Of a stretch of DNA of 64,000 nucleotides, positions 1 to 64,000 are shown one piece after another. Under the pieces are notes generated by a model. It was not told where the DNA came from, searched no databases, and saw nothing but the letters and a program-made list of their open reading frames with translations. Numbering within the stretch: position 1 is the stretch's first letter; the number at the start of each line of letters is the position of its first letter. The DNA comes from Roseobacter fucihabitans. GTDB taxonomy: Bacteria; Pseudomonadota; Alphaproteobacteria; Rhodobacterales; Rhodobacteraceae. Location of the stretch: NCBI RefSeq assembly GCF_014337925.2, contig NZ_CP143423.1, forward strand, positions 2,448,501 through 2,512,500. The letters are read 5' to 3'. The translations under genes and the position numbers were made by a program.

Positions 1-180
1 TTCATGACTTCGAGTATCTGTGAAGAGCCTATCTGTCTGGAATTGTAGACACTTGCAGATTGAGCACTGGCTTTGCGTCCGAATACAGCGTCAAAGCCGC
101 GCTAGACGCGAATACTGTATCTATACTGTGTTTGAGTAGCTCACACCTGGCCCGTATGGCGTCTAAGTGCTTGTTTTTAT

Positions 181-255
181 TGGCTCCGGCGGTAGGGATC
201 GAACCTACGACCAATTGATTAACAGTCAACTGCTCTACCGCTGAGCTACGCCGGA
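181..255 (-). tRNA. tRNA-Asn (GTT)
   Basis: The reverse strand folds into a full cloverleaf. The acceptor stem TCCGGCG pairs with CGCCGGA, the anticodon stem GTTGA pairs with TCAAT, and the loop CTGTTAA carries anticodon GTT. The T-arm has the usual TTCGATC loop. A G discriminator and an encoded CCA lie at the 3' end (181-184). The 180 bases beyond the 3' end, to the window edge, hold no gene I can support. Confidence 0.95.
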
Positions 256-945
256 ACGGTTTGTGCGTCATAACAGCGACAAATTATATCGTCCAGAGGA
301 TTTTACAGGAAAAATCAGGGATTTCTGTTCTTGAGCGAGTGCCCATAGACAATCACCTTGAAGCGATCCGCCCGGCGGCCCAGTTCTAGCAGGCAGAAGA
401 GTTGCAATCTGCTTTATCGCAGCCCGTTGCGGTAGCTCTGAATTCTGGGACCTTTGCGAAGTCATTCGCGAGCATGTAGCGCCAATCGTAGATTTTTTCG
501 TCCTCTTCCTCTTTAACTTTATAGCTCATTTTGAGGCGGTGTAACTACGATTTTTCCCCGCGCAGCGCGGTTTGGGACCCTCTGCGCAGCACCCACTTTA
601 GCGGAGGAGGTTGAGAAGATACTGAAAATCATTCTTGGAAACCTCATTTATCAGTAGCTAGGCGCGAAAATACTGTGGGGTTCCTCAGACTCTGACTGTG
701 TTGACGCGGTGCATCTGGATCCATCGGTCCCCGGCGCGCTTCTTTTGCAGAATAACAGGTATTCTGAGGGTGTCGGAAATGGCCCTGTCTCAAAGCCCCG
801 CAAAAAAGACGCGCGCCGATGGCATGTTCAAGATTGCAGCAAACCCGCGCCGCAGCGTTCAACATCGCCCGAAAGTAACGAAAAAATTAAGGTATGGCGC
901 GCATAAGATAGAGTATTCATTAAATATTCACGAAAAGGGCGCTTG
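256..945. other. Intergenic stretch without a recognisable gene
   Basis: About 690 bp between the tRNA-Asn gene and the broken Lrp-type gene. Short open frames exist on both strands, but none resembles a known family or has a convincing start site. The last 40 bases are AT-rich and contain the imperfect dyad ATTCATTAAATATTC just before the Lrp-type start, which could be a promoter or an autoregulatory site. I see no RNA gene here. Confidence 0.4.
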
Positions 946-1402
946 ATGCTGGATGATTTGGACTTGCGGCTTTTGGAGGCCTTGCAGAAGGACGCCAATC
1001 TGACGGCCCAGCAATTGAGGGATGTGCTGCATCTATCGCCAAGTCAGGCGGGGCGCAGACGGCAACGTCCGGAAAATGACGGCTTCATTCGCGCCTATGT
1101 CGCACAGCTCAACGCCACGCGGCTCGGACTACATATTCAGGGGTTCATTCAGGTTCACATCACGATGGAAGTGCCCGAGCATGGTGAAACCTTTGGAGCA
1201 CCTGGTGAACACACGCCCGGAAATCACGAGCGCGTGGACAATGACCCGCGATGCTGATTATCTGTTGCGGGCGTACTGCGTTGATTTGCCTGCCTTCAAC
1301 GCGCTTACTCACAAAATATCGCTGCCGCATCCCGCTGTGGCGCGCGTCCACAACCAGATTGTTATGGACCAGCTAAAATCCGAGGGGCCTTTGCCCACCT
1401 GA
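946..1402 (+). pseudogene. Lrp/AsnC-family transcriptional regulator, frameshifted
   Basis: The first reading frame gives the N-terminal winged-helix DNA-binding part of an AsnC-type regulator (LDLRLLEALQKDANLTAQQL, then an SPSQAGRRRQR recognition helix). After about residue 83 that frame turns to nonsense and stops at 1257. The +1 frame carries the effector-binding RAM part: LEHLVNTRPEITSAWTMTRD, DADYLLRAYCVDLPAF, then the C-terminal helix ending near 1402. Removing one base near 1192-1196 (ACC TTT GGA) would join the two. The intact protein would be about 152 residues, normal for the family. The start is the ATG at 946 behind AAAAGGG; a TTG lies one codon earlier. It is either a disabled regulator or a sequencing slip. 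Confidence 0.75.
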
Positions 1403-1427
1403 CCCCGCGCGAGGAGAAATCGCCCTG

Positions 1428-3302
1428 ATGGATAGTTTCCTGTACCAAGCCTCAATATACTTGGCCGCAGCTGTGATTGCGGTGCCGATTGCCGCGCGGC
1501 TCGGTCTGGGGTCGGTGCTGGGATATCTGGCGGCGGGGATCATCATCGGGCCGGTGCTGGGGCTTGTGGGCTCAGAGACCGAGGATCTGCAACATTTCGC
1601 GGAATTCGGTGTGGTCATGATGCTGTTCCTGATTGGGTTGGAACTGGAACCGCGCGCGCTCTGGGACATGCGCCACCGGTTGATCGGTCTCGGGGGATTA
1701 CAGGTCGTGCTCAGCACGCTGGCCATCATGGGCATCGCTATGGCCTATAACCAACCCTGGGGTGTGGCCTTGGCCATTGGCCTGACGCTTGCGCTCAGCT
1801 CTACCGCCATTGTTTTGCAAACCCTCTCCGAAAAAGGGCTGATGCAGACAAGCGGCGGACGGTCGGTGTTTTCTGTCCTGCTGACGCAGGACATCGCCGT
1901 GATCCCGATCCTCGCCTTTCTACCTCTCCTGATCGCCGCCGTTCCGACGAAAATGGCCGAGGATGGCTCGATCCTGCGCGCAGGCGAAGAGGCGCATGAC
2001 AAAGGCCACCACAGCCTGTCCCTGATCGAAGGTCTGCCCGGTTGGGGCGTCACGCTCGTGACCATCGCCGCTATCGGGGTCGTGATTCTGGTTGGCGTTT
2101 TTCTGACCCGCCCGCTGTTTCGCTATATCCACGCCGCCCGCTTGCGCGAGATGTATACCGCGCTGGCGCTGCTGATTGTAGTGGGGATTTCATTCCTGAT
2201 GACGCTGGTGGGCCTGTCACCTGCTTTGGGCGCTTTTCTGGCCGGTGTCGTTCTGGCCAGTTCGGAATTTCGCCACGAATTGGAAACCGATCTCGAACCC
2301 TTCAAGGGCCTGTTATTGGGGCTGTTTTTTATCACCGTTGGGGCAGGTATCAATTTCACCCTGCTCTTTGACAACCTTGGCAATATCATCGCCATGTCGC
2401 TGCTGGTGATCATCGTCAAAGGCATGATCCTCTACGGTCTGGGTCGCGCGTTCAAACTCAAGGGCAAGGACCAGTGGCTCTTTGCCCTCGCCCTCGCGCA
2501 GGCCGGTGAGTTTGGCTTTGTGCTGGTGTCGTTTTCCGTGGTGCAGGGTGTGATCCCCGTGGATGTCGCCGAAACCCTGCTTTTGGTGATCGCCCTGACC
2601 ATGTTGATCACGCCCTTGCTGTTCATCCTGCATGATGTGCTGTCCAAACGGATGAAGGATACACAAGAACAACACGCAGATGATGAGATCGACATCGAAG
2701 GGCCCGTCATCATCGCCGGCATCGGTCGTTTCGGGCAGATCGTCAACCGCCTCGTACAGGGCAACGGGTTCCAAACTGTGGTGCTGGATCATAACATGGA
2801 AACCATCGCCGTGATGCGCCGTTTCGGGTTCAAGGGGTTTCTCGGAGACCCCACGCGCCCGGACATCCTTCGCGCCGCCGGAATCGAAACCGCGCGGGTT
2901 CTGGTCGTGGCGCTGGATGATCCGGAATCAGCGATCAAGCTTGTGCAATACGCCCGTAAAAAGCGCCCGGACCTGCATATCGTGGCGCGCGCGCGGGACC
3001 GCTCGCATGTGTATCGTCTGTATCAGGCAGGTGCGAATGATATCGTGCGCGAATTGTTTGATGGCTCGCTGCGCGCGGGCCGCTATGTGCTCGAGAATGT
3101 TGGGCTCAGCGAATATGAAGCCGCCGAGGCCGAACGCATTTTCTACCACCATGACCGCCATTCGGTGCAGGAATTGGCGCAGCTTTGGGACCCGGATGTG
3201 CCGACCAGTCAGAACCCGGCCTATCTTGCCCGTGCCAAGGAGTTACAAAAAGAGCTGGAAACCGCGTTTTTAAGCAGAGATGCCGAGGACAAAGGCGCAT
3301 GA
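1428..3302 (+). CDS. CPA2-family monovalent cation:proton antiporter with RCK domain (Kef type)
   Basis: A 624-residue inner-membrane protein. Residues 1 to about 400 are hydrophobic and form a dozen or so membrane segments of the Na/H exchanger fold, with family landmarks LALSSTAIVLQTLSEKG and GLSPALGAFLAGVVLASSEF. A cytoplasmic RCK/TrkA-N domain follows from about 425, with a Rossmann nucleotide loop (IIAGIGRFGQIV). Family members exchange K or Na for protons and are gated by nucleotide or glutathione ligands. The start ATG follows GAGGAGAAAT. It lies 25 bp after the broken Lrp-type gene and ends at a hairpin facing cobT. Whether it is KefB, KefC or a paralogue cannot be decided here, and no KefF/KefG partner is adjacent. 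Confidence 0.9.
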   Translation: MDSFLYQASIYLAAAVIAVPIAARLGLGSVLGYLAAGIIIGPVLGLVGSETEDLQHFAEFGVVMMLFLIGLELEPRALWDMRHRLIGLGGLQVVLSTLAIMGIAMAYNQPWGVALAIGLTLALSSTAIVLQTLSEKGLMQTSGGRSVFSVLLTQDIAVIPILAFLPLLIAAVPTKMAEDGSILRAGEEAHDKGHHSLSLIEGLPGWGVTLVTIAAIGVVILVGVFLTRPLFRYIHAARLREMYTALALLIVVGISFLMTLVGLSPALGAFLAGVVLASSEFRHELETDLEPFKGLLLGLFFITVGAGINFTLLFDNLGNIIAMSLLVIIVKGMILYGLGRAFKLKGKDQWLFALALAQAGEFGFVLVSFSVVQGVIPVDVAETLLLVIALTMLITPLLFILHDVLSKRMKDTQEQHADDEIDIEGPVIIAGIGRFGQIVNRLVQGNGFQTVVLDHNMETIAVMRRFGFKGFLGDPTRPDILRAAGIETARVLVVALDDPESAIKLVQYARKKRPDLHIVARARDRSHVYRLYQAGANDIVRELFDGSLRAGRYVLENVGLSEYEAAEAERIFYHHDRHSVQELAQLWDPDVPTSQNPAYLARAKELQKELETAFLSRDAEDKGA

Positions 3303-3309
3303 TAGGAAT

Positions 3310-3335
3310 GAAGCCCTGACCCGCGTCAGGGCTTC
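3310..3335. terminator. Hairpin between convergent antiporter and cobT
   Basis: A perfect 10-bp stem, GAAGCCCTGA / TCAGGGCTTC, with loop CCCGCG. It lies in the 43-bp gap between two convergent stop codons, so it probably ends transcription from both sides. Neither side has a long T-run. Confidence 0.7.
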
Positions 3336-3345
3336 TGATCCGCTC

Positions 3346-4359
3346 TTAGCTGTCCGAAACACCGGCTTCGGCAAAGGTGGCCATGCCACTCAGACAGGCA
3401 ACGGCCGCCTTAAGAACGCCAAGCGACAGCGCCGCCCCCGACGCTTCGCCCAGACGCAAGCCCAGCGATAGCAAGGGTTTCTTGTCCAAGGCCTCCAGCA
3501 TCCGGGCATGCGCGCCTTCCGCACTCAGATGACCCGCGACGCAGTGATCAAGCGATCCCGCCACAGTCTTTTCCAGCGAGGCCGCCGCCGCGCAACAAAT
3601 GAAACCATCCAACAGCACCGGTATCCGCAGGCTGCGCGCGCGCGCAATCGCCCCGGCCATCCCTGCTAATTCGCGCCCGCCCAGACGGCGCAGCATTTCA
3701 AGACCATCCCCCTGCCCCGCGTGCAGCGCCACCCCTTCGGCGACCACGCGGGTCTTATTGGCCAACCCCGCATCATCGACACCGGTGCCCCGGCCCGTCC
3801 AATCTTCAGCGCCGCCGCCAAACAGCGCCGTCGCCAGCGCCGCCGCAGAGGTCGTATTGCCAATGCCCATCTCGCCGGTGACCAGAACATCGGCGTTTTC
3901 ATCCACCGCGTTCCATCCGGCCAGAAGCGCGGCGCTAAAATCCCCCTCGCTCATCGCAGGGCTTTGCGTGAAATCGGCCGTGGGCGTATCAAGCGAGAGC
4001 GCATGCACGTCCAAAGTAGCGCCGAAGGTCTGCGAAAGCTGGTTGATCGCGGCACCGCCATGTTCGAAATTCAGCACCATCTGCGCCGTCACTTCAGGCG
4101 GAAAGGCCGATACGCCCTGTGCCGCGACGCCGTGGTTTCCTGCAAAAACAATCACTTGCGGGGTCGTGATCGTCGGGCGATCGGTCCCGCGCCATCCCGC
4201 ATACCATATCGCAAGATCCTCCAACCGCCCCAAAGCCGCAGGGGGTTTGGTCAATTGCCCGTTTCGGGCCTGCGCGGCGGCAATGGCACCGGTATCACTG
4301 GCCGGCTGCGTGGCTAAAAGAGCCCTGAAACCCTTCAGATCGGAAAAAGCTGCTGTCAT
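3346..4359 (-). CDS. cobT: Nicotinate-nucleotide--dimethylbenzimidazole phosphoribosyltransferase
   Basis: A 337-residue enzyme of cobalamin lower-ligand assembly. It transfers phosphoribosyl from nicotinate mononucleotide to 5,6-dimethylbenzimidazole to give alpha-ribazole phosphate. Visible family landmarks are [15 protein letters not shown] near the N-terminus, the loop [31 protein letters not shown] in the centre, and [17 protein letters not shown] near the C-terminus, whose Glu corresponds to the catalytic Glu317 of the Salmonella enzyme. Length is normal. It is divergent from cobS with an 82-bp gap, so the two genes of nucleotide-loop assembly share a control region. I see no cobalamin riboswitch in that gap, which is too short for one. 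Confidence 0.95.
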
Positions 4360-4441
4360 CTTATCACCTCGGTTGCAACGTCACGCCCACCTCATTACCC
4401 AATGCACCAGCACCCACAAGTCACGAACGGCATCTCAGGAT

Positions 4442-5203
4442 ATGAAAACCGACAGATTACCTTTTTGGCTGCTCGACATCCTCGTGGCAGGCGCATTGCT
4501 CAGCCGCTTGCCGCTGCCGCATCTGCCCGAAAACGCCTTCATCCACACCGCGCGCGCCGCCTGGGCCTATCCTGTGGTGGGTGCGGTTCTGGGCACGCTG
4601 GCCGGGGCGTGCGGCCTCGCCATTATGGGGCTCGATTTGCCCGCACCTTTTGCGGCGGGCGGCGTTCTGGCGGCGTTGATGCTGCTGACCGGCGCGATGC
4701 ATGAAGACGGGCTGGCCGATACGGCTGATGGGTTCTGGGGCGGGTTTGATCCTGCGCGCCGCCTGGAGATCATGAAGGATAGCCAGATCGGCACCTATGG
4801 CGTTCTGGCTTTGCTGGTGGTGACGGGGCTGCGCTGGGTGGCATATGCGGCTTTGCTGCCGCTGGGCCTCTTGCCGGTGGTGGTGGCGGCGGTCCTTTCG
4901 CGCGCCACAATGCCCTGCCTGATGGCATCTGTGCCAAACGCGCGAAACTCCGGCCTGTCAAAATCCGTCGGCTCACCCAGCATGCCAATCGTCGCGACAG
5001 GGGTCGTCATTGCTCTGGCGCTGGCAGGCCTGTGCGTCGGTGTATCTGCGATAATGTATCTTATCATGGGCCTCGCAGTCGCGTTACTGGTGGGATGGCT
5101 TGCGATGCGCAAGATCAAAGGACAAACCGGAGACGTCCTGGGGGCGACGCAACAACTGTCCGAACTGGCGATACTCGGCACAATGATCGCGCAAATGACA
5201 TAA
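4442..5203 (+). CDS. cobS: Adenosylcobinamide-GDP ribazoletransferase (cobalamin synthase)
   Basis: A 253-residue integral membrane enzyme that joins adenosylcobinamide-GDP to alpha-ribazole (phosphate), the last step of adenosylcobalamin assembly. The family motif MHEDGLADTADGFWGGFD with its conserved acidic residues lies near residue 85. Most of the rest is hydrophobic, with about six membrane segments. The start is the ATG of MKTDRLPFWLL. The same frame stays open upstream, but only as the antisense of cobT. It is divergent from cobT and ends at a strong terminator shared with carD. Confidence 0.95.
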   Translation: MKTDRLPFWLLDILVAGALLSRLPLPHLPENAFIHTARAAWAYPVVGAVLGTLAGACGLAIMGLDLPAPFAAGGVLAALMLLTGAMHEDGLADTADGFWGGFDPARRLEIMKDSQIGTYGVLALLVVTGLRWVAYAALLPLGLLPVVVAAVLSRATMPCLMASVPNARNSGLSKSVGSPSMPIVATGVVIALALAGLCVGVSAIMYLIMGLAVALLVGWLAMRKIKGQTGDVLGATQQLSELAILGTMIAQMT

Positions 5204-5206
5204 AAA

Positions 5207-5233
5207 AAACCGCGCCCACCAAGGCGCGGTTTT
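5207..5233. terminator. Bidirectional terminator between cobS and carD
   Basis: The stem AAAACCGCGCC / GGCGCGGTTTT has an 11-bp perfect match around loop CACCA, with A-runs to the left and T-rich sequence to the right. It lies between convergent genes and should work in both directions. Confidence 0.88.
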
Positions 5234-5253
5234 CATCTTTTCAATCGCTCGGA

Positions 5254-5766
5254 TCAGGCCGCGACGCGGCTTTCAAGCACATCACCCACTTGCTTGGCGG
5301 CGGCCAGTTCATCGCCACCACCAACGGCGGCAACCTCACGCGTCAGCCGCTCAAGGGCTGCCTCATAAAGCTGGCGCTCGGAGTAGCTTTGCTCGCGCTG
5401 ATCATCCGTGCGGTGCAAATCGCGCACGACCTCGGCGATGGCGATCAAGTCACCCGAATTGATCTTTTGCTCATATTCCTGCGCGCGGCGCGACCACATG
5501 GCGCGCTTGACCTTGGCCTTGCCCTTAAGCGTACGCATCGCATGGGTGATCACATCCGGCGAACTCAATGCACGCATCCCGATTTCGGTCGCTTTATGCG
5601 TCGGCACCCGCAATGTCATCTTATCCTTCTCAAACGAGATCACAAAAAGCTCCAGCGAAATGCCAGCGACTTCCTGCTCCTCGACCGAGATGATCTGACC
5701 CACGCCATGCGCCGGATAAACGACGAATTCATTCGGGCGAAAGTCAAGTTTCTTCGATTTGGTCAT
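5254..5766 (-). CDS. CarD-family RNA polymerase-binding transcription regulator
   Basis: A 170-residue protein. The N-terminal Tudor-like RNA polymerase interaction domain begins RPNEFVVYPAHGVGQI (residues 10-25) and is followed by a helical basic DNA-binding part containing MWSRRAQEYEQKINSGD. CarD/CdnL proteins bind the beta subunit and stabilise open promoter complexes, and alphaproteobacterial members act on many housekeeping promoters. Length and architecture are normal. It is transcribed alone, with about 280 bp upstream before fdxA and a strong terminator downstream. Confidence 0.93.
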   Translation of the reverse strand: MTKSKKLDFRPNEFVVYPAHGVGQIISVEEQEVAGISLELFVISFEKDKMTLRVPTHKATEIGMRALSSPDVITHAMRTLKGKAKVKRAMWSRRAQEYEQKINSGDLIAIAEVVRDLHRTDDQREQSYSERQLYEAALERLTREVAAVGGGDELAAAKQVGDVLESRVAA

Positions 5767-5935
5767 TCAGTGTTCCTTAGAAAACGGTCTTGCTCATGCA
5801 AAGCGACAACTCAAACGTGGCAGCAACCTATCAGGCCGCCGCTTCCGATAAGAATTGTCATTTTTACTTGCTCACATACTGAAGTGTCGCGAGCGATCAG
5901 CCTATCCGTTATTGGTTTCTGGCCCTTGTATAACA

Positions 5936-5962
5936 CAAAAAACGGGCTCAAAAAAGTGCCCG
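5936..5962 (-). terminator. Rho-independent terminator downstream of fdxA
   Basis: Read on the reverse strand, the stem CGGGC...GCCCG is followed at once by a run of six to seven T. It lies about 90 bases after the fdxA stop. The rest of the 283-bp gap between carD and fdxA probably holds the carD promoter. Confidence 0.75.
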
Positions 5963-6049
5963 CTGCGTAAACTATCAAAAAGCTTCGGGAAAATAACTGC
6001 CTTGCGGGTCCATCCTGCTCACGAAACCCCTCGAATCACGCCCTGAGGC

Positions 6050-6388
6050 CTATCCACCCTCGCCCGGCGCTTCGGAGAAATATTTCTCCAATTTGCCCGT
6101 TTCGCCGTCGCGCTCTTCAGCATCCGGCAGAGGGTCTTTCTTGGTGATGATCACTGGCCACATTTCGGAATACTTCCGATTGAACTCAACCCATTTTTCC
6201 ATGTCCGGCTCGGTATCCGGGCGGATGGCATCCGCCGGGCATTCCGGCTCACAGACACCGCAATCGATGCATTCATCGGGATGAATGACGAGCATGTTTT
6301 CGCCCTCATAAAAGCAGTCCACAGGACAAACTTCCACGCAATCGGTGAATTTGCAGGCGATGCAGCTGTCGTTCACGATGTAGGTCAT
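6050..6388 (-). CDS. fdxA: Seven-iron ferredoxin FdxA
   Basis: A 112-residue cytoplasmic electron carrier. The two cluster motifs are [19 protein letters not shown] near the N-terminus and [12 protein letters not shown] at residues 40-50. The spacing fits the [3Fe-4S][4Fe-4S] ferredoxin I family common in Proteobacteria. The C-terminal extension ([17 protein letters not shown]) is also typical. It is encoded alone with its own terminator. The start ATG gives the invariant MTYIV N-terminus. Confidence 0.95.
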
Positions 6389-6439
6389 CGGGTTCTCACT
6401 TCGGCTAGGTCTGAAGGTTAGCTAAATCAGCCGCCCGGA

Positions 6440-6817
6440 TCATTCAAGAGAGCGCGCCTTAGAAAGATCCATGATGCGACGATTACGCTTGGTCGGGCGA
6501 CCTTTTCCCTCATATGCGGGATTTTCCGGTACCTTATCCTTTGTGCGCGCGACAGGTGGGGACAGATCGGTATAAAGCGCCTGGGCTTCCGGGGCCGGCC
6601 CGCGCCGCTGGCCGATGGCATCGATCTGGATCACGCGAATGTGATCTCCTTGTGCGAATGTCAATACATCCGCCGCGCCCACCATCTGGCTGCGTTTGTG
6701 GACCCGCTCGCCATTGACCCGTACGTCCCCCGCGACGACACGGGCCGCGGCAAGGGAACGCGTCTTGAAAAAACGCGCATGCCACAACCATTTGTCCAGA
6801 CGCAGTTTTTCAGCCAA
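6440..6817 (-). CDS. S4-domain RNA-binding protein (Hsp15-like)
   Basis: A 125-residue basic protein. The S4 fold comes first (LRLDKWLWHARFFKTRSLA, then VRVNGERVHKRSQMVGAADVL) and is followed by a positively charged tail (GKGRPTKRNRRIMD). Hsp15 relatives bind 50S subunits with stalled nascent chains, and that role is inferred from family only. The start codon is TTG at 6815-6817, touching the TAA stop of the upstream helicase gene with no base between them, so the two are probably translationally coupled. No later start would keep the S4 domain. Confidence 0.85.
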   Translation of the reverse strand: MAEKLRLDKWLWHARFFKTRSLAAARVVAGDVRVNGERVHKRSQMVGAADVLTFAQGDHIRVIQIDAIGQRRGPAPEAQALYTDLSPPVARTKDKVPENPAYEGKGRPTKRNRRIMDLSKARSLE

Positions 6818-9709
6818 TTACTTGTTGTCCTTGAGCCCCATCAGCGCGGCTGCAAACGGGTTGTCCGGGTCGATTTTCTTCTCGGGTTTGGGCGGACGAG
6901 CGGAGAACTTCTGTGCGCCTGCGCCCTTACCACCCTGCGGCCCGCCGCCGCGTTTGCCTTTGCCGCCGGGCTTGCCTTTTCCCTTGCCCTGGGGGCGCTC
7001 GCCGCTTGGCGCGCGGCGGTTTGGTTGCCCCGCGGGTCGGGCAGGACGGCCCCAGGTGAAGGTATAGAAGGTCTCCATTTCGGGTGCTGCGACCTCAGCG
7101 TCCGGTGCCTCACCGATGGGCGTTTCTGCGTCCGACACATCGGGGATGGTCGGTGTCGGTGTGGCATCAACAGGCACCTCTGCCGCTGTGACAACTTGGC
7201 TAACGCCCATCTCAGGTGCTGCGGGTTGCTCGGTGTCGCCACCTTCCGGCGCCTCCGTTGCGACATCCATGACGGGCGCATCCGCATCCGGCGCGGCGGC
7301 ATTGGCCTCTGGCATCACGGCATCCACCGGTTTGACCTTGGCCCGCTCGCCCTTTTCGACTTTATAGCCGAGACCCTGCATCAGGTCGGCGAACTGTTCG
7401 AAGCTCATACCGGTGATCGAGAGCATATCCGGTTTGGCCTCGAAACCGCTGCGCGAGTTCTCCGAGCGCAACATATCCGCCAGGCGTTCCAACATGTCGA
7501 TGCGTATCGCACGTTCCCCGGCAATCCTGTACCCGGCCATCGTATCGGCTCCGGCAGGGGCCGCCAGATCGGCGGGAATCGTGACCAATCCCGGCGGTGG
7601 CGCTTCAGGAAAATCCTGAATGCCCTGGCTCAGGGACCACAGCACCAGACGCAACCGCGTCGGCGCGGGTTTGAGCAAAAGCGGCATGAAAATCGTGAAC
7701 TGCCCGAACCGGATCCCATGTTTGCGCAATGCGCCGCGTGCATCCTGATCGAGCGCCTTAACGTCCTCCGCAACTGAGGCGCGCGTCAGAACGCCCAACC
7801 CCTCGACCATGCGGAAGGCAAAGCCCCGCGCCAAACCGGTCAGGGTTTCATCCCGGCTGAGGTTCAAGAGCGGCTCAAACAGCGCAGCAATCTTGCGATC
7901 CACGAAATGTTGCAAGCGGCGCTGCACCTTTTGCGCAACCTCAGGTCCTGCGACGTCATCCACGAACACCTCGACCTGCGGTTTCAGGGCATCCGCCCCC
8001 GCGACCAGCTTGCCAACCGCGTCTTTGCCCCAGATCAAGCCGCCCTGTTCGGTGAAATCAATCTCCGTATCGGGCGCATTGTAAAAGCGATCCGCGCGCA
8101 GATGGAATTGCGGGGCAAGCGCCTGGAGCGCCGCCGTTTTGATCGTTTTCGTTTCTGCGACGCCAGCGCCCTTGTCCTGGCTGAACCGGAAACCCTCCAG
8201 CTTGCCTACAAATTCGCCTTCGACGGTCACTTCGCCGGTATTGGATACTTCTGCCACCATGGCTTCCTTCTGGCCGAGCCGGCGCAAAAGCACGGATGTG
8301 CGCCGGTCTACAAATCTTTGCGTCAAACGCTCGTGCAGCGCATCCGACAATCGGTCTTCTACAGAACGCGCCGCACCACGCCAATGGCTTTCGTCATCTG
8401 TCCACCCTTTGCGTTGGGCAACATAGGTCCATGTGCGGATAAACGCCAATCGTTTGGATAACGCATCAATATCCCCATCGGTTCGATCTATTCTTTTGAT
8501 CTGGCGCGCGAGCCAGTCATTGGGCAATTGCCCCAGCTGGTGCAAGTAGTTGAAAATATTCTCTAATAACCCGGCATGCTCGCCGTGGCTAATGCCACGG
8601 AAATCGGGGATTCGGCATACGTCCCAGAGCAATTTGACCGATTGCCCATCGGTACAGCGCGCGGCGATCTCCGCGACCTGCCCCAACGCCTTGAGCGCGC
8701 CAAGGTCATCAGATTCGCGCGCTTTGACCAGAATCTCGTGATCCGGGGGTGCTTCGAGCGTCTGAATTAGGCGATCAATCGAGCCGAACTGCAAGGCATG
8801 GTTGCGCCATTTCAGTTTGCGTTGCGGCGTGAAACGGTGGTCCATGATCGCCTGCGCCACGCCGTCCTCCAGCGGCGAGGCCTCCCCCGTGACGCCAAAT
8901 GTGCCGTTCTTCATGCCGCGCCCGGCGCGCCCGGCGATCTGCGCCAATTCATTGGGGGCCAGCGGGCGCATCCGGCGACCATCAAATTTGGTAACGCTGG
9001 AAAAGGCCACGTGGTCCACATCCAGATTGAGCCCCATCCCGATGGCATCCGTGGCCACCAGAAAATCGACCTCGCCGTTCTGGTACATCTCGACCTGCGC
9101 GTTGCGGGTGCGCGGGCTCAGCGCGCCCATGACCACCGCGGCACCGCCCTTCTGGCGGCGGATCAACTCGGCGATGGCATATACATTCTCAACCGAAAAC
9201 CCGACAATTGCGCTACGCGGGCGCATCCGACTTATCTTTTTCGCACCTACATAGGTCAGGGTCGACATACGCTCGCGCTGGACGAATTGTGCGTGCGGTA
9301 CCAACTCACGGATGGCCCCGCGCATCGTATCCGCGCCCAGAAACAGCGTTTCATGCAGACCGCGCGCGCGCAGTAATCGGTCGGTGAACACATGCCCGCG
9401 CTCGGGATCGGCACAAAGCTGGATTTCATCGACGGCCAGAAAATCACAACCCATCCCCTCGGGCATCGCCTCGACGGTGCAGACCCAATATTGCGTGCGC
9501 GGCGGCACGATCCGCTCCTCGCCCGTCACCAACGCCACCACCGAAGGCCCGCGCGCGGCCACGATGCGATCATAGACCTCGCGCGCCAGAAGGCGCAGCG
9601 GCAGGCCGATCACCCCGGTCCGGTGGCCCAGCATGCGCTCGATGGCATAGGTGGTCTTGCCTGTGTTGGTCGGGCCCAAGACGGCCACGACCCGGTTGTC
9701 ACCTGTCAC
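6818..9709 (-). CDS. SUV3-like ATP-dependent RNA helicase
   Basis: A 963-residue superfamily 2 helicase related to mitochondrial SUV3. The N-terminus carries Walker A LGPTNTGKTTYA, motif II DEIQ, and motif VI QIAGRAGRG near residue 265. A SUV3-type C-terminal region follows. Mitochondrial SUV3 unwinds RNA for the degradosome; the bacterial role is inferred. Beyond about residue 780 the protein is low-complexity: an acidic Ala/Glu/Pro-rich stretch, then a Lys/Gly/Arg-rich tail (KGKGKPGGKGKRGGG) resembling the basic RNA-binding tails of RNA-processing proteins. It is followed immediately by an S4 RNA-binding protein gene, which supports a role in RNA metabolism. Confidence 0.88.
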   Translation of the reverse strand: MTGDNRVVAVLGPTNTGKTTYAIERMLGHRTGVIGLPLRLLAREVYDRIVAARGPSVVALVTGEERIVPPRTQYWVCTVEAMPEGMGCDFLAVDEIQLCADPERGHVFTDRLLRARGLHETLFLGADTMRGAIRELVPHAQFVQRERMSTLTYVGAKKISRMRPRSAIVGFSVENVYAIAELIRRQKGGAAVVMGALSPRTRNAQVEMYQNGEVDFLVATDAIGMGLNLDVDHVAFSSVTKFDGRRMRPLAPNELAQIAGRAGRGMKNGTFGVTGEASPLEDGVAQAIMDHRFTPQRKLKWRNHALQFGSIDRLIQTLEAPPDHEILVKARESDDLGALKALGQVAEIAARCTDGQSVKLLWDVCRIPDFRGISHGEHAGLLENIFNYLHQLGQLPNDWLARQIKRIDRTDGDIDALSKRLAFIRTWTYVAQRKGWTDDESHWRGAARSVEDRLSDALHERLTQRFVDRRTSVLLRRLGQKEAMVAEVSNTGEVTVEGEFVGKLEGFRFSQDKGAGVAETKTIKTAALQALAPQFHLRADRFYNAPDTEIDFTEQGGLIWGKDAVGKLVAGADALKPQVEVFVDDVAGPEVAQKVQRRLQHFVDRKIAALFEPLLNLSRDETLTGLARGFAFRMVEGLGVLTRASVAEDVKALDQDARGALRKHGIRFGQFTIFMPLLLKPAPTRLRLVLWSLSQGIQDFPEAPPPGLVTIPADLAAPAGADTMAGYRIAGERAIRIDMLERLADMLRSENSRSGFEAKPDMLSITGMSFEQFADLMQGLGYKVEKGERAKVKPVDAVMPEANAAAPDADAPVMDVATEAPEGGDTEQPAAPEMGVSQVVTAAEVPVDATPTPTIPDVSDAETPIGEAPDAEVAAPEMETFYTFTWGRPARPAGQPNRRAPSGERPQGKGKGKPGGKGKRGGGPQGGKGAGAQKFSARPPKPEKKIDPDNPFAAALMGLKDNK

Positions 9710-9733
9710 GGCGATGTCCTTGCCTGTCTGGGG

Positions 9734-10291
9734 TTACAGCCTGCGCCCGATACCGTTTTGTTTAAGTTGTTCCATGGCACCTTTTGCGCTCTCGTGGTGC
9801 GGATGCAAGGCCAGAACGTGCTCAAAAGCATCACCGGCACGCTCCAAATCACCAAATTCCTGCAACATCACGCCCAGCCCGAAAATTGCGTTATAATTAT
9901 TGGGATTAAGCGCCAGAGCGCGTTCCAGATCCGCCAGCGCAGGCCCGTAAAGCCCCGCCTGATAATAGGCCGTCGCACGGGCGTGCCAGCCTTCGGCAAA
10001 TTCCGGCGCGTGGTCCGTCAGTGCGGTCAAATGATCAATCGCCTTGGCATTTTCCTTGGCTTCCATGGCCTTACGACCGCGCGTCAGCAACAAATCCATC
10101 GCCGGAGAGCCCGACCGATCCCAGAGGATATTCAATTCACGATCCAGTCGGTCCGCTTGCGATTCGGGTGCAGCGCGCAATTCCTCCAACAGGCTCTCCT
10201 GGCTTTGTTGCGCGTGCAGCGGAGCAACAGAATACAAAAGGACAAGGAATGCCGTAACGATAGATTTGAGAAAGGCGCGGTTCAGGGTCAT
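9734..10291 (-). CDS. Periplasmic tetratricopeptide-repeat protein
   Basis: A 185-residue protein with an N-terminal signal peptide (hydrophobic residues 8-24, ending PLHAQQ). About three TPR motifs follow in the second half, including FAEGWHARATAYYQAGLYGPA, LNPNNYNAIFGLGVMLQEF and LHPHHESAKGAMEQL. TPR arrays mediate protein contacts; the partner is unknown. I chose the start MTLNRAFL because a signal peptide follows directly. An ATG 24 codons upstream would bury the signal sequence. It ends 24 bp before the helicase gene and may be cotranscribed with it. Confidence 0.82.
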   Translation of the reverse strand: MTLNRAFLKSIVTAFLVLLYSVAPLHAQQSQESLLEELRAAPESQADRLDRELNILWDRSGSPAMDLLLTRGRKAMEAKENAKAIDHLTALTDHAPEFAEGWHARATAYYQAGLYGPALADLERALALNPNNYNAIFGLGVMLQEFGDLERAGDAFEHVLALHPHHESAKGAMEQLKQNGIGRRL

Positions 10292-10365
10292 AACACCCAA
10301 GAATGTAACAGGCGCGCCGGGCAATTCCAGACCCAACGTGCATAGATTGTCAGAAGGACCCAAAA

Positions 10366-10656
10366 ATGAGCGACATTGTTAACCAAGCTGTAACCGTTCT
10401 GAATGAAAAGTTGGCAGGCACCGATTTTGGCGGGACTGCCAAATTCGACATTTCGGGGGAAGGCTGCATCATGATGGACAGTTCTGGAGCACGCGCAGGT
10501 GACGCACCTGCCGATGTGACCCTGACGGCGGATGCCGAGACGTTTCAATCCATCCTCGAGGGGGACACGAACCCCACCAGCGCCTTCATGACCGGCAAAT
10601 TGAGCGTGGATGGTGATATGGGTATGGCCATGCAACTGGCCTCTGCCCTCGCCTGA
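10366..10656 (+). CDS. SCP2 sterol-binding domain protein
   Basis: A 96-residue protein that is a single SCP2-like lipid-binding domain: the middle reads GEGCIMMDSSGARAGDAPAD and the end reads NPTSAFMTGKLSVDGDMGMA, the signature of this fold. SCP2 domains hold acyl chains or other lipids in a hydrophobic tunnel. The ligand here is unknown. A good ribosome site (GAAGGACC) precedes the ATG. The stop codon overlaps the next start (ATGA), so it forms an operon with a lysophospholipase-like hydrolase. That makes a lipid-handling role plausible but not shown. Confidence 0.88.
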   Translation: MSDIVNQAVTVLNEKLAGTDFGGTAKFDISGEGCIMMDSSGARAGDAPADVTLTADAETFQSILEGDTNPTSAFMTGKLSVDGDMGMAMQLASALA

Positions 10657-11603
10657 TGACATTGATCCCCGCCCCTTTCCTGAATGATATTGCATATGGT
10701 GCGGCGGGCGGGGCCGCGCATTGGGCGCAGACATCGGACGGCGTCCGCATCCGGATCGGCCATTGGAAGCCGGAGGGGGCCAAAGGCACCGTCCTGATCT
10801 TTCCCGGGCGCACGGAATTTATCGAAAAATACGACCAATGCGCCGCGATTTTCGCACATCGCGGGCTTGCCAGCATGGCGATTGACTGGCGCGGACAGGG
10901 GTTATCCGATCGACTGCTGGACGATCCAATGATCGGCCACGTGGCCCAGTTTGGTGATTATCAGCGCGATGTGGACGCCTTGGTGCGTGCGGCAAGGGCG
11001 TTGGAGATGCCGCGCCCGTTTTTCCTGCTGGCGCATTCCATGGGCGGGGCCATCGGCTTGCGCGCCGCGATGGAAGGTTTGAGCGTGCAGGCCACGGCGT
11101 TTTCCGCGCCCATGTGGGGCCTCCATCTGGCACCACATCTGCGCCCGGTGGCGTGGTTTCTGAGCCACGTGATGCCCCAGATCGGGCAAGGCCACCGCCT
11201 GCCCCCCGGCACCAAGATCGAACATCACGTGCTGTCGGACGGCTTTGAAGACAACCTGCTGACCCGCGACGCAGAGCAATTTGCGATGATGCGCACCCAG
11301 CTTGAAGCCCACCCGGAACTTGCCCTGGGCGGTCCCAGCTATGTCTGGCTGCGCGAGGCCTTGCTGGAAACCCGCCATCTGGCGAGCCGCCCGCCGCCCT
11401 ATGTGCCTTGTGTGACGTTTTTGGGCACAAATGAGCGGATCGTGGACGTTCAGGCCATTCACGAGCGCATGTTTACCTGGAAACGCAGCCATCTGGAAAT
11501 CGTCGAAAACGGCGAGCATGAGGTCTTAATGGAAAACGAAGCCTTCACCAAGCCGCTCTATGACATCATGATCGAGCTCTTCAAAAGCGGTGGTCACGGA
11601 TAA
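10656..11603 (+). CDS. Alpha/beta hydrolase, lysophospholipase-like
   Basis: A 315-residue serine hydrolase of the monoglyceride lipase/PldB group. The nucleophile elbow LLAHSMGGAIGLR lies near residue 127. Upstream are the oxyanion-region motif FPGRTEFIEKY and DWRGQGLSDR, both typical of Hydrolase_4 members. The late Asp (ERIVDVQAIHERM) and His (ENGEHEVLMENE) complete the triad. There is no signal peptide, so it is cytoplasmic. The start ATG overlaps the SCP2 stop. The exact substrate cannot be read from sequence. Confidence 0.88.
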   Translation: MTLIPAPFLNDIAYGAAGGAAHWAQTSDGVRIRIGHWKPEGAKGTVLIFPGRTEFIEKYDQCAAIFAHRGLASMAIDWRGQGLSDRLLDDPMIGHVAQFGDYQRDVDALVRAARALEMPRPFFLLAHSMGGAIGLRAAMEGLSVQATAFSAPMWGLHLAPHLRPVAWFLSHVMPQIGQGHRLPPGTKIEHHVLSDGFEDNLLTRDAEQFAMMRTQLEAHPELALGGPSYVWLREALLETRHLASRPPPYVPCVTFLGTNERIVDVQAIHERMFTWKRSHLEIVENGEHEVLMENEAFTKPLYDIMIELFKSGGHG

Positions 11604-11642
11604 GGTCTGGGCAAACACCGCTCTACCGCTAGATTGCCCGGT

Positions 11643-12647
11643 ATGACGATACTCACCTTCACCGAACGCGGTATCTATTGCGCGGCGGGCGATTTTTACA
11701 TTGACCCATGGCGCCCCGTAGAACGCGCGTTGATCACCCATGGGCATGCCGATCACGCCCGTAGCGGGCATGGTTCATATCTCGCCACCCCTGCCGCCCT
11801 GCCCGTCATGCGCCACCGCCTGGGCAAAATTACCGCAGAGGGCATCGCTTATGGCGAATCCCGCCAGATCGGGGAGGCCAGAGTGTCCTTTCATCCGGCG
11901 GGGCATGTGCCGGGGTCCGCGCAAATCCGCGTTGAGGTTGGCGGTGAAGTCTGGGTTGCCTCAGGCGATTACAAAACCGAGGATGACGGGCTTTCGGAGG
12001 CTTTCACGCCGCAGAAGTGCCATCATTTCATCACCGAATCGACGTTCGGTTTGCCTGTGTTTCGCTGGCAATCGCAAACTGAGGTCGCACAGGCGTTGAA
12101 CGCTTGGTGGGCGGAATGTGCTGCGGCGGGCAAAACTGCGTTTCTGGGGGCCTATGCTCTGGGCAAAGCTCAACGGTTAATGCACATGCTCGACCCCGAC
12201 ATCGGACCCATCCTCACGCATGGCGCGGTGGAGGCCACAAACAAGGTGCTACGCGCGCAGGGCCTGCGCCTGCCAGACACCGTTCCCGTCACCGCGCAAA
12301 CCGACCCAAAAGCGCATAAAGGCGCGCTGGTGCTGGCCCCGCCCTCGGCCCTTGGCAGCAAATGGGCGCGCAAATTCGGCCCACAGGAGAGCGCCTTTGC
12401 CAGCGGGTGGATGCAGCTGCGCGGGGTGCGCAGGCGACGCGCGGGGGATCGCGGCTTTGTGATCTCCGATCATGCCGATTGGAATGGATTGCTGGGTGCG
12501 ATCAAGGACACGGGTGCGGAAAACATCTATGTCACGCACGGGTATACCGACATTTTTGCCCGCTATCTCAACGAAAACGGTTGGAACGCGCAGGTCGTAC
12601 CCACCCAGTTCGAGGGCGAGACCCTTGAGGGCGAGGCCACCGAATGA
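11643..12647 (+). CDS. Ligase-associated DNA exonuclease (metallo-beta-lactamase / beta-CASP type)
   Basis: A 334-residue protein. The metal-binding HGHADHARSGHG motif of metallo-beta-lactamase nucleases lies near residue 32, followed by HPAGHVPGSAQI and SGDYKTEDDG. The later SDHADWNGLL and THGY motifs fit the CPSF/Artemis-like mRNA 3'-end-processing family renamed ligase-associated exonuclease. The ATG at 11643 is preferred; a TTG three codons earlier is possible. The last four bases overlap the start of an ATP-dependent DNA ligase. This is the known two-gene DNA repair pairing of Proteobacteria. Confidence 0.9.
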   Translation: MTILTFTERGIYCAAGDFYIDPWRPVERALITHGHADHARSGHGSYLATPAALPVMRHRLGKITAEGIAYGESRQIGEARVSFHPAGHVPGSAQIRVEVGGEVWVASGDYKTEDDGLSEAFTPQKCHHFITESTFGLPVFRWQSQTEVAQALNAWWAECAAAGKTAFLGAYALGKAQRLMHMLDPDIGPILTHGAVEATNKVLRAQGLRLPDTVPVTAQTDPKAHKGALVLAPPSALGSKWARKFGPQESAFASGWMQLRGVRRRRAGDRGFVISDHADWNGLLGAIKDTGAENIYVTHGYTDIFARYLNENGWNAQVVPTQFEGETLEGEATE

Positions 12648-14242
12648 ACCGTTTTGCGGCCCTTTTCAACGCCATCGACCAGAGCACGAAGACTACCGTC
12701 AAGGTCGCAGCCCTGGCGGATTATTTTCAAGCCGCACCGGATTCGGACCGGATGTGGACCATGGCGCTGTTTTCGGGGCGCCGCCCCAAACGCGTGGTGA
12801 CCACCACAAGATTGCGCGCATGGGCGGCAGAGGCCGCAGGCATCCCGTTGTGGCTGTTTGAGGACAGCTATGCCATCGTCGGTGATCTAGCCGAAACCAT
12901 TGCGCTGGTTCTGCCCTCCAATGAGACCACCAGCGATCAAACCCTCACCCATTGGATTGATGCCCTGCGCGCGCTCACGCAAGCCGATGAGCCCGCGCGC
13001 AAGGCCTTCGTTCTGGAGGCCTGGGCGCAGCTGGGCGGGACCGAACGGTTTGTGTTCAACAAGCTGATTACCGGTGGGTTTCGCATGGGGGTCAGCCAGA
13101 AACTGATGACCCGCGCTCTGTCACGCGCCACGGGCAAACCCGAGGCCGAACTGGCGCACCGTTTGATGGGCAATTGGCACCCCGATGACACCACATGGGC
13201 CGCCTTGATCGAGGCGACGGATGCATCGGCGGATGCCTCGCGCCCCTATCCGTTTTACCTCGCCCATGCGCTGGACGGGACGCCCGACGCCCTTGGTTCC
13301 TGCACAGAGTGGCGCGCAGAGTGGAAATGGGATGGGATTCGCGGGCAATTGATCCTGCGCGACGGGCAGCATTTTGTCTGGTCGCGCGGCGAGGAGTTGA
13401 TGACCGACCGCTTTCCCGAACTGGCGCGCGCGGTGGATTTCCTGCCGCCGGGGACGGTTCTGGATGGGGAGCTGCTCGTCTGGCACCCCGGCGCGGAGGG
13501 TCCTGAGAGCTTCAACGCGCTGCAAAAGCGTATTGGCCGCAAGACTGTCCCCAAAAAACTACTGGCCGAGGCACCGGTCGCCCTGCATGCCTATGATCTT
13601 CTGGAGTGGGAGGGTGCGGATTTGCGCAACCGCCCCTTTGGCGAGCGGCGCGCGCAATTGGAAAGCGCCTGCGCGTCTCTGCCACCCGACGCGCCCATCC
13701 GCCTGTCCCCGCAACTGGATTTTACCGCCTGGTCCGATCTGGCCGACCTGCGCGCGGTCGCGCGTGATGAAAACGCCGAAGGTCTGATGCTGAAGCGCGC
13801 CGACAGCCCTTATCGCATCGGGCGCAAAAAAGGCGATTGGTGGAAATGGAAGCTTGATCCGCTGACCATCGACGCGGTGATGATCTATGCGCAAGCCGGG
13901 CATGGGCGGCGCGCGAACCTCTTTACCGATTTCACATTTGCCGTGTGGCACGGGAATGATCTGGTGCCCTTCACCAAGGCCTATTCCGGGCTGACGGACG
14001 CGGAATTCGGCGAAATCACCAAATGGGTACGCAAACACACGCTGCAACGCTTTGGCCCCGTGCGCCAGGTCACACCGCAGCATGTGTTCGAAATCGCCTT
14101 TGAGGGCATCCAGGCCAGCCCGCGTCATAAATCCGGTGTCGCGCTGCGGTTTCCACGCATGTTACGCTGGCGACAGGATAAGCCGCTGCAAGAGGCCAAC
14201 ACGCTGGATGACCTCAAGCAGATGCTTGCTATTTACGGGTAA
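12644..14242 (+). CDS. ATP-dependent DNA ligase (cisplatin-damage-response type)
   Basis: A 532-residue ligase. The nucleotidyltransferase motif I is EWKWDGIRGQL near residue 226, with Lys as the site of adenylation. Further motifs are VLDGELLVW, EGLMLKRADSPY and WWKWKLDPLTIDAV, followed by an OB-fold domain (RRANLFTDFTFAVWHGNDLV). An N-terminal DNA-binding helical domain precedes the core. It seals nicks in repair rather than replication, since NAD-dependent LigA does the latter in bacteria. It is coupled to the exonuclease by an ATGA overlap. The associated DEXH helicase and PdeM nuclease found beside it in many genomes are absent here. Confidence 0.93.
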   Translation: MNRFAALFNAIDQSTKTTVKVAALADYFQAAPDSDRMWTMALFSGRRPKRVVTTTRLRAWAAEAAGIPLWLFEDSYAIVGDLAETIALVLPSNETTSDQTLTHWIDALRALTQADEPARKAFVLEAWAQLGGTERFVFNKLITGGFRMGVSQKLMTRALSRATGKPEAELAHRLMGNWHPDDTTWAALIEATDASADASRPYPFYLAHALDGTPDALGSCTEWRAEWKWDGIRGQLILRDGQHFVWSRGEELMTDRFPELARAVDFLPPGTVLDGELLVWHPGAEGPESFNALQKRIGRKTVPKKLLAEAPVALHAYDLLEWEGADLRNRPFGERRAQLESACASLPPDAPIRLSPQLDFTAWSDLADLRAVARDENAEGLMLKRADSPYRIGRKKGDWWKWKLDPLTIDAVMIYAQAGHGRRANLFTDFTFAVWHGNDLVPFTKAYSGLTDAEFGEITKWVRKHTLQRFGPVRQVTPQHVFEIAFEGIQASPRHKSGVALRFPRMLRWRQDKPLQEANTLDDLKQMLAIYG

Positions 14243-14245
14243 GGC

Positions 14246-15142
14246 TCACGAACAGCCGCCCTCAAGCCCGACCATGCCATTGCCAACCCCCGTGACCGTG
14301 ACGGTGCAATTCTGATCACCCGCCATGGCCTCGACCGAGCCACCGGCAGCAACGGTTTGTGTCTCAATCCCATTGATCGCAATGCGCGCACTGGACCCAT
14401 CACCGGCCAACCCGGAAACAAAGACCCGCAAGGCACCATCCGCCAACATGGCCATTGTGCCAGGACCATAACCGTCCTCAGGTGCCGGGGGCAGCGGCGC
14501 TGTAGCCGCAGCCTGCGCCATGCCGCAATCGGATCCAACGATCACACCTTCGCTGTCCAGCGACGTGATGCCAATACTGCAATCAGACCCGGAAACCGCA
14601 ACGGTCTCGCCAAGGCTTACCGCCTTGGACACACCGTTAACGCTCAGCCGTGCCGCGCCGCCATCGCGGTCCAACCCGGACACAAAGGCACGCACTGCAC
14701 CTTGCGCGAAAATCGCCGTCTCACCAACACTCAAGACACCCGACGTCTGCATGCCAATTGTCGCGTCCCCCGGCACTGCGGGTGTCTGATCAGACGCTGC
14801 CGGGGTTGGCCCACTCAATGCGGCCTGAAATGCCTCAGCCTGCGCGCTCGCCGCCTCCGACACGGCGTCAAATCGGGTGCTCACATCCTGTTGCAGGGCT
14901 GCCAGTTGTTCTTCCATGCTTGCCGCCGCAGATGCCGTGCTCTCGGCGAGGCCCGCTTCAAGCGTACCAATCCGCTCATTCAAACTCTGCGTCGCCTCAG
15001 AAAGCGTCACGGCACTGGCCCCCTGCGCCCGCTCAAGTGCTGCGGAAATCTTGGAATTGGCGCGCGACTCGCTTATGGCAACCGCCAGCAGGACGCCAAC
15101 GACAAGCCCCCCGCCCGCGATAAAAAATGGGTTATTGTCCAT
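14246..15142 (-). CDS. Membrane-anchored protein with coiled coil and a duplicated C-terminal domain
   Basis: A 298-residue protein I do not recognise. Residues 7-24 form one membrane segment. Residues 30-110 are Ala/Glu/Gln-rich and probably coiled coil. Two similar repeats follow at about 139-206 and 228-297. Each has the core pattern A-x-G-A-(V/L)-R-x-F-V-S-G-L then G-x-x-A-R-x-x-x-N-G. Each also contains two Cys in matching places (188 and 206; 279 and 297), which suggests a disulphide in each unit and a periplasmic location. It ends 3 bp from the convergent ligase stop. It probably acts at the cell envelope. Confidence 0.75.
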   Translation of the reverse strand: MDNNPFFIAGGGLVVGVLLAVAISESRANSKISAALERAQGASAVTLSEATQSLNERIGTLEAGLAESTASAAASMEEQLAALQQDVSTRFDAVSEAASAQAEAFQAALSGPTPAASDQTPAVPGDATIGMQTSGVLSVGETAIFAQGAVRAFVSGLDRDGGAARLSVNGVSKAVSLGETVAVSGSDCSIGITSLDSEGVIVGSDCGMAQAAATAPLPPAPEDGYGPGTMAMLADGALRVFVSGLAGDGSSARIAINGIETQTVAAGGSVEAMAGDQNCTVTVTGVGNGMVGLEGGCS

Positions 15143-15277
15143 GAGTATTTTTCCTCCCCTAATTGTACCTCTCTAAACTGTGCATGCAGCATCGACCTGT
15201 CAAGATTACCGGACGCGCACCGCTTGTCCCCGCCCCCTGCCCGCCTTAGGTATAGGCAAACACAAATGAGGTCTCAG

Positions 15278-17098
15278 ATGTTTCAATTGCCCTTCCCCGT
15301 TCGCGATGCAAATGCCGCAGGTGCCGCCAGCCCGTTGGGCGATCTGCCGGAATGGAACCTCGATGATCTTTATACCGGGGAAGACGCCACAGAGTTGAAA
15401 CGTGATCTGGACTGGCTGGAGCAGGCCTGCGCCAGTTTCGCCGCTGATTTCGAAGGCAAACTGGGGGGGCTGGATGCCGCTGGTTTCCTCGATTGCGTGC
15501 TGCGCAACGAGAAGATCAACCAGATCGCCGGGCGCATCATGTCTTTTGCAGGTCTGCGCTATTACCAGATGACCACGGATGCGGACCGCGCGAAATTCAT
15601 GTCCGACCTGCAGGAAAAGATCACCAATTTCACCACGCCGCTGGTGTTTTTCACACTGGAAATCAACCGCTTGGCGGATGACCATCTGGATGGGCTCTAT
15701 GCGCAGAACGCCGATCTTGCGCGCTACAAGCCCGTTTTCGACCGGGTGCGCGCGATGAAACCCTATCAGCTCAGCGATGAGTTGGAAAAGTTCATGCATG
15801 ATCTCGGCGTGGTCGGGGATGCCTGGGAACGCTTGTTTGATGAAACCATCGCCGGGCTGGAATTTGAGGTCGACGGCGAGCAGTTGAATATTGAGGGCAC
15901 GCTGAACCTGTTGACCGACCCGGATCGTGCCAAACGCGAAGCCGGCGCGCGTGAATTGGCGGATGTGTTTGGGGCCAACATCAAGACCTTCGCGCGGGTG
16001 CATAACACGCAGGCCAAGGAAAAAGAGATCATCGACCGGTGGCGCGGCATGGAATCCGCCCAACTCGGGCGCCACCTCAGCAATCAGGTCGAACCCGAAG
16101 TGGTCGAGGCGCTGCGCAATGCTGTTGTCGCCGCCTACCCCAAGCTCAGCCACCGTTACTACGAGCTCAAACGCAAATGGTTGGGCCTTGACGTCATGCA
16201 GGTCTGGGACCGAAACGCGCCGCTGCCGATGGAAGACCCGCGGGTGGTGAATTGGGATCAGGCCGAAAAGACCGTGATGGACGCCTATAACGCTTTTGAT
16301 CCGCGCATGGGCCAAATCGCCGAGCCGTTTTTCCGCAAGGGTTGGATTGATGCGGCCGTGAAACCGGGCAAGGCACCGGGGGCCTTTGCCCATCCGACCG
16401 TGACCAATGTGCACCCCTATGTGATGCTGAACTACCTTGGAAAACCACGTGATGTCATGACCCTGGCGCATGAGTTGGGCCACGGCGTGCATCAGGTCCT
16501 GGCGGCTGAACAGGGCGAAATGCTCTCTTCCACGCCGCTGACCCTTGCCGAAACCGCCAGTGTTTTTGGGGAAATGCTCACTTTCCGCAAAATGCTCGAC
16601 GGGGCCAAGACCAAAGCGGAACGTAAAATCATGCTCGCCGGCAAGGTCGAGGATATGATCAATACTGTCGTGCGTCAGATCGCGTTTTACGATTTTGAAT
16701 GCAAACTCCACGCGGCGCGGCGCGGTGGCGAATTGACCCCCGATGATATCAACGTGCTCTGGATGTCGGTGCAGGGCGAAAGCCTGGGGCCGGCGTTTGA
16801 ATTCATGGAGGGGTATGAAACCTTCTGGGCCTATATCCCGCATTTCGTGCATTCACCGTTTTACGTCTACGCCTATGCCTTTGGCGACGGTTTGGTGAAC
16901 GCGCTTTATGCGGTTTACGCCGAAGGGGACGCCGGTTTTGAGGATAAATATTTCGACATGCTCAAGGCGGGTGGCTCGAAACACCACAAGGAACTGCTTG
17001 CGCCCTTCGGTCTGGATGCCTCTGACCCGGCTTTTTGGGACAAGGGCCTGTCGATGATTTCCGGCTTCATCGACGAATTGGAAGCGATGGAAGAGTGA
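15278..17098 (+). CDS. pepF: M3-family oligoendopeptidase F
   Basis: A 606-residue zinc metallopeptidase of the thimet oligopeptidase family. The catalytic HExxH is in MTLAHELGHGVHQVL near residue 400, and the third ligand Glu lies in LAETASVFGEM downstream. The N-terminal domain (PEWNLDDLYTG) and the C-terminal FVHSPFYVYAYAFGDGLVNALY motif are diagnostic of PepF. It is cytoplasmic and hydrolyses medium-length peptides. The ATG at 15278 has GAGG six bases upstream and is preferred over the in-frame ATG at 15266. The frame is open further upstream only by chance. Confidence 0.93.
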   Translation: MFQLPFPVRDANAAGAASPLGDLPEWNLDDLYTGEDATELKRDLDWLEQACASFAADFEGKLGGLDAAGFLDCVLRNEKINQIAGRIMSFAGLRYYQMTTDADRAKFMSDLQEKITNFTTPLVFFTLEINRLADDHLDGLYAQNADLARYKPVFDRVRAMKPYQLSDELEKFMHDLGVVGDAWERLFDETIAGLEFEVDGEQLNIEGTLNLLTDPDRAKREAGARELADVFGANIKTFARVHNTQAKEKEIIDRWRGMESAQLGRHLSNQVEPEVVEALRNAVVAAYPKLSHRYYELKRKWLGLDVMQVWDRNAPLPMEDPRVVNWDQAEKTVMDAYNAFDPRMGQIAEPFFRKGWIDAAVKPGKAPGAFAHPTVTNVHPYVMLNYLGKPRDVMTLAHELGHGVHQVLAAEQGEMLSSTPLTLAETASVFGEMLTFRKMLDGAKTKAERKIMLAGKVEDMINTVVRQIAFYDFECKLHAARRGGELTPDDINVLWMSVQGESLGPAFEFMEGYETFWAYIPHFVHSPFYVYAYAFGDGLVNALYAVYAEGDAGFEDKYFDMLKAGGSKHHKELLAPFGLDASDPAFWDKGLSMISGFIDELEAMEE

Positions 17099-17150
17099 GG
17101 TCCACTCTCTCTTTCAAACGCTGTGCCGGATAGGCGGTAAGAAGGATTTA

Positions 17151-18025
17151 TCACGGAGGTCTGGAGCCCAACGTCAATTGAGAAAACCGTTCTAGATTTT
17201 CTATGATAAATTTTGGGTAACTGTCGTCGACTTTTACCAAACGGCTTTGCGATTTGTCCGCATCGCCACCAGTTCTAAGACGACGCTCTATCGCAGCCAC
17301 ATGCTCAGCCGCACTTTTGGCATTCCCCAATTCGTCGGCGATATCACCGTGCGGCGTAATAAAAACCGCTTTTCTGTTAATCGCCTCAATCCCTCCGATC
17401 CATGAGAAGTGCCATCCGGCATCTTCAACCAGCGTTCTTTTATGGGTCGTCTCAATGCGATGGAGCTACGCAGACCGCGCAGAGCATTTGCCCAGATTTT
17501 ACCCTTTGCGGGTCCGCGCACATTGCGCATGCCTTGCGGGCTGTTCATGGTTCTGCGCAACGCAGCGCGAGGCCCGGTACGGAGCCACTTTTCATAGAGT
17601 TCATTGTCGAGAAAAAACTGAAACCACCGCTGCTCCAAGCAAAGAACCTCGTTTTTTGCCGGCGGAGCGGATCGAATGCGAGTCAATGTCTTCGCAGAGA
17701 TGATCTCGTCAACATCTGAAATTAGAACGATATCATCCTCTTCAGCCTTCTCAAGGCCACGGACAAGTTGATCTCGTTGATATTTCTCCAAGGTCCAACG
17801 TTCTCTTGTTTCCGGAAAAGATGTGACAAACACATGAATCATCTGAGAGTGCCACTTTTCAAAACGGCCCCAATTATCCTTGAGGTGGGACGGTTTGGAT
17901 TGACCTGTAAAGGTTAAGGCTGCCTCCGCAATCACAAAAAAATCCACGTCAGCTGACATCTCTGATAGGCGAATTTCAAGTAAGTCGAGTTCATCGTGGA
18001 ATACGAAACAATCAAAGATTTTCAA
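17151..18025 (-). pseudogene. GT17-like glycosyltransferase, single-base frameshift
   Basis: The N-terminus (MKIFDCFVFHDELDLLEIRL) and IVLISDVDEIISA near residue 105 are hallmarks of glycosyltransferase family 17, with the DxD metal site. The open frame continues only as unrelated sequence to a stop at 17288. After RRPIK the next frame reads RTLVEDAGWHFSWIGGIE and runs to a stop at 17151, restoring the conserved GWHFSWIGG motif and a product of about 291 residues. The shift falls in a run of four T (17438-17441), where five would be in frame. It could be a mutation, a phase-variable tract or a sequencing error. The gene stands alone and is less GC-rich than its neighbours. Confidence 0.78.
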
Positions 18026-18223
18026 TTGGTATCCCGTCGTTTAGAAGCTTTCGAAAGCAGGGCGATCTACCTGATTTAAAGGCATTTTCTGCGCCAGTCA
18101 TAAAATCAACCTTAATTACCTTCGAAAATTACAACAGGTCAAGCGTCATTTATGCCAGGCTTATTGGAATCCATCGGTTAGGCACCTTCACACTTCACCT
18201 TTTTGCTTTTCAGATCGACCATG

Positions 18224-19120
18224 TCAGGCGGTGGCCATCATGCCTTTTTCCTTGGCGAGATCGCGCATTTTCTTTTGCAGCTTCTCAAAAGCGCGTACTT
18301 CGATCTGGCGGATCCGTTCGCGGCTGACGTCATATTCCGCGCTCAGATCTTCGAGCGTGACCGTCTTATCGGACAGACGGCGTTGCGTCAGGATGTCCTT
18401 TTCACGATCATTCAGCACGCTCATTGCATCGGCCAGCAATTCGCGGCGCGCCTCCAATTCGTTGCGCGCCTCATAATCGCCCGCCTGATCGGCGCCCTCA
18501 TCTTCGAGCCAATCCTGCCATTGCATCGTCCCCTCGCCCTCGGAGCCGACAGTGGCGTTCAGCGACGCATCCCCGCCCGACATCCGCCGGTTCATGGAGA
18601 TCACTTCGGTCTCCGTTACCCCCAGATCGGTGGCGATCCGCTTGACATTTTCAGGGCGCATATCGCCCTCTTCCAGCGCACCGATCTTGTTCTTGGCCTT
18701 GCGCAGGTTGAAGAAAAGCTTCTTTTGCCCGGAGGTCGTGCCCAGCTTCACAAGGCTCCAGGACCGCAGGATATATTCCTGAATGGACGCACGGATCCAC
18801 CACATCGCATAGGTGGCAAGGCGGAAGCCTTTTTCAGGATCGAACCGTTTGACCGCCTGCATCAGGCCCACATTGGCCTCGGAAATGACCTCTGCTTGCG
18901 GCAAGCCATAGCCGCGATACCCCATTGCGATTTTCGCAGCCAGACGCAGGTGCGACGTCACCATGCGGTGCGCCGCTTTGGTGTCTTCTTTCTCAGCCCA
19001 TGCCTTGGCCAGCATGTATTCCTCTTCTGGTTCCAGAAGCGGAAACTTGCGAATTTCCTGCATGTAGCGGTTCAATCCGCCTTCCGGTGTTGGGGCCGGT
19101 AGATTTGCATAATTAGCCAT
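18224..19120 (-). CDS. rpoH: RNA polymerase sigma-32 factor
   Basis: A 298-residue heat-shock sigma factor. Region 2 (EVISEANVGLMQAVKRFDPEKGFRLATYAMWWIRASIQEYI, given here only as its position, residues 80-120) is followed by the RpoH box QKKLFFNLRKAK, which distinguishes sigma-32 from other sigma-70 members. Region 4 with [17 protein letters not shown] is at the C-terminus. Rhodobacteraceae usually carry two rpoH genes; which one this is cannot be told from one window. It is transcribed alone. The gaps before it (19121-19296) and after it (18026-18223) contain no gene I recognise. Confidence 0.96.
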   Translation of the reverse strand: MANYANLPAPTPEGGLNRYMQEIRKFPLLEPEEEYMLAKAWAEKEDTKAAHRMVTSHLRLAAKIAMGYRGYGLPQAEVISEANVGLMQAVKRFDPEKGFRLATYAMWWIRASIQEYILRSWSLVKLGTTSGQKKLFFNLRKAKNKIGALEEGDMRPENVKRIATDLGVTETEVISMNRRMSGGDASLNATVGSEGEGTMQWQDWLEDEGADQAGDYEARNELEARRELLADAMSVLNDREKDILTQRRLSDKTVTLEDLSAEYDVSRERIRQIEVRAFEKLQKKMRDLAKEKGMMATA

Positions 19121-19296
19121 GAGCGCCTCCCAATGTTTAAGGGCTTAACATAAAGATAGGGTCTAAACCGATCAGTTCAAGTCGTGGACCGTGAAATCAT
19201 TAACCGAAAGCTTACAAGTCTTGGATTAACGAATCTTTGACGGCAAGCGCCAGCGTTAATACTCCAAATTTCAGTGCGATCACGCAGGCTTGCGGT

Positions 19297-20328
19297 TTAT
19301 GTCACAGCTTGCAGCAGTGCCAATAAGTCCTGCATATCAGCCGGTAACGACGCTTCAAACCGCACCTTTTCGCCACTGATCGGGTGATCAAAGCCCAGAA
19401 CCGCGGCGTGTAAGGCTTGTCGCTCAAAGCCGCGCACCGCCTCTGCGACGGCTTCCGGCAGCGCCTTTGCCGCCAGCTTGCGCTTGCCCCCATAGGTCGG
19501 ATCACCGACCAGACCATGCCCCGCATGCGCCATATGCACACGGATCTGATGCGTGCGCCCGGTCTCCAGCCAGCACTCCATGAACGCCAGCGCCGCGGGT
19601 GTGCCGAAACGCTCCACCGTGCGCGCGCGCGTCACCGCATGACGGCCCCCGTGGAACAGTACCGCCTGGCGTTGCCGGTCATGCTTGTGACGCGCCAGTT
19701 GCGTGGTGATCTTGAGGATATTTCCGGGCTCGAAATTCGTGCCCTTGATCCCGCGCAAACGGGGATCATTGGCGTCCGGCACGCCGTAAACCAAGGCGCG
19801 GTAATAGCGCTCGACCGAATGCGCCTCAAATTGTGCGGCCAATCCGTGATGCGCCGCGTCCGATTTGGCCACAACCAGCAGGCCGGAGGTTTCCTTGTCG
19901 ATCCGGTGCACGATGCCGGGCCGCTTCAGGCCACCGACCCCGGAGAGGTCATCGCCGCAATGCGCCAAAAGCGCGTTGACCAACGTGCCCGAAGGCGTCC
20001 CCGGTGCCGGATGCACCACCATGCCCGCAGGTTTGTTGATCACGATCAGGTCGGCATCCTCAAACACCACCTCCAAGGCGATGTCTTCGGGCAGGATGTG
20101 GCTGTCCTGCGCCTCTTCCACCGCAATTGCGATCTCCATCCCGGCCTCGACCCGCGCGCGCGGGTCGGTCACCACATCGCCCGCCACCGACACCGCGCCA
20201 TCGGCGATCAAACGGCCCAGACGGGTACGCGAAAGCGCGGCATCCACTGGCACATCCCGCGCAAGCGCCTTATCAAGGCGGGGCGGCGGAGCATCGTCGA
20301 TGACAAAGTGGATATGGCGAAGCGGCAT
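19297..20328 (-). CDS. RluA-family 23S rRNA pseudouridine synthase (RluD-like)
   Basis: A 343-residue RNA-modifying enzyme. An N-terminal S4 domain (RLDKALARDVPVD, LIADGAVSVAGDVV) precedes the catalytic domain. The catalytic motif HRIDKETSGLLVVAK has the active Asp near residue 141, and RTHQIRVHMAHAGHGLVGD follows. RluD makes pseudouridines in helix 69 of 23S rRNA; RluD rather than RluC is likely from the S4 domain and length. The start ATG at 20328 lies in the palindrome CATG, which also supplies the start of the divergent gene. The frame is open further upstream, but that region is antisense to the neighbouring gene. Confidence 0.9.
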   Translation of the reverse strand: MPLRHIHFVIDDAPPPRLDKALARDVPVDAALSRTRLGRLIADGAVSVAGDVVTDPRARVEAGMEIAIAVEEAQDSHILPEDIALEVVFEDADLIVINKPAGMVVHPAPGTPSGTLVNALLAHCGDDLSGVGGLKRPGIVHRIDKETSGLLVVAKSDAAHHGLAAQFEAHSVERYYRALVYGVPDANDPRLRGIKGTNFEPGNILKITTQLARHKHDRQRQAVLFHGGRHAVTRARTVERFGTPAALAFMECWLETGRTHQIRVHMAHAGHGLVGDPTYGGKRKLAAKALPEAVAEAVRGFERQALHAAVLGFDHPISGEKVRFEASLPADMQDLLALLQAVT

Positions 20329-20635
20329 GAAAAATCCCGACGTAAAACCAGAGGAAGAAATTATAGAACCCGCGAACTTGCGGTTTTTGCGGCGTTTGGT
20401 GACGGTCCTGACTGCCACCATGATTGGCGGTGTTCTACTGATCATCGCGCTGATTGTCATCCGCTTCAATGACGTCCCGCCACAATTGCCCGATGAAATT
20501 GCGCTGCCGCAGGGCGCAAAGGCGGTTTCCTTCACGCAGGGCCCTGATTGGTTTGCCGTGGTGACAGATAAAGACGAGATCCTGATCTTTGACCGCATCA
20601 CCGGACAGCTGCGTCAAAGCGTCGAAATCGAATAA
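20327..20635 (+). CDS. Small single-pass membrane protein (DUF6476-type)
   Basis: A 102-residue protein with one membrane helix at about residues 26-46 (VLTATMIGGVLLIIALIVI). A periplasmic C-terminal part follows, reading GAKAVSFTQGPDWFAVVTD and ILIFDRITGQLRQSVEIE. I recognise it as the small family found beside rluD in Rhodobacterales; its function is unknown. Its ATG overlaps the ATG of the pseudouridine synthase on the other strand by two bases. The two genes therefore cannot have 5' untranslated regions that avoid each other. Confidence 0.82.
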   Translation: MKNPDVKPEEEIIEPANLRFLRRLVTVLTATMIGGVLLIIALIVIRFNDVPPQLPDEIALPQGAKAVSFTQGPDWFAVVTDKDEILIFDRITGQLRQSVEIE

Positions 20636-20648
20636 AAAGGGAGGGTAG

Positions 20649-20725
20649 TGGTACCACCTCCCCGGCTTGAACGGGGGACCTCCTGATCCACAATCAGGCG
20701 CTCTAACCTACTGAGCTAAGGCGGC
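20649..20725 (-). tRNA. tRNA-His (GTG)
   Basis: A cloverleaf on the reverse strand. The acceptor GCCGCCT pairs with AGGTGGT through two G-U pairs. The anticodon stem CCTGA/TCAGG encloses TTGTGGA with anticodon GTG. CCA is encoded. The discriminator is A and the base before position 1 is T, so the G-1 found in most tRNA-His is not encoded. This is the known alphaproteobacterial variant. Confidence 0.93.
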
Positions 20726-20737
20726 ACTACGCTCGAT

Positions 20738-21250
20738 TTAGCTGCCCGGTTCACAGATTGCAAGAGGGTCAAAACGATAGATCCAGCTCTGCTCCACCAA
20801 ATCCTGCCCAAAGGAATGGACCGGTTCACTGCTGATCATCTTCCAGCCGGTTGATTGATAGAGCGCGCAAGCCGCGTGGTGGCTTTCATGTGTCCACAAC
20901 TGCATGCCCGTGTAATCACGGTTTTCTGCGAATTCCATGCAGGTGTACAAAAGCTGCTTTCCCAACCCCTGCCCCCGCGCTTCGGGCACCAACAGAAAGA
21001 GCCGCAACTTGGCCGTCGTTTCATTCAGCCGTACGCAAAAAATCGACCCCAACCGCACGTCGCCCCGCTGTGCGATCCAGCCGGCTTCTCGGTGCGGGTC
21101 ATGCGCGCTTAAAAACGCGTCGATGATTTCTGCGACAAGCGTTCCGAAACTGGCATCAAACCCTTCGTTTTGCGCATAAAGAACGCCATGCTGCTCAACC
21201 AGCCAATCACGATCTTCTGCGCTGAACGCGCGTATTTGAACCTGTGCCAT
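20738..21250 (-). CDS. GNAT-family N-acetyltransferase
   Basis: A 170-residue acetyltransferase. The acetyl-CoA pyrophosphate loop is in LVPEARGQGLGKQLLYTCMEF near residue 95 (R/Q-x-x-G-x-G/A pattern). Flanking strands read LRLFLLVPEA and MQLWTHESHHAACALYQSTG, which fits the single-domain GNAT fold. The substrate is unknown. The ATG at 21250 is preferred over an upstream start that adds six residues. It follows the tRNA-His gene by 12 bp in the opposite reading sense of transcription order, and both lie on the same strand. Confidence 0.88.
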   Translation of the reverse strand: MAQVQIRAFSAEDRDWLVEQHGVLYAQNEGFDASFGTLVAEIIDAFLSAHDPHREAGWIAQRGDVRLGSIFCVRLNETTAKLRLFLLVPEARGQGLGKQLLYTCMEFAENRDYTGMQLWTHESHHAACALYQSTGWKMISSEPVHSFGQDLVEQSWIYRFDPLAICEPGS

Positions 21251-21330
21251 CACCTGATAAGAAAGCAAGCGCGCTTGCGTTTCAACCCTGCCCGCGCTAG
21301 CGATGCGGCCACTTCAAAAAAGGACAGATC

Positions 21331-21528
21331 ATGGGCATTGATTCCGAAAGCGACATCGAGGCGAATTTGCAGATTGGCCCGACAGACAAGGGGATGGTGC
21401 GCATCTATGTCGAGGCGAACGGTGTGGAAATCCCGATGGATTTTGCGCCCGATGACGCCGAAGAAATCGCCGAGGAAATCGTCGCGGCCGCCGGGCGTGC
21501 CCGTGCCATGCAAGGCGGTCGTTCCTAG
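21331..21528 (+). CDS. Small conserved protein (DUF6324-type)
   Basis: A 65-residue acidic protein, MGIDSESDIEANLQIG onward, ending in a helical EEIAEEIVAAAGRARAMQ segment. I recognise it as a short family seen in Rhodobacterales with no known role. AAAAGGACAG provides a strong ribosome site before the ATG. Its stop codon TAG overlaps the TAG of the convergent mmcB gene inside the palindrome CTAG. Confidence 0.8.
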   Translation: MGIDSESDIEANLQIGPTDKGMVRIYVEANGVEIPMDFAPDDAEEIAEEIVAAAGRARAMQGGRS

Positions 21529-21983
21529 TCCCGCAGCGTCGCGCGATCCGGGTCGCGCAGATCATGCAGCCTGCGTGCCGCTGTCGTTGCGAAGGTTTGA
21601 ATAACGTTTTTGCGCCGGGCCGGTGCCAGACGGTCCTGAGGGCCCATGCGAATGATCTCCGCGCCATAAGCGTCGCCAATGATCAAACCCGTGTCCGGGG
21701 GTAAAAGATCGACCGGAAAATCCGCGTCCACCGCCCAGAAAAACCGGTCACACCATGGCAGATACCCCTCCCACTTCTGGTCTGACTGAAAATCCGCCCG
21801 GCTGGACTTGCATTCGATGATCCAGATGTCACCCTTGGGGCCCAAACCCGTCACGTCGACACGCAAGCCGCGCGTCGGCACCAATTCCTCCAAGCTTGCG
21901 AAACCATAGGTAAACAGCAGGCGCGCCGTACCTCGGGCCAGCAACTGACCGGGTTGCAGGTTTTGAAGATCCGGGTGTGCCAT
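21525..21983 (-). CDS. mmcB: MmcB-family DNA repair protein
   Basis: A 152-residue protein with a PD-(D/E)xK nuclease-like core: GLGPKGDIWIIECKSSRADF carries the Asp and the Glu-x-Lys of that fold, followed by DRFFWAVDADFP. MmcB was described in Caulobacter as an SOS-regulated protein contributing to mitomycin C resistance. The start is either ATG at 21983 or TTG two codons earlier. An exact GAAC-N7-GAAC LexA site sits 12 bp upstream of the ATG. It overlaps the convergent small gene by 4 bp. Confidence 0.87.
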   Translation of the reverse strand: MAHPDLQNLQPGQLLARGTARLLFTYGFASLEELVPTRGLRVDVTGLGPKGDIWIIECKSSRADFQSDQKWEGYLPWCDRFFWAVDADFPVDLLPPDTGLIIGDAYGAEIIRMGPQDRLAPARRKNVIQTFATTAARRLHDLRDPDRATLRD

Positions 21984-21994
21984 ATTCAAAATAT

Positions 21995-22009
21995 GAACAT
22001 ATCAAGAAC
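21995..22009 (-). promoter_or_regulatory. SOS box (LexA site) of mmcB
   Basis: On the forward strand it reads GAACATATCAAGAAC, which on the mmcB strand is GTTC-N7-GTTC. This is the exact direct-repeat operator of alphaproteobacterial LexA. It lies 12-26 bp upstream of the mmcB ATG, where bound LexA would block transcription. Confidence 0.88.
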
Positions 22010-22071
22010 ATGACGCAAGACTATTGTTGAAATACACGATGGTTTGCCCTTGTGGGCCTGCCTTGGTGATC

Positions 22072-22261
22072 TTAGGTGTAGGGGGTGACGGGTTCTGCTC
22101 TTCGCGTGACTGGTTACATTCCAGTGGCCTTAAGCAAATCCGAGGGAGCTGGCTCTGTCCTGGCCCTGGCCTGGTTACCTGGCGCCCACCTGTACATACA
22201 GGTCCTCGGGAATATAAAACCAAAACGGTTGCTGCGGGCCCGTCACACCGACCCCGCAGAC
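22072..22261 (-). ncRNA. ssrS: Probable 6S RNA
   Basis: No protein fits this stretch, but it folds like 6S RNA. A closing stem pairs 22085-22092 with 22239-22246 (GTGACGGG/CCCGTCAC). An inner stem pairs 22140-22145 with 22204-22209 (CCGAGG/CCTCGG), and a terminal hairpin lies at 22188-22203. The large asymmetric bubble between the stems matches the open-promoter mimic of 6S RNA. The 5' part on this strand (CTGCGGGGTCGGTGTGACGG) resembles the 6S start in other Proteobacteria. A TATTTAAT -10 lies just upstream (22263-22270). The length of about 190 nt fits. The strand and ends are inferred and a covariance search would settle them. Confidence 0.65.
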
Positions 22262-22289
22262 CTATTAAATATAAACTGCGATTTGACGC

Positions 22290-22403
22290 TTAGCGACGTG
22301 TCGGAAATTGACGCTTTTCTTCCACACGGATGGGGATCGGCAGCATTTCCTGCTGTGGCTGCGCAAACAGCCCCTGGATCAGGCGAAGGATGGACTCAAT
22401 CAT
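22290..22403 (-). CDS. Very small protein, 37 residues
   Basis: An ATG-to-TAA frame encoding 37 residues: an amphipathic or hydrophobic start (MIESILRLIQGLF), then a Gln/Pro-rich and charged end (IPIRVEEKRQFPTRR). A strong ribosome site GGAGAG lies seven bases upstream of the ATG. It sits just before the promoter of the proposed 6S RNA on the same strand. I do not recognise it. The ribosome site and codon use favour a real small protein, possibly membrane-associated, but the short length leaves doubt. Confidence 0.5.
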   Translation of the reverse strand: MIESILRLIQGLFAQPQQEMLPIPIRVEEKRQFPTRR

Positions 22404-22539
22404 TTCTGCTCTCCTTTGACCTTAAGATGGCACCTAAGCGCCAAAAGTCCAGAGGGCACCCAGCAGAATTGCGCCGATCCGCGCAGAAAATACGTAATGA
22501 GCCAACGGAACCTTAGAATGCGCAGCGGCATCTCCCCGC

Positions 22540-22770
22540 TCATTCTGAAGAGTCAGCCAGTTGATTCATCTTAAACGCGAATTGCACACCGGAAAACATG
22601 ATCCCGTTGAGAATCCAGAACGCCAGCGTGGCCATGATACCGATGTCGGAAGTGAAAATCAGATGGCGCAGGTTTACGACGTTGAAGGCGATGACCATCC
22701 CAACAAAAGCGCCAGCGACGCCAAAACCGATGATTGCGCTGGTGATATAGACTCTGACGACGCGCGGCAT
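22540..22770 (-). CDS. Small membrane protein, two helices
   Basis: A 76-residue protein with two hydrophobic segments at about residues 8-31 and 45-65. It has a basic N-terminus (MPRVVRVYI) and a short polar tail. I do not recognise its family. It lies 61 bp downstream of nusB on the same strand and could be the last gene of that operon. In the 136 bp after it I see no further supportable gene. Confidence 0.6.
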   Translation of the reverse strand: MPRVVRVYITSAIIGFGVAGAFVGMVIAFNVVNLRHLIFTSDIGIMATLAFWILNGIMFSGVQFAFKMNQLADSSE

Positions 22771-22831
22771 TACATTTCAATTCCTTGGGTTAAATCAGGA
22801 AATAGCGCCGCTGCGCAGCAAAGCAAATGGG

Positions 22832-23314
22832 TCAAAACGCCTCTGGCCGGGCCTCGCGCGCCATGTGATCCAGAACCGCATTCACGAATTGAGGCTCTTT
22901 GCCGTCGGAAAAAAACGCGCGCGCCACATCGACATATTCGGTAATGACCACCTTTGGGGGTGTCTGTTTGTTGTTCAGCTCCGCGCCCGCCGCGCGAAAC
23001 AAGGCGCGCAGCGTCGGATCGATCCGTTTCAGCGGCCATTTCGCCACCAGCGCACGGTCCGTCATCTGGTCAATCGGGGCCTGATAATTGACCGCCCCCT
23101 CCAGCACGGCGGCAAAAAGCTCCATGTCACCATCGAGCATTTCATCGCCGTCATAGGTGGCCCCAAAACGGTGATCGAGGAACTCCCGGCGCACCACTTC
23201 GACGGTCTGCGAGGAATGCTCCATCTGAAACAGCGCCTGCACCGCATAAAGGCGGGCGGCGGATTTCATTTTGCGGCGCTGGTTGCCGGAGAGGTTGCCG
23301 TGAAGCGATGTCAT
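22832..23314 (-). CDS. nusB: Transcription antitermination factor NusB
   Basis: A 160-residue all-helical RNA-binding protein that forms the boxA-binding complex with NusE (S10) in rRNA antitermination. Landmarks are RRKMKSAARLYAVQALFQME at residues 13-32, LVAKWPLKRIDPTLRALFRA in the centre, and PPKVVITEYVDVARAFFSD near the end. The ATG at 23314 overlaps the ribH stop (ATGA), so it is coupled to riboflavin genes, a common bacterial arrangement. Confidence 0.95.
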   Translation of the reverse strand: MTSLHGNLSGNQRRKMKSAARLYAVQALFQMEHSSQTVEVVRREFLDHRFGATYDGDEMLDGDMELFAAVLEGAVNYQAPIDQMTDRALVAKWPLKRIDPTLRALFRAAGAELNNKQTPPKVVITEYVDVARAFFSDGKEPQFVNAVLDHMAREARPEAF

Positions 23315-23862
23315 GCGGTTTTGGACCCGTCGTTGGAACCGGCAATCTGGATGTCCTGCCCTGCCGGCTTGAACCCGATGCCCTTGGATTGGGAGCCCCA
23401 TTTACGGGCCAGCGCCACGAGATGCAAGGCCGCCGCCGCCGCCCCGCCACCTTTGTTTTGCCCCAAGACATCCGCGCGCACTTCGGCCTGCACGCGGGTT
23501 TCCACGGTCAGGATGCCATTGCCCACGCAAAGCCCCTGAAGCCCCAGCAATTGCAAGGCGCGGCTGCTGTCATTGCATACGGTTTCATAATGCGTCGTCT
23601 CGCCCCGGATCACGCAGCCCAGGGCCACATAGCCATCAAAATTGCTGCGTCGATCCGCGATGCCGATGGCCGATGGCACTTCGAGCGCGCCGGGCATTTC
23701 GACCAGCTCCCAGGTGCCGCCTGCGGCCTCGATCTCTGCCTGCGCGCCCGCCACCAGATTATCCGCGATGTCCTTGTAATAGGGGGCCACGACGATCAGG
23801 ATCTTGACCGGTTCGTCAAATTCCGGACGCGCCAGGACGTGGTGTTGTTCGGCTGTGGCCAT
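23311..23862 (-). CDS. ribH: 6,7-dimethyl-8-ribityllumazine synthase
   Basis: A 183-residue enzyme that condenses 5-amino-6-ribitylaminouracil with 3,4-dihydroxy-2-butanone 4-phosphate. Family landmarks are KILIVVAPYYKDI near residue 19, VEMPGALEVPSAI at about 56, and GCVIRGETTHYETVCNDSS at about 85 with the conserved His. The C-terminus is about 20 residues longer than E. coli RibH. It lies 3 bp after ribB and overlaps nusB. Confidence 0.95.
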   Translation of the reverse strand: MATAEQHHVLARPEFDEPVKILIVVAPYYKDIADNLVAGAQAEIEAAGGTWELVEMPGALEVPSAIGIADRRSNFDGYVALGCVIRGETTHYETVCNDSSRALQLLGLQGLCVGNGILTVETRVQAEVRADVLGQNKGGGAAAAALHLVALARKWGSQSKGIGFKPAGQDIQIAGSNDGSKTA

Positions 23863-23865
23863 GCT

Positions 23866-24990
23866 CTATTCCTTAGTGATTGGGCGCGTGCCCACGATAG
23901 TCAGGTTATAGGCTTCAAGCCCTGTATATTTCGTTTGCGGGCTGTCGGTCAGCAAAATGATGTTGCTGAGCCCCAGCGTCGACATGATCTGCGCACCGAC
24001 ACCGGTGCGTTTGATGGTGCGCGGCCCCTCGTCCTCATCCCCCTCAAGGCGCAGTTTCGGATGCGGTTCGCGAAACAGCAGAACCGCGCCGCGCCCTTCC
24101 TCGGCAATGATCTGCATCGCACGCGGCAATTCCCCTGCCGGGCTAGGCCCAAGACCAAGCACATCTTCCAGCGCATTAAGCGCATGGGTACGCACCAGAA
24201 CCGGCGCGTAGGTGGTCAAATCGCCCTTGGACAGCATCACATGATCGGTGCCGGTGATCTCATCCGAAAACACCCGCATGTGCCATTCCCCGCCAAATTC
24301 GGAGGTAACGGTCCGCTCATCGCGCAGACGCAGCAGGTTGTCGTGTTTGAGACGATAGGAAATCAGATCGCTGATCGTACCGATATTCAGCCCGTGTTCC
24401 TTCGCAAAATCCACCAGATCCGGCAGGCGCGCCATATCGCCATCGGATTTCATGATCTCGCAGATCACACCGGAAGGATGCAACCCGGCCAGGCGGCTGA
24501 TGTCCACGGCGGCCTCGGTGTGACCGGCGCGCACCAGAACCCCGCCTTGACGCGCACGCAGCGGAAACACATGGCCGGGCGTGGCGATATCCGCCTGCCC
24601 CTTGCCTTCATTGATGGCAACGGCGACCGTCAACGCACGGTCCGCGGCCGAAATCCCGGTGCTGACCCCCTCGCGCGCCTCAATGGACACGGTGAAGGCC
24701 GTTTCATGACGCGAGGAGTTGTTCACGGCCATCATCGGCAAGCCCAGCGTTTCGATACGCTCTGCCGTCAGTGGCATGCAGATCAGACCACGCCCATGCG
24801 TCGCCATGAAATTGATCGCATCCGCATCGGCGAATTGTGCCGGGATCACCAAATCGCCTTCGTTTTCGCGATCCTCATGATCCACCAGAATGAACATGCG
24901 ACCGGCCCGCGCATCCTCGATGATCTGAGAGGTTGGCGAAATACGGGCGCTGAGGTCTGTTTCGACCGGTCCGGGGGTTTCAAAACTCAT
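23866..24990 (-). CDS. ribB: 3,4-dihydroxy-2-butanone-4-phosphate synthase with a degenerate GTP cyclohydrolase II-like domain
   Basis: A 374-residue protein. Residues 1-210 form the DHBP synthase: FILVDHEDRENEGDLVIPAQ, HGRGLICMPL and RAGHTEAAVDISRLAG are all intact. The C-terminal half looks like GTP cyclohydrolase II in length and fold. It reads LVRTHALNALEDVLGLG where active enzymes have the Cys zinc ligands, and I see none of those cysteines, so it is probably inactive. Such half-dead RibBA proteins are known in Alphaproteobacteria. The start ATG at 24990 follows GGAGAGGCGC. It is part of the ribE-ribB-ribH-nusB run. Confidence 0.92.
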   Translation of the reverse strand: MSFETPGPVETDLSARISPTSQIIEDARAGRMFILVDHEDRENEGDLVIPAQFADADAINFMATHGRGLICMPLTAERIETLGLPMMAVNNSSRHETAFTVSIEAREGVSTGISAADRALTVAVAINEGKGQADIATPGHVFPLRARQGGVLVRAGHTEAAVDISRLAGLHPSGVICEIMKSDGDMARLPDLVDFAKEHGLNIGTISDLISYRLKHDNLLRLRDERTVTSEFGGEWHMRVFSDEITGTDHVMLSKGDLTTYAPVLVRTHALNALEDVLGLGPSPAGELPRAMQIIAEEGRGAVLLFREPHPKLRLEGDEDEGPRTIKRTGVGAQIMSTLGLSNIILLTDSPQTKYTGLEAYNLTIVGTRPITKE

Positions 24991-25060
24991 GGCGCGCCTC
25001 TCCTTCGATTTGGCTGGCTCATATCCCAGGCCAACAGCAATGACCAGACGCGCACCGCGC

Positions 25061-25660
25061 TCAGGCAGGCGGCATTTCGGCCAGGCGCGCGACGTAACGC
25101 GCCAATGTATCGATCTCCAGATTAACCGCATCCCCAACCGCGACATCGCCCCATGTCGTGGCAATTTTAGTATGGGGAATGAAATTGATCCCGAACTCGG
25201 CCCCCGACACGTCATTGACCGTCAGCGATGTCCCATTCAGCGCCACCGACCCCTTCGGCGCGATGAAGCGGGCCAGCGCATCCGGTGCACGCAGGGTCAC
25301 GCGGGTGCTGTCCCCCTCCTCGATCACGGAGACGACCTCGGCCACACCATCCACATGGCCCGACACAATATGCCCGCCCAACTCATCACCCACCCGCAGG
25401 GCGCGTTCCAGATTGACACGCTTGCCAATGGCCCAGTTGTTGCGCCCGATGTTGGTCTTTTCGACAGTCTCCGCGCTGATCTGAACCTCATACCAGTCAG
25501 GCCCCAGATCAACCACCGTCAGACACACACCATCCGACGCGATGGACGCACCGATATCAATGCTCCGGGTGTCATATGATGTGCGAATACGGGCGCGCAG
25601 ATCGCCCTCTTGCACCAAAACGGTGATCGTTCCGATGTCTGTGATGATGCCGGTGAACAT
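25061..25660 (-). CDS. ribE: Riboflavin synthase, alpha subunit
   Basis: A 199-residue enzyme with two lumazine-binding repeats. It starts with the invariant MFTGII; the first repeat has SDGVCLTVVD and the second LNGTSLTVND with FGINFIPHT. It dismutates two 6,7-dimethyl-8-ribityllumazine molecules to riboflavin. The start ATG at 25660 follows AAAGGGCGCGCC. It heads the ribE-ribB-ribH-nusB cluster. I find no FMN riboswitch upstream. Confidence 0.95.
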   Translation of the reverse strand: MFTGIITDIGTITVLVQEGDLRARIRTSYDTRSIDIGASIASDGVCLTVVDLGPDWYEVQISAETVEKTNIGRNNWAIGKRVNLERALRVGDELGGHIVSGHVDGVAEVVSVIEEGDSTRVTLRAPDALARFIAPKGSVALNGTSLTVNDVSGAEFGINFIPHTKIATTWGDVAVGDAVNLEIDTLARYVARLAEMPPA

Positions 25661-26037
25661 GGCGCGCCCTTTGTTTTGTGTTGCCTTTGACCTAGCCCCG
25701 CACGAAATCGGTGACAAGACCCCGAGCCTGACCCAGCCTATAAATACCTCGACACTGAACGACGGCGATCCCCGCTGGATGCACGCCAGCGATTATGCCA
25801 GCAGGGAGCGGCGGCAGGTTCTGCGCCCACGGGTCAATTTTATGCTGAGCGGAAAGGATCTCTATCAAAGCGCCATCGGAAAAACCGCGACCCATCGGCA
25901 ACAGGTGCAGGGGGTGAAACAGCACAGCCCCCTGCTCTTGCTGGATTTTTGCGGAGTTTGGCGATATCATAAAACGATTACGTCGCGACAAGTCGGCGAA
26001 GCGAGGCAGAATTCGAATAGGTCGAGGAGACCGCGCA
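25661..26037. other. Intergenic region between divergent ribE and polysaccharide-export gene
   Basis: About 377 bp. It must carry the ribE promoter on one strand and the export-gene promoter on the other. Open frames on both strands run through it but match no family I know. No FMN-element consensus (such as the GGGGTGAAATTCCC core) is present. Confidence 0.35.
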
Positions 26038-27171
26038 GTGACATTCTCCGGATACGGTTGGGTGCGTCCCATGGCGCTTTTTACGGCGTTGGCCATGCTG
26101 GTCGCCTGTACGCTGCCGCAGGTTGGCCCCAGCAAGAAGCAGATTTTCGAAGGTTCCGTGCAAAAACAAGGCGATGCATTTATCGTCGCGGTGAACGATC
26201 ACGTCACCCGCGCCACCGCCGCCGTGCCCTCGATCGGATTTTCACAGGGCTTCAAGGACGCGCGCAAGCTCGGGTCCGACACCATTCGACCAGGTGATAT
26301 CCTGGGGCTGACCATCTGGGAAAACGTCGAGCAAGGGCTGCTGGCCGGGGATCTCAGCAATGCAACCCTGATTGAAAGCGTGCAGGTGGATGGCGATGGG
26401 TTCATATTTGTACCCTACGCCGGGCGCATTCGCGCCGCCGGGAATTCGCCCGAGGCCATTCGCCGCATCATCACTGCCAAACTCGAAGAGCAGACGCCCG
26501 ACCCGCAGGTCGAAGTACGCCGCGAGGCGGGGGATGGGTCCACTGTTTCATTGACGGGCGCGGTTGGCGCGCAGGGCATCTATGCCATTGAGCGGCCCAC
26601 GCGCACGCTGTCCACCATGCTCGCGCGGGCTGGTGGGGTCACGATTGATCCGGAGGCTGCGCAAATTACGGTCATTCGCGGATCACAACGCAGCCGTGTC
26701 TGGTTTCAGGACCTTTATGATCACCCAGGCATTGACATCGCGCTGCGCGGCGGTGATCGCATCCTTGTCCAAGAGGACACACGCGCCTTTACCGCCCTGG
26801 GGGCGACAGGTACGCAGGCGCGGGTCTCCTTTGACACGCAAAACCTGTCCTCGCTCGAAGCCATCGCACAGGTGGGCGGGCTGGTCTCCACGACATCCGA
26901 CCCGACAGGCGTCTTTGTGTTTCGCAACGAAGCCAGCGAAATCGCAGCGGACGTCTTGGGGCGCGATGATCTGAATGGGCCCCAGCGGATGATCTACCTG
27001 CTGGATCTCACCAAACCCAACGGGATGTTCGTGGCCCGCGATTTCGTGATCCGCGATGGCGACACGATTTATGTCACCGAGGCCCCGATCAGCCAGTGGA
27101 ACAAAGCCGTGGCGGCTGTTTTTGGCTCCCTCCTCGCACCCGCAGCCAACATCAGCACATTGGCGAACTGA
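26038..27171 (+). CDS. Polysaccharide biosynthesis/export lipoprotein (Wza-like)
   Basis: A 377-residue outer-membrane export protein. A lipoprotein signal ends at LAMLVAC near residue 24. The Poly_export domain follows from about 78 (IRPGDILGLTIWENVEQG ... VDGDGFIFVPYAGRIRAAG). SLBB-type repeats come next (LTGAVGAQGIYAIERPTRTL). Wza-type proteins form the outer-membrane channel for capsule or exopolysaccharide. The GTG start has GAGGAGA upstream. No Wzc, Wzx or glycosyltransferase genes are adjacent, and the gene splits the riboflavin genes, so it looks like an orphan here. Confidence 0.88.
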   Translation: MTFSGYGWVRPMALFTALAMLVACTLPQVGPSKKQIFEGSVQKQGDAFIVAVNDHVTRATAAVPSIGFSQGFKDARKLGSDTIRPGDILGLTIWENVEQGLLAGDLSNATLIESVQVDGDGFIFVPYAGRIRAAGNSPEAIRRIITAKLEEQTPDPQVEVRREAGDGSTVSLTGAVGAQGIYAIERPTRTLSTMLARAGGVTIDPEAAQITVIRGSQRSRVWFQDLYDHPGIDIALRGGDRILVQEDTRAFTALGATGTQARVSFDTQNLSSLEAIAQVGGLVSTTSDPTGVFVFRNEASEIAADVLGRDDLNGPQRMIYLLDLTKPNGMFVARDFVIRDGDTIYVTEAPISQWNKAVAAVFGSLLAPAANISTLAN

Positions 27172-27422
27172 CCCGTTTCATGGCGCACCAGATGAGAGCG
27201 CAGCGCAGATTATATGTCGATCACGGCGGGTTCCTGACGCAGCCACGTATCCGCAAAATCAAGCGCCGTCCCACGTTGCATTGACCCGCGCACTGGCCTC
27301 TCCGATCAAAGTCGTCCTTGAACGACTGGCGCAGAGTGAGAACCCGCGCCTCGGTCCGGGGCAATTGACTGTTGGCAAAGCTAGTGGCCTTTTCGCAAGC
27401 CGCGCATCTGGGGCGATACTCG
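27172..27422 (+). other. Possible remnant downstream of the export gene
   Basis: About 250 bp between the export gene and the ribD stop. A 34-codon frame at 27180 reads ...QRRLYVDHGGFLTQPRIRK and then stops. Another frame continues with SPIKVVLERLAQSENPRLG. This could be a decayed partner gene of capsule export, but I cannot match it to a family, and chance is a fair alternative. Confidence 0.25.
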
Positions 27423-28520
27423 CTATATGCTTTGGCGGCGCCAAACATGCATGATATCCGCCCCGATGGCGCGACAAGCGTCCAATTCAAAGCGCGGCGC
27501 ATCACCGAGTTGCCCAAGACCCAGCGCGCCAATGGCGGGCAAACCTTCGGCACCGATCGCCACACCTGCTGTGAACCCCACCAGCTCATCCACCAGATCC
27601 GCCTCGATTAGGCTCGCTGCCAAAGCGCTACCGCCCTCACAAAACACCCGCGTCAACCCGTGTTTGGCAAGTTGTTGCAACACATCCAGCGGGTCAAGCT
27701 GCGCGCCTTTAAGCGCACAGGGCAGCAGAATCGCGCCCAAATCCTGCCATGTCCGCAGCAACACCGCGTCACCGTCACCGCCATGGCAGATCACGACCGG
27801 CACGTCCTTTGCACTGCGCGCGAGCGCCCCCATCAAGGGAATATCCAGCCGTCGGCTGACCACCACACGGGCCGGTTGCCAATCTATGCCGAGCCCGCGC
27901 ACGGTGAGGCTGGGATCGTCATGGCGCGCTGTGCCGCCGCCGATCATCACCGCGTCATGGCGTGCGCGCGCCATATGCACCTGTCGACGCGCCGCAGGTC
28001 CGGTGATCCATTGGCTTTCGCCTGTCGCGGTGGCAATGCGCCCGTCAAAACTGCTGGCCAATTTCAAGGTTACAAAGGGGCGCTCGCGTTGGGTGCGCGC
28101 AAAAAACCCCGCATTGGCCGCCAGGGCCTCGGCCTCCAACAGACCCATGCTCACGGGTATGCCCGCGGCACGCAGCATCTCACACCCCTGACCGTTCACC
28201 CGCGGATCGGGATCAAGCGTGGCCACATGAACGGCCCCCACATTGGCATCAATCAAGGCCTGCGCGCAGGGCGGGGTTTTGCCGTGATGCGCGCAGGGCT
28301 CCAGCGTGACATAGACATCTGCGCCATCCGCTGCATCGCCCGCCTGCGTTAACGCCTGGGTTTCTGCATGGGGCCGCCCACCCGGCTGTGTCCAGCCGCG
28401 CCCAAGGATGCGCCCGTCCTTGACGATCACGCAACCCACCGCCGGGTTTGGCCAGGTCCGCCCCAGCCCGCGCCGCCCCAAAGACAGGGCCAGCGCCATG
28501 AAACGTCGCGCTTCGCTCAC
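27423..28520 (-). CDS. ribD: Bifunctional riboflavin deaminase/reductase
   Basis: A 365-residue enzyme for the second and third steps of riboflavin synthesis. The N-terminal zinc deaminase shows [11 protein letters not shown] and [15 protein letters not shown]. The C-terminal reductase shows [17 protein letters not shown] and [13 protein letters not shown]. The start is GTG, overlapping the TGA of nrdR (GTGA). The nrdR-ribD order is standard in Proteobacteria. The rest of the riboflavin genes lie downstream beyond the inserted export gene. Confidence 0.95.
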
Positions 28521-28984
28521 TCTTCGGGCGGGACGTCGGGGCGTAACTCGCTGACGAATTTATCGAAATCATCGGCCGCCTGAAAGTTCTTATACACGCT
28601 GGCAAACCGCACATAGGCCACGGTGTCGATCCGCGCCAGCGCTTCCATCACAATCTCGCCGATCTGCTTGGAGCCGATGTCGGTCTCGCCCATGCTCTCA
28701 AGACGACGCACGATACCCGAGATCATCTGGTCGATCCGCTCGGGATCAATCGGGCGTTTCTGCATGGAAATGCGGATCGAACGTTCGAGTTTATCGCGGT
28801 CAAAATCCTCGCGCTTGCCCGAAGATTTGATGACCACCAGATCACGCAGCTGCACGCGTTCATAGGTGGTAAACCGCCCGCCACAGGCCGGACAGAACCG
28901 CCGCCGCCGGATCGAAACATGATCCTCCGCAGGTCGGCTGTCTTTTACCTGAGTGTCAATATTTCCGCAAAACGGGCAGCGCAT
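28517..28984 (-). CDS. nrdR: Transcriptional repressor NrdR
   Basis: A 155-residue regulator of ribonucleotide reductase genes. The zinc ribbon has [17 protein letters not shown] and [20 protein letters not shown] with its four Cys. An ATP-cone domain follows from about residue 49 ([16 protein letters not shown]). The ATP cone senses ATP/dATP to switch DNA binding. The length is exact for the family. It is coupled to ribD by a 4-bp overlap. Confidence 0.97.
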
Positions 28985-29115
28985 GGGCCGTCCCCCTTTT
29001 TGTTATCCGCCTCTGATTGTAGGATCATCGCCCCACTTATCCACAGTTATAGGGGAGCGGCTAGGTTTTGGGTAGAGGGGAAATGCGGGTCCAGATGTAG
29101 TAGCGCCAAGCCGTC

Positions 29116-29541
29116 TCAGCCGTTGCGCAGAAACGACAGTACAACACGGCGTTCATGGGGGCGCGTGCGGTGCTCAAAGAGGTAAACACCTTGCCATGTC
29201 CCAAGCACCATGCGCCCCTCCTGCACCGGAATGCAAAGATGCGTGGGCAATAGCGCGGCCTTGATATGGGCGGGCATGTCGTCCGGCCCCTCATAGGTAT
29301 GGGTCAGATAGGACATGGACGAATGCGTCGCCGGTGGGACCAGGCGCGCGAAGAATTCTGTCAGGTCGGTTTGGACTTCGGGATCGGCGTTTTCCTGAAT
29401 GAGCAAACTCGCAGAGGTGTGACGGATGAAAAGCGTGAGCAGCCCCGAGCCCTTGAGATGGGGGCGCAGGCGGTCGGTGAACTCATAAAGACCCGGCCCG
29501 TCGGTGGTGATGCTGATCTCGCCGGGCAGGTCTTGGGTCAC
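29116..29541 (-). CDS. YjbQ-family protein (UPF0047)
   Basis: A 141-residue single-domain protein with the family signature LLTLFIRHTSASLLIQENAD near residue 36, YLTHTYEGPDDMPAHIKAAL at about 80, and LGTWQGVYLFEHR near the end. Some members have weak thiamine-phosphate synthase activity, but the physiological role is unsettled. The GTG start overlaps the stop of the upstream HlyU gene (GTGA). Confidence 0.92.
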   Translation of the reverse strand: MTQDLPGEISITTDGPGLYEFTDRLRPHLKGSGLLTLFIRHTSASLLIQENADPEVQTDLTEFFARLVPPATHSSMSYLTHTYEGPDDMPAHIKAALLPTHLCIPVQEGRMVLGTWQGVYLFEHRTRPHERRVVLSFLRNG

Positions 29542-29819
29542 CGAAAAATCCGCTCCCCCTGCTCGTCGATCACCTGTTTGGCCTTGCGGAAACAGGCTTT
29601 CTGCGCCTCCTCCAGCCCTTGCACGGTATCGGCGCGAATAAGCTCGTGGCTCTTGGCCTCGCCCGCAATTTCTTTTTCGATCAAAGCGCTTACGCGGAAA
29701 CTATTGCCCTCCGCAACCGGCTTGGCCGTAATGTGGTAGCCTTCATAAGTTTCGGTAGAGGCTTCGGGCGCGGTACTAACACCCCCGCCGCCGCCGAAGA
29801 GTTTTTTCAAAAATGACAT
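29538..29819 (-). CDS. HlyU-family protein
   Basis: A 93-residue protein beginning MSFLKKLFGGGGG, then YEGYHITAKPVAEGNSFRVS and IRADTVQGLEEAQKACFRKAKQ in shortened form. This pattern is the HlyU family (PF10115), named after a Vibrio haemolysin activator. Alphaproteobacterial members are uncharacterised. It is the first gene of a two-gene operon with the YjbQ-like gene. Confidence 0.85.
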   Translation of the reverse strand: MSFLKKLFGGGGGVSTAPEASTETYEGYHITAKPVAEGNSFRVSALIEKEIAGEAKSHELIRADTVQGLEEAQKACFRKAKQVIDEQGERIFR

Positions 29820-29984
29820 GGCCTCTCCTTTTCGCTGGCAAAAAGATTAGCCCGCTATGCAACGAACACAACCCGAAACACTAAGACAATAAACTCCCAA
29901 ACGACGTTTGATGTGTTCGACCTCTGAGCAAAACAATTACCGAAGCCATCTCAGAGGATGAAATCTCAAATTTGCACAATGCTC

Positions 29985-30019
29985 AAAACAAGGAAGGCAC
30001 CACCTGAGTGACGCCTTCC
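29985..30019 (-). terminator. Rho-independent terminator after the VPLPA-CTERM gene
   Basis: Read on the reverse strand, the stem GGAAGGC...GCCTTCC, with further pairing inside, is followed by TTGTTTT. It lies 24 bases downstream of the surface-protein stop. The remaining sequence to the HlyU gene (29820-29984) shows no gene. Confidence 0.82.
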
Positions 30020-30042
30020 TAAAAGTCTAAAACCAAATCCTA

Positions 30043-30654
30043 TCAGGATTTTTTACGGCGACCAACGGCAGCCAGTCCGCCGATACCAGCAAGTAAGAGG
30101 AGACCAGCCGCTGGCAAAGGCACCGCAGCAATGCTCAACTCAGCGATATCAAACCCGTCCTTGTTACCTGTGCCCGATGTCGTGTCAACAAACGTCAACG
30201 CCGACCCGCTATTGACGCCAAGGTCGATCACGAAGGACGTGCGCCCCGTGCTCGGCGTATTGGGTGCTGTGATGATCGACGCGCCGTTTGCGCTCGTGGA
30301 TGACACGCCGCTCGCGAAATTGAACAGCTCACCTAGCAGTATTCCAGATGTGTCAATACCAAGATAAACCTGTGCGGATTCAGGAAAACTCGGGGTGTTA
30401 TTGAAGGTTACCTCAATCAGAGAAGCCCCGGCGATGAGCTGTGGCGCAATGCTGGCCGTCAGTGAGCCACCAATGCCCAAAGAATAAAATGTGTCGACAT
30501 CGCCATCTGTCAGGTTCGTTACAACACTTCTGCCTGCAGGCACATCCAAACCGTTCGCTTGCGTGCCTTGATTTTCGGTAAATGTAATTGACGCAGCACT
30601 TACGCCTCCGGCGATCATCATCGCCGATATTGTCGATAAAAATAAAGTTTTCAT
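30043..30654 (-). CDS. VPLPA-CTERM sorting-domain surface protein
   Basis: A 203-residue exported protein. A signal peptide (about residues 1-21, ending VSAAS) is followed by a Thr/Ser/Gly-rich, beta-rich body containing DGFDIAELSIA. The C-terminus is a sorting tripartite: VPLPAAGLLLLAG, a hydrophobic helix, then VGRRKKS. VPLPA-CTERM is the Rhodobacterales variant of PEP-CTERM, processed by an exosortase. I chose the ATG at 30654, which has AGAGGGTACC upstream, over an earlier start that would spoil the signal peptide. No exosortase lies in the window. Composition is less GC-rich than its neighbours. Confidence 0.88.
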   Translation of the reverse strand: MKTLFLSTISAMMIAGGVSAASITFTENQGTQANGLDVPAGRSVVTNLTDGDVDTFYSLGIGGSLTASIAPQLIAGASLIEVTFNNTPSFPESAQVYLGIDTSGILLGELFNFASGVSSTSANGASIITAPNTPSTGRTSFVIDLGVNSGSALTFVDTTSGTGNKDGFDIAELSIAAVPLPAAGLLLLAGIGGLAAVGRRKKS

Positions 30655-30769
30655 GGTACCCTCTTGGACTAAACACCAAGAAAATACCTCTTTCTTCACG
30701 CGACCACAAGCAATTCTTAACGTTTGTTAACCCTCACCAAGTCACTTTGACGTCACAATCCCCAAAGGA

Positions 30770-32755
30770 TTATTGATCAAGGAAAGACCGCAATTTCCGC
30801 GACCGGCTCGGATGCTTGAGCTTGCGCAGCGCTTTTGCTTCGATCTGGCGGATGCGTTCGCGTGTTACGCTGAACTGCTGGCCTACTTCTTCCAGCGTAT
30901 GGTCCGTGTTCATCCCAATGCCAAACCTCATACGCAACACACGTTCCTCACGCGGCGTCAGGGACGCCAATACGCGTGTCGTGGTCTCTTTGAGGTTCTC
31001 CTGAATGGCGCTGTCCAGCGGCAGCACAGCATTCTTATCCTCGATGAAATCACCAAGCTGGCTGTCTTCCTCATCACCAATCGGCGTTTCCAGAGAAATC
31101 GGTTCCTTGGCGATTTTCATCACCTTGCGGACCTTCTCCAGCGGCATTTGCAACTTTTCGGCCAATTCTTCGGGCGTCGGCTCGCGGCCGATCTCGTGCA
31201 ACATCTGGCGACCCGTGCGCACCAGCTTGTTGATCGTCTCGATCATATGCACCGGAATACGGATCGTGCGCGCCTGATCCGCGATGGAGCGCGTGATCGC
31301 CTGGCGGATCCACCAGGTCGCATAGGTGGAAAATTTATACCCACGACGGTATTCAAACTTATCCACGGCCTTCATCAGCCCGATGTTGCCTTCCTGAATA
31401 AGATCAAGGAATTGCAAGCCACGGTTGGTGTATTTCTTGGCAATCGAGATCACCAGACGCAGGTTGGCTTCGACCATTTCCTTCTTGGCCTGACGCGCTT
31501 CTTTTTCGCCCTTCTGGACCTGCTGCACAATGCGGCGGAATTCGGAAATGTCCAGACCGACGTATTGACCAACCTGCGCCATATCGGTGCGCAATTCCTC
31601 GACCTTATCTGCGGAGCGCTCAATGAACATCTGCCAGCCGCGCCCGGCCTTTTCGGCCATCCGCTCCATCCAGTTCGGATCCAGTTCATAGCCGCGGTAT
31701 TCATCGACGAATTCACGCCTGTTGATGCGCGCCTGATCCGCCAGCTTCACCATCGCACTGTCAATCTGCATGATGCGGCGATTGATGCCGTAAAGCTGAT
31801 CAATCAAAGCCTCGATACGGTTGTTGTGCAGGTGCAACTCATTGACCAACAAAACAATCTCGGCGCGCAACTTCTGATAAAGCGCCTCATCCGCCCCGGT
31901 GAAACTGCCATCCTCGTTCAGGGTCGCGGAAATCCGGCTGTCCTGCATCTCGGAGAGTTTGACGTAATCATCGGCGATGATATCGAGCGCCTCAAGCACT
32001 TGCGGCTTAAGGGCGGCCTCCATCGCGGCCAGCGACATATTGGCCTGCTCATCCTCATCATCGTCATCGTCCTGGGCAATCGGATTGCCGTCAGCGTCCA
32101 GTTCCGGGCTGGCCTCTTCTTCTTTCTTTACCGTGGTGCCATCCGCCGCCACAATGGGCTCGTCCACAGCACCTTCTTCATCCATCTGGTTGCCAAAGGT
32201 GGCCTCCAGATCGATCACGTCGCGCAGCAGGATATCCTCGGAGAGAAGTTCGTCGCGCCAAATGGTGATCGCCTGAAACGTCAGCGGGCTTTCGCAAAGC
32301 CCGGCGATCATCGTGTTGCGCCCCGCCTCGATCCGCTTGGCGATGGCAATCTCGCCCTCACGGCTCAAGAGCTCAACCGACCCCATTTCGCGCAGATACA
32401 TACGCACCGGATCATCGGTGCGATCGAGCTTCTCGGAGGTGCCGGAGCCCAGCGTGATTTCACGCGTGCCCTCAGTCGTCGCCAGCTCAGTGGAGCCCTT
32501 GGCTTCCTCTTCCTCGGCGTCCTCGTCCTCGATGATATTGATGCCCATTTCAGAGAGCATCGACATCACGTCCTCGATCTGCTCAGAACTGACCTGATCG
32601 GGGGGTAAAACCGTGTTGAGCTGGTCGTAGGTGATATACCCTTTCTCACGCGCCTCACCGATCATCTTCTTGACGGCAGTCTGGCTCATATCAAGAGAAT
32701 GGCCCGCTTCCTGGTCGTCCGGTTTTGCTTCCGTGTTGCTGTCTTTAGCGGCCAT
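30770..32755 (-). CDS. rpoD: Primary sigma factor RpoD (sigma-70)
   Basis: A 661-residue housekeeping sigma factor. It has region 1.1 at the N-terminus, an acidic nonconserved insert rich in Glu/Asp (around residues 150-220), then region 2 ([19 protein letters not shown] and [15 protein letters not shown]). Region 3 and region 4 ([31 protein letters not shown] in their order) complete it. It ends in RSFLDQ. It follows dnaG on the same strand with a 122-bp gap, as in the macromolecular-synthesis operon. Confidence 0.97.
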
Positions 32756-32877
32756 GCGGTGCTCCTAAGGGTATCAACGATTCGCTCGACCGAATCATTT
32801 GGGAATCATCTAATGGTTTTGGGCGATTCGGCCACCCGTCTACCGTCTTTTTCTGAATGTTTCGCGTTCAAATATGG

Positions 32878-34836
32878 TTAACCGTCCGGTTTGTGGTGCT
32901 TAATAGTGTCTAAAAGGGCGTCAAAAGTACTCCGTTCGGCACGACTGATTCGGGCTCCGTTTTCGCCCATATCGTATTCCGCCCTGTCCTCCTGTCCGCT
33001 CCGGCGCGCGATATCGGCAGCTTTTGCGGCCTCCGAAAGACGCCACGTCAGCCCCTCATCCGCAACACCGCTCAAGTCCTCCACAGCTTCGGCAATTTCC
33101 GCATCGAGCCCCCGCGCGCTATGTAACTTGGCGAGCTCTTCCGCGACCGTCATGCGTGCAGCCTCAACACCCCCAGGGTTACGAATACAGGGGACTATGG
33201 CGACATGGCGTTGTTTAATCAGGTTTTCAAGAGCCTGGCCCCCAAGAACATCAGATATTCGGTCAGCCAATTCGTCAGCACTCACATCCATATGGCGCAG
33301 CAGCAGATCACGCAATCGCGCGTGAAGCGGGTCCGAACAACGCATCTGTTCGATACCGGATTCGAAGGTTTCAATTACCTCAGGGCACATCGTCAGCACG
33401 GCCAGAATGACCGCCTCGCGCAGATGATCCGTGTCGTTCATCTGCTCAGACAAAGCCAGCACCGAGGATTTCGCCGTCGACGTCGCACCAAGTTTCGGCG
33501 GTATCCATTTGCCCCCGGTAAAACCGCCTCGCGCTTTGTGAGGTGCGCGTTGCGGGCGGAAAAGCTGCCAGCGCAGGTCTTTGATCTCTTGCCCGTAATG
33601 GCTGCGGATGGACGGGTCCTTGATCGTCATGATCTTGTCGCGCAGGGTCTTATCGAGCGCTGCCTTGCGTTCGGGGCTGTCAAACACTCGCCCCTCTGTC
33701 TCGCGCTGCCACAGCAGGCGCACCATCGGCATCGCCTCATCCAGCAGCTTTTGCAACGCACCCGCGCCCTGCTCGCGCAGCAAATCATCCGGGTCCTTGC
33801 CCGTCGGCATGATCGCAAAGCGCAAGGATTGCCCGGCCTCCACCAGCGGCAGCGCCAGATCGATCAACCGCATCGCCGCGCGCAGCCCCGCCGTGTCCCC
33901 ATCCAGCGCAATGATGGGTTCGGGCGCAATCCGCCACAGCATTTGCAACTGGTTTTCGGTGATGGCGGTGCCCAGAGGCGCGACCGCCGCCTCGAACCCC
34001 ACGGAGGCGAGCGCGATTACATCCATATAGCCTTCGGCCACGATCAAGGGCTGGCCTTTGCCCGCAGCCGTGCGCGCCGGTCCCTGATTATAAAGGCTGC
34101 GCCCCTTGTCAAAGAGTTCGGTTTCCGGCGAGTTCAGATATTTGGCGTTGTCATTGGGGTCCATCGCCCGCCCGCCAAAGGCAATCGCGCGCCCGCGTGC
34201 GTCCCGGATCGGATAGATGATGCGCCCGCGAAACGTGTCATAGGGTTTGCCGCCCTTGGAGGAGGGCTTGGCCAGACCGGCATCCAGGATCAGTTGATCC
34301 TCCACGTTCTTGGCCTTGAGGTGATCCCAGAGCGCCTGCCATTGATCCGGTGCAAAGCCGATTTCCCAACGCTCCAGCACCGCAGCACTCAAGCCGCGCC
34401 GCTCCAGATAGGCGCGCGCCTCAGCCGCGGCCCCCGTATTCAGTTGCAGGCGGAAAAACTTGACCGCCTGCTCCATAACTTCGGCCAATTGCGTGCGTTT
34501 GTCGGCCTTTTGTTGCGCTTGCGGATCCCGCGCAGGCATCGGCATCCCGGCCTCGCGCGCCAGGATCTCCACCGCCTCCATAAAGCCGACGTTTTCCGTT
34601 TCGCGCACAAAGGAGATCGCATCGCCTTTGGCATGACAGCCAAAGCAGTAATAAAACCCCTTGCGATCATCGACGTGGAAACTGGCGGATTTCTCCTGAT
34701 GGAACGGGCACGGGGCCCACATGTCGCCCTTGCCCTGGTTGGATTTCCGCGGGTCCCATATGACTTTGCGCCCGACCACCTGCGTCAGGCTCATTCGGGT
34801 GCGCAATTCGTCGAGAAATCCGGGTGGCAGGCTCAT
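32878..34836 (-). CDS. dnaG: DNA primase
   Basis: A 652-residue replication primase. The N-terminal CHC2 zinc ribbon (CPFHQEKSASFHVD, then YYCFGCHAKGDAISF) at about residues 43-75 is followed by the TOPRIM catalytic core: VAEGYMDVIAL near 260 and ALDGDTAGLRAA near 310. The C-terminal helical DnaB-interacting part is present. Length is normal. A mobile element is inserted 51 bp upstream of the start codon, so its original promoter region has been separated or rebuilt. It is followed by rpoD. Confidence 0.96.
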   Translation of the reverse strand: MSLPPGFLDELRTRMSLTQVVGRKVIWDPRKSNQGKGDMWAPCPFHQEKSASFHVDDRKGFYYCFGCHAKGDAISFVRETENVGFMEAVEILAREAGMPMPARDPQAQQKADKRTQLAEVMEQAVKFFRLQLNTGAAAEARAYLERRGLSAAVLERWEIGFAPDQWQALWDHLKAKNVEDQLILDAGLAKPSSKGGKPYDTFRGRIIYPIRDARGRAIAFGGRAMDPNDNAKYLNSPETELFDKGRSLYNQGPARTAAGKGQPLIVAEGYMDVIALASVGFEAAVAPLGTAITENQLQMLWRIAPEPIIALDGDTAGLRAAMRLIDLALPLVEAGQSLRFAIMPTGKDPDDLLREQGAGALQKLLDEAMPMVRLLWQRETEGRVFDSPERKAALDKTLRDKIMTIKDPSIRSHYGQEIKDLRWQLFRPQRAPHKARGGFTGGKWIPPKLGATSTAKSSVLALSEQMNDTDHLREAVILAVLTMCPEVIETFESGIEQMRCSDPLHARLRDLLLRHMDVSADELADRISDVLGGQALENLIKQRHVAIVPCIRNPGGVEAARMTVAEELAKLHSARGLDAEIAEAVEDLSGVADEGLTWRLSEAAKAADIARRSGQEDRAEYDMGENGARISRAERSTFDALLDTIKHHKPDG

Positions 34837-34879
34837 GCTCTCTATATCGGGCTTGCACCTTTAAGAGTCCAGTGCGCGG

Positions 34880-34887
34880 CGCGCCTT
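34880..34887. repeat. Target-site duplication, left copy
   Basis: The 8-bp sequence CGCGCCTT directly abuts the left inverted repeat of the mobile element. The same eight bases abut the right repeat at 38312-38319. An exact 8-bp match directly outside perfect inverted repeats marks a true transposition event. It also suggests a fairly recent one. Confidence 0.93.
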
Positions 34888-34908
34888 GGTAGTGTCTCAG
34901 TTTGAAAT
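34888..34908 (+). repeat. Left terminal inverted repeat
   Basis: Twenty-one bases starting GGTAGTGTCTCAGTTTG, the exact reverse complement of 38291-38311. The last codons and the stop of the degenerate transposase lie inside this repeat, as in many compact IS elements. Confidence 0.95.
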
Positions 34909-35792
34909 ATCTTTTTTCTTATAGGGACCACGTTTCTTGGGTGCGGGTGCCGCTTCATCGATCAAGTTAACAATCCATTCCATATCATGCAACGTGTCAG
35001 ATACGCCCGCCGCCATTGCCGGGGTCATTTTCAATGTCTTGTGGATGCGAACAAAGTTGTAATGCACAAATTACAGGGAAAGCATGTTTACGTGGTTTTC
35101 CAGCTTCTTGCTAAAACCGTTGGTCAGGCGTGTAAAGCGACGCATCCCCATGCCCATAGAAAAGTTCTGACGCTCTACATATGACGTGCTGACCAATTCC
35201 TCAATTGGCTCACCAAAAACTTGCTCTTTGCGTGACCCTGTAAATCAAGCGGGCGAATACTTCTTTTCATGCCCCTGCTGGCCTGTGGTGCCACCATACT
35301 GCTTAACCAGCATCGCGTAGTCTAGTCGCCACCAAATGCGCCCTCTACGGCGTCCAGATAGGCCTTGTGACCGTCTGCGGTGAGTTGAACGCGGTTTGAC
35401 AAGCGTGACGCCAGATCAACCATGAACTCGTAAGCTGTATCGCCTGAACGGTCACCAACTTCATAAGATAGGATCATTTTGCTATCGGCGTCGATTGCGG
35501 TCCACGTCCACACGTCACCAGAACCGTCTGGGGCTGATTTTGCATCCTCTACGTTTTTGGCTTTGGCGTAAACGAAAGACCAGATTTTATCACATTCAAC
35601 GCGTGTTGTTTTGACGTTGCGCACTGTGTTGTTGTGATACTTGGCGCAAGCCTCACCAGCTTCGATCAACAGCTTTGTGACTGTGTTGATTGATACGCCC
35701 ACCACGCAGCTGTTTGAGCGCATTGAATTGCCTTCAACCATCATGTTCAGGATCATTGTGCGGGTTTTGGTATAAAGTTTGTTCATACCCAT
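34897..35792 (-). pseudogene. Decayed IS1-type transposase
   Basis: The intact 5' part encodes 156 residues: helix-turn-helix-like start, then VECDKIWSFVYAKAKNVED with the first catalytic Asp, WTWTAIDADSKMILSYEVGD, and LTADGHKAYLDAVEGAFGGD. A frame break and TAG follow near 35322. Downstream frames continue the family sequence (DYAMLVKQYGG, TSYVERQNFSMGMGMRRFT, RIHKTLKMTPAMAAGVSDT, ending KKRGPYKKKDI) but contain further in-frame TGA and TAA codons. At least three lesions make it inactive. The start is ATG at 35792 or 35786. It reads toward dnaG. Confidence 0.88.
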
Positions 35793-35846
35793 TTAATATG
35801 AACTTTTATGCTTAGGCTCAAGAGAGAACTGCATGTATTTTCCAGA

Positions 35847-35875
35847 TTGACGCATTAAACTTTAAGCTGTAAACA
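35847..35875 (+). promoter_or_regulatory. Candidate promoter of the passenger operon
   Basis: TTGACG and TAAACA are separated by 17 bases, a good -35 and a fair -10. This would start transcription about 35 bases before the first passenger gene. It is predicted from sequence only. Confidence 0.5.
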
Positions 35876-35915
35876 AATTACGACGTATCAGGCAAATCAT
35901 ACAAGGGCAATAGCT

Positions 35916-36581
35916 TTGGAAGATATCGACGTATTGAAGGCGCACATTAAGGCTCAAGCAGTTAAATCCTTTCCAAAGGCAATGCTTGAAGATTTGATGA
36001 AGCGCTGCGAGCGAGCCTATCTGGAAACCTTTGCCGAAGTATCCCATAGTAAAACCACTCTACTAGAGCAGCGCATTCATATGCTGCGGCAAGCCCGGTG
36101 CTTTCGGATGGACTATGAATTGGCTAAGTCAGCGGAGAAGTTTGGCATTCCATACACAGCCAAACCTTTGGCGGAGAACGATTGGCAATATACTTACGTG
36201 ACGGCTGGCGATTTCGGAGTAACTCAATCTTACGTTCAGAAGATGGGCTGTTTGCCAAATCCGGCAAAGTTCCGGGACACCTTGGCAAAAACCTCAAATA
36301 TCCCCCAGTTACCGCTTGAAGATGACGCTGAGATTTTCAAACCACGCAATTTTTATGGATTGTTTGCCCATAATCCAGTTGGAGCGATCTTTGAGGAGGA
36401 AAAGCAAAAGCTTGGGTCCATCCAGCTTTGTGTTCCTTACGGCTGCATGAGAAAATTTGCCTTAGAAGTTTCCATCGCGGAACTTCTCGCGGAATATCCT
36501 TCCGTTGCGACACCAAGCATTGCAATTCCTGCGCCAACTTGGAAAAGAGACCCGAAGAGAAAAGATACAGGTACAGAATGA
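35916..36581 (+). CDS. Unrecognised 221-residue passenger protein
   Basis: A soluble, mixed-charge protein that I cannot assign. Helical N-terminal third (LKAHIKAQAVKSFPKAML, MKRCERAYLETF), a middle with ENDWQYTYVTAGDFGVTQ and KPRNFYGLFAHNPVGAIF, and a basic C-terminal tail (TWKRDPKRKDTG). No signal peptide or membrane segment. The start appears to be TTG at 35916, since a stop lies just upstream and no better start fits; AAGGG lies upstream. Its TGA overlaps the ATG of the XRE-ImmA gene, so the two are translated together and probably work as a pair. A toxin or sensor partner is possible but not shown. Confidence 0.7.
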   Translation: MEDIDVLKAHIKAQAVKSFPKAMLEDLMKRCERAYLETFAEVSHSKTTLLEQRIHMLRQARCFRMDYELAKSAEKFGIPYTAKPLAENDWQYTYVTAGDFGVTQSYVQKMGCLPNPAKFRDTLAKTSNIPQLPLEDDAEIFKPRNFYGLFAHNPVGAIFEEEKQKLGSIQLCVPYGCMRKFALEVSIAELLAEYPSVATPSIAIPAPTWKRDPKRKDTGTE

Positions 36582-37771
36582 GCATCGCAGCAGGTTTCAT
36601 TGGCGCTCGATTGTCCCAAGCACGTAGAGCTAGGGCGATCACTGCCGCCGACCTGGGAGATATGACGAATGTGAGTTCACAGTCGATCTCTAAGTATGAA
36701 AACGGGCATCAAACGCCCAGACGCGACGTCGTTGATCGCTTTGTTAATGTATTGCATTTTCCCACTCAGTTTTTCTTTCGCCCAGTTGACGAGACAGATC
36801 AGAAGCCTGTTTTTTTCCGATCTAAGCTCTCGGCACAGACGATCTCGCTGGATCGAGCGAAAGTCAGGCTGGAATGGATGAAGGAAATTGTTGACTATCT
36901 GGGGGAGTTTTTTGACTTCCCTGATCTGAGCCTTCCACAGACAGATTTAGATCAAATCGACCCGCTCAATATAACCCTTGACGACATTGAGAACCTTGCA
37001 ATCTCAGTAAGATCACAATGGGGCATAAGCAGTGGTCCAATGACAAATTGCTTAGAGCATATAGAAGAATCCGGAATTCTCGTTTCAAGAATTCATGTTC
37101 GGGCAGAGAAAGTGGACGCATTCTCTCAGTGGTCTGATAAGTTTGGTATCCCGTTCATGCTCTTGTCACGCGACAAGGCGAGCGCTGTCCGGCAACGCTT
37201 CGACGCTCTACACGAATTATGCCATATCTTAATCCACAAGAATGTGACCCCAAGTCAGCTAAATAACAGGGCAACGTATAAGTTATTGGAAAAGCAGGCT
37301 GATACTTTCGCGAGTTATATGCTTTTACCTGAAACGGATTTTTTGGATGAACTGTATTCCCCGACTCTTGATGGAATGCTGAGCATGAAGGAGCGCTGGG
37401 GCGTTTCTGTAGGTGCAATGATTATGCGCTGTAAGTCGTTAGACTTGCTTGATGATGCATCTGTTAAAAGGATGTGGATGAACTACACGCGGCGCGGCTG
37501 GCGGAAAGGCGAGCCGTTTGATGGAAAGACTGAAAAGGAAACACCTTACTTGATGAAGCGCAGTTTTGAGATGTTGATTGAGGCAGGCGTGAAGACTCAA
37601 GATGAAATAACTTCAGACCTTCCTTACCCCTTGGACGACCTAGAAGAGATTGCAGGCCTTCCAACTGGGAGTTTAGGCTCGACAACCCGCATTCGCGCTG
37701 AACCTAAGCTTAAGAGTAGCGTTATTTCGGACGACAATGTTGTGACGCTTTTTAACAGAGATAAAGTCTAG
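36578..37771 (+). CDS. XRE-family regulator fused to ImmA/IrrE metalloendopeptidase
   Basis: A 397-residue protein. Residues 7-65 are a Cro/C1-type helix-turn-helix (ARLSQARRARAITAADLG, VSSQSISKYENGHQTPRR). The ImmA/IrrE (DUF955) zinc peptidase follows: DALHELCHILIH holds HExxH near residue 212, and EKQADTFASYMLLPE gives the third ligand near 240. A C-terminal extension of about 120 residues has no clear match. Relatives cleave a paired repressor (ImmR in ICEBs1, DdrO in Deinococcus) or act in toxin-antitoxin and phage-linked loci. The start overlaps the previous stop (ATGA). The stop shares CTAG with a convergent gene. Confidence 0.9.
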   Translation: MSIAAGFIGARLSQARRARAITAADLGDMTNVSSQSISKYENGHQTPRRDVVDRFVNVLHFPTQFFFRPVDETDQKPVFFRSKLSAQTISLDRAKVRLEWMKEIVDYLGEFFDFPDLSLPQTDLDQIDPLNITLDDIENLAISVRSQWGISSGPMTNCLEHIEESGILVSRIHVRAEKVDAFSQWSDKFGIPFMLLSRDKASAVRQRFDALHELCHILIHKNVTPSQLNNRATYKLLEKQADTFASYMLLPETDFLDELYSPTLDGMLSMKERWGVSVGAMIMRCKSLDLLDDASVKRMWMNYTRRGWRKGEPFDGKTEKETPYLMKRSFEMLIEAGVKTQDEITSDLPYPLDDLEEIAGLPTGSLGSTTRIRAEPKLKSSVISDDNVVTLFNRDKV

Positions 37772-38001
37772 TTCTTATCCCAGCGCTTCGCTGCGGCCTT
37801 CTTAGCAATATCTGACCGTTGCTCAGGTGATAGCTTCGCGGCCCGCGCCTTACCACCTTTAGACCCCATTGCCTTAGCAGCGGGGTCTTTGCCATCATCT
37901 GGGGTTTCGCCGTCAACTTCGCCAGTTGCGATCTTGCCTATCATCACGGCAAGGCCAATGGCATCAGCGGGGCGCTTTTCGCCTTTCGGTCCTTTAGGCA
38001 T
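37768..38001 (-). CDS. Small basic histone H1-like protein
   Basis: A 77-residue protein that starts MPKGPKGEKRPADAIGLAV and ends in a Lys/Ala-rich segment (KLSPEQRSDIAKKAAAKRWD) with a Gly-Lys turn (MGSKGGKARAAK). I know this type as a small protein often annotated as histone H1-like or RNA-binding. The AAKKAAAKRW ending suggests nucleic-acid contact. The function is unknown. It overlaps the end of the upstream gene 37994-38227 by 8 bp and shares a CTAG stop palindrome with the XRE-ImmA gene. Confidence 0.75.
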   Translation of the reverse strand: MPKGPKGEKRPADAIGLAVMIGKIATGEVDGETPDDGKDPAAKAMGSKGGKARAAKLSPEQRSDIAKKAAAKRWDKN

Positions 38002-38227
38002 CGCGGACAGCCTCCATTGGCCTGAAACACATCACTTTGCTGTCCTCTCCAGTTTCGTGCAGGAGTCGGACTAAATTAGCATCTGGCCCCCAAGTGCCAG
38101 ACCGCACAATTTTTTTAGCCTTTCCTATGGCGTCGGTCAGGTCTTCGCCGCCAACGGTTTCTGAATGCACCAAGGACTGCATGTCGTTGTCTTGCCCTGA
38201 GCCAACCTGTAATGTGTAAATATTCAT
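37994..38227 (-). CDS. Small passenger protein, 77 residues
   Basis: A 77-residue protein (MNIYTLQVGSGQDNDMQSLV, then GEDLTDAIGKAKKIVRSGTW and DANLVRLLHETGE). I do not recognise it. It is soluble and slightly acidic. The ATG at 38227 has GGAAC upstream; an ATG four codons earlier is also possible. It overlaps the histone-like gene by 8 bp, which suggests translational coupling. Both run toward the XRE-ImmA operon. It lies just inside the right inverted repeat. Confidence 0.65.
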   Translation of the reverse strand: MNIYTLQVGSGQDNDMQSLVHSETVGGEDLTDAIGKAKKIVRSGTWGPDANLVRLLHETGEDSKVMCFRPMEAVRDA

Positions 38228-38290
38228 GTAGCGTTCCATCCGTATGCTTTGCGCTAGGCATAACATAGGATCAGACCGGATAAACTTCAA

Positions 38291-38311
38291 ATTTCAAACT
38301 GAGACACTACC
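38291..38311 (-). repeat. Right terminal inverted repeat
   Basis: Twenty-one bases, an exact reverse complement of 34888-34908, ending CTGAGACACTACC. It is followed at once by the right copy of the target duplication. Confidence 0.95.
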
Positions 38312-38319
38312 CGCGCCTT
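38312..38319. repeat. Target-site duplication, right copy
   Basis: CGCGCCTT, identical to 34880-34887. Removing the element and one copy would restore a continuous intergenic sequence upstream of dnaG. Confidence 0.93.
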
Positions 38320-38352
38320 TGCTTGAGCTCGGAGCGTGCATCGCGCGCGAAA

Positions 38353-38658
38353 TTACTGCTCCAGCGCCATGCATTGCTCCTGCCACCAGCCGGCGAGGTC
38401 TTCATCGCGCAGATCGCGGCGTTTCTTTTCATAGATTGAGGGGGCGACGATCGGGATGATATTGTTGTATTTTTCCGGCCATGTCGCGCTTTCCGCCAAG
38501 GTGGCTTGTAGTTTGCGCTCCGGAACACGGTCAAGGCGCGCCTGTTTGATCGCGCCAACGACCTGTGCCTGATACGTGCAGCTCACTTCTTTTTCGCTTT
38601 GCGCGAGGGCAGGAAAAGCCGTCAGGCCAAGCACGCAGGCCAGTGAATATCGCAACAT
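38353..38658 (-). CDS. Secreted hypothetical protein
   Basis: A 101-residue protein with a signal peptide (MLRYSLACVLGLTAFPALAQ, cleavage after residue 19). The mature domain of about 80 residues contains two Cys (CTYQAQVVGAIK and WWQEQCMALEQ), likely a disulphide. I do not recognise the family. It would be periplasmic. Its composition matches the host, so it was next to dnaG before the element inserted. Confidence 0.78.
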   Translation of the reverse strand: MLRYSLACVLGLTAFPALAQSEKEVSCTYQAQVVGAIKQARLDRVPERKLQATLAESATWPEKYNNIIPIVAPSIYEKKRRDLRDEDLAGWWQEQCMALEQ

Positions 38659-38692
38659 TTGCAGTCTCCGTCATTGGTATGTCGCACCCATC

Positions 38693-39093
38693 TTATCCGC
38701 GCGCGCCCACAGCTTCCATAGCCTCTTTGACCTCACGCTCCACGGTCGCCGCCATGGGTCGAAACAAGAGGGTCGGTAAGGTATCCACCCCGATGCGCGT
38801 GATCGCGCCGTTCATATGCATGATCTGGGCCCGCTCTGTCGGCCCGCGTTTGAAATATGCTGCGCGCCGGTCCTGCTGGTGTAGCGTTCCATGTGTTCGA
38901 GCAAACGGAAGTTCTCAGTGGCTGCCTGCTGCACGACTTTTACAGTCACATCGTTCTGAAAATCGAGCCGAGGCGCGGCACAGCCTGGAGCGAGAGAGAT
39001 TGCATCTCCATCTTTCGCTTTAGGCAAAGGCCGACGCGGCGTTGTCAGGCCAATATCCGCGATGAAACCCTTAGCCACTGCGGCTCCGGCCAT
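38693..39093 (-). pseudogene. Broken gene of unknown function
   Basis: The first frame from 39093 reads AISLAPGCAAPRLDFQNDVT and QQAATENFRLLEHMERYT, then degenerates. Near 38857 another frame takes over with YFKRGPTERAQIMHMNGAIT, DTLPTLLFRPMAATVERE and a stop at 38693. The two halves look like one protein of about 133 residues split by a frameshift. More coding-like but disrupted sequence may lie upstream to about 39360. I cannot name the family. Confidence 0.5.
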
Positions 39094-39466
39094 CAGACAG
39101 GCGGCGGTGGTAAAATACCCGTTTCAGGCCTCCGGCGACAACCAGACCGGGGATCGCCCTCGGGCGTCGGTTCAATTTTTGCAATCGCCTCGCGCCCTTG
39201 CGGACCTCCGCTCACCTGGCGTCTCAAATGCACCGTCGGGCTCCAACAACCAGACATCGCGCGGCTACCCGCCTTAATGGTTTGTTCGCAATCACGGGTT
39301 TGACGGCAATCAAGGTCAGCCACATCGCGCGCCCTCTTGTTCGCTCTCAAGGTCAATCGCTCTTATACGGTCCAAAATCATGCTCATGCAAATTATGGCG
39401 ATTGTATCTTTGCCAAACCCAGAGGGTAAGATAGCGTTCAAACTTCATTGCTGCGAGATTCAAGAT
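39094..39466. other. Stretch without an intact gene
   Basis: About 370 bp between the broken reverse-strand gene and the WYL-type gene. A reverse-strand open frame of about 87 codons (39093-39356) exists and may be a displaced N-terminal part of the broken gene. I find no family signature in it and do not call it a gene. Confidence 0.3.
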
Positions 39467-39733
39467 ATGAACCGGTTCATTATTGACGCCATCAACAACA
39501 CGCAGACACTTTCGTTTTACTATGACGACGAGAGCCGCACCGTAGAACCGCATTGCTACGGGTGTGACACGCAAGGGCATGAAGCACTGAGAGCCTACCA
39601 GATCAACAAGGGCTGGCGTCTTTTTCATTTGGCAGAGATGGGACCGATTCAGATTGGCCCTTCATTTACCGCGCCACGTCCGCAGTACAATCCAAATGAC
39701 AAACACTTGGCTCGGATCTATGCGAGACTGTAA
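39467..39733 (+). CDS. Small WYL-domain-like protein
   Basis: An 88-residue protein that is essentially one compact WYL-type domain: IDAINNTQTLSFYYDDESRT, VEPHCYGCDTQGHEALRAYQ and GWRLFHLAEMG follow the domain pattern (hydrophobic core, GxDxxGxEALRAYQ). WYL domains bind ligands or nucleic acid and are often fused to regulators; here it stands alone. The start ATG at 39467 follows GAGATTCAAG. Members of this size are found near genome-defence and plasmid loci, but the role here is unknown. Confidence 0.72.
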   Translation: MNRFIIDAINNTQTLSFYYDDESRTVEPHCYGCDTQGHEALRAYQINKGWRLFHLAEMGPIQIGPSFTAPRPQYNPNDKHLARIYARL

Positions 39734-39960
39734 AGCCGCAGTTACATGATCCTGCCTGATGGCGGGCATGTCGTGAACAGCGCAATCTGAACGCATTCAC
39801 AAAAGTCTTTTTAATATAACATCTTACGTATTTCTGGTATGATTTTCTTACCAACCTTCGCCCGTTTGCGCAGTTTCACGTTAACCGTTCTTCATTGTCG
39901 TCCGTCTCGAGAGGGCGGGCAGGTCGGGAATACCCCCTTCGCCTTTCCGAAGCCTCACAA

Positions 39961-39980
39961 ATGGACCAGAGAGGGTCCAT
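39961..39980. repeat. Perfect short hairpin in a 298-bp gap
   Basis: ATGGACC AGAGAG GGTCCAT, a 7-bp perfect stem with a 6-base loop and no T-run. It lies in the gap 39734-40031, downstream of both flanking convergent genes. It may contribute to termination. I see no gene in the gap. Confidence 0.45.
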
Positions 39981-40031
39981 GACCCGAACCACACCCGCAC
40001 GTTGCGAAACACCTTCGGGCGTGGGAAAAAG

Positions 40032-40622
40032 TTATTCGCTGTAGGCCGCTTTGCGATCTGTATCGCTCAGGACCTGGGGGGGGGTAACCGGCGTGCCGTT
40101 TTGCTCAAAAAACGGGCTTTTACGCGCTGTCCCGGACATATAGGCCGACAGGGAGCGCTTGATCAGCCCGCCCATCATGCGCGCCAGCCCCCTGTCTTTG
40201 CGGGGCCGGCCCATTTCAGGCAGCGCCATTTTGGTAAATCCCTGCGTTGTGACCGGGCCAAAGGCGTCAATCCGGGCAAAAAGCGGGCGCCACATCCCGG
40301 CCAGTGGCATTTTTGGCGTGCCCACCGTATTGGCCAGCGGCGTGTTGCAACACGCCGCATACCAGCGATGCAACCCCTTGGGACCCATGCGCAAACAGGC
40401 GATATGCTCCGCCCCATCCGTGATCTCTATCTTGGCGGGCAGCACTTGCACCAATGGCGTGCCGCCGCCCGGTTCCAGCGCGCCCAAGCGCCCCATATGG
40501 CGCGCAAAGGCGCGACAATCCTGGCAATAACAGATCAGATGACACCCGGTTTCGGGCGACACATCATGCAACACGCCCTTTAACGTACCGCAGGTACAGG
40601 AGAAATCCACGTCGTCCGTCAT
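40032..40622 (-). CDS. DUF6151-family protein (GFA-like cysteine motif)
   Basis: A 196-residue protein. The N-terminal FSCTCGTLKGVLHDV and CHLICYCQDCRAFARHMG give Cys pairs like the zinc sites of glutathione-dependent formaldehyde-activating (GFA) proteins, and WYAACCNTPLANT adds the later Cys pair. I recognise it as the DUF6151 type; function unknown. The start ATG at 40622 is preferred over a longer frame. A run of nine G (40076-40084 area) encodes part of the C-terminal TPP segment and could slip. Confidence 0.82.
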   Translation of the reverse strand: MTDDVDFSCTCGTLKGVLHDVSPETGCHLICYCQDCRAFARHMGRLGALEPGGGTPLVQVLPAKIEITDGAEHIACLRMGPKGLHRWYAACCNTPLANTVGTPKMPLAGMWRPLFARIDAFGPVTTQGFTKMALPEMGRPRKDRGLARMMGGLIKRSLSAYMSGTARKSPFFEQNGTPVTPPQVLSDTDRKAAYSE

Positions 40623-40715
40623 GCCCGACCCCTTGGATGAATGTTCATACCGCGCAGCGTCCCTGTTGGACGCCGCGCCGCATTTCACATTGTATCTAAG
40701 GCTGCTTGGATCTTG

Positions 40716-42149
40716 TCACAAGCCCTTGGCGCGGTAGCTGGCCGCGACCTTGCCGATGGCCACCAGATAGGCAGCGGTGCGCAGATCACCGACGTCATCG
40801 CGCGAATGCCAGACCTCGGCCATGGACTGATAGGCAATACGCATGGTGTCATCCAGACCCGAGCGCACCAGTTCCAACTCGCCCGCGCCGCGCAGATATT
40901 GCTCTTTGAAGCCCGGGCTCAACGACCAGCCAAGCTCCTTGTCCTTGCTCAGACGTTCAAGTTCGTCCAGCAACAACTGGTGACGCGATTCCTCCTGGCG
41001 CCGGCCCATCCGGCCAAAGCGGATGTGGCTGAGGTTCTTGACCCACTCGAAGTAACTCACCGTCACCCCGCCCGCGTTGGCATACATGTCCGGGATCATC
41101 ACCACGCCCTTTTCGCGCAGGATCTGATCCGCGCCCGCCGTCACCGGCCCATTGGCTGCCTCAATGATCAGCGGGGCCTTGATCTGGTCGGCATTGCCGA
41201 GGTTGATCACACCTTCAAGCGCCGCCGGGATCAGAATGTCGCATTCCTCCTCCAGCACTTTTGCGCCCTCCTTAACCATATGCATGTCGGAATACCCCGC
41301 GATGCCGCCGTGCTTGGCAATCCAGTCACGCACCCGGTCAACATCCAGCCCCTCCGGGTTGAACAACGCCCCGTCGCGCTCGATGATGCCAACAATCGTG
41401 CAGCCGTCTTCTTCGTCCAGAAATTTCGCCGCGTGATAGCCCACGTTGCCAAGCCCCTGCACGATGACCCGCTTGCCATCCAGATCACCGCTCATCCCGG
41501 CTTTCTTGACGCCTGTGTCGTCACGAAAGAACGCCCGCAACGCATATTGAACACCGCGACCCGTCGCCTCGACACGGCCCGCGATACCGCCTGCGTTGAT
41601 CGGTTTGCCTGTCACACAGGCGTTGCCGTTGATGTCGGTCGTGTGCATGCGCTTGTATTGATCCGCGATCCAGGCCATTTCACGCTCGCCTGTTCCCATG
41701 TCGGGGGCGGGCACGTTCTGGCTGGGGTTGATCAGATCACGCTTGATCAACTCATAGGCAAACCGCCGGGTGATCTGTTCCATCTCATGTTCATCATATT
41801 CGCGCGGATCGACACATAACCCGCCCTTGGAGCCGCCAAAGGGGGCCTCCACCAGCGCGCATTTATAGGTCATCAGGGCTGCGAGCGCCTCGACCTCATC
41901 CTGATTGACACCAAGCGAAAACCGGATGCCGCCCTTGACCGGTTCCATATGTTCGGAATGCACCGAGCGATAGCCGGTAAAGGTCTGGATCTTGCCGCGC
42001 AGGCGCACACCGAAGCGCACAGTGTAGGTCGCGTTACAAACGCGGATCTTTTCCTCCAGCCCCGGCGACAAATCCATCAGGCTGACCGCCCGGTTGAACA
42101 TCTGATCGACGCTTTCTCTGAAGCTTGGTTCTTTGCTGTGCTGGTTCAA
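40716..42149 (-). CDS. gdhA: Glutamate dehydrogenase (Glu/Leu/Phe/Val dehydrogenase family)
   Basis: A 477-residue enzyme interconverting glutamate and 2-oxoglutarate with ammonia. The substrate site is KCALVEAPFGGSKGGLCVDP near residue 95, with the catalytic Lys in GGSKGG; VPAPDMGTGEREMAWIAD follows. The Rossmann domain has VIVQGLGNVGYHAAKF near 225. The C-terminal part includes ANAGGVTVSYFEWVKNL. Coenzyme preference cannot be read with confidence. It has a 260-bp upstream gap for its promoter. Confidence 0.95.
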   Translation of the reverse strand: MNQHSKEPSFRESVDQMFNRAVSLMDLSPGLEEKIRVCNATYTVRFGVRLRGKIQTFTGYRSVHSEHMEPVKGGIRFSLGVNQDEVEALAALMTYKCALVEAPFGGSKGGLCVDPREYDEHEMEQITRRFAYELIKRDLINPSQNVPAPDMGTGEREMAWIADQYKRMHTTDINGNACVTGKPINAGGIAGRVEATGRGVQYALRAFFRDDTGVKKAGMSGDLDGKRVIVQGLGNVGYHAAKFLDEEDGCTIVGIIERDGALFNPEGLDVDRVRDWIAKHGGIAGYSDMHMVKEGAKVLEEECDILIPAALEGVINLGNADQIKAPLIIEAANGPVTAGADQILREKGVVMIPDMYANAGGVTVSYFEWVKNLSHIRFGRMGRRQEESRHQLLLDELERLSKDKELGWSLSPGFKEQYLRGAGELELVRSGLDDTMRIAYQSMAEVWHSRDDVGDLRTAAYLVAIGKVAASYRAKGL

Positions 42150-42493
42150 TGTCTTTCTCCTGCTGGAAAATCAGTGTTTCGAATTTGGCGACAATGCCAC
42201 CCTAGGTTGGCGAGTCGTTCTTTGCCAGTTTTTTGGGCGTTTCATGAAAATGAAATGAATTTTACCCGGAAAACCGTAGTTTTCTGCGTAAAAACAGATG
42301 GCTGCCGCGCTTTACCGGAGTTTTGAGACGTCAAAACCTGTTCAAGGTGATCTAAAACCGAACTAAATTCCGATCTCCCGCCCCCTCCTTCGCCCGGTTT
42401 TCGCCACAAATGCCCCTGATACTCGTTGAGTTCATGAAACACCTTGCGGTGCCGCGACCTCACTCGAGCGGCCCCGCAAAGACAGGAGCCTGC
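42150..42493. other. Intergenic region between divergent gdhA and TadG-like gene
   Basis: About 344 bp that must hold both promoters. It contains AT-rich stretches such as TTTTCATGAAAATGAAATGAAT near its middle, a suitable promoter region. Two further in-frame ATG codons for the TadG-like gene lie here (42434 and 42410), but they have poorer ribosome sites. No other gene is seen. Confidence 0.35.
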
Positions 42494-44215
42494 GTGCAGC
42501 CCAAACCCACAAAACGTCTGATCCGCAAAAGGATAGCCCTGTTTTGGCGTGCCGAGGACGGTGTTTTGACGCTCTTCACTATCTTCATGATGTTCATGCT
42601 ATTGATGGTTTGCGGCATTGCGGTGGACCTCATGCGCAATGAAATGGAACGGGTGAAGGTTCAGAACACGCTGGACCGCGCGATTCTGGCAGCCGCCGAT
42701 TTGCAACAGACGCTCGATCCTCAGGTGGTGGTCACGGATTATTTCGAAAAGGCCGGGATCAGCGAATATCTCGGCGCGGTCACGGTGACGCCGGGAGACA
42801 ACCTGCCAACCAATTACTTCCGCACGGTGTCCGCTTCGGCGCGCGCGCGCACCGCTTCGCCCTATATGGCGATGACCGGCGTCAATGATTTGCCGCTCTA
42901 TGTGTCCGGCCGGGCCGAGGAGGTCGTGAGCAATCTGGAGATTTCGCTGGTGCTGGACGTGTCGGGTTCGATGAATTCCAACAGCCGATTGGTGAACCTG
43001 AAAAAAGCGGCCAAGGATTTTGTCGATCAAGTCGTCAACAACAGCCTGGATGGGCGCATGGCCATTTCGATCATCCCCTATGCCACGCAGGTCTCCATCC
43101 CCGATAATGTCGCCGATGTTTTTGATCTGGAGGGGATCAACGCCCATTCTAACTGCATCAATTTCACGGCGGATGATTTTGACACGGCGGCGATGCGCCT
43201 GCCCTCGCCGGAGGCCGGTGCGCCCGCCGTGACGCCTTATGAACGCACGATGCATTTTGATCCCTGGACCTATCGAAGCGCGCTGAGCCAGGGTGACGGG
43301 CGATACGCCAACCCGCATGCGCTGGTCTCGAGGCCCGTTTGCGAAGCGAATGACGCACGTGAAATATTGGTCCTGCAAAAGGATCGCGACATCTTGAAAA
43401 ACTACATCGACGCGCTCACGGCACGCGGCAATACCTCCATCGACATCGGGATGAAATGGGGGACCGCGTTGCTGGACCCGAGCCTGCAACCGCTGGTGGA
43501 TGACCTCATTACGGATAACACCGTGTCGGCCCAATTTGACGCGCGCCCCGCCCCCTATGATTCCGACGAATACCTAAAGGTCATCGTGCTGATGACGGAT
43601 GGCGAAAACACCAGCCAGTATTACATCGAGGAAGGCTACCGCGCAGGCCAGACCGACATCTGGTGGAACACGCGCGAGCAGACATATTCCGCTTATGACG
43701 CGGAGAATCAGCGGTTCTATTATTCGCGCCATTTCGACACGGACGGCGACGGAAATGTGCAGGGGAACGACCGTTGGGGACGCGCGCCCTATGGCTGTGA
43801 CAACCCGTCTAATTCGAGAAACCGCGACGATTGGAACTGCGAACCGGATGCGGCAAATGGCGGGGCGTATAATATCAGCTTTCCAGGCCTCTGGGCGCAC
43901 ACCCCGATCCGGGAGAATTATTATCAGAACTACAGCGACTGGCAGTCGGGTGCCGCCAACAGATGGTATTACAACGTCTTTGACAGCGTCGGTTCAACCA
44001 CCAAGAACACCCGCACAGACGACATCTGCGATCAGGCCAAAGAAGCCGGTGTGGTGGTGTTCACCATCGGTTTCGAGGCCCCGGAAAATGGCCAAACGGT
44101 CCTGAAGAACTGCGCCAGTTCGGCCAGCCATTATTTCGATGTCGATGGCCTGGAAATCGCCGATGCCTTCACCGCTATTGCACATGAGATCACCCAGTTG
44201 AGGCTCACGCAATGA
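42494..44215 (+). CDS. TadG-like pilus assembly protein with VWA domain
   Basis: A 573-residue protein. A short cytoplasmic start is followed by a TadE/TadG-type membrane helix (LFTIFMMFMLLMVCGIAVDL, about residues 27-46). A von Willebrand A domain begins near 150 with the MIDAS motif LVLDVSGSMNS and a second acidic loop VLMTDGENTSQYY. A Tyr/Asn/Arg-rich insert of about 120 residues follows. The end reads TIGFEAPENGQTVLKNCASS. The GTG at 42494 has AGGAG five bases upstream and is preferred over ATG at 42434. Probably surface-exposed and part of a Tad-type pilus. Overlaps the next gene by ATGA. Confidence 0.85.
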   Translation: MQPKPTKRLIRKRIALFWRAEDGVLTLFTIFMMFMLLMVCGIAVDLMRNEMERVKVQNTLDRAILAAADLQQTLDPQVVVTDYFEKAGISEYLGAVTVTPGDNLPTNYFRTVSASARARTASPYMAMTGVNDLPLYVSGRAEEVVSNLEISLVLDVSGSMNSNSRLVNLKKAAKDFVDQVVNNSLDGRMAISIIPYATQVSIPDNVADVFDLEGINAHSNCINFTADDFDTAAMRLPSPEAGAPAVTPYERTMHFDPWTYRSALSQGDGRYANPHALVSRPVCEANDAREILVLQKDRDILKNYIDALTARGNTSIDIGMKWGTALLDPSLQPLVDDLITDNTVSAQFDARPAPYDSDEYLKVIVLMTDGENTSQYYIEEGYRAGQTDIWWNTREQTYSAYDAENQRFYYSRHFDTDGDGNVQGNDRWGRAPYGCDNPSNSRNRDDWNCEPDAANGGAYNISFPGLWAHTPIRENYYQNYSDWQSGAANRWYYNVFDSVGSTTKNTRTDDICDQAKEAGVVVFTIGFEAPENGQTVLKNCASSASHYFDVDGLEIADAFTAIAHEITQLRLTQ

Positions 44216-44748
44216 ACCGTTGCGCCAAAAAGCATCTGGGCCGGTTTGCCCGCGAGGAAGACGGGCAAATGGCTATCGAATTCGTGATCCTCGTGCCGCT
44301 GATCTTCACGATATTCCTCTCCTCCATCGAGTTGGGTATCTATTCGATGCGCCAGATGTGGATGGAACGGGGGCTGGAGATCGCCGTGCGCTCTGTGCGC
44401 CTGAGCACCGGCAACGCGCCCCAGCATGATGAATTGAAACAGATGGTCTGCGATCAGGCCCCGTTCCTGCCCGATTGCGTGAACCGGTTGAAACTGGAAA
44501 TGACCCCGATCACGCCGACGGGGTTTGTCGGGCTGCCCCCGACCGCGGATTGCGTGGACACCAGCGAAGAGGTCAACCCGCCGCGCACCTTTGTTCAGGG
44601 GGGCAATCACGATCTGATGCTGATCCGCGCCTGTCTGGTGTTTGATCCCGTCATCCCCACAACCGGTCTGGGATTTGAATTTGACCAACAAGAGGGCCTG
44701 CCCCGCATGACCGCCATGTCGGCCTTTGTGCAGGAACCCAACCAATGA
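44212..44748 (+). CDS. TadE-like pilus assembly protein
   Basis: A 178-residue protein. Basic N-terminus, then the TadE signature EDGQMAIEFVILVPLIFTIF with the Glu of pseudopilin-like processing, and one membrane helix at about residues 22-45. Three Cys in the C-terminal half (VCDQAPFLPDCVNRL, TADCVD) suggest a disulphide outside the membrane. It overlaps both neighbours by four bases and forms one operon with them. Confidence 0.85.
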   Translation: MNRCAKKHLGRFAREEDGQMAIEFVILVPLIFTIFLSSIELGIYSMRQMWMERGLEIAVRSVRLSTGNAPQHDELKQMVCDQAPFLPDCVNRLKLEMTPITPTGFVGLPPTADCVDTSEEVNPPRTFVQGGNHDLMLIRACLVFDPVIPTTGLGFEFDQQEGLPRMTAMSAFVQEPNQ

Positions 44749-45299
44749 TCGCCGCGCTGCAAACCCTGCGCCTTTGGGTCAAGCGTTTTGCGCGCGGTGA
44801 AGAGGGCAATGTCACAATCGAATTCGTGATCATATGCCCGCTGATGTTCTGGACGCATATGGCGATGTACACCTATTTCGATGCCTTCAAAGAGCAGACG
44901 ATCAACCAGAAAGCCGCCTTTACCGTCGCGGATCTGATCTCTCGACAGGCCGTTGTGAATGCCGCCTTCATCGATGGATCGCACTCGGTTTTTAACACAT
45001 TAGTGCGCTCTAATACCGCCACCGCCATTCGCGTCACCAGTGTGAGTTATGACGCCGAAGAGGATGAATATTCCGTGCTCTGGTCACAGCAGCGCGGCGC
45101 GGACGGGGTCCTTACCACCGAGACGGTCAGGGATTGGCACGCCTATCTGCCGGTGATGTATGACACGGCCACGGTGATTGTGGTGGAAACATGGTCCGGG
45201 TTCAGCCCCGTGTTCAAGATCGGGATGGCCGAGCGGACATTGCATAATTTCACCTTCACGCGGCCGCGCTATTCGCCCTCGGTGGGCTGGGAGGCCTGA
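44745..45299 (+). CDS. TadE-like pilus assembly protein, second copy
   Basis: A 184-residue protein with the same layout as the gene before it: RGEEGNVTIEFVIICPLMFW is the TadE-type helix at about residues 22-42, followed by a soluble part with TVADLISRQAVVNAAF and RDWHAYLPVMYDTATVIVVE. It is the last of a three-gene operon of Tad-like minor components. None of the Tad motor, secretin or prepilin peptidase genes is in the window. Confidence 0.83.
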   Translation: MIAALQTLRLWVKRFARGEEGNVTIEFVIICPLMFWTHMAMYTYFDAFKEQTINQKAAFTVADLISRQAVVNAAFIDGSHSVFNTLVRSNTATAIRVTSVSYDAEEDEYSVLWSQQRGADGVLTTETVRDWHAYLPVMYDTATVIVVETWSGFSPVFKIGMAERTLHNFTFTRPRYSPSVGWEA

Positions 45300-45307
45300 G
45301 GGCGCGG

Positions 45308-45796
45308 TTAAATCCCGTCGCGCTCCGCCAGCATGACGGCGATGATTTCGGACATGTATTTGGTCTGACGCCCCGGCGTCATGCCCCCGATGCCGACGCG
45401 ACGCCCGACCCGCCACCACAATCCGGGGCGCCATTTGCGCGCGTCCGGTTGATCCAGACGCAGCAAGAACCCGTTTGAGGGCTTAAACGCGAAGGTTCCC
45501 CGGTCAATGGAGATGATGTTATCCATCCGCGCGATCACGATGCCGCCACTGTCGCGCAGCTCGTCTCGGGTCAGTTCCAAACGATGCCCGGTGGAGCGGC
45601 GCATCGCATCCGCCATCATCAGCGAAATCACCCCCAGAGCGATCAGAAACACCCGCCAGCCAATGGAGGGCGGTGACATGAACGCCACATAGATCACCAA
45701 CACACCCAGAAACCCAAGCATACCTATGCCCAGAAACCGCCGCCCCGCAGAGGCGGCAACGGTAGCGAGGATTTCCGGCTCGGTTGTGTCTTGCAT
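45308..45796 (-). CDS. Membrane protein with two helices, unknown function
   Basis: A 162-residue protein. Two membrane segments in the N-terminal half (about residues 22-40 and 46-63: LGFLGVLVIYVAFMS, WRVFLIALGVISLMM) are followed by a cytoplasmic beta-rich domain reading LTRDELRDSGGIVIARMDNI and FAFKPSNGFLLRLDQPDARK, similar in style to PH-like membrane domains. Not recognised further. It is convergent with the Tad-like operon (8-bp gap). Confidence 0.72.
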   Translation of the reverse strand: MQDTTEPEILATVAASAGRRFLGIGMLGFLGVLVIYVAFMSPPSIGWRVFLIALGVISLMMADAMRRSTGHRLELTRDELRDSGGIVIARMDNIISIDRGTFAFKPSNGFLLRLDQPDARKWRPGLWWRVGRRVGIGGMTPGRQTKYMSEIIAVMLAERDGI

Positions 45797-45874
45797 CAGG
45801 GTCTGGCTCTCTTTTGCGTGCTACCGCCTCCTACCCCGCGCCGCGCTTGCCTCACAAGCGAAAACGCGACGCCT

Positions 45875-47005
45875 TCAGCTGCGCTGCGCCAATCCGGGCA
45901 TCAGATGAAACAGGCTGCCGGGTCGATAGCTTGGCAGGCTGGCCAGCCGCATCCGCGCACTGTCATCAAGATCGCGGGTGTGCTCGGGGCCCGCGCGCCA
46001 TTGCAACAGCCGCTTGAAAATGCGGTACATCAAACCTCTGCGCGCCATTTGGCAGCTGTGTACAACCGCATCGGTTTTACCGGCCGCCAGCTTCACGCCG
46101 GGCCTGAGCCTCAAACCGCCCAAACCAGCCCCCTCCCATATCCATGACAGGGTCATCGCGCTCAGCGGACAGGCCGCGCCCACGCCCCCCACAATTCCGT
46201 GATCGCCGACAAACCACGTCTGCTGATAGGCTCGGGCCGGACCTTCGTCACCGCCGTTCAAGCCTGGATGATCGCTATCAGCGGACAGATTTTCCCAAAG
46301 GCTGGGTTTGTAAAAAACCCGCCTTTCATCCAGCGCAACCGCGTGGCGCGCGGATTCCACCAGATGGGAAAGCCGCGTGTCGTGAAATTCATACCGCTTG
46401 TTCCACCACCGCGCGATGCGCCCAAACAGGCTTTCAGGAATACCCAAAGCCCCCACCGTGTCCCAGACCCCCAGATAAGCAATGCGTACCAAGCCGCTGT
46501 CGTCCCCGCGTGCGATGACGTCCGCCTGGCTGGTGGCGATATGCGGCGAGAGTTTACGCCGCATCGCGCGAATATGGGGCGCATCAGGTGTGTTTTGCGG
46601 CCCGCGCAGACGATAGAGGCGAAAGGCGCGCGCCACATTGGCATCTGTGGGAAATTGCACGATGCCGCATTTACGGATCATCCCCACCAGTGAGCGCGCC
46701 GTATAGGCCCCGCGCGAAAACCCGAAAATCATGATCTTGTCACCGGGTTGATAGGTTTTGCACAAGGCCGCATAGGCCGCCTTGATGTTGCGGTTCAGCC
46801 CCCACCCGAACAAGCCGCCGCCTATTTTGTCGATCCAGCGGTCCAACCGGCCCGTGTGACCCTTGCCCGTGCCGACCCCCTGAAAGTAAAACACTTTCTG
46901 GCTGTCGCTGCGCGCACAGTCTTGTGACAGGCGCAGCACATGGGTGCCGCCGCCCATCTGTGCAGAATTCCAGGTACCGTCGCAGAAAATCGCGATATAT
47001 GCCAT
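45875..47005 (-). CDS. DUF2235 alpha/beta hydrolase (Tle1-like)
   Basis: A 376-residue protein of the DUF2235 family, which includes the type VI phospholipase effector Tle1. The N-terminus IAIFCDGTWNSAQMGGGTHV and the nucleophile motif IFGFSRGAYTARSLVGM (about residue 95, GxSxG) are clear. Later DTVGALGIPE and WFVGDHGIVGGVG carry likely triad Asp and His. No signal peptide and no VgrG, PAAR or immunity gene nearby, so a housekeeping lipase role is as likely as an effector role. The start ATG at 47005 is chosen because IAIFCDGTWN is the conserved beginning. Confidence 0.87.
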   Translation of the reverse strand: MAYIAIFCDGTWNSAQMGGGTHVLRLSQDCARSDSQKVFYFQGVGTGKGHTGRLDRWIDKIGGGLFGWGLNRNIKAAYAALCKTYQPGDKIMIFGFSRGAYTARSLVGMIRKCGIVQFPTDANVARAFRLYRLRGPQNTPDAPHIRAMRRKLSPHIATSQADVIARGDDSGLVRIAYLGVWDTVGALGIPESLFGRIARWWNKRYEFHDTRLSHLVESARHAVALDERRVFYKPSLWENLSADSDHPGLNGGDEGPARAYQQTWFVGDHGIVGGVGAACPLSAMTLSWIWEGAGLGGLRLRPGVKLAAGKTDAVVHSCQMARRGLMYRIFKRLLQWRAGPEHTRDLDDSARMRLASLPSYRPGSLFHLMPGLAQRS

Positions 47006-47120
47006 TTTTCGTTCCCCTTTGCGCGCTAAACTTGACAGCAGAGGGCTGAGAGGCACTTAAGGCACCGTACGGCTTGGCAACCTTTTTCCGGCGTGCAGGA
47101 CCACAAAAAGAGAGACATTG

Positions 47121-47825
47121 ATGACACCGAAAACCGTGGCACTCATCGCTTTGATCCTGGCTCTGGGGTTTGCCGTATCCCCCGTGCTGGTGGCCGATTT
47201 CAACGGCTTTGCAGAGGATCAGTTTCCGGTGCCGCAGGATGATCCCCCCGTGCAGCCGGCGGGCTATGCTTTTGCCATCTGGGGCGTGATCTATTTGTGG
47301 CTGATTGCCGGGCTGGGATTTGGGCTGTTGCGCCGGGCGCAGGACGCGGGATGGCACGCCATGCGCGCCCCGCTTTGTGTCTCGCTGGCGGTGGGCTCGG
47401 TCTGGCTGGCCGTTGCGGTGCGCAGTCCGATCTGGGCAACGATCCTGATCTGGGTGATGCTGCTCAGCGCCCTGCTTGCCCTCTACCGCGCGCCCAAACA
47501 TGATATCTGGTGGGCCGCCCTGCCCGTCGGGCTCTATGCAGGCTGGCTTAGCGCGGCGAGTTCAGTGTCGCTCGGCCTCGTGACCGCGGGCTATGGCTGG
47601 CTGGATGCTTCCACGGCCGCGCTTGTGTTTGTGTTTTTCGCGCTGGTCTTCGCCTCATCGGTCCAATCCACGCTGCGGCGCGCGCCCAGCTATGGGATCG
47701 CCGTGATCTGGGCGCTTGTCGGGATCGTGGTGCATAACCTCAGCGGGGATCAGACCGTGGCGGCGCTGGCGGCGGGCGGTGCGATTGCCCTCCTGGTGCC
47801 CACCTGGAAAGCCGCCCGCACCTGA
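47121..47825 (+). CDS. TspO-like tryptophan-rich membrane protein
   Basis: A 234-residue polytopic protein with about seven hydrophobic segments. It is rich in Trp (VIYLWLIAGLGFGL, YGWLDASTAALVF) and reads PAGYAFAIWGVIYLWLIAGL near residue 50, which resembles the PxxxFxxxWxxxY region of TspO/MBR relatives. True TspO is about 160 residues, so this is a longer relative at best. ATG at 47121 follows AGAGAGACATTG. It is convergent with der. Confidence 0.65.
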   Translation: MTPKTVALIALILALGFAVSPVLVADFNGFAEDQFPVPQDDPPVQPAGYAFAIWGVIYLWLIAGLGFGLLRRAQDAGWHAMRAPLCVSLAVGSVWLAVAVRSPIWATILIWVMLLSALLALYRAPKHDIWWAALPVGLYAGWLSAASSVSLGLVTAGYGWLDASTAALVFVFFALVFASSVQSTLRRAPSYGIAVIWALVGIVVHNLSGDQTVAALAAGGAIALLVPTWKAART

Positions 47826-47831
47826 AAGCCG

Positions 47832-49310
47832 TCACTCCCGGCGACGCCCATCTGTGTGTTTACGCAGCTTTGAAGGCGGTGCTTTCTTGCGTCCCTTATA
47901 GGGGTTGGCGTCGTTCTGCCCGCGCATCCAGAGCCGGATCGGCGTGCCGGGCATGTCGAAATCGACCCGCAGACCGTTCACCAGATAGCGGCTGTAACTC
48001 TCAGGCACCTTATCGGGATGCGAACACATCACCACAAACCCCGGAGGCCGCGTTTTGGCCTGCGTCATGTAGCGCAGCTTGATGCGTTTGCCTTGGGGGG
48101 CGGGCGGCGGATGCGCCTCGACCATACCCGCCAGCCAGCGGTTCAATTGCGCCGTCGGCACCCGGCGGTTCCAGACCTCATAGGCCCGCATAATCGCCTC
48201 TTGCAGACGATCAAGCCCGCGACCGGTCTTGGCCGACACCGTAATCAAAGGCGCGCCGCGCAACTGTGGCAACAGCCGCTCGAAGCTCTCCTTGAGCTCC
48301 TTGAGCTTGGCCTGACGGTCCTCTTCGACATCCCATTTATTCACCGCGATGACGACCGCGCGCCCCTCGCGCTCGGCCAGATCGGCAATACGCAGGTCCT
48401 GCTGCTCAAAGGGAATCTCGGCATCGAGCAGAACCACGACGACCTCGGCGAATTTCACCGCGCGCAACCCGTCACCGACGGAGAGCTTCTCAAGCTTTTC
48501 CTGAACCTTGGCCTTCTTGCGCATGCCTGCCGTATCGAAAATGCGCATCGGAACGGCGACACCATCCGGCCCCGCCCAATCCATGCGCAGCGAAATCGCA
48601 TCCCGCGTGATCCCCGCCTCCGGCCCGGTCAGCAAACGATCCTCCCCGAGGATCTGGTTGACCAGCGTGGATTTTCCCGCATTCGGGCGCCCGACCACGG
48701 CCACCTGCAAGGGTTTGGCATTGGTCGGCATCGGGATGGCGGCTTCCATGTCGCCGTCATCCTCATCAAGGGTCACATCGGTTTCAGGTGCATCTTCTGC
48801 GGCCCGTTCGGCAAACTGATCGGCCAGCGGCATCAGATGCGTATAGAGATCATTGAGACCCTCGCCGTGCTCCGCAGACAAGCGGATCGGTTCACCCAGA
48901 CCCAGCGAATAGGCCTCGATCACACCGGCATCCGCCGCCGAGCCTTCGCCCTTATTGGCGGCAAGAATCACATGGGCGGAGCGTTTGCGCAGGATGTCGG
49001 CGAACACCAGATCGGACGGCGTGATCCCCACCCGTGCATCCACCATGAAGAGGCAAATATCGGCCATATCGACAGCGCGTTCGGTGAGGCGGCGCATGCG
49101 CCCCTGAAGGCTGTCATCTGTGACCTCTTCCAGACCCGCCGTGTCAATCACCGTAAAGCGCAAATCGGCCAGACGCGCAGCCCCTTCGCGCAGATCGCGG
49201 GTGACACCGGGCTGGTCATCGACCAGCGCCAGACGCTTGCCCACCAGACGGTTGAACAGCGTGGATTTCCCCACATTGGGGCGCCCTACTATGGCGAGCG
49301 TAAAGGACAT
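47832..49310 (-). CDS. der: Ribosome-assembly GTPase Der (EngA)
   Basis: A 492-residue protein with two tandem GTPase domains and a C-terminal KH-like domain. The first domain starts [19 protein letters not shown] with DTAGLEE; the second starts [19 protein letters not shown] near residue 205 with [11 protein letters not shown] and NKWD. It acts in 50S subunit maturation. The Lys/Arg-rich tail ([20 protein letters not shown]) is common in Alphaproteobacteria. Gene order yfgM-bamB-der matches E. coli and supports all three names. Confidence 0.97.
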
Positions 49311-49361
49311 GATCGTGGCTCCGACATCCGGATTAAAAACGCGCTGTACCTTAGTTAGCGG

Positions 49362-50711
49362 TCAACGGAAAGCGTGCAATTGCCCTTTGGTGGAGACAAC
49401 GTAGAGCACCCCCCCCGCCACAACCGGTGCCGTGGTTGCCCCACCATCGATTTCGATCGAACCGACAAGCGCCCCGGAGGCGGGGTCAAAGCTGCGGATC
49501 AACCCATCGTTGGAGGCCAGATAAATTCGCCCCCCCGCCAGAATTGGTCCGTGATGCGCGACCACTTCGGAGCGACGTTTGGGCTTATCCTTGACGAAAT
49601 TGGGCAGCTGCGTGCCCCAGATGCGGGACCCGTCCGAGGCGCTCAGACGCAGCAGTTCGCCCAATTCGGAAATCACGAAAATGCTGTCGCCCACAGGCAG
49701 CGCCGGGCTGATTGCCCCCTCGCGCGTTGTCCAAGCGCGCGCACCCGAGGCGAGATCAAGCGCCACGACGCGGCCCGCCTGGTTGCCGATATAGACTCGG
49801 TTTCCCGATATGACCGGCGATCCGGTGACATCCCCGACCGACCCCAAAGCCCGCGCCGCACGCTTGCCCAGAGCCGAGGCATCCCAGCGCCGCAAACCGC
49901 CACGCCGGAAAACCGCCTGAATTTCGCCCGACCCAAACGCAAAGATCGCCAGATCATCCGACACCGCCGGCGCTGGTCCGCCCAGCACGTTATTCACGTC
50001 CTCTGATGCGGCGAGTTGCCATTCAATCCGCCCATCCGCAGCCCGCAAGGCCCAGCCGGTATCATCCCCCGAGGTCGCATAAACCAGATCACCAAAGACG
50101 GTCGGGCTGCCCGAGCCGGTGCCTTCCAGGCGCTGACGCCATTTCTGCGCGCCCGTCGCAGCGTCCAGAGCCACCAGCGAACCATATCCGAGCGATACAA
50201 ACACCGTCCCGTCCTTGAACGCCAAGCCTCCGCCCGTTGCACTGCCTGAATTATCGCGGGGCGGTCTGGTATCCTGTTGCCAGATCCGTTGCCCACTGGT
50301 CGATGTCGCCGTTACCAAAGCATCCGCATCCAGCGTATAAACCACGCTCCCTGCGACCACAGGATCCGCCGTAATGCGCTGGCGGCGGCTGTCACCGGCA
50401 CCGATGTCGGCGCTCCAGGCCAATTGCGGGGCACCGCTCAGCGCGGCATTGCCAACACGTGTGGAGGGCGTGCCGATACTCTGCGTCCAATTAGCGTTGG
50501 ATTGCAGCGCCGGAAGCGAAATGGCGCGCGGCGCATCCGGTGTGGTTTGAACGGCCTGCACCGATTCTTCGCTTTGCAGCGCGGAGCGGATGTCTTCACG
50601 CTTGCCGGGCAGGATAATATCAGGCTCAGAACAGGCCGACAAAAGCACTGCCACGGCGACGGCGGCGAAGGGGCAAAGCCTGCGCGCAGGTGTTTTCAGT
50701 ATTTGCATCAT
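49362..50711 (-). CDS. bamB: Outer-membrane assembly lipoprotein BamB-like (PQQ beta-propeller)
   Basis: A 449-residue lipoprotein. The signal ends at AVAVLLSAC (Cys near residue 26). PQQ-type propeller blades follow: YTLDADALVTATSTSGQRIW, VFVSLGYGSLVALDAATGAQ, VYIGNQAGRVVALDLASGAR and IYLASNDGLIRSFDPASGAL. BamB is the accessory lipoprotein of the BAM complex that folds beta-barrel proteins. It is longer than E. coli BamB (392). Start ATG at 50711 or the adjacent ATG at 50708. It sits between yfgM and der. Confidence 0.88.
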   Translation of the reverse strand: MMQILKTPARRLCPFAAVAVAVLLSACSEPDIILPGKREDIRSALQSEESVQAVQTTPDAPRAISLPALQSNANWTQSIGTPSTRVGNAALSGAPQLAWSADIGAGDSRRQRITADPVVAGSVVYTLDADALVTATSTSGQRIWQQDTRPPRDNSGSATGGGLAFKDGTVFVSLGYGSLVALDAATGAQKWRQRLEGTGSGSPTVFGDLVYATSGDDTGWALRAADGRIEWQLAASEDVNNVLGGPAPAVSDDLAIFAFGSGEIQAVFRRGGLRRWDASALGKRAARALGSVGDVTGSPVISGNRVYIGNQAGRVVALDLASGARAWTTREGAISPALPVGDSIFVISELGELLRLSASDGSRIWGTQLPNFVKDKPKRRSEVVAHHGPILAGGRIYLASNDGLIRSFDPASGALVGSIEIDGGATTAPVVAGGVLYVVSTKGQLHAFR

Positions 50712-50769
50712 GACCAGCCCGTTTTGTCCCTTGTAACACCCGATACCGAAAAACAGTGTGACCGTTGGG

Positions 50770-51447
50770 TCAGTTTCCTGTGATTGGCAAGTTTTCCAGA
50801 TCCGGCGTGCCTCCGAGCGCCACAATCACCTGTAAGGCGCGTTGTTGCAAGTCCGAGGTCACGGCGGCATCCTCGATAATGCTCTGATACCGCGCGATGG
50901 CCGCGTCCTTGGCACCACTTGCAACATCCATCAAGGCCAATTGCTCAACCGCCAGTAGACGCAAGGGGGAGCCTGCCATGGCCAGCGCCTCATAGCCCTG
51001 CCGCCGCATCCCCGAATCCATCGTGTCCCCTTGCAACGTCAGCGATTTGAAACTGGCAATCTGGCGATAGATTTCTGCAATCTCGGGGTCGGATGCAACC
51101 GCATCAAGCTGCTGGGCTGCGATGTCGAGATCCCCCGTACGCTGCGCCTCGCCCGCTGCAAGCATCGCCACCAACGCATTGCCGGTCGGATTTGACGCCG
51201 ACACATCCTGCAATGCCACCATGCGCGCGCCGTTTTCATCGCTGGACAGCGCCATCAGCATCGCATCCCCAAGGGCTTCGGCCTCTGCCCTGGACTGGGC
51301 TTTGCGAAACTCCGACCATGCCGCGCCGCCGACAATCAATACGACCGCCAAACCACCGATCCAGCCATAGCGTTTGAGCAGGCCAAAAAGCCTGTCGCGC
51401 CGGACTTCGTCGTTCACTTCTTCGATAAAACTTTCGCTGTCGCTCAT
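50770..51447 (-). CDS. YfgM-like TPR membrane protein
   Basis: A 225-residue protein. A charged cytoplasmic N-terminus (FIEEVNDEVRRDRLFGLLKR) precedes one membrane helix at about residues 30-47. A helical TPR-like periplasmic domain follows (TGDLDIAAQQLDAVAS, AIARYQSIIEDAAVTSDL). YfgM in E. coli works with the PpiD chaperone at the Sec translocon. The position before bamB and der supports this name; sequence identity alone is weak. Confidence 0.82.
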   Translation of the reverse strand: MSDSESFIEEVNDEVRRDRLFGLLKRYGWIGGLAVVLIVGGAAWSEFRKAQSRAEAEALGDAMLMALSSDENGARMVALQDVSASNPTGNALVAMLAAGEAQRTGDLDIAAQQLDAVASDPEIAEIYRQIASFKSLTLQGDTMDSGMRRQGYEALAMAGSPLRLLAVEQLALMDVASGAKDAAIARYQSIIEDAAVTSDLQQRALQVIVALGGTPDLENLPITGN

Positions 51448-51665
51448 GGGATCCTGCCACTATGCCTTTGCGCCCCTCTTAGCGCGCTCCTTGCTGCAAG
51501 CCAAGAGGCGCAATCAGACCGGCTGCGGCGGCGCATTGCGCAGGATGGAATAAATCGCTAATCTGAACTGGTCAGTTCAGTATTTATGTCATACACAATG
51601 CCTGCGTCCGAACGACGTTTTTTAGCCGCAGGTTGCTCAGGCGGTTCTGGTTTAAGGCACATAAA
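51448..51665. other. Divergent promoter region of yfgM-like gene and RND operon
   Basis: A 218-bp gap. The only strong element is the palindrome described separately at 51563-51580. AATAAATCGCTAATCTG and TATTTATG near the palindrome are possible promoter pieces. No gene is seen. An open frame starts at 51633 in the same frame as the adaptor, but the ATG at 51666 has the better context. Confidence 0.4.
51563..51580. promoter_or_regulatory. TetR-type operator upstream of RND efflux genes
   Basis: CTGAACTG GT CAGTTCAG, two perfect 8-bp half-sites around two bases, about 85 bp upstream of the adaptor start. The size and symmetry match operators of TetR/AcrR repressors that control RND pumps. It also overlaps a possible -10 region (TATTTATG). 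The regulator is not encoded next to it. Confidence 0.65.
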
Positions 51666-52943
51666 ATGCGTATTTTATCGATCTTTGCGGCTCTTCTGGT
51701 TTCGGCGGTGCTGGCGTTGTTCATTCTGGACCGTCCGCGTTTGCTTGCGCTCTTTGGCGGTGACACAGGCACCACAGAGACAACAACCGTTGTCGCCGCC
51801 GATGCCCCAACCCGCCCGGACACGGTTGATGCATCTTTGGTCAAGGTGGTCGTGCAAAAATCCATCGCACGCCAAGTTGACACTGCCGTGGTGTTGCGCG
51901 GCCAAACCGAAGCGGCCCGGACAGTAGATATTCGCGCAGAGACTTCAGCCACGGTGATTTCACCCCCCCTGCGCAAAGGCGCGCGGGTGGAGACCGGTCA
52001 GATGCTGTGCCAGCTGGATGAGGGTACACGCGGCACAGCCCTGGCACAGGCCCGCGCACAGTTGGACGAGGCCCGCGCCCGTGTGCCCGAAGCCGAAGCC
52101 CGCCTCAATCAATCCCTTGCCCAGCTTGATGAGGCCAAGATCAACCAAAACGCCTCCTCAAAGCTCAGCGCGGGCGGTTTCGCCTCCACCACACGCGTGG
52201 CCAATTCCGATGCCGCCGTGGCAACCGCCGAGGCCGGTGTACAAAGCGCACGCGCCGGGCTTCAGGCCAGCCAATCCGGCATCCAGAGCGCGCAGGCCGC
52301 CGTGGCAACCGCAGAAAAGGAAATCGAGCGTTTGACCATCAGGGCCCCCTTTGGCGGCCTGCTCGAAATCGATACAGCGGAGCTTGGCTCCTTGCTGCAA
52401 CCCGGCGCGCTTTGCGCCACGATCATCCAGCTGGACCCGATAAAGCTGGTGGCCTTCGTGCCGGAAACCGAAGTCGCCCGTGTCTCGCTCGGGGCCATGG
52501 CCTCTGCCCGTCTGGTGGCGGGCAGCGGTGCTTTGACGGGCGGTACGGAGGCGCGCGGCAGTGAAGTGCACGGCGCTGTCACGTTCCTGTCAAGCGCTGC
52601 TGATCCCACCACGCGCACCTTTCGCGTTGAGATCGAAGTGGCCAATAGCGACACCAAAATCCGCGATGGGCAAACCGCCGAAATCCTGATCTCCGCCGAA
52701 GGCGCGCGCGCGCATCTGCTGCCGCAATCGGCGCTGACGCTGAATGATGAGGGCACGCTGGGCGTGCGCACCATCAACGCAGAGGCCATCGTGGAATTCC
52801 ACCCCGTCGCCCTGATGCGCGATTCGGTGGACGGCGTCTGGCTGACCGGGCTTGCCGATAAAGCGGATGTGATCGTGCTGGGACAGGAATATGTCGTGGC
52901 CGGGGTGCAGGTCGCGCCAACATTCAAGGAGCTCAGCCAATGA
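51666..52943 (+). CDS. RND efflux periplasmic adaptor subunit
   Basis: A 425-residue membrane-fusion protein. An N-terminal hydrophobic anchor (FAALLVSAVLALFILDRPR) is followed by lipoyl-type halves (LRKGARVETGQMLCQLDEG and IRAPFGGLLEIDTAELGSLL) flanking a long coiled coil rich in Ala/Gln (AQARAQLDEARARVPEAEAR). A beta-barrel and membrane-proximal region follow. It links the inner-membrane pump to an outer-membrane channel. The stop overlaps the permease start by four bases. No outer-membrane factor gene is adjacent. Confidence 0.92.
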   Translation: MRILSIFAALLVSAVLALFILDRPRLLALFGGDTGTTETTTVVAADAPTRPDTVDASLVKVVVQKSIARQVDTAVVLRGQTEAARTVDIRAETSATVISPPLRKGARVETGQMLCQLDEGTRGTALAQARAQLDEARARVPEAEARLNQSLAQLDEAKINQNASSKLSAGGFASTTRVANSDAAVATAEAGVQSARAGLQASQSGIQSAQAAVATAEKEIERLTIRAPFGGLLEIDTAELGSLLQPGALCATIIQLDPIKLVAFVPETEVARVSLGAMASARLVAGSGALTGGTEARGSEVHGAVTFLSSAADPTTRTFRVEIEVANSDTKIRDGQTAEILISAEGARAHLLPQSALTLNDEGTLGVRTINAEAIVEFHPVALMRDSVDGVWLTGLADKADVIVLGQEYVVAGVQVAPTFKELSQ

Positions 52944-55900
52944 CCGGAATCGTTGATTGGGCCGCCAGTCGGGCGCGGATGGTCATTGCCTTCATCCTGC
53001 TGTCCATTGTTGTGGGCGGCTATGCCTATACCACGCTGCCCAAGGAAGGGGAGCCGGACATCGAGATCCCGGCGCTTTTCGTCTCCGTTCCATTTCCCGG
53101 CATTTCCGCGGCGGACAGTGAGACCTTGCTGGTCAAACCGATGGAAACCGAACTTGTCGATCTCGACGGTCTCAAAGACCTGTCGGCCACGGCAGCGGAA
53201 AATTACGCGGGCGTCGCGCTGGAGTTCGAGTTTGGTTGGGACAAGACCAAGGTGCTTGCCGATGTGCGCGACGCGATGGGCAAGGCGCAGGCGAATTTTC
53301 CCGAAGGGGCCGAGCAATATACCATCAACGAAATCAACTTCTCCGAATTTCCGATCATCATCGTCAACCTGACCGGCCCCGTTCCCGAACGCACGATGAT
53401 CAGGGTCGCCAAGGATTTGCAGGACGATCTGGAAGCCGTTGATGCGATTCTGGAGGCGGGCATCGCGGGCAGCCGTGACGAAATGCTGGAGGTGCTGATC
53501 GACCCCCTGCGGCTGGAGGCCTATAACGTCACCGCCGCCGATCTGATCAATACCGTGCGCAACAACAACCAGTTGATTGCGGCGGGGGAAGTCGACACGG
53601 CGCAGGGGTCTTTTGCCGTCAAGATCCCGTCGTCCTTTGACGACGCGCGCGATGTTTATAACCTGCCGGTCAAGACCAACGGCGACCGTGTCGTAACACT
53701 TGGCGATCTGGCAGAGATTAACCCGACCTTTGAGGATCGCACCGGCACCGCGCGTTTCAATGGTCAGAATTCCGTCGCCTTGCAGGTCGTGAAACGCAAA
53801 GGGTTCAACCTCATCGACACGGCTGAGATCGTCAAGCAATTGGTGGCTGCCAAGGCCGAAACCTGGCCCGAAGGCCTGCAGGCGGCGGTCGAGCTGGGCA
53901 CCTCAAATGACCAATCCCGCATCGTCAATGGCATGGTGCAACAGCTTCTGGGTTCCGTCTTCACCGCCATCGCGCTGGTGATGATCGTGGTGCTCGCCGC
54001 TCTGGGTATCCGCGCGGCCTTGCTGGTGGGTTTTGCGATCCCGACCTCCTTCCTGCTTTGTTTTGCCTTTCTCGCGGTAATGGGCATTTCCATCTCCAAC
54101 ATCGTGATGTTCGGATTGATCCTCGCCGTGGGCATGTTGGTGGACGGGGCGATCGTGGTCGTGGAATACGCCGACAAGCGCCAACAAGAGGGCGAAGGCC
54201 CGATGCGCGCCTATGTCGAGGCGGCCAAGCGGATGTTCTGGCCGATCATCTCCTCCACCGCGACCACGCTATGCGCCTTCCTGCCGATGCTGTTCTGGCC
54301 CGGCGTGCCGGGCGAGTTCATGGGCATGCTGCCGGTCACGCTGATTTTCGTGCTTTCCGCCTCTCTGGTGGTGGCGCTGATTTACCTGCCCGTCATGGGC
54401 GGGGTCACGGGGCGTCTGGAACGCTGGATGGCGGATTACATGACGATCATCGCGGGGCTGCGCTGGTATCTGCATCTGGCGCTGTTCCCCATCGCCGCGG
54501 TGATGATGGCGGTGGCGGGTTTGATGGGCCCGGTCTTTGGCGGCATCAGCGCGCAGTTCGCTGGTATGGACAGCCTGAACCTTCTCGGCTCCGTGATCCC
54601 GACACTCTTCGTGGTGTTCCTGCTCATTCTGGTGGCAACAGCCTGCCTGTTCATCGCCCTGGGTGGGTTGATGTTAGGTCTGGTCTCCGGATTTGCCGTG
54701 CTTACCCGGCTCGGGCGCAAGGGCCAGTGGTTGGCCAGCCGCCTGTTTCGCGCCGAACCCGATAGCATCCGTGCGGGCTATCAACGCTCCGCTTTCGGGC
54801 GCGTGATCGAGGTGATCGCAGGCAATCCGGTGATGCCGCTGGTGGTTGCGGGCACGGTGTTCATCTTTGTCGGCACCGTCTTGATGTTCTTTACCAACAA
54901 CAACAACGGCGTCGAATTCTTTGTCGAATCCGAACCCGAACAAGGCATCGTCTATGTGCTGGCGCGCGGCAACCTGAGCCTTGAGGAGAAAGACACGCTG
55001 GTCCGGCAAGCCGAGGACATCGTGCTGGGCCATCCGGGTGTGATCAACGCCTTTTCCTTTGCCGGAGAAGGTGGGTTAAACACCGACACCGGCGGCGGTA
55101 CCGCCCCCAAGGATATGATCGGTCAGGTTCAGTTTGAAACGATCCCCTGGGAAGATCGCGCGGACCGCCCCGATTTGGACGGCGACATTGTGATTGCAGA
55201 GCTGACCGAACAGCTTGAAGCCCTGCCCGGCATCAAGATCGAAATCCTCGCGCAGGCGCGCGGTCCGGCCTCCGGCAAACCGGTGCATTTGCGGTTGAAA
55301 TCCGATAGTTTCCCCGACCTGATCGAGGCGGCCAAAGTCGCGCGCGCGGAATTTGATAGCACGCCCGGCCTGACCCTGATCGAAGACACCCGCCCCCTGC
55401 CCGGCATCGACTGGCAGATCGACGTGGATGTTGAAAAAGCCGGGCGCTATGGGGCCAATGTCGCCACCGTGGGGGCGATGGTGCAACTGGTCACGCGCGG
55501 TTTGTGGCTGGACACGATGCGCGTGGACACATCGGATGAGGAAATCGACATCCGCGTGCGTCTGCCCGCAAAAGACCGGGTGCTATCGACGTTGGACACG
55601 ATGAAAGTACGCACCGAAGACGGGCTGATCCCGCTGTCGAATTTCATCACCCGCACGCCGGTGCCCAAGCTGGCGGAAATCAACCGCATTGATCAGAAAC
55701 GCTATTTTGACGTGAAGGCGGATGTGGCACCCGGCCTGATGAAAATCGTCGAGACCAGACGCGAGAACGGCGTGGATGTGGATGAAACACTCGCCATCCT
55801 GCGCCCGGCGGGTGCGGATGCGGATGTCACGGGGGCGGATGGTGCCACATTCAAGATTACCGACCGCATCAATCAGCCAACACGCGACGTGCAGGAAGGG

Positions 55901-56752
55901 CTGAGCGCGGGTACCTTGCGCCTTGTGCCGATAAACGCAAACGAGCGCATTACCGTCCTTTCACAGTGGCTGGACACAAACCCGTTGCCTGTTGGCGTCG
56001 AATATGAATGGACCGGAGATCAGGAAGAACAGGCGGAAAGCCAAGCCTTCCTGCAAACCGCCTTCACCGCCGCCTTGGGGTTGATGTTCATCATCCTGCT
56101 GGCGCAATTCAACAGCTTTTACAATGCGATACTGGTGCTGCTGGCGGTCGTTCTGTCAACCACGGGCGTATTGATCGGGATGCTGGTGATGGGACAGACC
56201 TTCTCCATCATCATGACCGGGACGGGGATTGTGGCGCTGGCGGGCATCGTAGTGAACAATAATATCATCCTGATCGACACCTATCAGGAATACAGCCAGT
56301 ACATGCCCCGCATCGAGGCGATCATCCGCACCGCACAAGCCCGCATCAGGCCCGTTCTGCTGACCACCATCACGACCATGGCGGGCCTCGCGCCGATGAT
56401 GTTCGGCCTCAGCCTGAATTTCGCGGATGGCGGGTATACCGTGAATAGTCCGACCGCCCTGTGGTGGAAACAACTGGCCACGGCGGTGGTGTTTGGCCTG
56501 GGGATCGCGACCGTTTTGACGCTCATGGTCACGCCATCGATGCTGGCCATTCGGGTCTGGGCCTCGACTTATGTGCAATGGCTCGCAACGCTGTTGGCGA
56601 AAATGTCGATGGGCCGGGCGTCGCGTGCCGCACGCGACTGGGCGCTACAAAAGGACGCCCGCCATGTGGTATCAGGCGAAATCCTCTGGGAAGATCCACC
56701 GCCGCGCGAAAAGGCTGTCGATACGACGGGCACGCTGAAAGCTGCTGAATGA
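52940..56752 (+). CDS. RND efflux permease subunit (AcrB/HAE1-like), with extra membrane insert
   Basis: A 1,270-residue proton-driven pump, about 220 longer than AcrB. Standard parts: N-terminal helix (RMVIAFILLSIVVGGYAYTT), porter domains, central helices with FGLILAVGMLVDGAIVVVEY carrying the proton-relay Asp motif near residue 400, and a second half with GTGIVALAGIVVNNNIILID. Between the first helix bundle and the second porter domain (about residues 490-640) there is an insert with two to three additional hydrophobic segments (HLALFPIAAVMMAVAGLMG, LFVVFLLILVATACLFIALG). Substrates are unknown. Overlaps the adaptor gene. Confidence 0.93.
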   Translation: MTGIVDWAASRARMVIAFILLSIVVGGYAYTTLPKEGEPDIEIPALFVSVPFPGISAADSETLLVKPMETELVDLDGLKDLSATAAENYAGVALEFEFGWDKTKVLADVRDAMGKAQANFPEGAEQYTINEINFSEFPIIIVNLTGPVPERTMIRVAKDLQDDLEAVDAILEAGIAGSRDEMLEVLIDPLRLEAYNVTAADLINTVRNNNQLIAAGEVDTAQGSFAVKIPSSFDDARDVYNLPVKTNGDRVVTLGDLAEINPTFEDRTGTARFNGQNSVALQVVKRKGFNLIDTAEIVKQLVAAKAETWPEGLQAAVELGTSNDQSRIVNGMVQQLLGSVFTAIALVMIVVLAALGIRAALLVGFAIPTSFLLCFAFLAVMGISISNIVMFGLILAVGMLVDGAIVVVEYADKRQQEGEGPMRAYVEAAKRMFWPIISSTATTLCAFLPMLFWPGVPGEFMGMLPVTLIFVLSASLVVALIYLPVMGGVTGRLERWMADYMTIIAGLRWYLHLALFPIAAVMMAVAGLMGPVFGGISAQFAGMDSLNLLGSVIPTLFVVFLLILVATACLFIALGGLMLGLVSGFAVLTRLGRKGQWLASRLFRAEPDSIRAGYQRSAFGRVIEVIAGNPVMPLVVAGTVFIFVGTVLMFFTNNNNGVEFFVESEPEQGIVYVLARGNLSLEEKDTLVRQAEDIVLGHPGVINAFSFAGEGGLNTDTGGGTAPKDMIGQVQFETIPWEDRADRPDLDGDIVIAELTEQLEALPGIKIEILAQARGPASGKPVHLRLKSDSFPDLIEAAKVARAEFDSTPGLTLIEDTRPLPGIDWQIDVDVEKAGRYGANVATVGAMVQLVTRGLWLDTMRVDTSDEEIDIRVRLPAKDRVLSTLDTMKVRTEDGLIPLSNFITRTPVPKLAEINRIDQKRYFDVKADVAPGLMKIVETRRENGVDVDETLAILRPAGADADVTGADGATFKITDRINQPTRDVQEGLSAGTLRLVPINANERITVLSQWLDTNPLPVGVEYEWTGDQEEQAESQAFLQTAFTAALGLMFIILLAQFNSFYNAILVLLAVVLSTTGVLIGMLVMGQTFSIIMTGTGIVALAGIVVNNNIILIDTYQEYSQYMPRIEAIIRTAQARIRPVLLTTITTMAGLAPMMFGLSLNFADGGYTVNSPTALWWKQLATAVVFGLGIATVLTLMVTPSMLAIRVWASTYVQWLATLLAKMSMGRASRAARDWALQKDARHVVSGEILWEDPPPREKAVDTTGTLKAAE

Positions 56753-56832
56753 CTTTGGAACACGGCGTTGTGATGTGCTCTCCAGGCGTATTTCGCTAGG
56801 GTCGCGCAAGAAACAGATGACAGGAAACCGCT

Positions 56833-57291
56833 ATGATAAAATCGCTCACGCTCAACCTCGCGCTCGGAACGGCGCTGCTTGCAACCCCTTTGATGGCAGA
56901 TGACATGATCGAACTCACCAGCCCGCACTCGGTTACGGACACGATGGATAGACTGGAACAGGCCGTACAGGGTGCCGGCGCGACCGTTTTTGCACGTGTC
57001 GATCATGCGGCGGGTGCCGCCAAGATTGACGCCGAGTTGCGCCCCACGCAGCTTTTGATCTTCGGCAACCCAAAGATCGGAACGCCCGCGATGCAAGCCG
57101 CTCAAACAATAGGCTTAGATTTGCCCCTGCGAGTCTTGGCATATGAAAACGAGGCGGGTGAAACCGTGGTCGTTTATCATGCGCCCGCCGCCATAGCCGA
57201 TGTGCATGGCATCGATGCCTCCGCGCCCTTCGTGCAGACAATGACCGGTGCTTTGAACAAGCTGACCACCAAAGCGACCGCCGCCGAGTGA
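56833..57291 (+). CDS. DUF302-domain periplasmic protein
   Basis: A 152-residue protein with a signal peptide (residues 1-21, ATPLMADDM). The DUF302 domain follows: SVTDTMDRLEQAVQGAGATV, then ELRPTQLLIFGNPKIGTPAM, AQTIGLDLPLRVLAYENEAG. DUF302 proteins are small and of unknown role, often near redox or efflux genes. AGGAAACCGCT precedes the ATG. It lies 80 bp after the RND permease and ends at a strong shared terminator. Confidence 0.88.
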   Translation: MIKSLTLNLALGTALLATPLMADDMIELTSPHSVTDTMDRLEQAVQGAGATVFARVDHAAGAAKIDAELRPTQLLIFGNPKIGTPAMQAAQTIGLDLPLRVLAYENEAGETVVVYHAPAAIADVHGIDASAPFVQTMTGALNKLTTKATAAE

Positions 57292-57295
57292 TCCG

Positions 57296-57351
57296 GGTGG
57301 CCTAAAAGCCCACCTTACGGCGCGCACCGTAAGGTGGGCTTTTAGGCCACC
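57296..57351. terminator. Long perfect bidirectional terminator
   Basis: Fifty-six bases with 25-bp perfectly matched arms (starting GGTGGCCTAAAAGCCC) around loop CGCGCA, with internal A- and T-runs. It serves the DUF302 gene and the convergent ABC exporter. Its right arm contains the last codons and stop of the exporter gene (GTG GCC TAA on the reverse strand). Confidence 0.9.
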
Positions 57352-59195
57352 GCTGCCGCGCCCTCGTCTGATTGCTGACGGTGCCAAAGTTGCGCATAGC
57401 GCCCCTCTGTTGCCAGAAGCGCGTCATGCGTTCCTTGCTCGACAACTTTGCCGCTCTCCAGAACCACGATCCTATCGGCCTCGGCAATCGTTGAAAGGCG
57501 GTGGGCAATCGTCAGGACGGTCCGCCCGCGCCCGGCCTGCATCAAGGCCTCCTTGATCTCCTGTTCCGTCTCCGAATCGAGCGCGGAGGTCGCCTCATCC
57601 AGTAACAGGATCGGGGGATCCTTGAGCAATGTACGCGCAATGCCAACGCGCTGTTTCTCACCCCCGGAGAGTTTCAACCCGCGCTCACCAACCGTCGTGT
57701 CATACCCCTCGGGCAGGCTCAGAATAAACGCGTGGATTTGCGCAGCCTTCGCGGCGGCCTCGATCTCTTCCTGCGTTGCACCGCCGCGACCGTAGGCGAT
57801 GTTGTAGCGAATGGTGTCGTTGAACAGAACCGTATCCTGTGGCACCACCCCGATGGCAGCATGAAGGCTCTCCTGCGTCACATCGCGGATATCCTGACCG
57901 TCAACGCGCAAAGCCCCCTCGCCCACATCATAAAACCGGAACAGCAACCGCCCGATGGTGGACTTGCCCGATCCGGTTGACCCGACAATCGCCACCATTT
58001 CACCGGGCTCTGCGATCACCGACACGCCCTTGAGGATCACCCGCTCGGGATCATATCCGAACCGCACATTGTCCAGCTCGATCCGCCCGCCGCTGACCAC
58101 AAGTGGCTTGGCATCCGGTTTATCCGTGACTTCCTGAGGCTGTTCCAGCAAATTGAACATCTCCCCCATATCCACCAGCGCCTGGCGGATTTCGCGGTAA
58201 ACAGTACCGAGGAAATTCAACGGCACTGTGATCTGCACCATATAGGCGTTGACCATGACGAAATCGCCCACCGTCAACGCGCCGCTCTGCACGCCGATGG
58301 CCGCCATGACCATCACCCCGATAAGCCCACAGGTGATCAGGAAAGACTGCCCGAAGTTCAAAAATGCCAGGCTGTAGTTCGTCTTGATCGCCGCGGCCTC
58401 ATAGCCCTCCATCGCCGCGTCATACCGGCTGGCTTCGCGGTTTTCGGCACCGAAATACTTCACGGTTTCATAGTTCAGAAGGCTGTCGATGGCCTTTTGA
58501 TTAGCGTCCGTATCCTGATCGTTCATCTCACGGCGCAGCTTCACGCGCCATTCCGTCACAGCGAAAGTGAACCACACATAAAGCCCGATCGTGACCGCCA
58601 CAATCAGCAGATAATAAAAGTCGAACACCACCGCGAGGATGACGCCCACCATCAGCAGTTCGAGCATCAAAGGGCCGATGGAAAACAGCATGAAGCGCAA
58701 AAGGAAATCGACCCCCTTCACGCCGCGTTCAATGATGCGGCTGAGCCCGCCGGTCTTGCGCGTGATGTGATAACGCATGGACAGGCGGTGGATATGCTGG
58801 AACGTTTCCAACGCCAGCATGCGCAGCGCGCGCTGACCCACGCGCGTAAATACCGCATCGCGCAATTGCTGAAACCCCACCGTCATCAGGCGCGCCATGC
58901 CGTAAGCGACCGTCAGACCAATCGCCCCCAGCGCCAGCATCGGCACTCCCTCTTCGGCCAGCGCATCCACGGCACCCTTGTAGAAAAAAGGTGTGGTGAC
59001 GGAAATCATCTTGGAAAAGATAAGAAGCGCCATCGCCCCGAGAACCTTGTGGCGCACCCAGGCGGGGTCGGCTGGCCAAAGATAGGGGGCCACCTTGCGG
59101 ATCGTGCGCAAACCGGAGAGACGTTCTTCGTTGTCGATTTCTTTGGGGTCCTGCGCCTTTTGGGCGTCAGGTGTCGCGGCGGTATCGGCTGGCAT
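57342..59195 (-). CDS. ABC exporter of the Atm1/HMT1 type
   Basis: A 617-residue half-transporter: six membrane helices in residues 40-320, then an ATPase domain with Walker A VGSTGSGKSTIG near 398, signature LSGGEKQRVGIA, and Walker B ILLLDEATSALD. The loop reading RALRMLALETFQHIHRLSMR and YHITRKTGGLSRIIERGVKG, and the KYFGAENREASRYD segment, are marks of the Atm1/ABCB7 group, which exports glutathione-linked sulphur species or metals. It acts as a homodimer in the inner membrane. The stop lies inside the shared terminator. Confidence 0.92.
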   Translation of the reverse strand: MPADTAATPDAQKAQDPKEIDNEERLSGLRTIRKVAPYLWPADPAWVRHKVLGAMALLIFSKMISVTTPFFYKGAVDALAEEGVPMLALGAIGLTVAYGMARLMTVGFQQLRDAVFTRVGQRALRMLALETFQHIHRLSMRYHITRKTGGLSRIIERGVKGVDFLLRFMLFSIGPLMLELLMVGVILAVVFDFYYLLIVAVTIGLYVWFTFAVTEWRVKLRREMNDQDTDANQKAIDSLLNYETVKYFGAENREASRYDAAMEGYEAAAIKTNYSLAFLNFGQSFLITCGLIGVMVMAAIGVQSGALTVGDFVMVNAYMVQITVPLNFLGTVYREIRQALVDMGEMFNLLEQPQEVTDKPDAKPLVVSGGRIELDNVRFGYDPERVILKGVSVIAEPGEMVAIVGSTGSGKSTIGRLLFRFYDVGEGALRVDGQDIRDVTQESLHAAIGVVPQDTVLFNDTIRYNIAYGRGGATQEEIEAAAKAAQIHAFILSLPEGYDTTVGERGLKLSGGEKQRVGIARTLLKDPPILLLDEATSALDSETEQEIKEALMQAGRGRTVLTIAHRLSTIAEADRIVVLESGKVVEQGTHDALLATEGRYAQLWHRQQSDEGAAAVA

Positions 59196-59309
59196 GAAGT
59201 ATCCTGCTTGCTATCGCCGCGTTACTTAGGTCACTCGCCGGGTCATTGCCAGCCTTGGCGTGTATTATTCGACCCATGTCCCGACACGCACAGGGGTATA
59301 AAATTGCGG

Positions 59310-60857
59310 CTACTCGCTGGGCAAATCAAAAACCTGACCGGGATAAATCAAATCCGGGTCACGAATGGAGCCGGCATTGGCCTCAAAAACCCGCAGGAAA
59401 AACAGACCCTCGCCGTAACGTTCCCGCGCAATCGCCCAGAGCGTATCTCCGGTCTGAACGGTGATCGCGCGCACCGGCCCCTCCTGTGCGGCACTGGCCT
59501 CGGCCAGAGCTTCGGGCGCTTCCCGGCGAAACGGCGTTTCCAGACGGCTTGTGACATCGCCCGCCGCATTCACCTCATCCACGCGCAGCGTATATGTGCC
59601 TTCATCCAGGTCCGGAACCGTCCCGCGCCACGCGCCCTGTGCATCCACCGCCAGCGAGGAGACGAACCTGTTATCCAGATACACCCGCGCCTCAAGACTG
59701 CCCGGCACGGCGCGTCCGGATAATTCGACATCGCCCAGATCGCTATAGCCGATGGTATCAATGTCAATGCTGAGCGCGGGCGCGGCGTCGGGCTGCAACA
59801 AACCAACACCGTCGGCGTCGGATTTCAAAACGGCAACCGCTCCGATGTCTGCACCCGGCCAGGGCGCTGCGGCCTGTGCCAAGCCGGTTTCTTCGCCGTC
59901 CTTCTGCTCGGGGTCTTGTGATGGCGCGCGCGCAATTGTTCCGGGCGCGGCCTCAGAGGCACCCGGCTGCGAGGACGCAATCGTGCTTGGTTCCGGTTGC
60001 GGTGCAACATCAGGGGCTGGCGCGGCCACGGCATCTGATGCTGCTGCGCTATCTTCTATTGTTCCCACGAGCCCCCCCGCATCAGGCGCAGTGTCGGCAC
60101 TGATTTGCGCAACGTCGGTCCCCGGTTGGGGTGCCGGTGCCGTGACATCCGATGATAGGGCCAGAACATCATCCCCCCCCAGCGCCCCCGTTGGCGACAA
60201 TGGGCCGGGGGCTGGGGGTGACGCGGTATCCGTTTGCGCGGTGGCCTCTGCCAGCTCCTGCTGACCCTTTGCAGCACTCGCGATCGTTGATCGATCTGCG
60301 GCCTCCGTGGCAGCCGGTGTGTCACCCGATGCGCGCTGCGGTGCAAGAATGACATCCGCCGCCGAGGCGACAGTTTCCCCGCCCGTCTCCGCTTCCAGCG
60401 TCAACACCCGTGCTGCCGCGCCCGGTGCAACAAAAGCCACGGCTGCAAATGCGCCACGTGTATCTGCGCGCGCAGTGGCCACAACGACACCATCCACCAG
60501 AACGGAAACATCCGCATCCGGGGCCGCGCGCCCGGCAATAACCGTCAACCCATCGCTTTCGAGGCGAACCTCTTCGATACGGGGCAGGATCGCAGGGCTG
60601 CCAGTCGCGCCCTCTGTTGCGCCTGGCTGCTCGTCATTCGTTGCCGGTTCCGGGCTCACCTGCGGGATGGCCGCGATTTGACCTTCCCCCGGTGCCACGG
60701 CCTGCGGCGCTTCAATCGCGTTCAATTCCTGCGGCATGAGCGTGCCGTCAGAGCCGACGCCAATGTAAACCCCAACCGCCGCCAGACCTGCGATAATCAC
60801 ACCAGCCATCAGCAGCCCTGAGCTGCCAGATTTTGGGATCGACTGATTTTCGCGCAT
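59310..60857 (-). CDS. LysM-domain protein with long low-complexity region
   Basis: A 515-residue protein. One membrane helix at about residues 14-34 (LLMAGVIIAGLAAVGVYIG) is followed by a very long Ala/Pro/Asp/Thr-rich linker (about 40-360), an Ig-like segment (YSDLGDVELSGRAVPGSLEA ... VYLDNRFVSSLAVDAQGAWR), and a C-terminal LysM repeat (AITVQTGDTLWAIARERYGE ... LIYPGQVFDLP). LysM binds peptidoglycan, so it probably sits in the inner membrane and reaches the cell wall. The ATG at 60857 with AAGAAGAGAC upstream is preferred over GTG at 60935. Confidence 0.85.
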   Translation of the reverse strand: MRENQSIPKSGSSGLLMAGVIIAGLAAVGVYIGVGSDGTLMPQELNAIEAPQAVAPGEGQIAAIPQVSPEPATNDEQPGATEGATGSPAILPRIEEVRLESDGLTVIAGRAAPDADVSVLVDGVVVATARADTRGAFAAVAFVAPGAAARVLTLEAETGGETVASAADVILAPQRASGDTPAATEAADRSTIASAAKGQQELAEATAQTDTASPPAPGPLSPTGALGGDDVLALSSDVTAPAPQPGTDVAQISADTAPDAGGLVGTIEDSAAASDAVAAPAPDVAPQPEPSTIASSQPGASEAAPGTIARAPSQDPEQKDGEETGLAQAAAPWPGADIGAVAVLKSDADGVGLLQPDAAPALSIDIDTIGYSDLGDVELSGRAVPGSLEARVYLDNRFVSSLAVDAQGAWRGTVPDLDEGTYTLRVDEVNAAGDVTSRLETPFRREAPEALAEASAAQEGPVRAITVQTGDTLWAIARERYGEGLFFLRVFEANAGSIRDPDLIYPGQVFDLPSE

Positions 60858-60991
60858 ACCGTCTCTTCTTTCTGTCGAACCGCCTGTTAAGCCCCGCGCT
60901 ATGGCGTTGAGCCTGGATAACAACTGTTCTATCACCGCTCAAAACCCGCCGCGTCACATTTCCTTTAATAACAACTGCAAGAGATGACCAT

Positions 60992-61543
60992 ATGAGAGCG
61001 AAATCCGTCTGCGTTTATTGTGGATCGCGCCCCGGCAGTTCCAAGGCTTACATGAAAGAAGCCGAAGGTTTGGGCCTGGCGCTGGCGCAGGAGGGCTGGC
61101 GGCTGGTTTACGGCGCGGGGGATGTGGGGTTGATGGGTGCTGTCGCGCGATCCGCTCAGGCGGCGGGAGGTGAAACCTTTGGCGTGATCCCGCAGCATCT
61201 TGTGGCATGGGAGGTCGGCAAGACGGACCTGACCACCTATGTGGTCACCGAAACGATGCATGAACGCAAAAAGGTCATGTTCATGAATTGTGATGCGGTG
61301 GTTGTTCTGCCCGGTGGTGCGGGCTCGCTTGATGAGCTTTTCGAGGTATTGACCTGGCACCAGCTCGGTCTGCATCAAAAGCCTGTTTTTCTTGTAAATA
61401 CAGAAGGGTATTGGGATCCTTTGATCGCGTTATTGAAGCATGTGACTGATCAAGGATTCGCGGCGGAAACCTTGCATGACTTCTATACCGTGGTGTCTGA
61501 TACGGATGGCGCGCGCGTCGGTTTGCGCAGCGCCTTGTCCTGA
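60992..61543 (+). CDS. LOG-family protein (TIGR00730 Rossmann-fold nucleotide phosphoribohydrolase)
   Basis: A 183-residue enzyme. The N-terminus SVCVYCGSRPGSSKAYMKEA and GGAGSLDELFEVLTWHQLGL (about residue 108) are the family signature: PGGxGSxxE, a slight variation of PGGxGTxxE. LOG proteins release ribose-5-phosphate from cytokinin nucleotides or AMP-like nucleotides. It is transcribed alone and divergent from the LysM gene, with AAGAGATGACC before the ATG. Confidence 0.9.
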   Translation: MRAKSVCVYCGSRPGSSKAYMKEAEGLGLALAQEGWRLVYGAGDVGLMGAVARSAQAAGGETFGVIPQHLVAWEVGKTDLTTYVVTETMHERKKVMFMNCDAVVVLPGGAGSLDELFEVLTWHQLGLHQKPVFLVNTEGYWDPLIALLKHVTDQGFAAETLHDFYTVVSDTDGARVGLRSALS

Positions 61544-61552
61544 CGCACCGTG

Positions 61553-61586
61553 GCTGCTCGGGAGGGCTTGAGCCCTCCCGAGCAGC
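61553..61586 (+). terminator. Strong hairpin after the LOG gene
   Basis: Perfect 16-bp arms GCTGCTCGGGAGGGCT / AGCCCTCCCGAGCAGC with a two-base loop, ten bases after the stop codon. No T-run follows, so it may be a Rho-assisted or processing hairpin rather than a textbook terminator. Confidence 0.7.
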
Positions 61587-62184
61587 ACGCAGGCCGCCAC
61601 AGGCGCGCCGGGACAGGGTTATAACGCTCAAAGGACGTGCGCGGAAAAGCGCAACGCAGGGGCGAAAGCTATGAGCGGTCATTGCCTTAGGCCTCATCAA
61701 CCCTCAGACGACGAAACGGGTTCGGCTTAAAGACAGTCCAATCCGTGATCGGCGCGGGCCCCGCAAAATGCGCGCCTGAGGATCCCCCCTAAAATGGGCA
61801 CGCGATTGTGATCGGTTTGCAACAGTAAAAACCGTTCGTGGTCACCCCCCGGCCCGCGATCAGATGTTTTCGATCCTGCCTCAAACTCTGGCACTAAACC
61901 ACGACCGCCTTTTATGGTTACCGCCTATGGTGCAAGTTGTTTTTGACGCTGTAAGCATGTGATTGAGTGCGGTCTTCTATCAGGCCTTTGAGTGCGGCAC
62001 TTCAGCAGCCGCTGGCCGGTATGGTGATCTGCGGATCAGGTCCAAATCTGACGTACGAGCTTTGCTGCTCTGCCGGTAGTCTTGGTTTTCCTAATCCAGA
62101 TCTATTCGATCAATTTGCCCATTCAGGTCATCGACTTCTCACACCTCCTTCACCGACGTCAGATTGCTGTGCGCAGAGCTAGCG
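61587..62184. other. Region with a possible gene remnant before the IS110 element
   Basis: About 600 bp. On the reverse strand, a stop at 61687-61689 closes a frame that reads FAGPAPITDWTVFKPNPFRR and then LRVDEA, which looks like the true C-terminus of a protein. The frame is interrupted by TAG about 30 codons upstream. Beyond that I find no coherent frame. The left end of the IS110 element must lie within the last part. The remnant may be a gene cut by insertions. Confidence 0.35.
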
Positions 62185-63216
62185 TCATACTGCTGCTGCC
62201 GCCTGCGTCGGATCTCTGTAATCTTCATTATGCGTCATCATGGCCCAGATCGCGCGCGCCATTTTGTTTGCCAATGCGATTGCCACCAGCATCCGAGGCT
62301 TTCTCTCTAACATTCGCGCCAGCCACGAGCCTGGCCGGATCGACTTGCGTCCAAGCCAGTTGAGCCGCATCATTGCTCCAATGATCAAAAGCCGGCGAAT
62401 GTCAGCCTGCCCTGCTTTTGAGATCCGCCCAAGCCGGGCCTTGCCGCCTGAGGAATGTTGACGGGGCACCAAACCAAGCCAGGCGGCAAAATCCCGCCCA
62501 CATTTAAAACTGCTCATCGGCGGAGCAAAAGCTTCAATAGCTAACGCCGTTAGAGGTCCAACGCCTGGCATCGTCTGTAATTGCCGGGTTAAATCCGCAT
62601 TCTTTGACAGGACCTTGGCTTTCTTCGTTTTGGCTTCAATTCGGGCTGTCTTCTCGGCGATCTGTAAAATGAGATCTCGGCACGCTTCAAGGGCCAGTTC
62701 AGGTAGCTCTCCGTTCGATCCCTCAAGGGTGGCCTCGATACGCTTGAGGTTCGCAATGCCTAGCGGAAAAACATGGCCATATTCATACATCACCGCCCGA
62801 AGAGCATTCACCAATTCTGTCCGATGGCGAACAAGGCGTTCTCTGGCTCGGAACAATACCGCCCGGGCCTGCTGCTCTTGTGTTTTAGGCTCGACAAAGC
62901 GCATCTCAGGGCGCTGTGCTGCAATCACAATGGCTTCTGCGTCCGCCGCATCATTCTTCTGCCGCTTTACGAAGGGCTTTACATACTGAGGAGCAATTAA
63001 CTTTACCCTATGTCCAAATTTTACCATCTGACGAGCCCAGTAGTGAGCACCACCACAGGATTCCAGAACCACTACACAAGGTGGGTGATCTGCCATAAAT
63101 TTATGAAACTGCGGTCGCGAGAGCTTCTTTCGAAACTTGACCTCCCCAGTCATAGATGCTCCGTGAACTTGGAGCACATTCTTTGCTAAATCCACCCCGA
63201 TCATAGTATCTTTCAT
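62185..63216 (-). mobile_element. IS110-family transposase gene, apparently intact
   Basis: A 343-residue DEDD transposase. The N-terminal RuvC-like domain has TMIGVDLAKNVLQVHG with the first Asp, VVLESCGGAHYWARQM with the Glu, and QKNDAADAEAIVIAA with the paired Asp. The C-terminal Transposase_20 domain shows MPGVGPLTALAIEAFA, FAAWLGLVPRQHSSGGKARL and GRISKAGQADIRRLLI with the conserved Ser. IS110 elements lack inverted repeats and target duplications and use a bridge RNA from a noncoding end. I cannot fix the ends; the noncoding side upstream of the gene runs from 63217 to roughly 63350. Confidence 0.92.
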
Positions 63217-63350
63217 CCTGCCGCCCTTTCCGTATTGTGAGTTTCAACACCACATATTGGCACATTGCGATGCCGTCTGGGGAGGGCGGCAACCATCCCG
63301 TCTGGCGTCGGTAGGATTAGCGATATGATTTTTCAGGTCCTGAGCGATGT
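63217..63350 (-). other. Candidate left end and bridge-RNA region of the IS110 element
   Basis: About 130 noncoding bases directly upstream of the transposase start, the usual place for the bridge RNA in the IS110 group. It contains a direct repeat of CCGTCTGG (two copies about 20 bp apart near 63270-63305) and GC-rich segments such as GGGGAGGGCGGC that can pair with nearby CCGCCCTTTCC. The exact ends and RNA fold need comparison with other copies. Confidence 0.4.
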
Positions 63351-63366
63351 TATCAAATATTTGACG

Positions 63367-63406
63367 TAAAAACAAAAACCTGCCGGCTTTTCAGCCGACA
63401 GGTTTT
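63367..63406 (-). terminator. Rho-independent terminator of sodB
   Basis: On the reverse strand the stem AAAACCTGTCGGCT / AGCCGGCAGGTTTT has one mismatch around a GAAA-like loop and is followed by TTGTTTTTAC. It lies about 75 bases after the superoxide dismutase stop. Confidence 0.88.
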
Positions 63407-63480
63407 CAAGGTCTTTGTCCTACATGACGAAAGGCCCCCGCCACATGGCAGGGCCCCCGAAACTAAATCTGGCGCTTTCC

Positions 63481-64000
63481 TTACATCCGCGAGGCGACGT
63501 TTTCCCAATTGACCAGATTGTTCAGGAAATTCTCAAGGTATGCAGGGCGCTTGTTACGGAAATCGATGTAATAAGAGTGCTCCCACACATCACACCCCAG
63601 CAAAGCCGTCTGCCCGAAACACACCGGGTTCACACCGTTTTCAGTCTTGGTGACCTTCAGGCTGCCGTCCGTATCCTTGACCAGCCACGCCCAGCCCGAA
63701 CCGAACTGTCCGGCACCCGCCGCCGAGAACTCCGCCTTGAATTTATCCACGGACCCAAAGCTCTCGTTGATGGCTTTTTCAAGCGCGCCGGGCATGGCGC
63801 TATCGCCTGGCCCCATCATTTCCCAGAACTGGTTGTGGTTCCACAATTGGCTGATGTTGTTGAAGATCCCGTTTTGCGCCACAGCAGAGGCGTCATAGGT
63901 GCCCTTGATGATGTCTTCGAGCGATTTGCCCTCCCACTCAGTGCCCTCGATCGCCTTGTTGCCATTGGTGACATAGGCGTTGTGGTGTAGGTCGTGGTGA
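63481..64000 (-). CDS. sodB: Superoxide dismutase [Fe], 5' end missing
   Basis: The last 173 codons of an Fe/Mn superoxide dismutase; the start lies beyond the window edge. It begins HHDLHHNAYVTNGNKA, with a metal-ligand His region and substrate-entry residues. Next is FNNISQLWNHNQFWEMM, with the second His ligand. The Gln two residues before WNH is the FeSOD type, where MnSOD has Gly. FGSGWAWLVKDTDG and DVWEHSYYIDFRNKRPAYLE follow, with Asp and His ligands. It converts superoxide to oxygen and peroxide in the cytoplasm. It has its own terminator. Confidence 0.95.
   Translation of the reverse strand, partial: HHDLHHNAYVTNGNKAIEGTEWEGKSLEDIIKGTYDASAVAQNGIFNNISQLWNHNQFWEMMGPGDSAMPGALEKAINESFGSVDKFKAEFSAAGAGQFGSGWAWLVKDTDGSLKVTKTENGVNPVCFGQTALLGCDVWEHSYYIDFRNKRPAYLENFLNNLVNWENVASRM

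Follow-up and report, generated by a model that had tools for sequence, protein, structure and literature searches.

A probable IS1-type transposon with passenger genes and a decayed transposase beside dnaG in Roseobacter fucihabitans

Closest described systems and the element beside dnaG

Members of the IS1 family generate target duplications of 8–9 bp, and classical IS1 produces InsA/InsB' by frameshift. The family also includes members with a single frame, for instance the ISMhu11 group, so that an uninterrupted transposase frame does not exclude membership. The element described here and its relatives resemble the family in their IS1-type DDE transposase, ends starting with GG and 8-bp target duplication. 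However, they are 2–4 kb in size rather than bare ISs, they carry cargo and a constant second gene (KGG), and the transposase of intact relatives lacks the frameshift of classical IS1.

The closest precedents are transporter ISs, mobile insertion cassettes (MICs) and the toxin–antitoxin pairs of Tn3-family transposons. Transporter ISs and MICs, as defined in PMC3129680, also hold passenger genes between IS ends, but the elements studied here differ in having a constant second gene in all complete members examined and cargo that is apparently swapped inside a fixed frame. Unrelated passengers lie between IS ends together with a transposase, as in a transporter IS, the transposase being broken in the window (the whole 64-kb stretch of DNA analysed). 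The lack of a transposase gene that defines an MIC was found in one relative, L057, whereas the window element retains a near-complete broken transposase. According to PMC7157771, toxin–antitoxin genes are regular transposon parts in the Tn3 family and vary among members, as they do here; the present elements differ in their transposase family, their much smaller size, their cargo beyond toxin–antitoxin genes and the absence of any recognised resolvase or res site. RosmerTA systems, as outlined in PMC10440598, share with the window cargo an RmrA-type HTH and ImmA protease gene overlapping a smaller RmrT-like gene, but here RmrT is a distant match, and the pair sits on an IS1-type element. Within the open-licence PMC literature, we found no title or abstract opening on toxin–antitoxin or defence cargo of IS1-family elements.

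The terminal inverted repeats of the window element (Table 1) are 21 nt long and 100% complementary, and CGCGCCTT abuts each end on the outer side. Arithmetic with uniform bases gives an expectation of ~5e-4 perfect 21-bp inverted pairs in 64 kb, and of ~1e-8 for pairs with matching 8-bp flanks. The G+C content is 0.478 within the element and 0.589 in the remaining window. The insertion was absent from all 18 congeners examined, in which dnaG is separated from the next gene by ~45–165 bp. The perfect ends and exact duplication described in an earlier note on this DNA were thereby confirmed, and the search it proposed for a site without the insert found the dnaG locus uninterrupted in 18/18 congeners. 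A search of the element's own genome found no second copy, and promoter and terminator scans returned nothing beyond chance level.

The best explanation, to which we assign a probability of roughly three in four, is that the unit is a passenger-carrying IS1-type transposon with a constant frame and swappable cargo, which inserted itself and whose transposase decayed later.

Table 1. Features of the element, in window coordinates
Feature	Position	Strand	Basis or remark
Left target duplication copy, 8 bp, CGCGCCTT	34880..34887	.	Read from sequence
Left terminal inverted repeat, 21 bp	34888..34908	+	Repeat pairing; end consensus from 69 elements
IS1-type transposase pseudogene	34897..35792	-	Open part 35322-35792; remainder runs to left end
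Transposase–cargo gap	35793..35915	.	Likely mosaic junction region
RmrT-like gene, putative toxin, 221 aa	35916..36581	+	TTG start; PADLOC RmrT E 5e-12
RmrA-like gene, putative antitoxin	36578..37771	+	HTH and M78/ImmA protease, HELCH motif
KGG small protein, 77 aa	37768..38001	-	Constant gene of element family; transposase strand
Small ORF, 77 aa, unsupported	37994..38227	-	Matches nothing
Right terminal inverted repeat, 21 bp	38291..38311	-	Repeat pairing
Right target duplication copy, 8 bp, CGCGCCTT	38312..38319	.	Read from sequence

The element family and its constant frame

Our sample comprised 69 complete elements and seven hold-outs. Each of these 76 has the common ends, KGG and no less than 1 kb of DNA outside the transposase, and none is a bare IS. 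Duplicates were dropped before counting (L055=L088, L056=L128, L059=L090 and L070=L085, each on the same contig; among hold-outs, L186=L121, L187=L082, L189=L080), as was L073, whose proteins are identical to those of L061; these two lie at two sites in one genome and have differing duplications. Loci without a complete element were not taken as hold-outs: L194 (distant transposase, without KGG), L195 (broken transposase, with KGG), L196–L198 (transposase fragments without KGG) and L199 and L200 (remnants that retain KGG and Panacea).

Of 80 transposase-related loci, 62 gave a complete element bounded by these ends. In an unselected scan covering 390 genomes of the order, all 13 full-length transposase matches fell inside complete, KGG-bearing elements, and an exact 8-bp duplication flanked 12 of these. 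Among 12 pairs found by their ends alone, 11 had an exact duplication and 10 an intact transposase frame; the others were the window element, with its broken gene, and L057, which has ends and exact duplication without a transposase. Most elements were detected through their transposase, so transposase-less elements are under-counted. L062 lacks a target duplication. Three end pairs were rejected, L078 and L095 because their paired sequences differ from the end of this family, and L071 for six mismatches in one end and an absent duplication; for a 3-mismatch end at G000:C1:4248654 (L072), no partner was found.

In intact relatives the transposase is one uninterrupted frame of at least 286 aa. 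Such relatives pass the Pfam model DDE_Tnp_IS1 (L054, 34.7 bits; L063, 40.1 bits; cut-off 24.1), bearing out the initial identification of an IS1-type element with passenger genes. Three intact relatives, at 73–79 bits, do not reach the NCBIfam cut-off of 100, and the window's broken fragment falls under both cut-offs (Pfam 18.4 bits, NCBIfam 60.9 bits).

KGG is present in 69/69 complete elements, 7/7 hold-outs and 15/18 incomplete loci, usually close to the transposase-distal end. In 149 family genomes, all nine KGG genes lie within such elements (seven) or remnants (two). The constant parts of the lineage are the two ends, a single-frame transposase of ~300 aa and a KGG protein of ~75 aa encoded upstream of it. 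KGG may be a DNA-binding helper or a regulator of transposition; it has no sequence relative in the PDB. The structure model of KGG is of low confidence.

These data modify the initial view of the gene content. The earlier note counted KGG as cargo, which its presence in every complete element contradicts, and reported four non-transposase genes. Three of these are supported; the fourth, ORF 37994-38227, has no relative among the other 68 elements, matches nothing in Pfam, NCBIfam, PADLOC or PHROG, and is better described as an unsupported ORF. ORF cluster c2 was considered as a second gene family and rejected, as its members are mostly antisense to KGG.

The RmrT–RmrA-like pair and its possible role

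The regulator-protease noticed initially among the cargo proved to be an RmrA-like gene encoding an HTH and an M78 protease (PADLOC RmrA, E 9e-117 across residues 5–383 of 397), the antitoxin architecture that characterizes RosmerTA. It shares 4 bases with the RmrT-like gene. The PADLOC match of the latter covers residues 12–190 of 221 and is distant from the models; 28 relatives were found at E<=1e-3, mostly of 216–225 aa. No relative of this gene was found in the genome contigs and plasmids searched, and in a PDB fold search the sole matches were EcoRV-like and lacked significance (best E 0.07, TM ~0.3). The protein database holds a 199-aa version of the RmrT-like protein, from a later start.

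The pair is still open although the transposase is dead. Under our preferred reading, the cargo may aid upkeep of the element via phage defence and/or addiction. It is plausible, if somewhat doubtful, that the pair instead serves the element through addiction or transposition control and not phage defence: RmrA has an HTH and could be a repressor, and PMC7157771 argues that Tn3 toxin–antitoxin pairs belong to the transposition module. However, PMC10440598 reports a role of RosmerTA systems in phage defence, and methylase–HNH, STAND and dCTP-deaminase cargos elsewhere are not classical addiction genes. Moreover, as the pair has stayed open beside a dead transposase, transposition control cannot be its present benefit in the window.

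Arrival, transposase decay and exchange of cargo

The window transposase is homologous to an intact relative across the full length. Relative to the unbroken L054 gene, its remainder lacks or gains a frame at one single-base gap and contains two in-frame stops, in agreement with the initial description of a dead gene. Its branch carries 28 synonymous and 19 non-synonymous substitutions; this ratio suggests late decay, most of the divergence apparently predating gene death. An ancestor with a working transposase would have landed between dnaG and its neighbour, giving rise to the 8-bp duplication, after which the transposase decayed and the RmrT–RmrA-like pair was kept open.

The earlier note had proposed that an enzyme supplied in trans moved the unit and that it spreads by IS ends alone. 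On such an account the unit was an MIC on arrival, its transposase having died beforehand and the enzyme coming from a related intact element; the broken gene between two perfect ends would fit, and L057 provides an example of a transposase-less relative with ends and exact duplication. We nevertheless regard this as unlikely. The genome has no second transposase of the same group at E<=1e-40, the window branch is rich in silent substitutions, which suggests that the gene died late, and the intact frame in 10/12 pairs found by ends speaks against spread by ends alone. Self-driven arrival, with the gene probably dying after landing, is thus suggested as the better fit.

The window element looks like a mosaic of two halves, judging from sequence relationships: in the transposase tree its transposase is sister to that of a Panacea carrier, while its KGG is closest to those of RmrA carriers. 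The 81% DNA identity between the window element and L054 begins at the transposase start. Across elements, cargo similarity tracks KGG and not transposase, although KGG and transposase similarities are correlated (r 0.57). Cargo and the KGG half may have been exchanged together, by recombination of co-resident elements. Not every cargo is freely exchanged, since labels change less often on the transposase tree than when shuffled, both for Panacea, which is partly clustered (7 vs 11.3 changes), and for all cargo labels (26 vs 31.7).

The cargo slot lies between KGG and the transposase, and its contents vary among elements, which agrees with the prediction of other copies with different cargo between matching ends. 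It is often occupied by toxin–antitoxin-like or anti-phage-like genes: an RmrA/ImmA-type gene in 15/69 elements, a Panacea antitoxin in 12/69 and HigA-ImmA/PD-Lambda-2-like cargo in 9/69. P63C, STAND, methylase, BRO-N or dCTP-deaminase genes occur more rarely, and for many cargos there is no matching family. By a count within the elements alone, three main antitoxin-type clusters cover 35/69 elements and 34/69 lie outside.

We speculate, at a little under even odds, that these elements form an unrecognised transposon family dedicated to shuttling small bacterial immune modules. Its fixed frame would carry an interchangeable toxin–antitoxin or anti-phage cassette, with KGG as obligatory partner coupling cargo and transposition, and cassette and KGG would be re-joined to different transposase halves, re-assorting defence genes among bacteria, chiefly Alphaproteobacteria. 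The contrary view, that the cargo has no functional theme and any small gene between two ends is captured from mobile DNA rich in toxin–antitoxin genes, seems improbable: it would accommodate the 34 elements outside the main classes, the many unannotated cargos and the fact that PADLOC HTH–protease models also match related repressors, but not so readily the concentration of 35 elements in three antitoxin-type clusters, the recurrence of the same cargo types on distant transposases or the further defence-like cargos.

A 2–4 kb element with recognisable ends, a KGG marker and a small slot would directly transport the smallest toxin–antitoxin and defence modules, and new modules, unannotated cargos included, could be found from position alone. 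It would also make testable the long-standing question of whether transposon-borne toxin–antitoxin genes serve defence, addiction or transposition control. On plasmids, three of eight matches are annotated 'IS1 family transposase', and a named Hoeflea plasmid has this frame together with an RmrA-type gene.

Insertion and gene content of the window element

The passenger-carrying transposon is 3424 bp long and, as the earlier note had described, has perfect 21-bp inverted ends, both adjoined by CGCGCCTT as target duplication. Its G+C content is 0.478, against 0.589 in the rest of the window. In all 18 congeneric genomes, dnaG lies only ~45–165 bp from a relative (36–82% identical) of the 101-aa gene, which identifies the unit as an insertion, and the joined flanks align with loci L012 and L007 on both sides of the site. 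The empty site sought in relatives was recovered as insert-free spacing; the single 8-mer was not visible letter for letter in the congeners because the gap is too diverged. By its ends, duplication and transposase, the element belongs to the IS1 family or sits beside it. With its passenger genes it qualifies as a transporter IS as PMC3129680 uses the term.

Features of the window element and its neighbours (window coordinates)
Feature	Position	Strand	Description
dnaG	32878-34836	minus	neighbour on one side
Transposase pseudogene	left end of element	minus	longest open part 156 aa
RmrT-like gene	35916-36581	plus	putative toxin; PADLOC RmrT E 5e-12
RmrA-like gene	36578-37771	plus	putative antitoxin; PADLOC RmrA E 9e-117; four-base overlap with RmrT-like gene
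KGG	37768-38001	minus	77-aa protein; constant gene of element family
Small ORF	37994-38227	minus	no relative among other elements
101-aa gene	38353-38658	minus	neighbour on other side

The open part of the transposase matched NF033558 transpos_IS1 at E 1.6e-16, under the model cut-off. Compared with the intact gene of the related element L054, the remainder, which reaches the element end, has a gap of one base and is interrupted by two in-frame stops, confirming that the gene is dead. The predicted regulator-protease was borne out by the RmrA-like protein, which combines an HTH with an M78 protease containing HELCH, and also matched an spr1629-type antitoxin (E 6e-59, under the model cut-off). 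A fold search with RmrT returned nothing significant. Three of the four non-transposase genes originally proposed (RmrT-like, RmrA-like and KGG) were upheld; the small ORF, lacking relatives in the other elements, was not.

The element family and its constant gene

Ends with ≤2 mismatches, sought as the earlier note had advised, were found in 23 of 394 genomes of the bacterial family. The window and 20 fetched loci gave 12 accepted end pairs, 11 with an exact 8-bp duplication (L062 has none); a thirteenth pair, at L071, was dropped. The transposase frame was intact in 10 of these 12 elements, broken in the window and absent from L057, which does not support the proposal of spread by IS ends alone. 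A second route, using an alignment of ten transposases and the best 80 loci of 554 confirmed relatives, yielded 62 complete elements with family ends, an exact 8-bp duplication being required for acceptance here; 16 loci gave no pair, and two false pairs were dropped. Adding seven elements from the end-only route produced a set of 69, ranging from 1597 to 4416 bp (median 2888). The 69 include no bare IS, as each holds 1053 bp or more of non-transposase DNA, and the end consensus GGTAGTGTCTCAGTTTGAAAT is at least 95% conserved at 16 of 21 positions across both ends.

Selection was weaker when the transposase alignment was run against 390 genomes from across the order: all 13 full-length matches belonged to complete KGG-bearing elements, and 12 of these had an exact duplication. 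The other eight listed matches were fragments, broken or distant copies, two being the window's own. Seven new complete elements served as hold-outs: L188 and L190–L193 came from the order scan, and L184 (Hoeflea) and L185 (Acidiphilium) from named plasmids. Each of the seven has family ends, KGG, cargo DNA and an exact duplication. The MAGs that contain elements L115, L135 and L148 bear the labels Anaerolineales, Gammaproteobacteria and Nitrosopumilus, reflecting either wide transfer or binning errors.

A KGG profile seeded with 18 of the elements' own proteins matched all 69 elements, including 51 non-seeds (weakest E 1.7e-16). Wherever a transposase gene is present (68 elements), KGG lies upstream of it on the transposase strand, mostly ≤350 bp from the transposase-distal end but farther in at L104, L116, L118, L143 and L148. 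It was also present at 15 of 18 loci without an accepted end pair (absent in L097, L099 and L133). Scanning 149 genomes of the bacterial family revealed nine KGG genes in seven genomes, seven in complete elements and two in remnants beside Panacea-type genes. In a protein-database search that scored the 8000 candidates with most shared words, 7999 were relatives, publicly named 'histone H1', 'RNA-binding protein', in many cases 'hypothetical protein', and some oddly. The predicted structure is three helices at low confidence, and KGG may be a DNA-binding helper. The database also includes an 87%-identical RmrT (P0002) and an 87%-identical KGG (P0049); each has a longest contig of 3887 bases, and by this match in length a near relative of the window element is probably present in a metagenome.

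Movement, decay and proposed exchange

Two related elements in one genome, L061 and L073 (G119), encode identical proteins within different duplications, indicating that relatives move; this apparently active pair would be a good test system. The earlier note had suggested that the window element, its transposase dead, was mobilized in trans. The transposase branch of the window carries 28 synonymous and 19 non-synonymous changes, and that of L054 carries 13 and 5; constraint may have been weaker on the window transposase. Non-synonymous changes are expected to exceed synonymous ones when a gene has been dead for the full length of its branch; by this comparison the window transposase probably died late, which favours arrival under its own power, although a helper enzyme in trans may have acted. 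The genome of R. fucihabitans contains no other family ends at ≤2 mismatches, no further transposase from this group (E≤1e-40) and no further KGG gene (E≤1e-8). It does contain a solo family-like end with three mismatches and no partner (L072, C1:4248654; 4055-4075), with, by eye, another apparent transposase gene a few hundred bases away.

The two halves of the window element have different nearest relatives. In a tree of 68 transposases, that of the window is sister (support 100/94) to that of L054, a Panacea carrier, and the transposase half shares 81% DNA identity with L054 from the transposase start outward. For the KGG protein, the closest counterparts come from the RmrA carriers L091 (75%), L089 (74%) and L153 (73%), with L120, which has other cargo, close behind (72%); KGG–RmrA DNA is 68% identical to L089 over ~1 kb. 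On the transposase tree, the Rosmer label, on 14 rows, required 13 changes (mean after shuffling 12.9; 351/500 as low) and the HigA label, on 9 rows, required 8 (8.6; 198/500). Fewer changes than shuffled were needed for Panacea (7 for 12 rows against 11.3; 0/500) and for all four labels together (26 against 31.7; 0/200), so Panacea cargo is in part inherited along with the transposase. KGG and transposase similarity are correlated (r 0.57); in partial Mantel tests, which can be over-confident, KGG similarity tracked shared cargo after transposase correction (r 0.32; 0/1000 permutations), while transposase similarity after KGG correction did not (r -0.004; 523/1000). We infer that co-resident elements occasionally recombine within or close to the cargo–transposase gap.

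Cargo and its putative role

RmrA/ImmA-type genes were present in 15 of the 69 elements by ORF clusters (14 of 356–447 aa and a short ImmA-only gene in L058), Panacea-domain genes in 12 and HigA-ImmA genes in nine, together covering 35 elements, L058 having two. Among 134 cargo ORFs of at least 125 aa (KGG-cluster ORFs <150 aa excluded), the 25 of 55 Pfam families listed include HTH_3 (22), M78 (21), Panacea (12), P63C (4), Bro-N (3), DNA methylase (2), nSTAND1 (2) and Abi_2 (2). PADLOC, with 25 of 221 listed, gave up to 19 matches to RmrA models, which also match HigA-ImmA and ImmA-only proteins, nine to PD-Lambda-2_B and five to RmrT. Many other cargos had no match in these searches. On these raw counts, enrichment in toxin–antitoxin and defence genes is an impression.

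The cargo mix leans towards a putative role in defence. RosmerTA systems are described in part of PMC10440598 as toxin–antitoxin pairs with an ImmA-type protease antitoxin and reported phage defence, the protection by the pair of Gordonia phage Kita being narrow. Part of PMC7157771 argues that toxin–antitoxin pairs of Tn3 transposons belong to the transposition module. Our literature search found no account of an IS1-type lineage that combines a constant second gene with exchangeable toxin–antitoxin or defence cargo. Individual cargos include an AAA protein in L115 (best PADLOC match HEC-04), a methylase–HNH fusion in L135 and, in L134 (6900-8174), a dCTP deaminase, a gene class with an anti-phage role. 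An element with STAND cargo lies on a congener's contig (L126, G015:C5).
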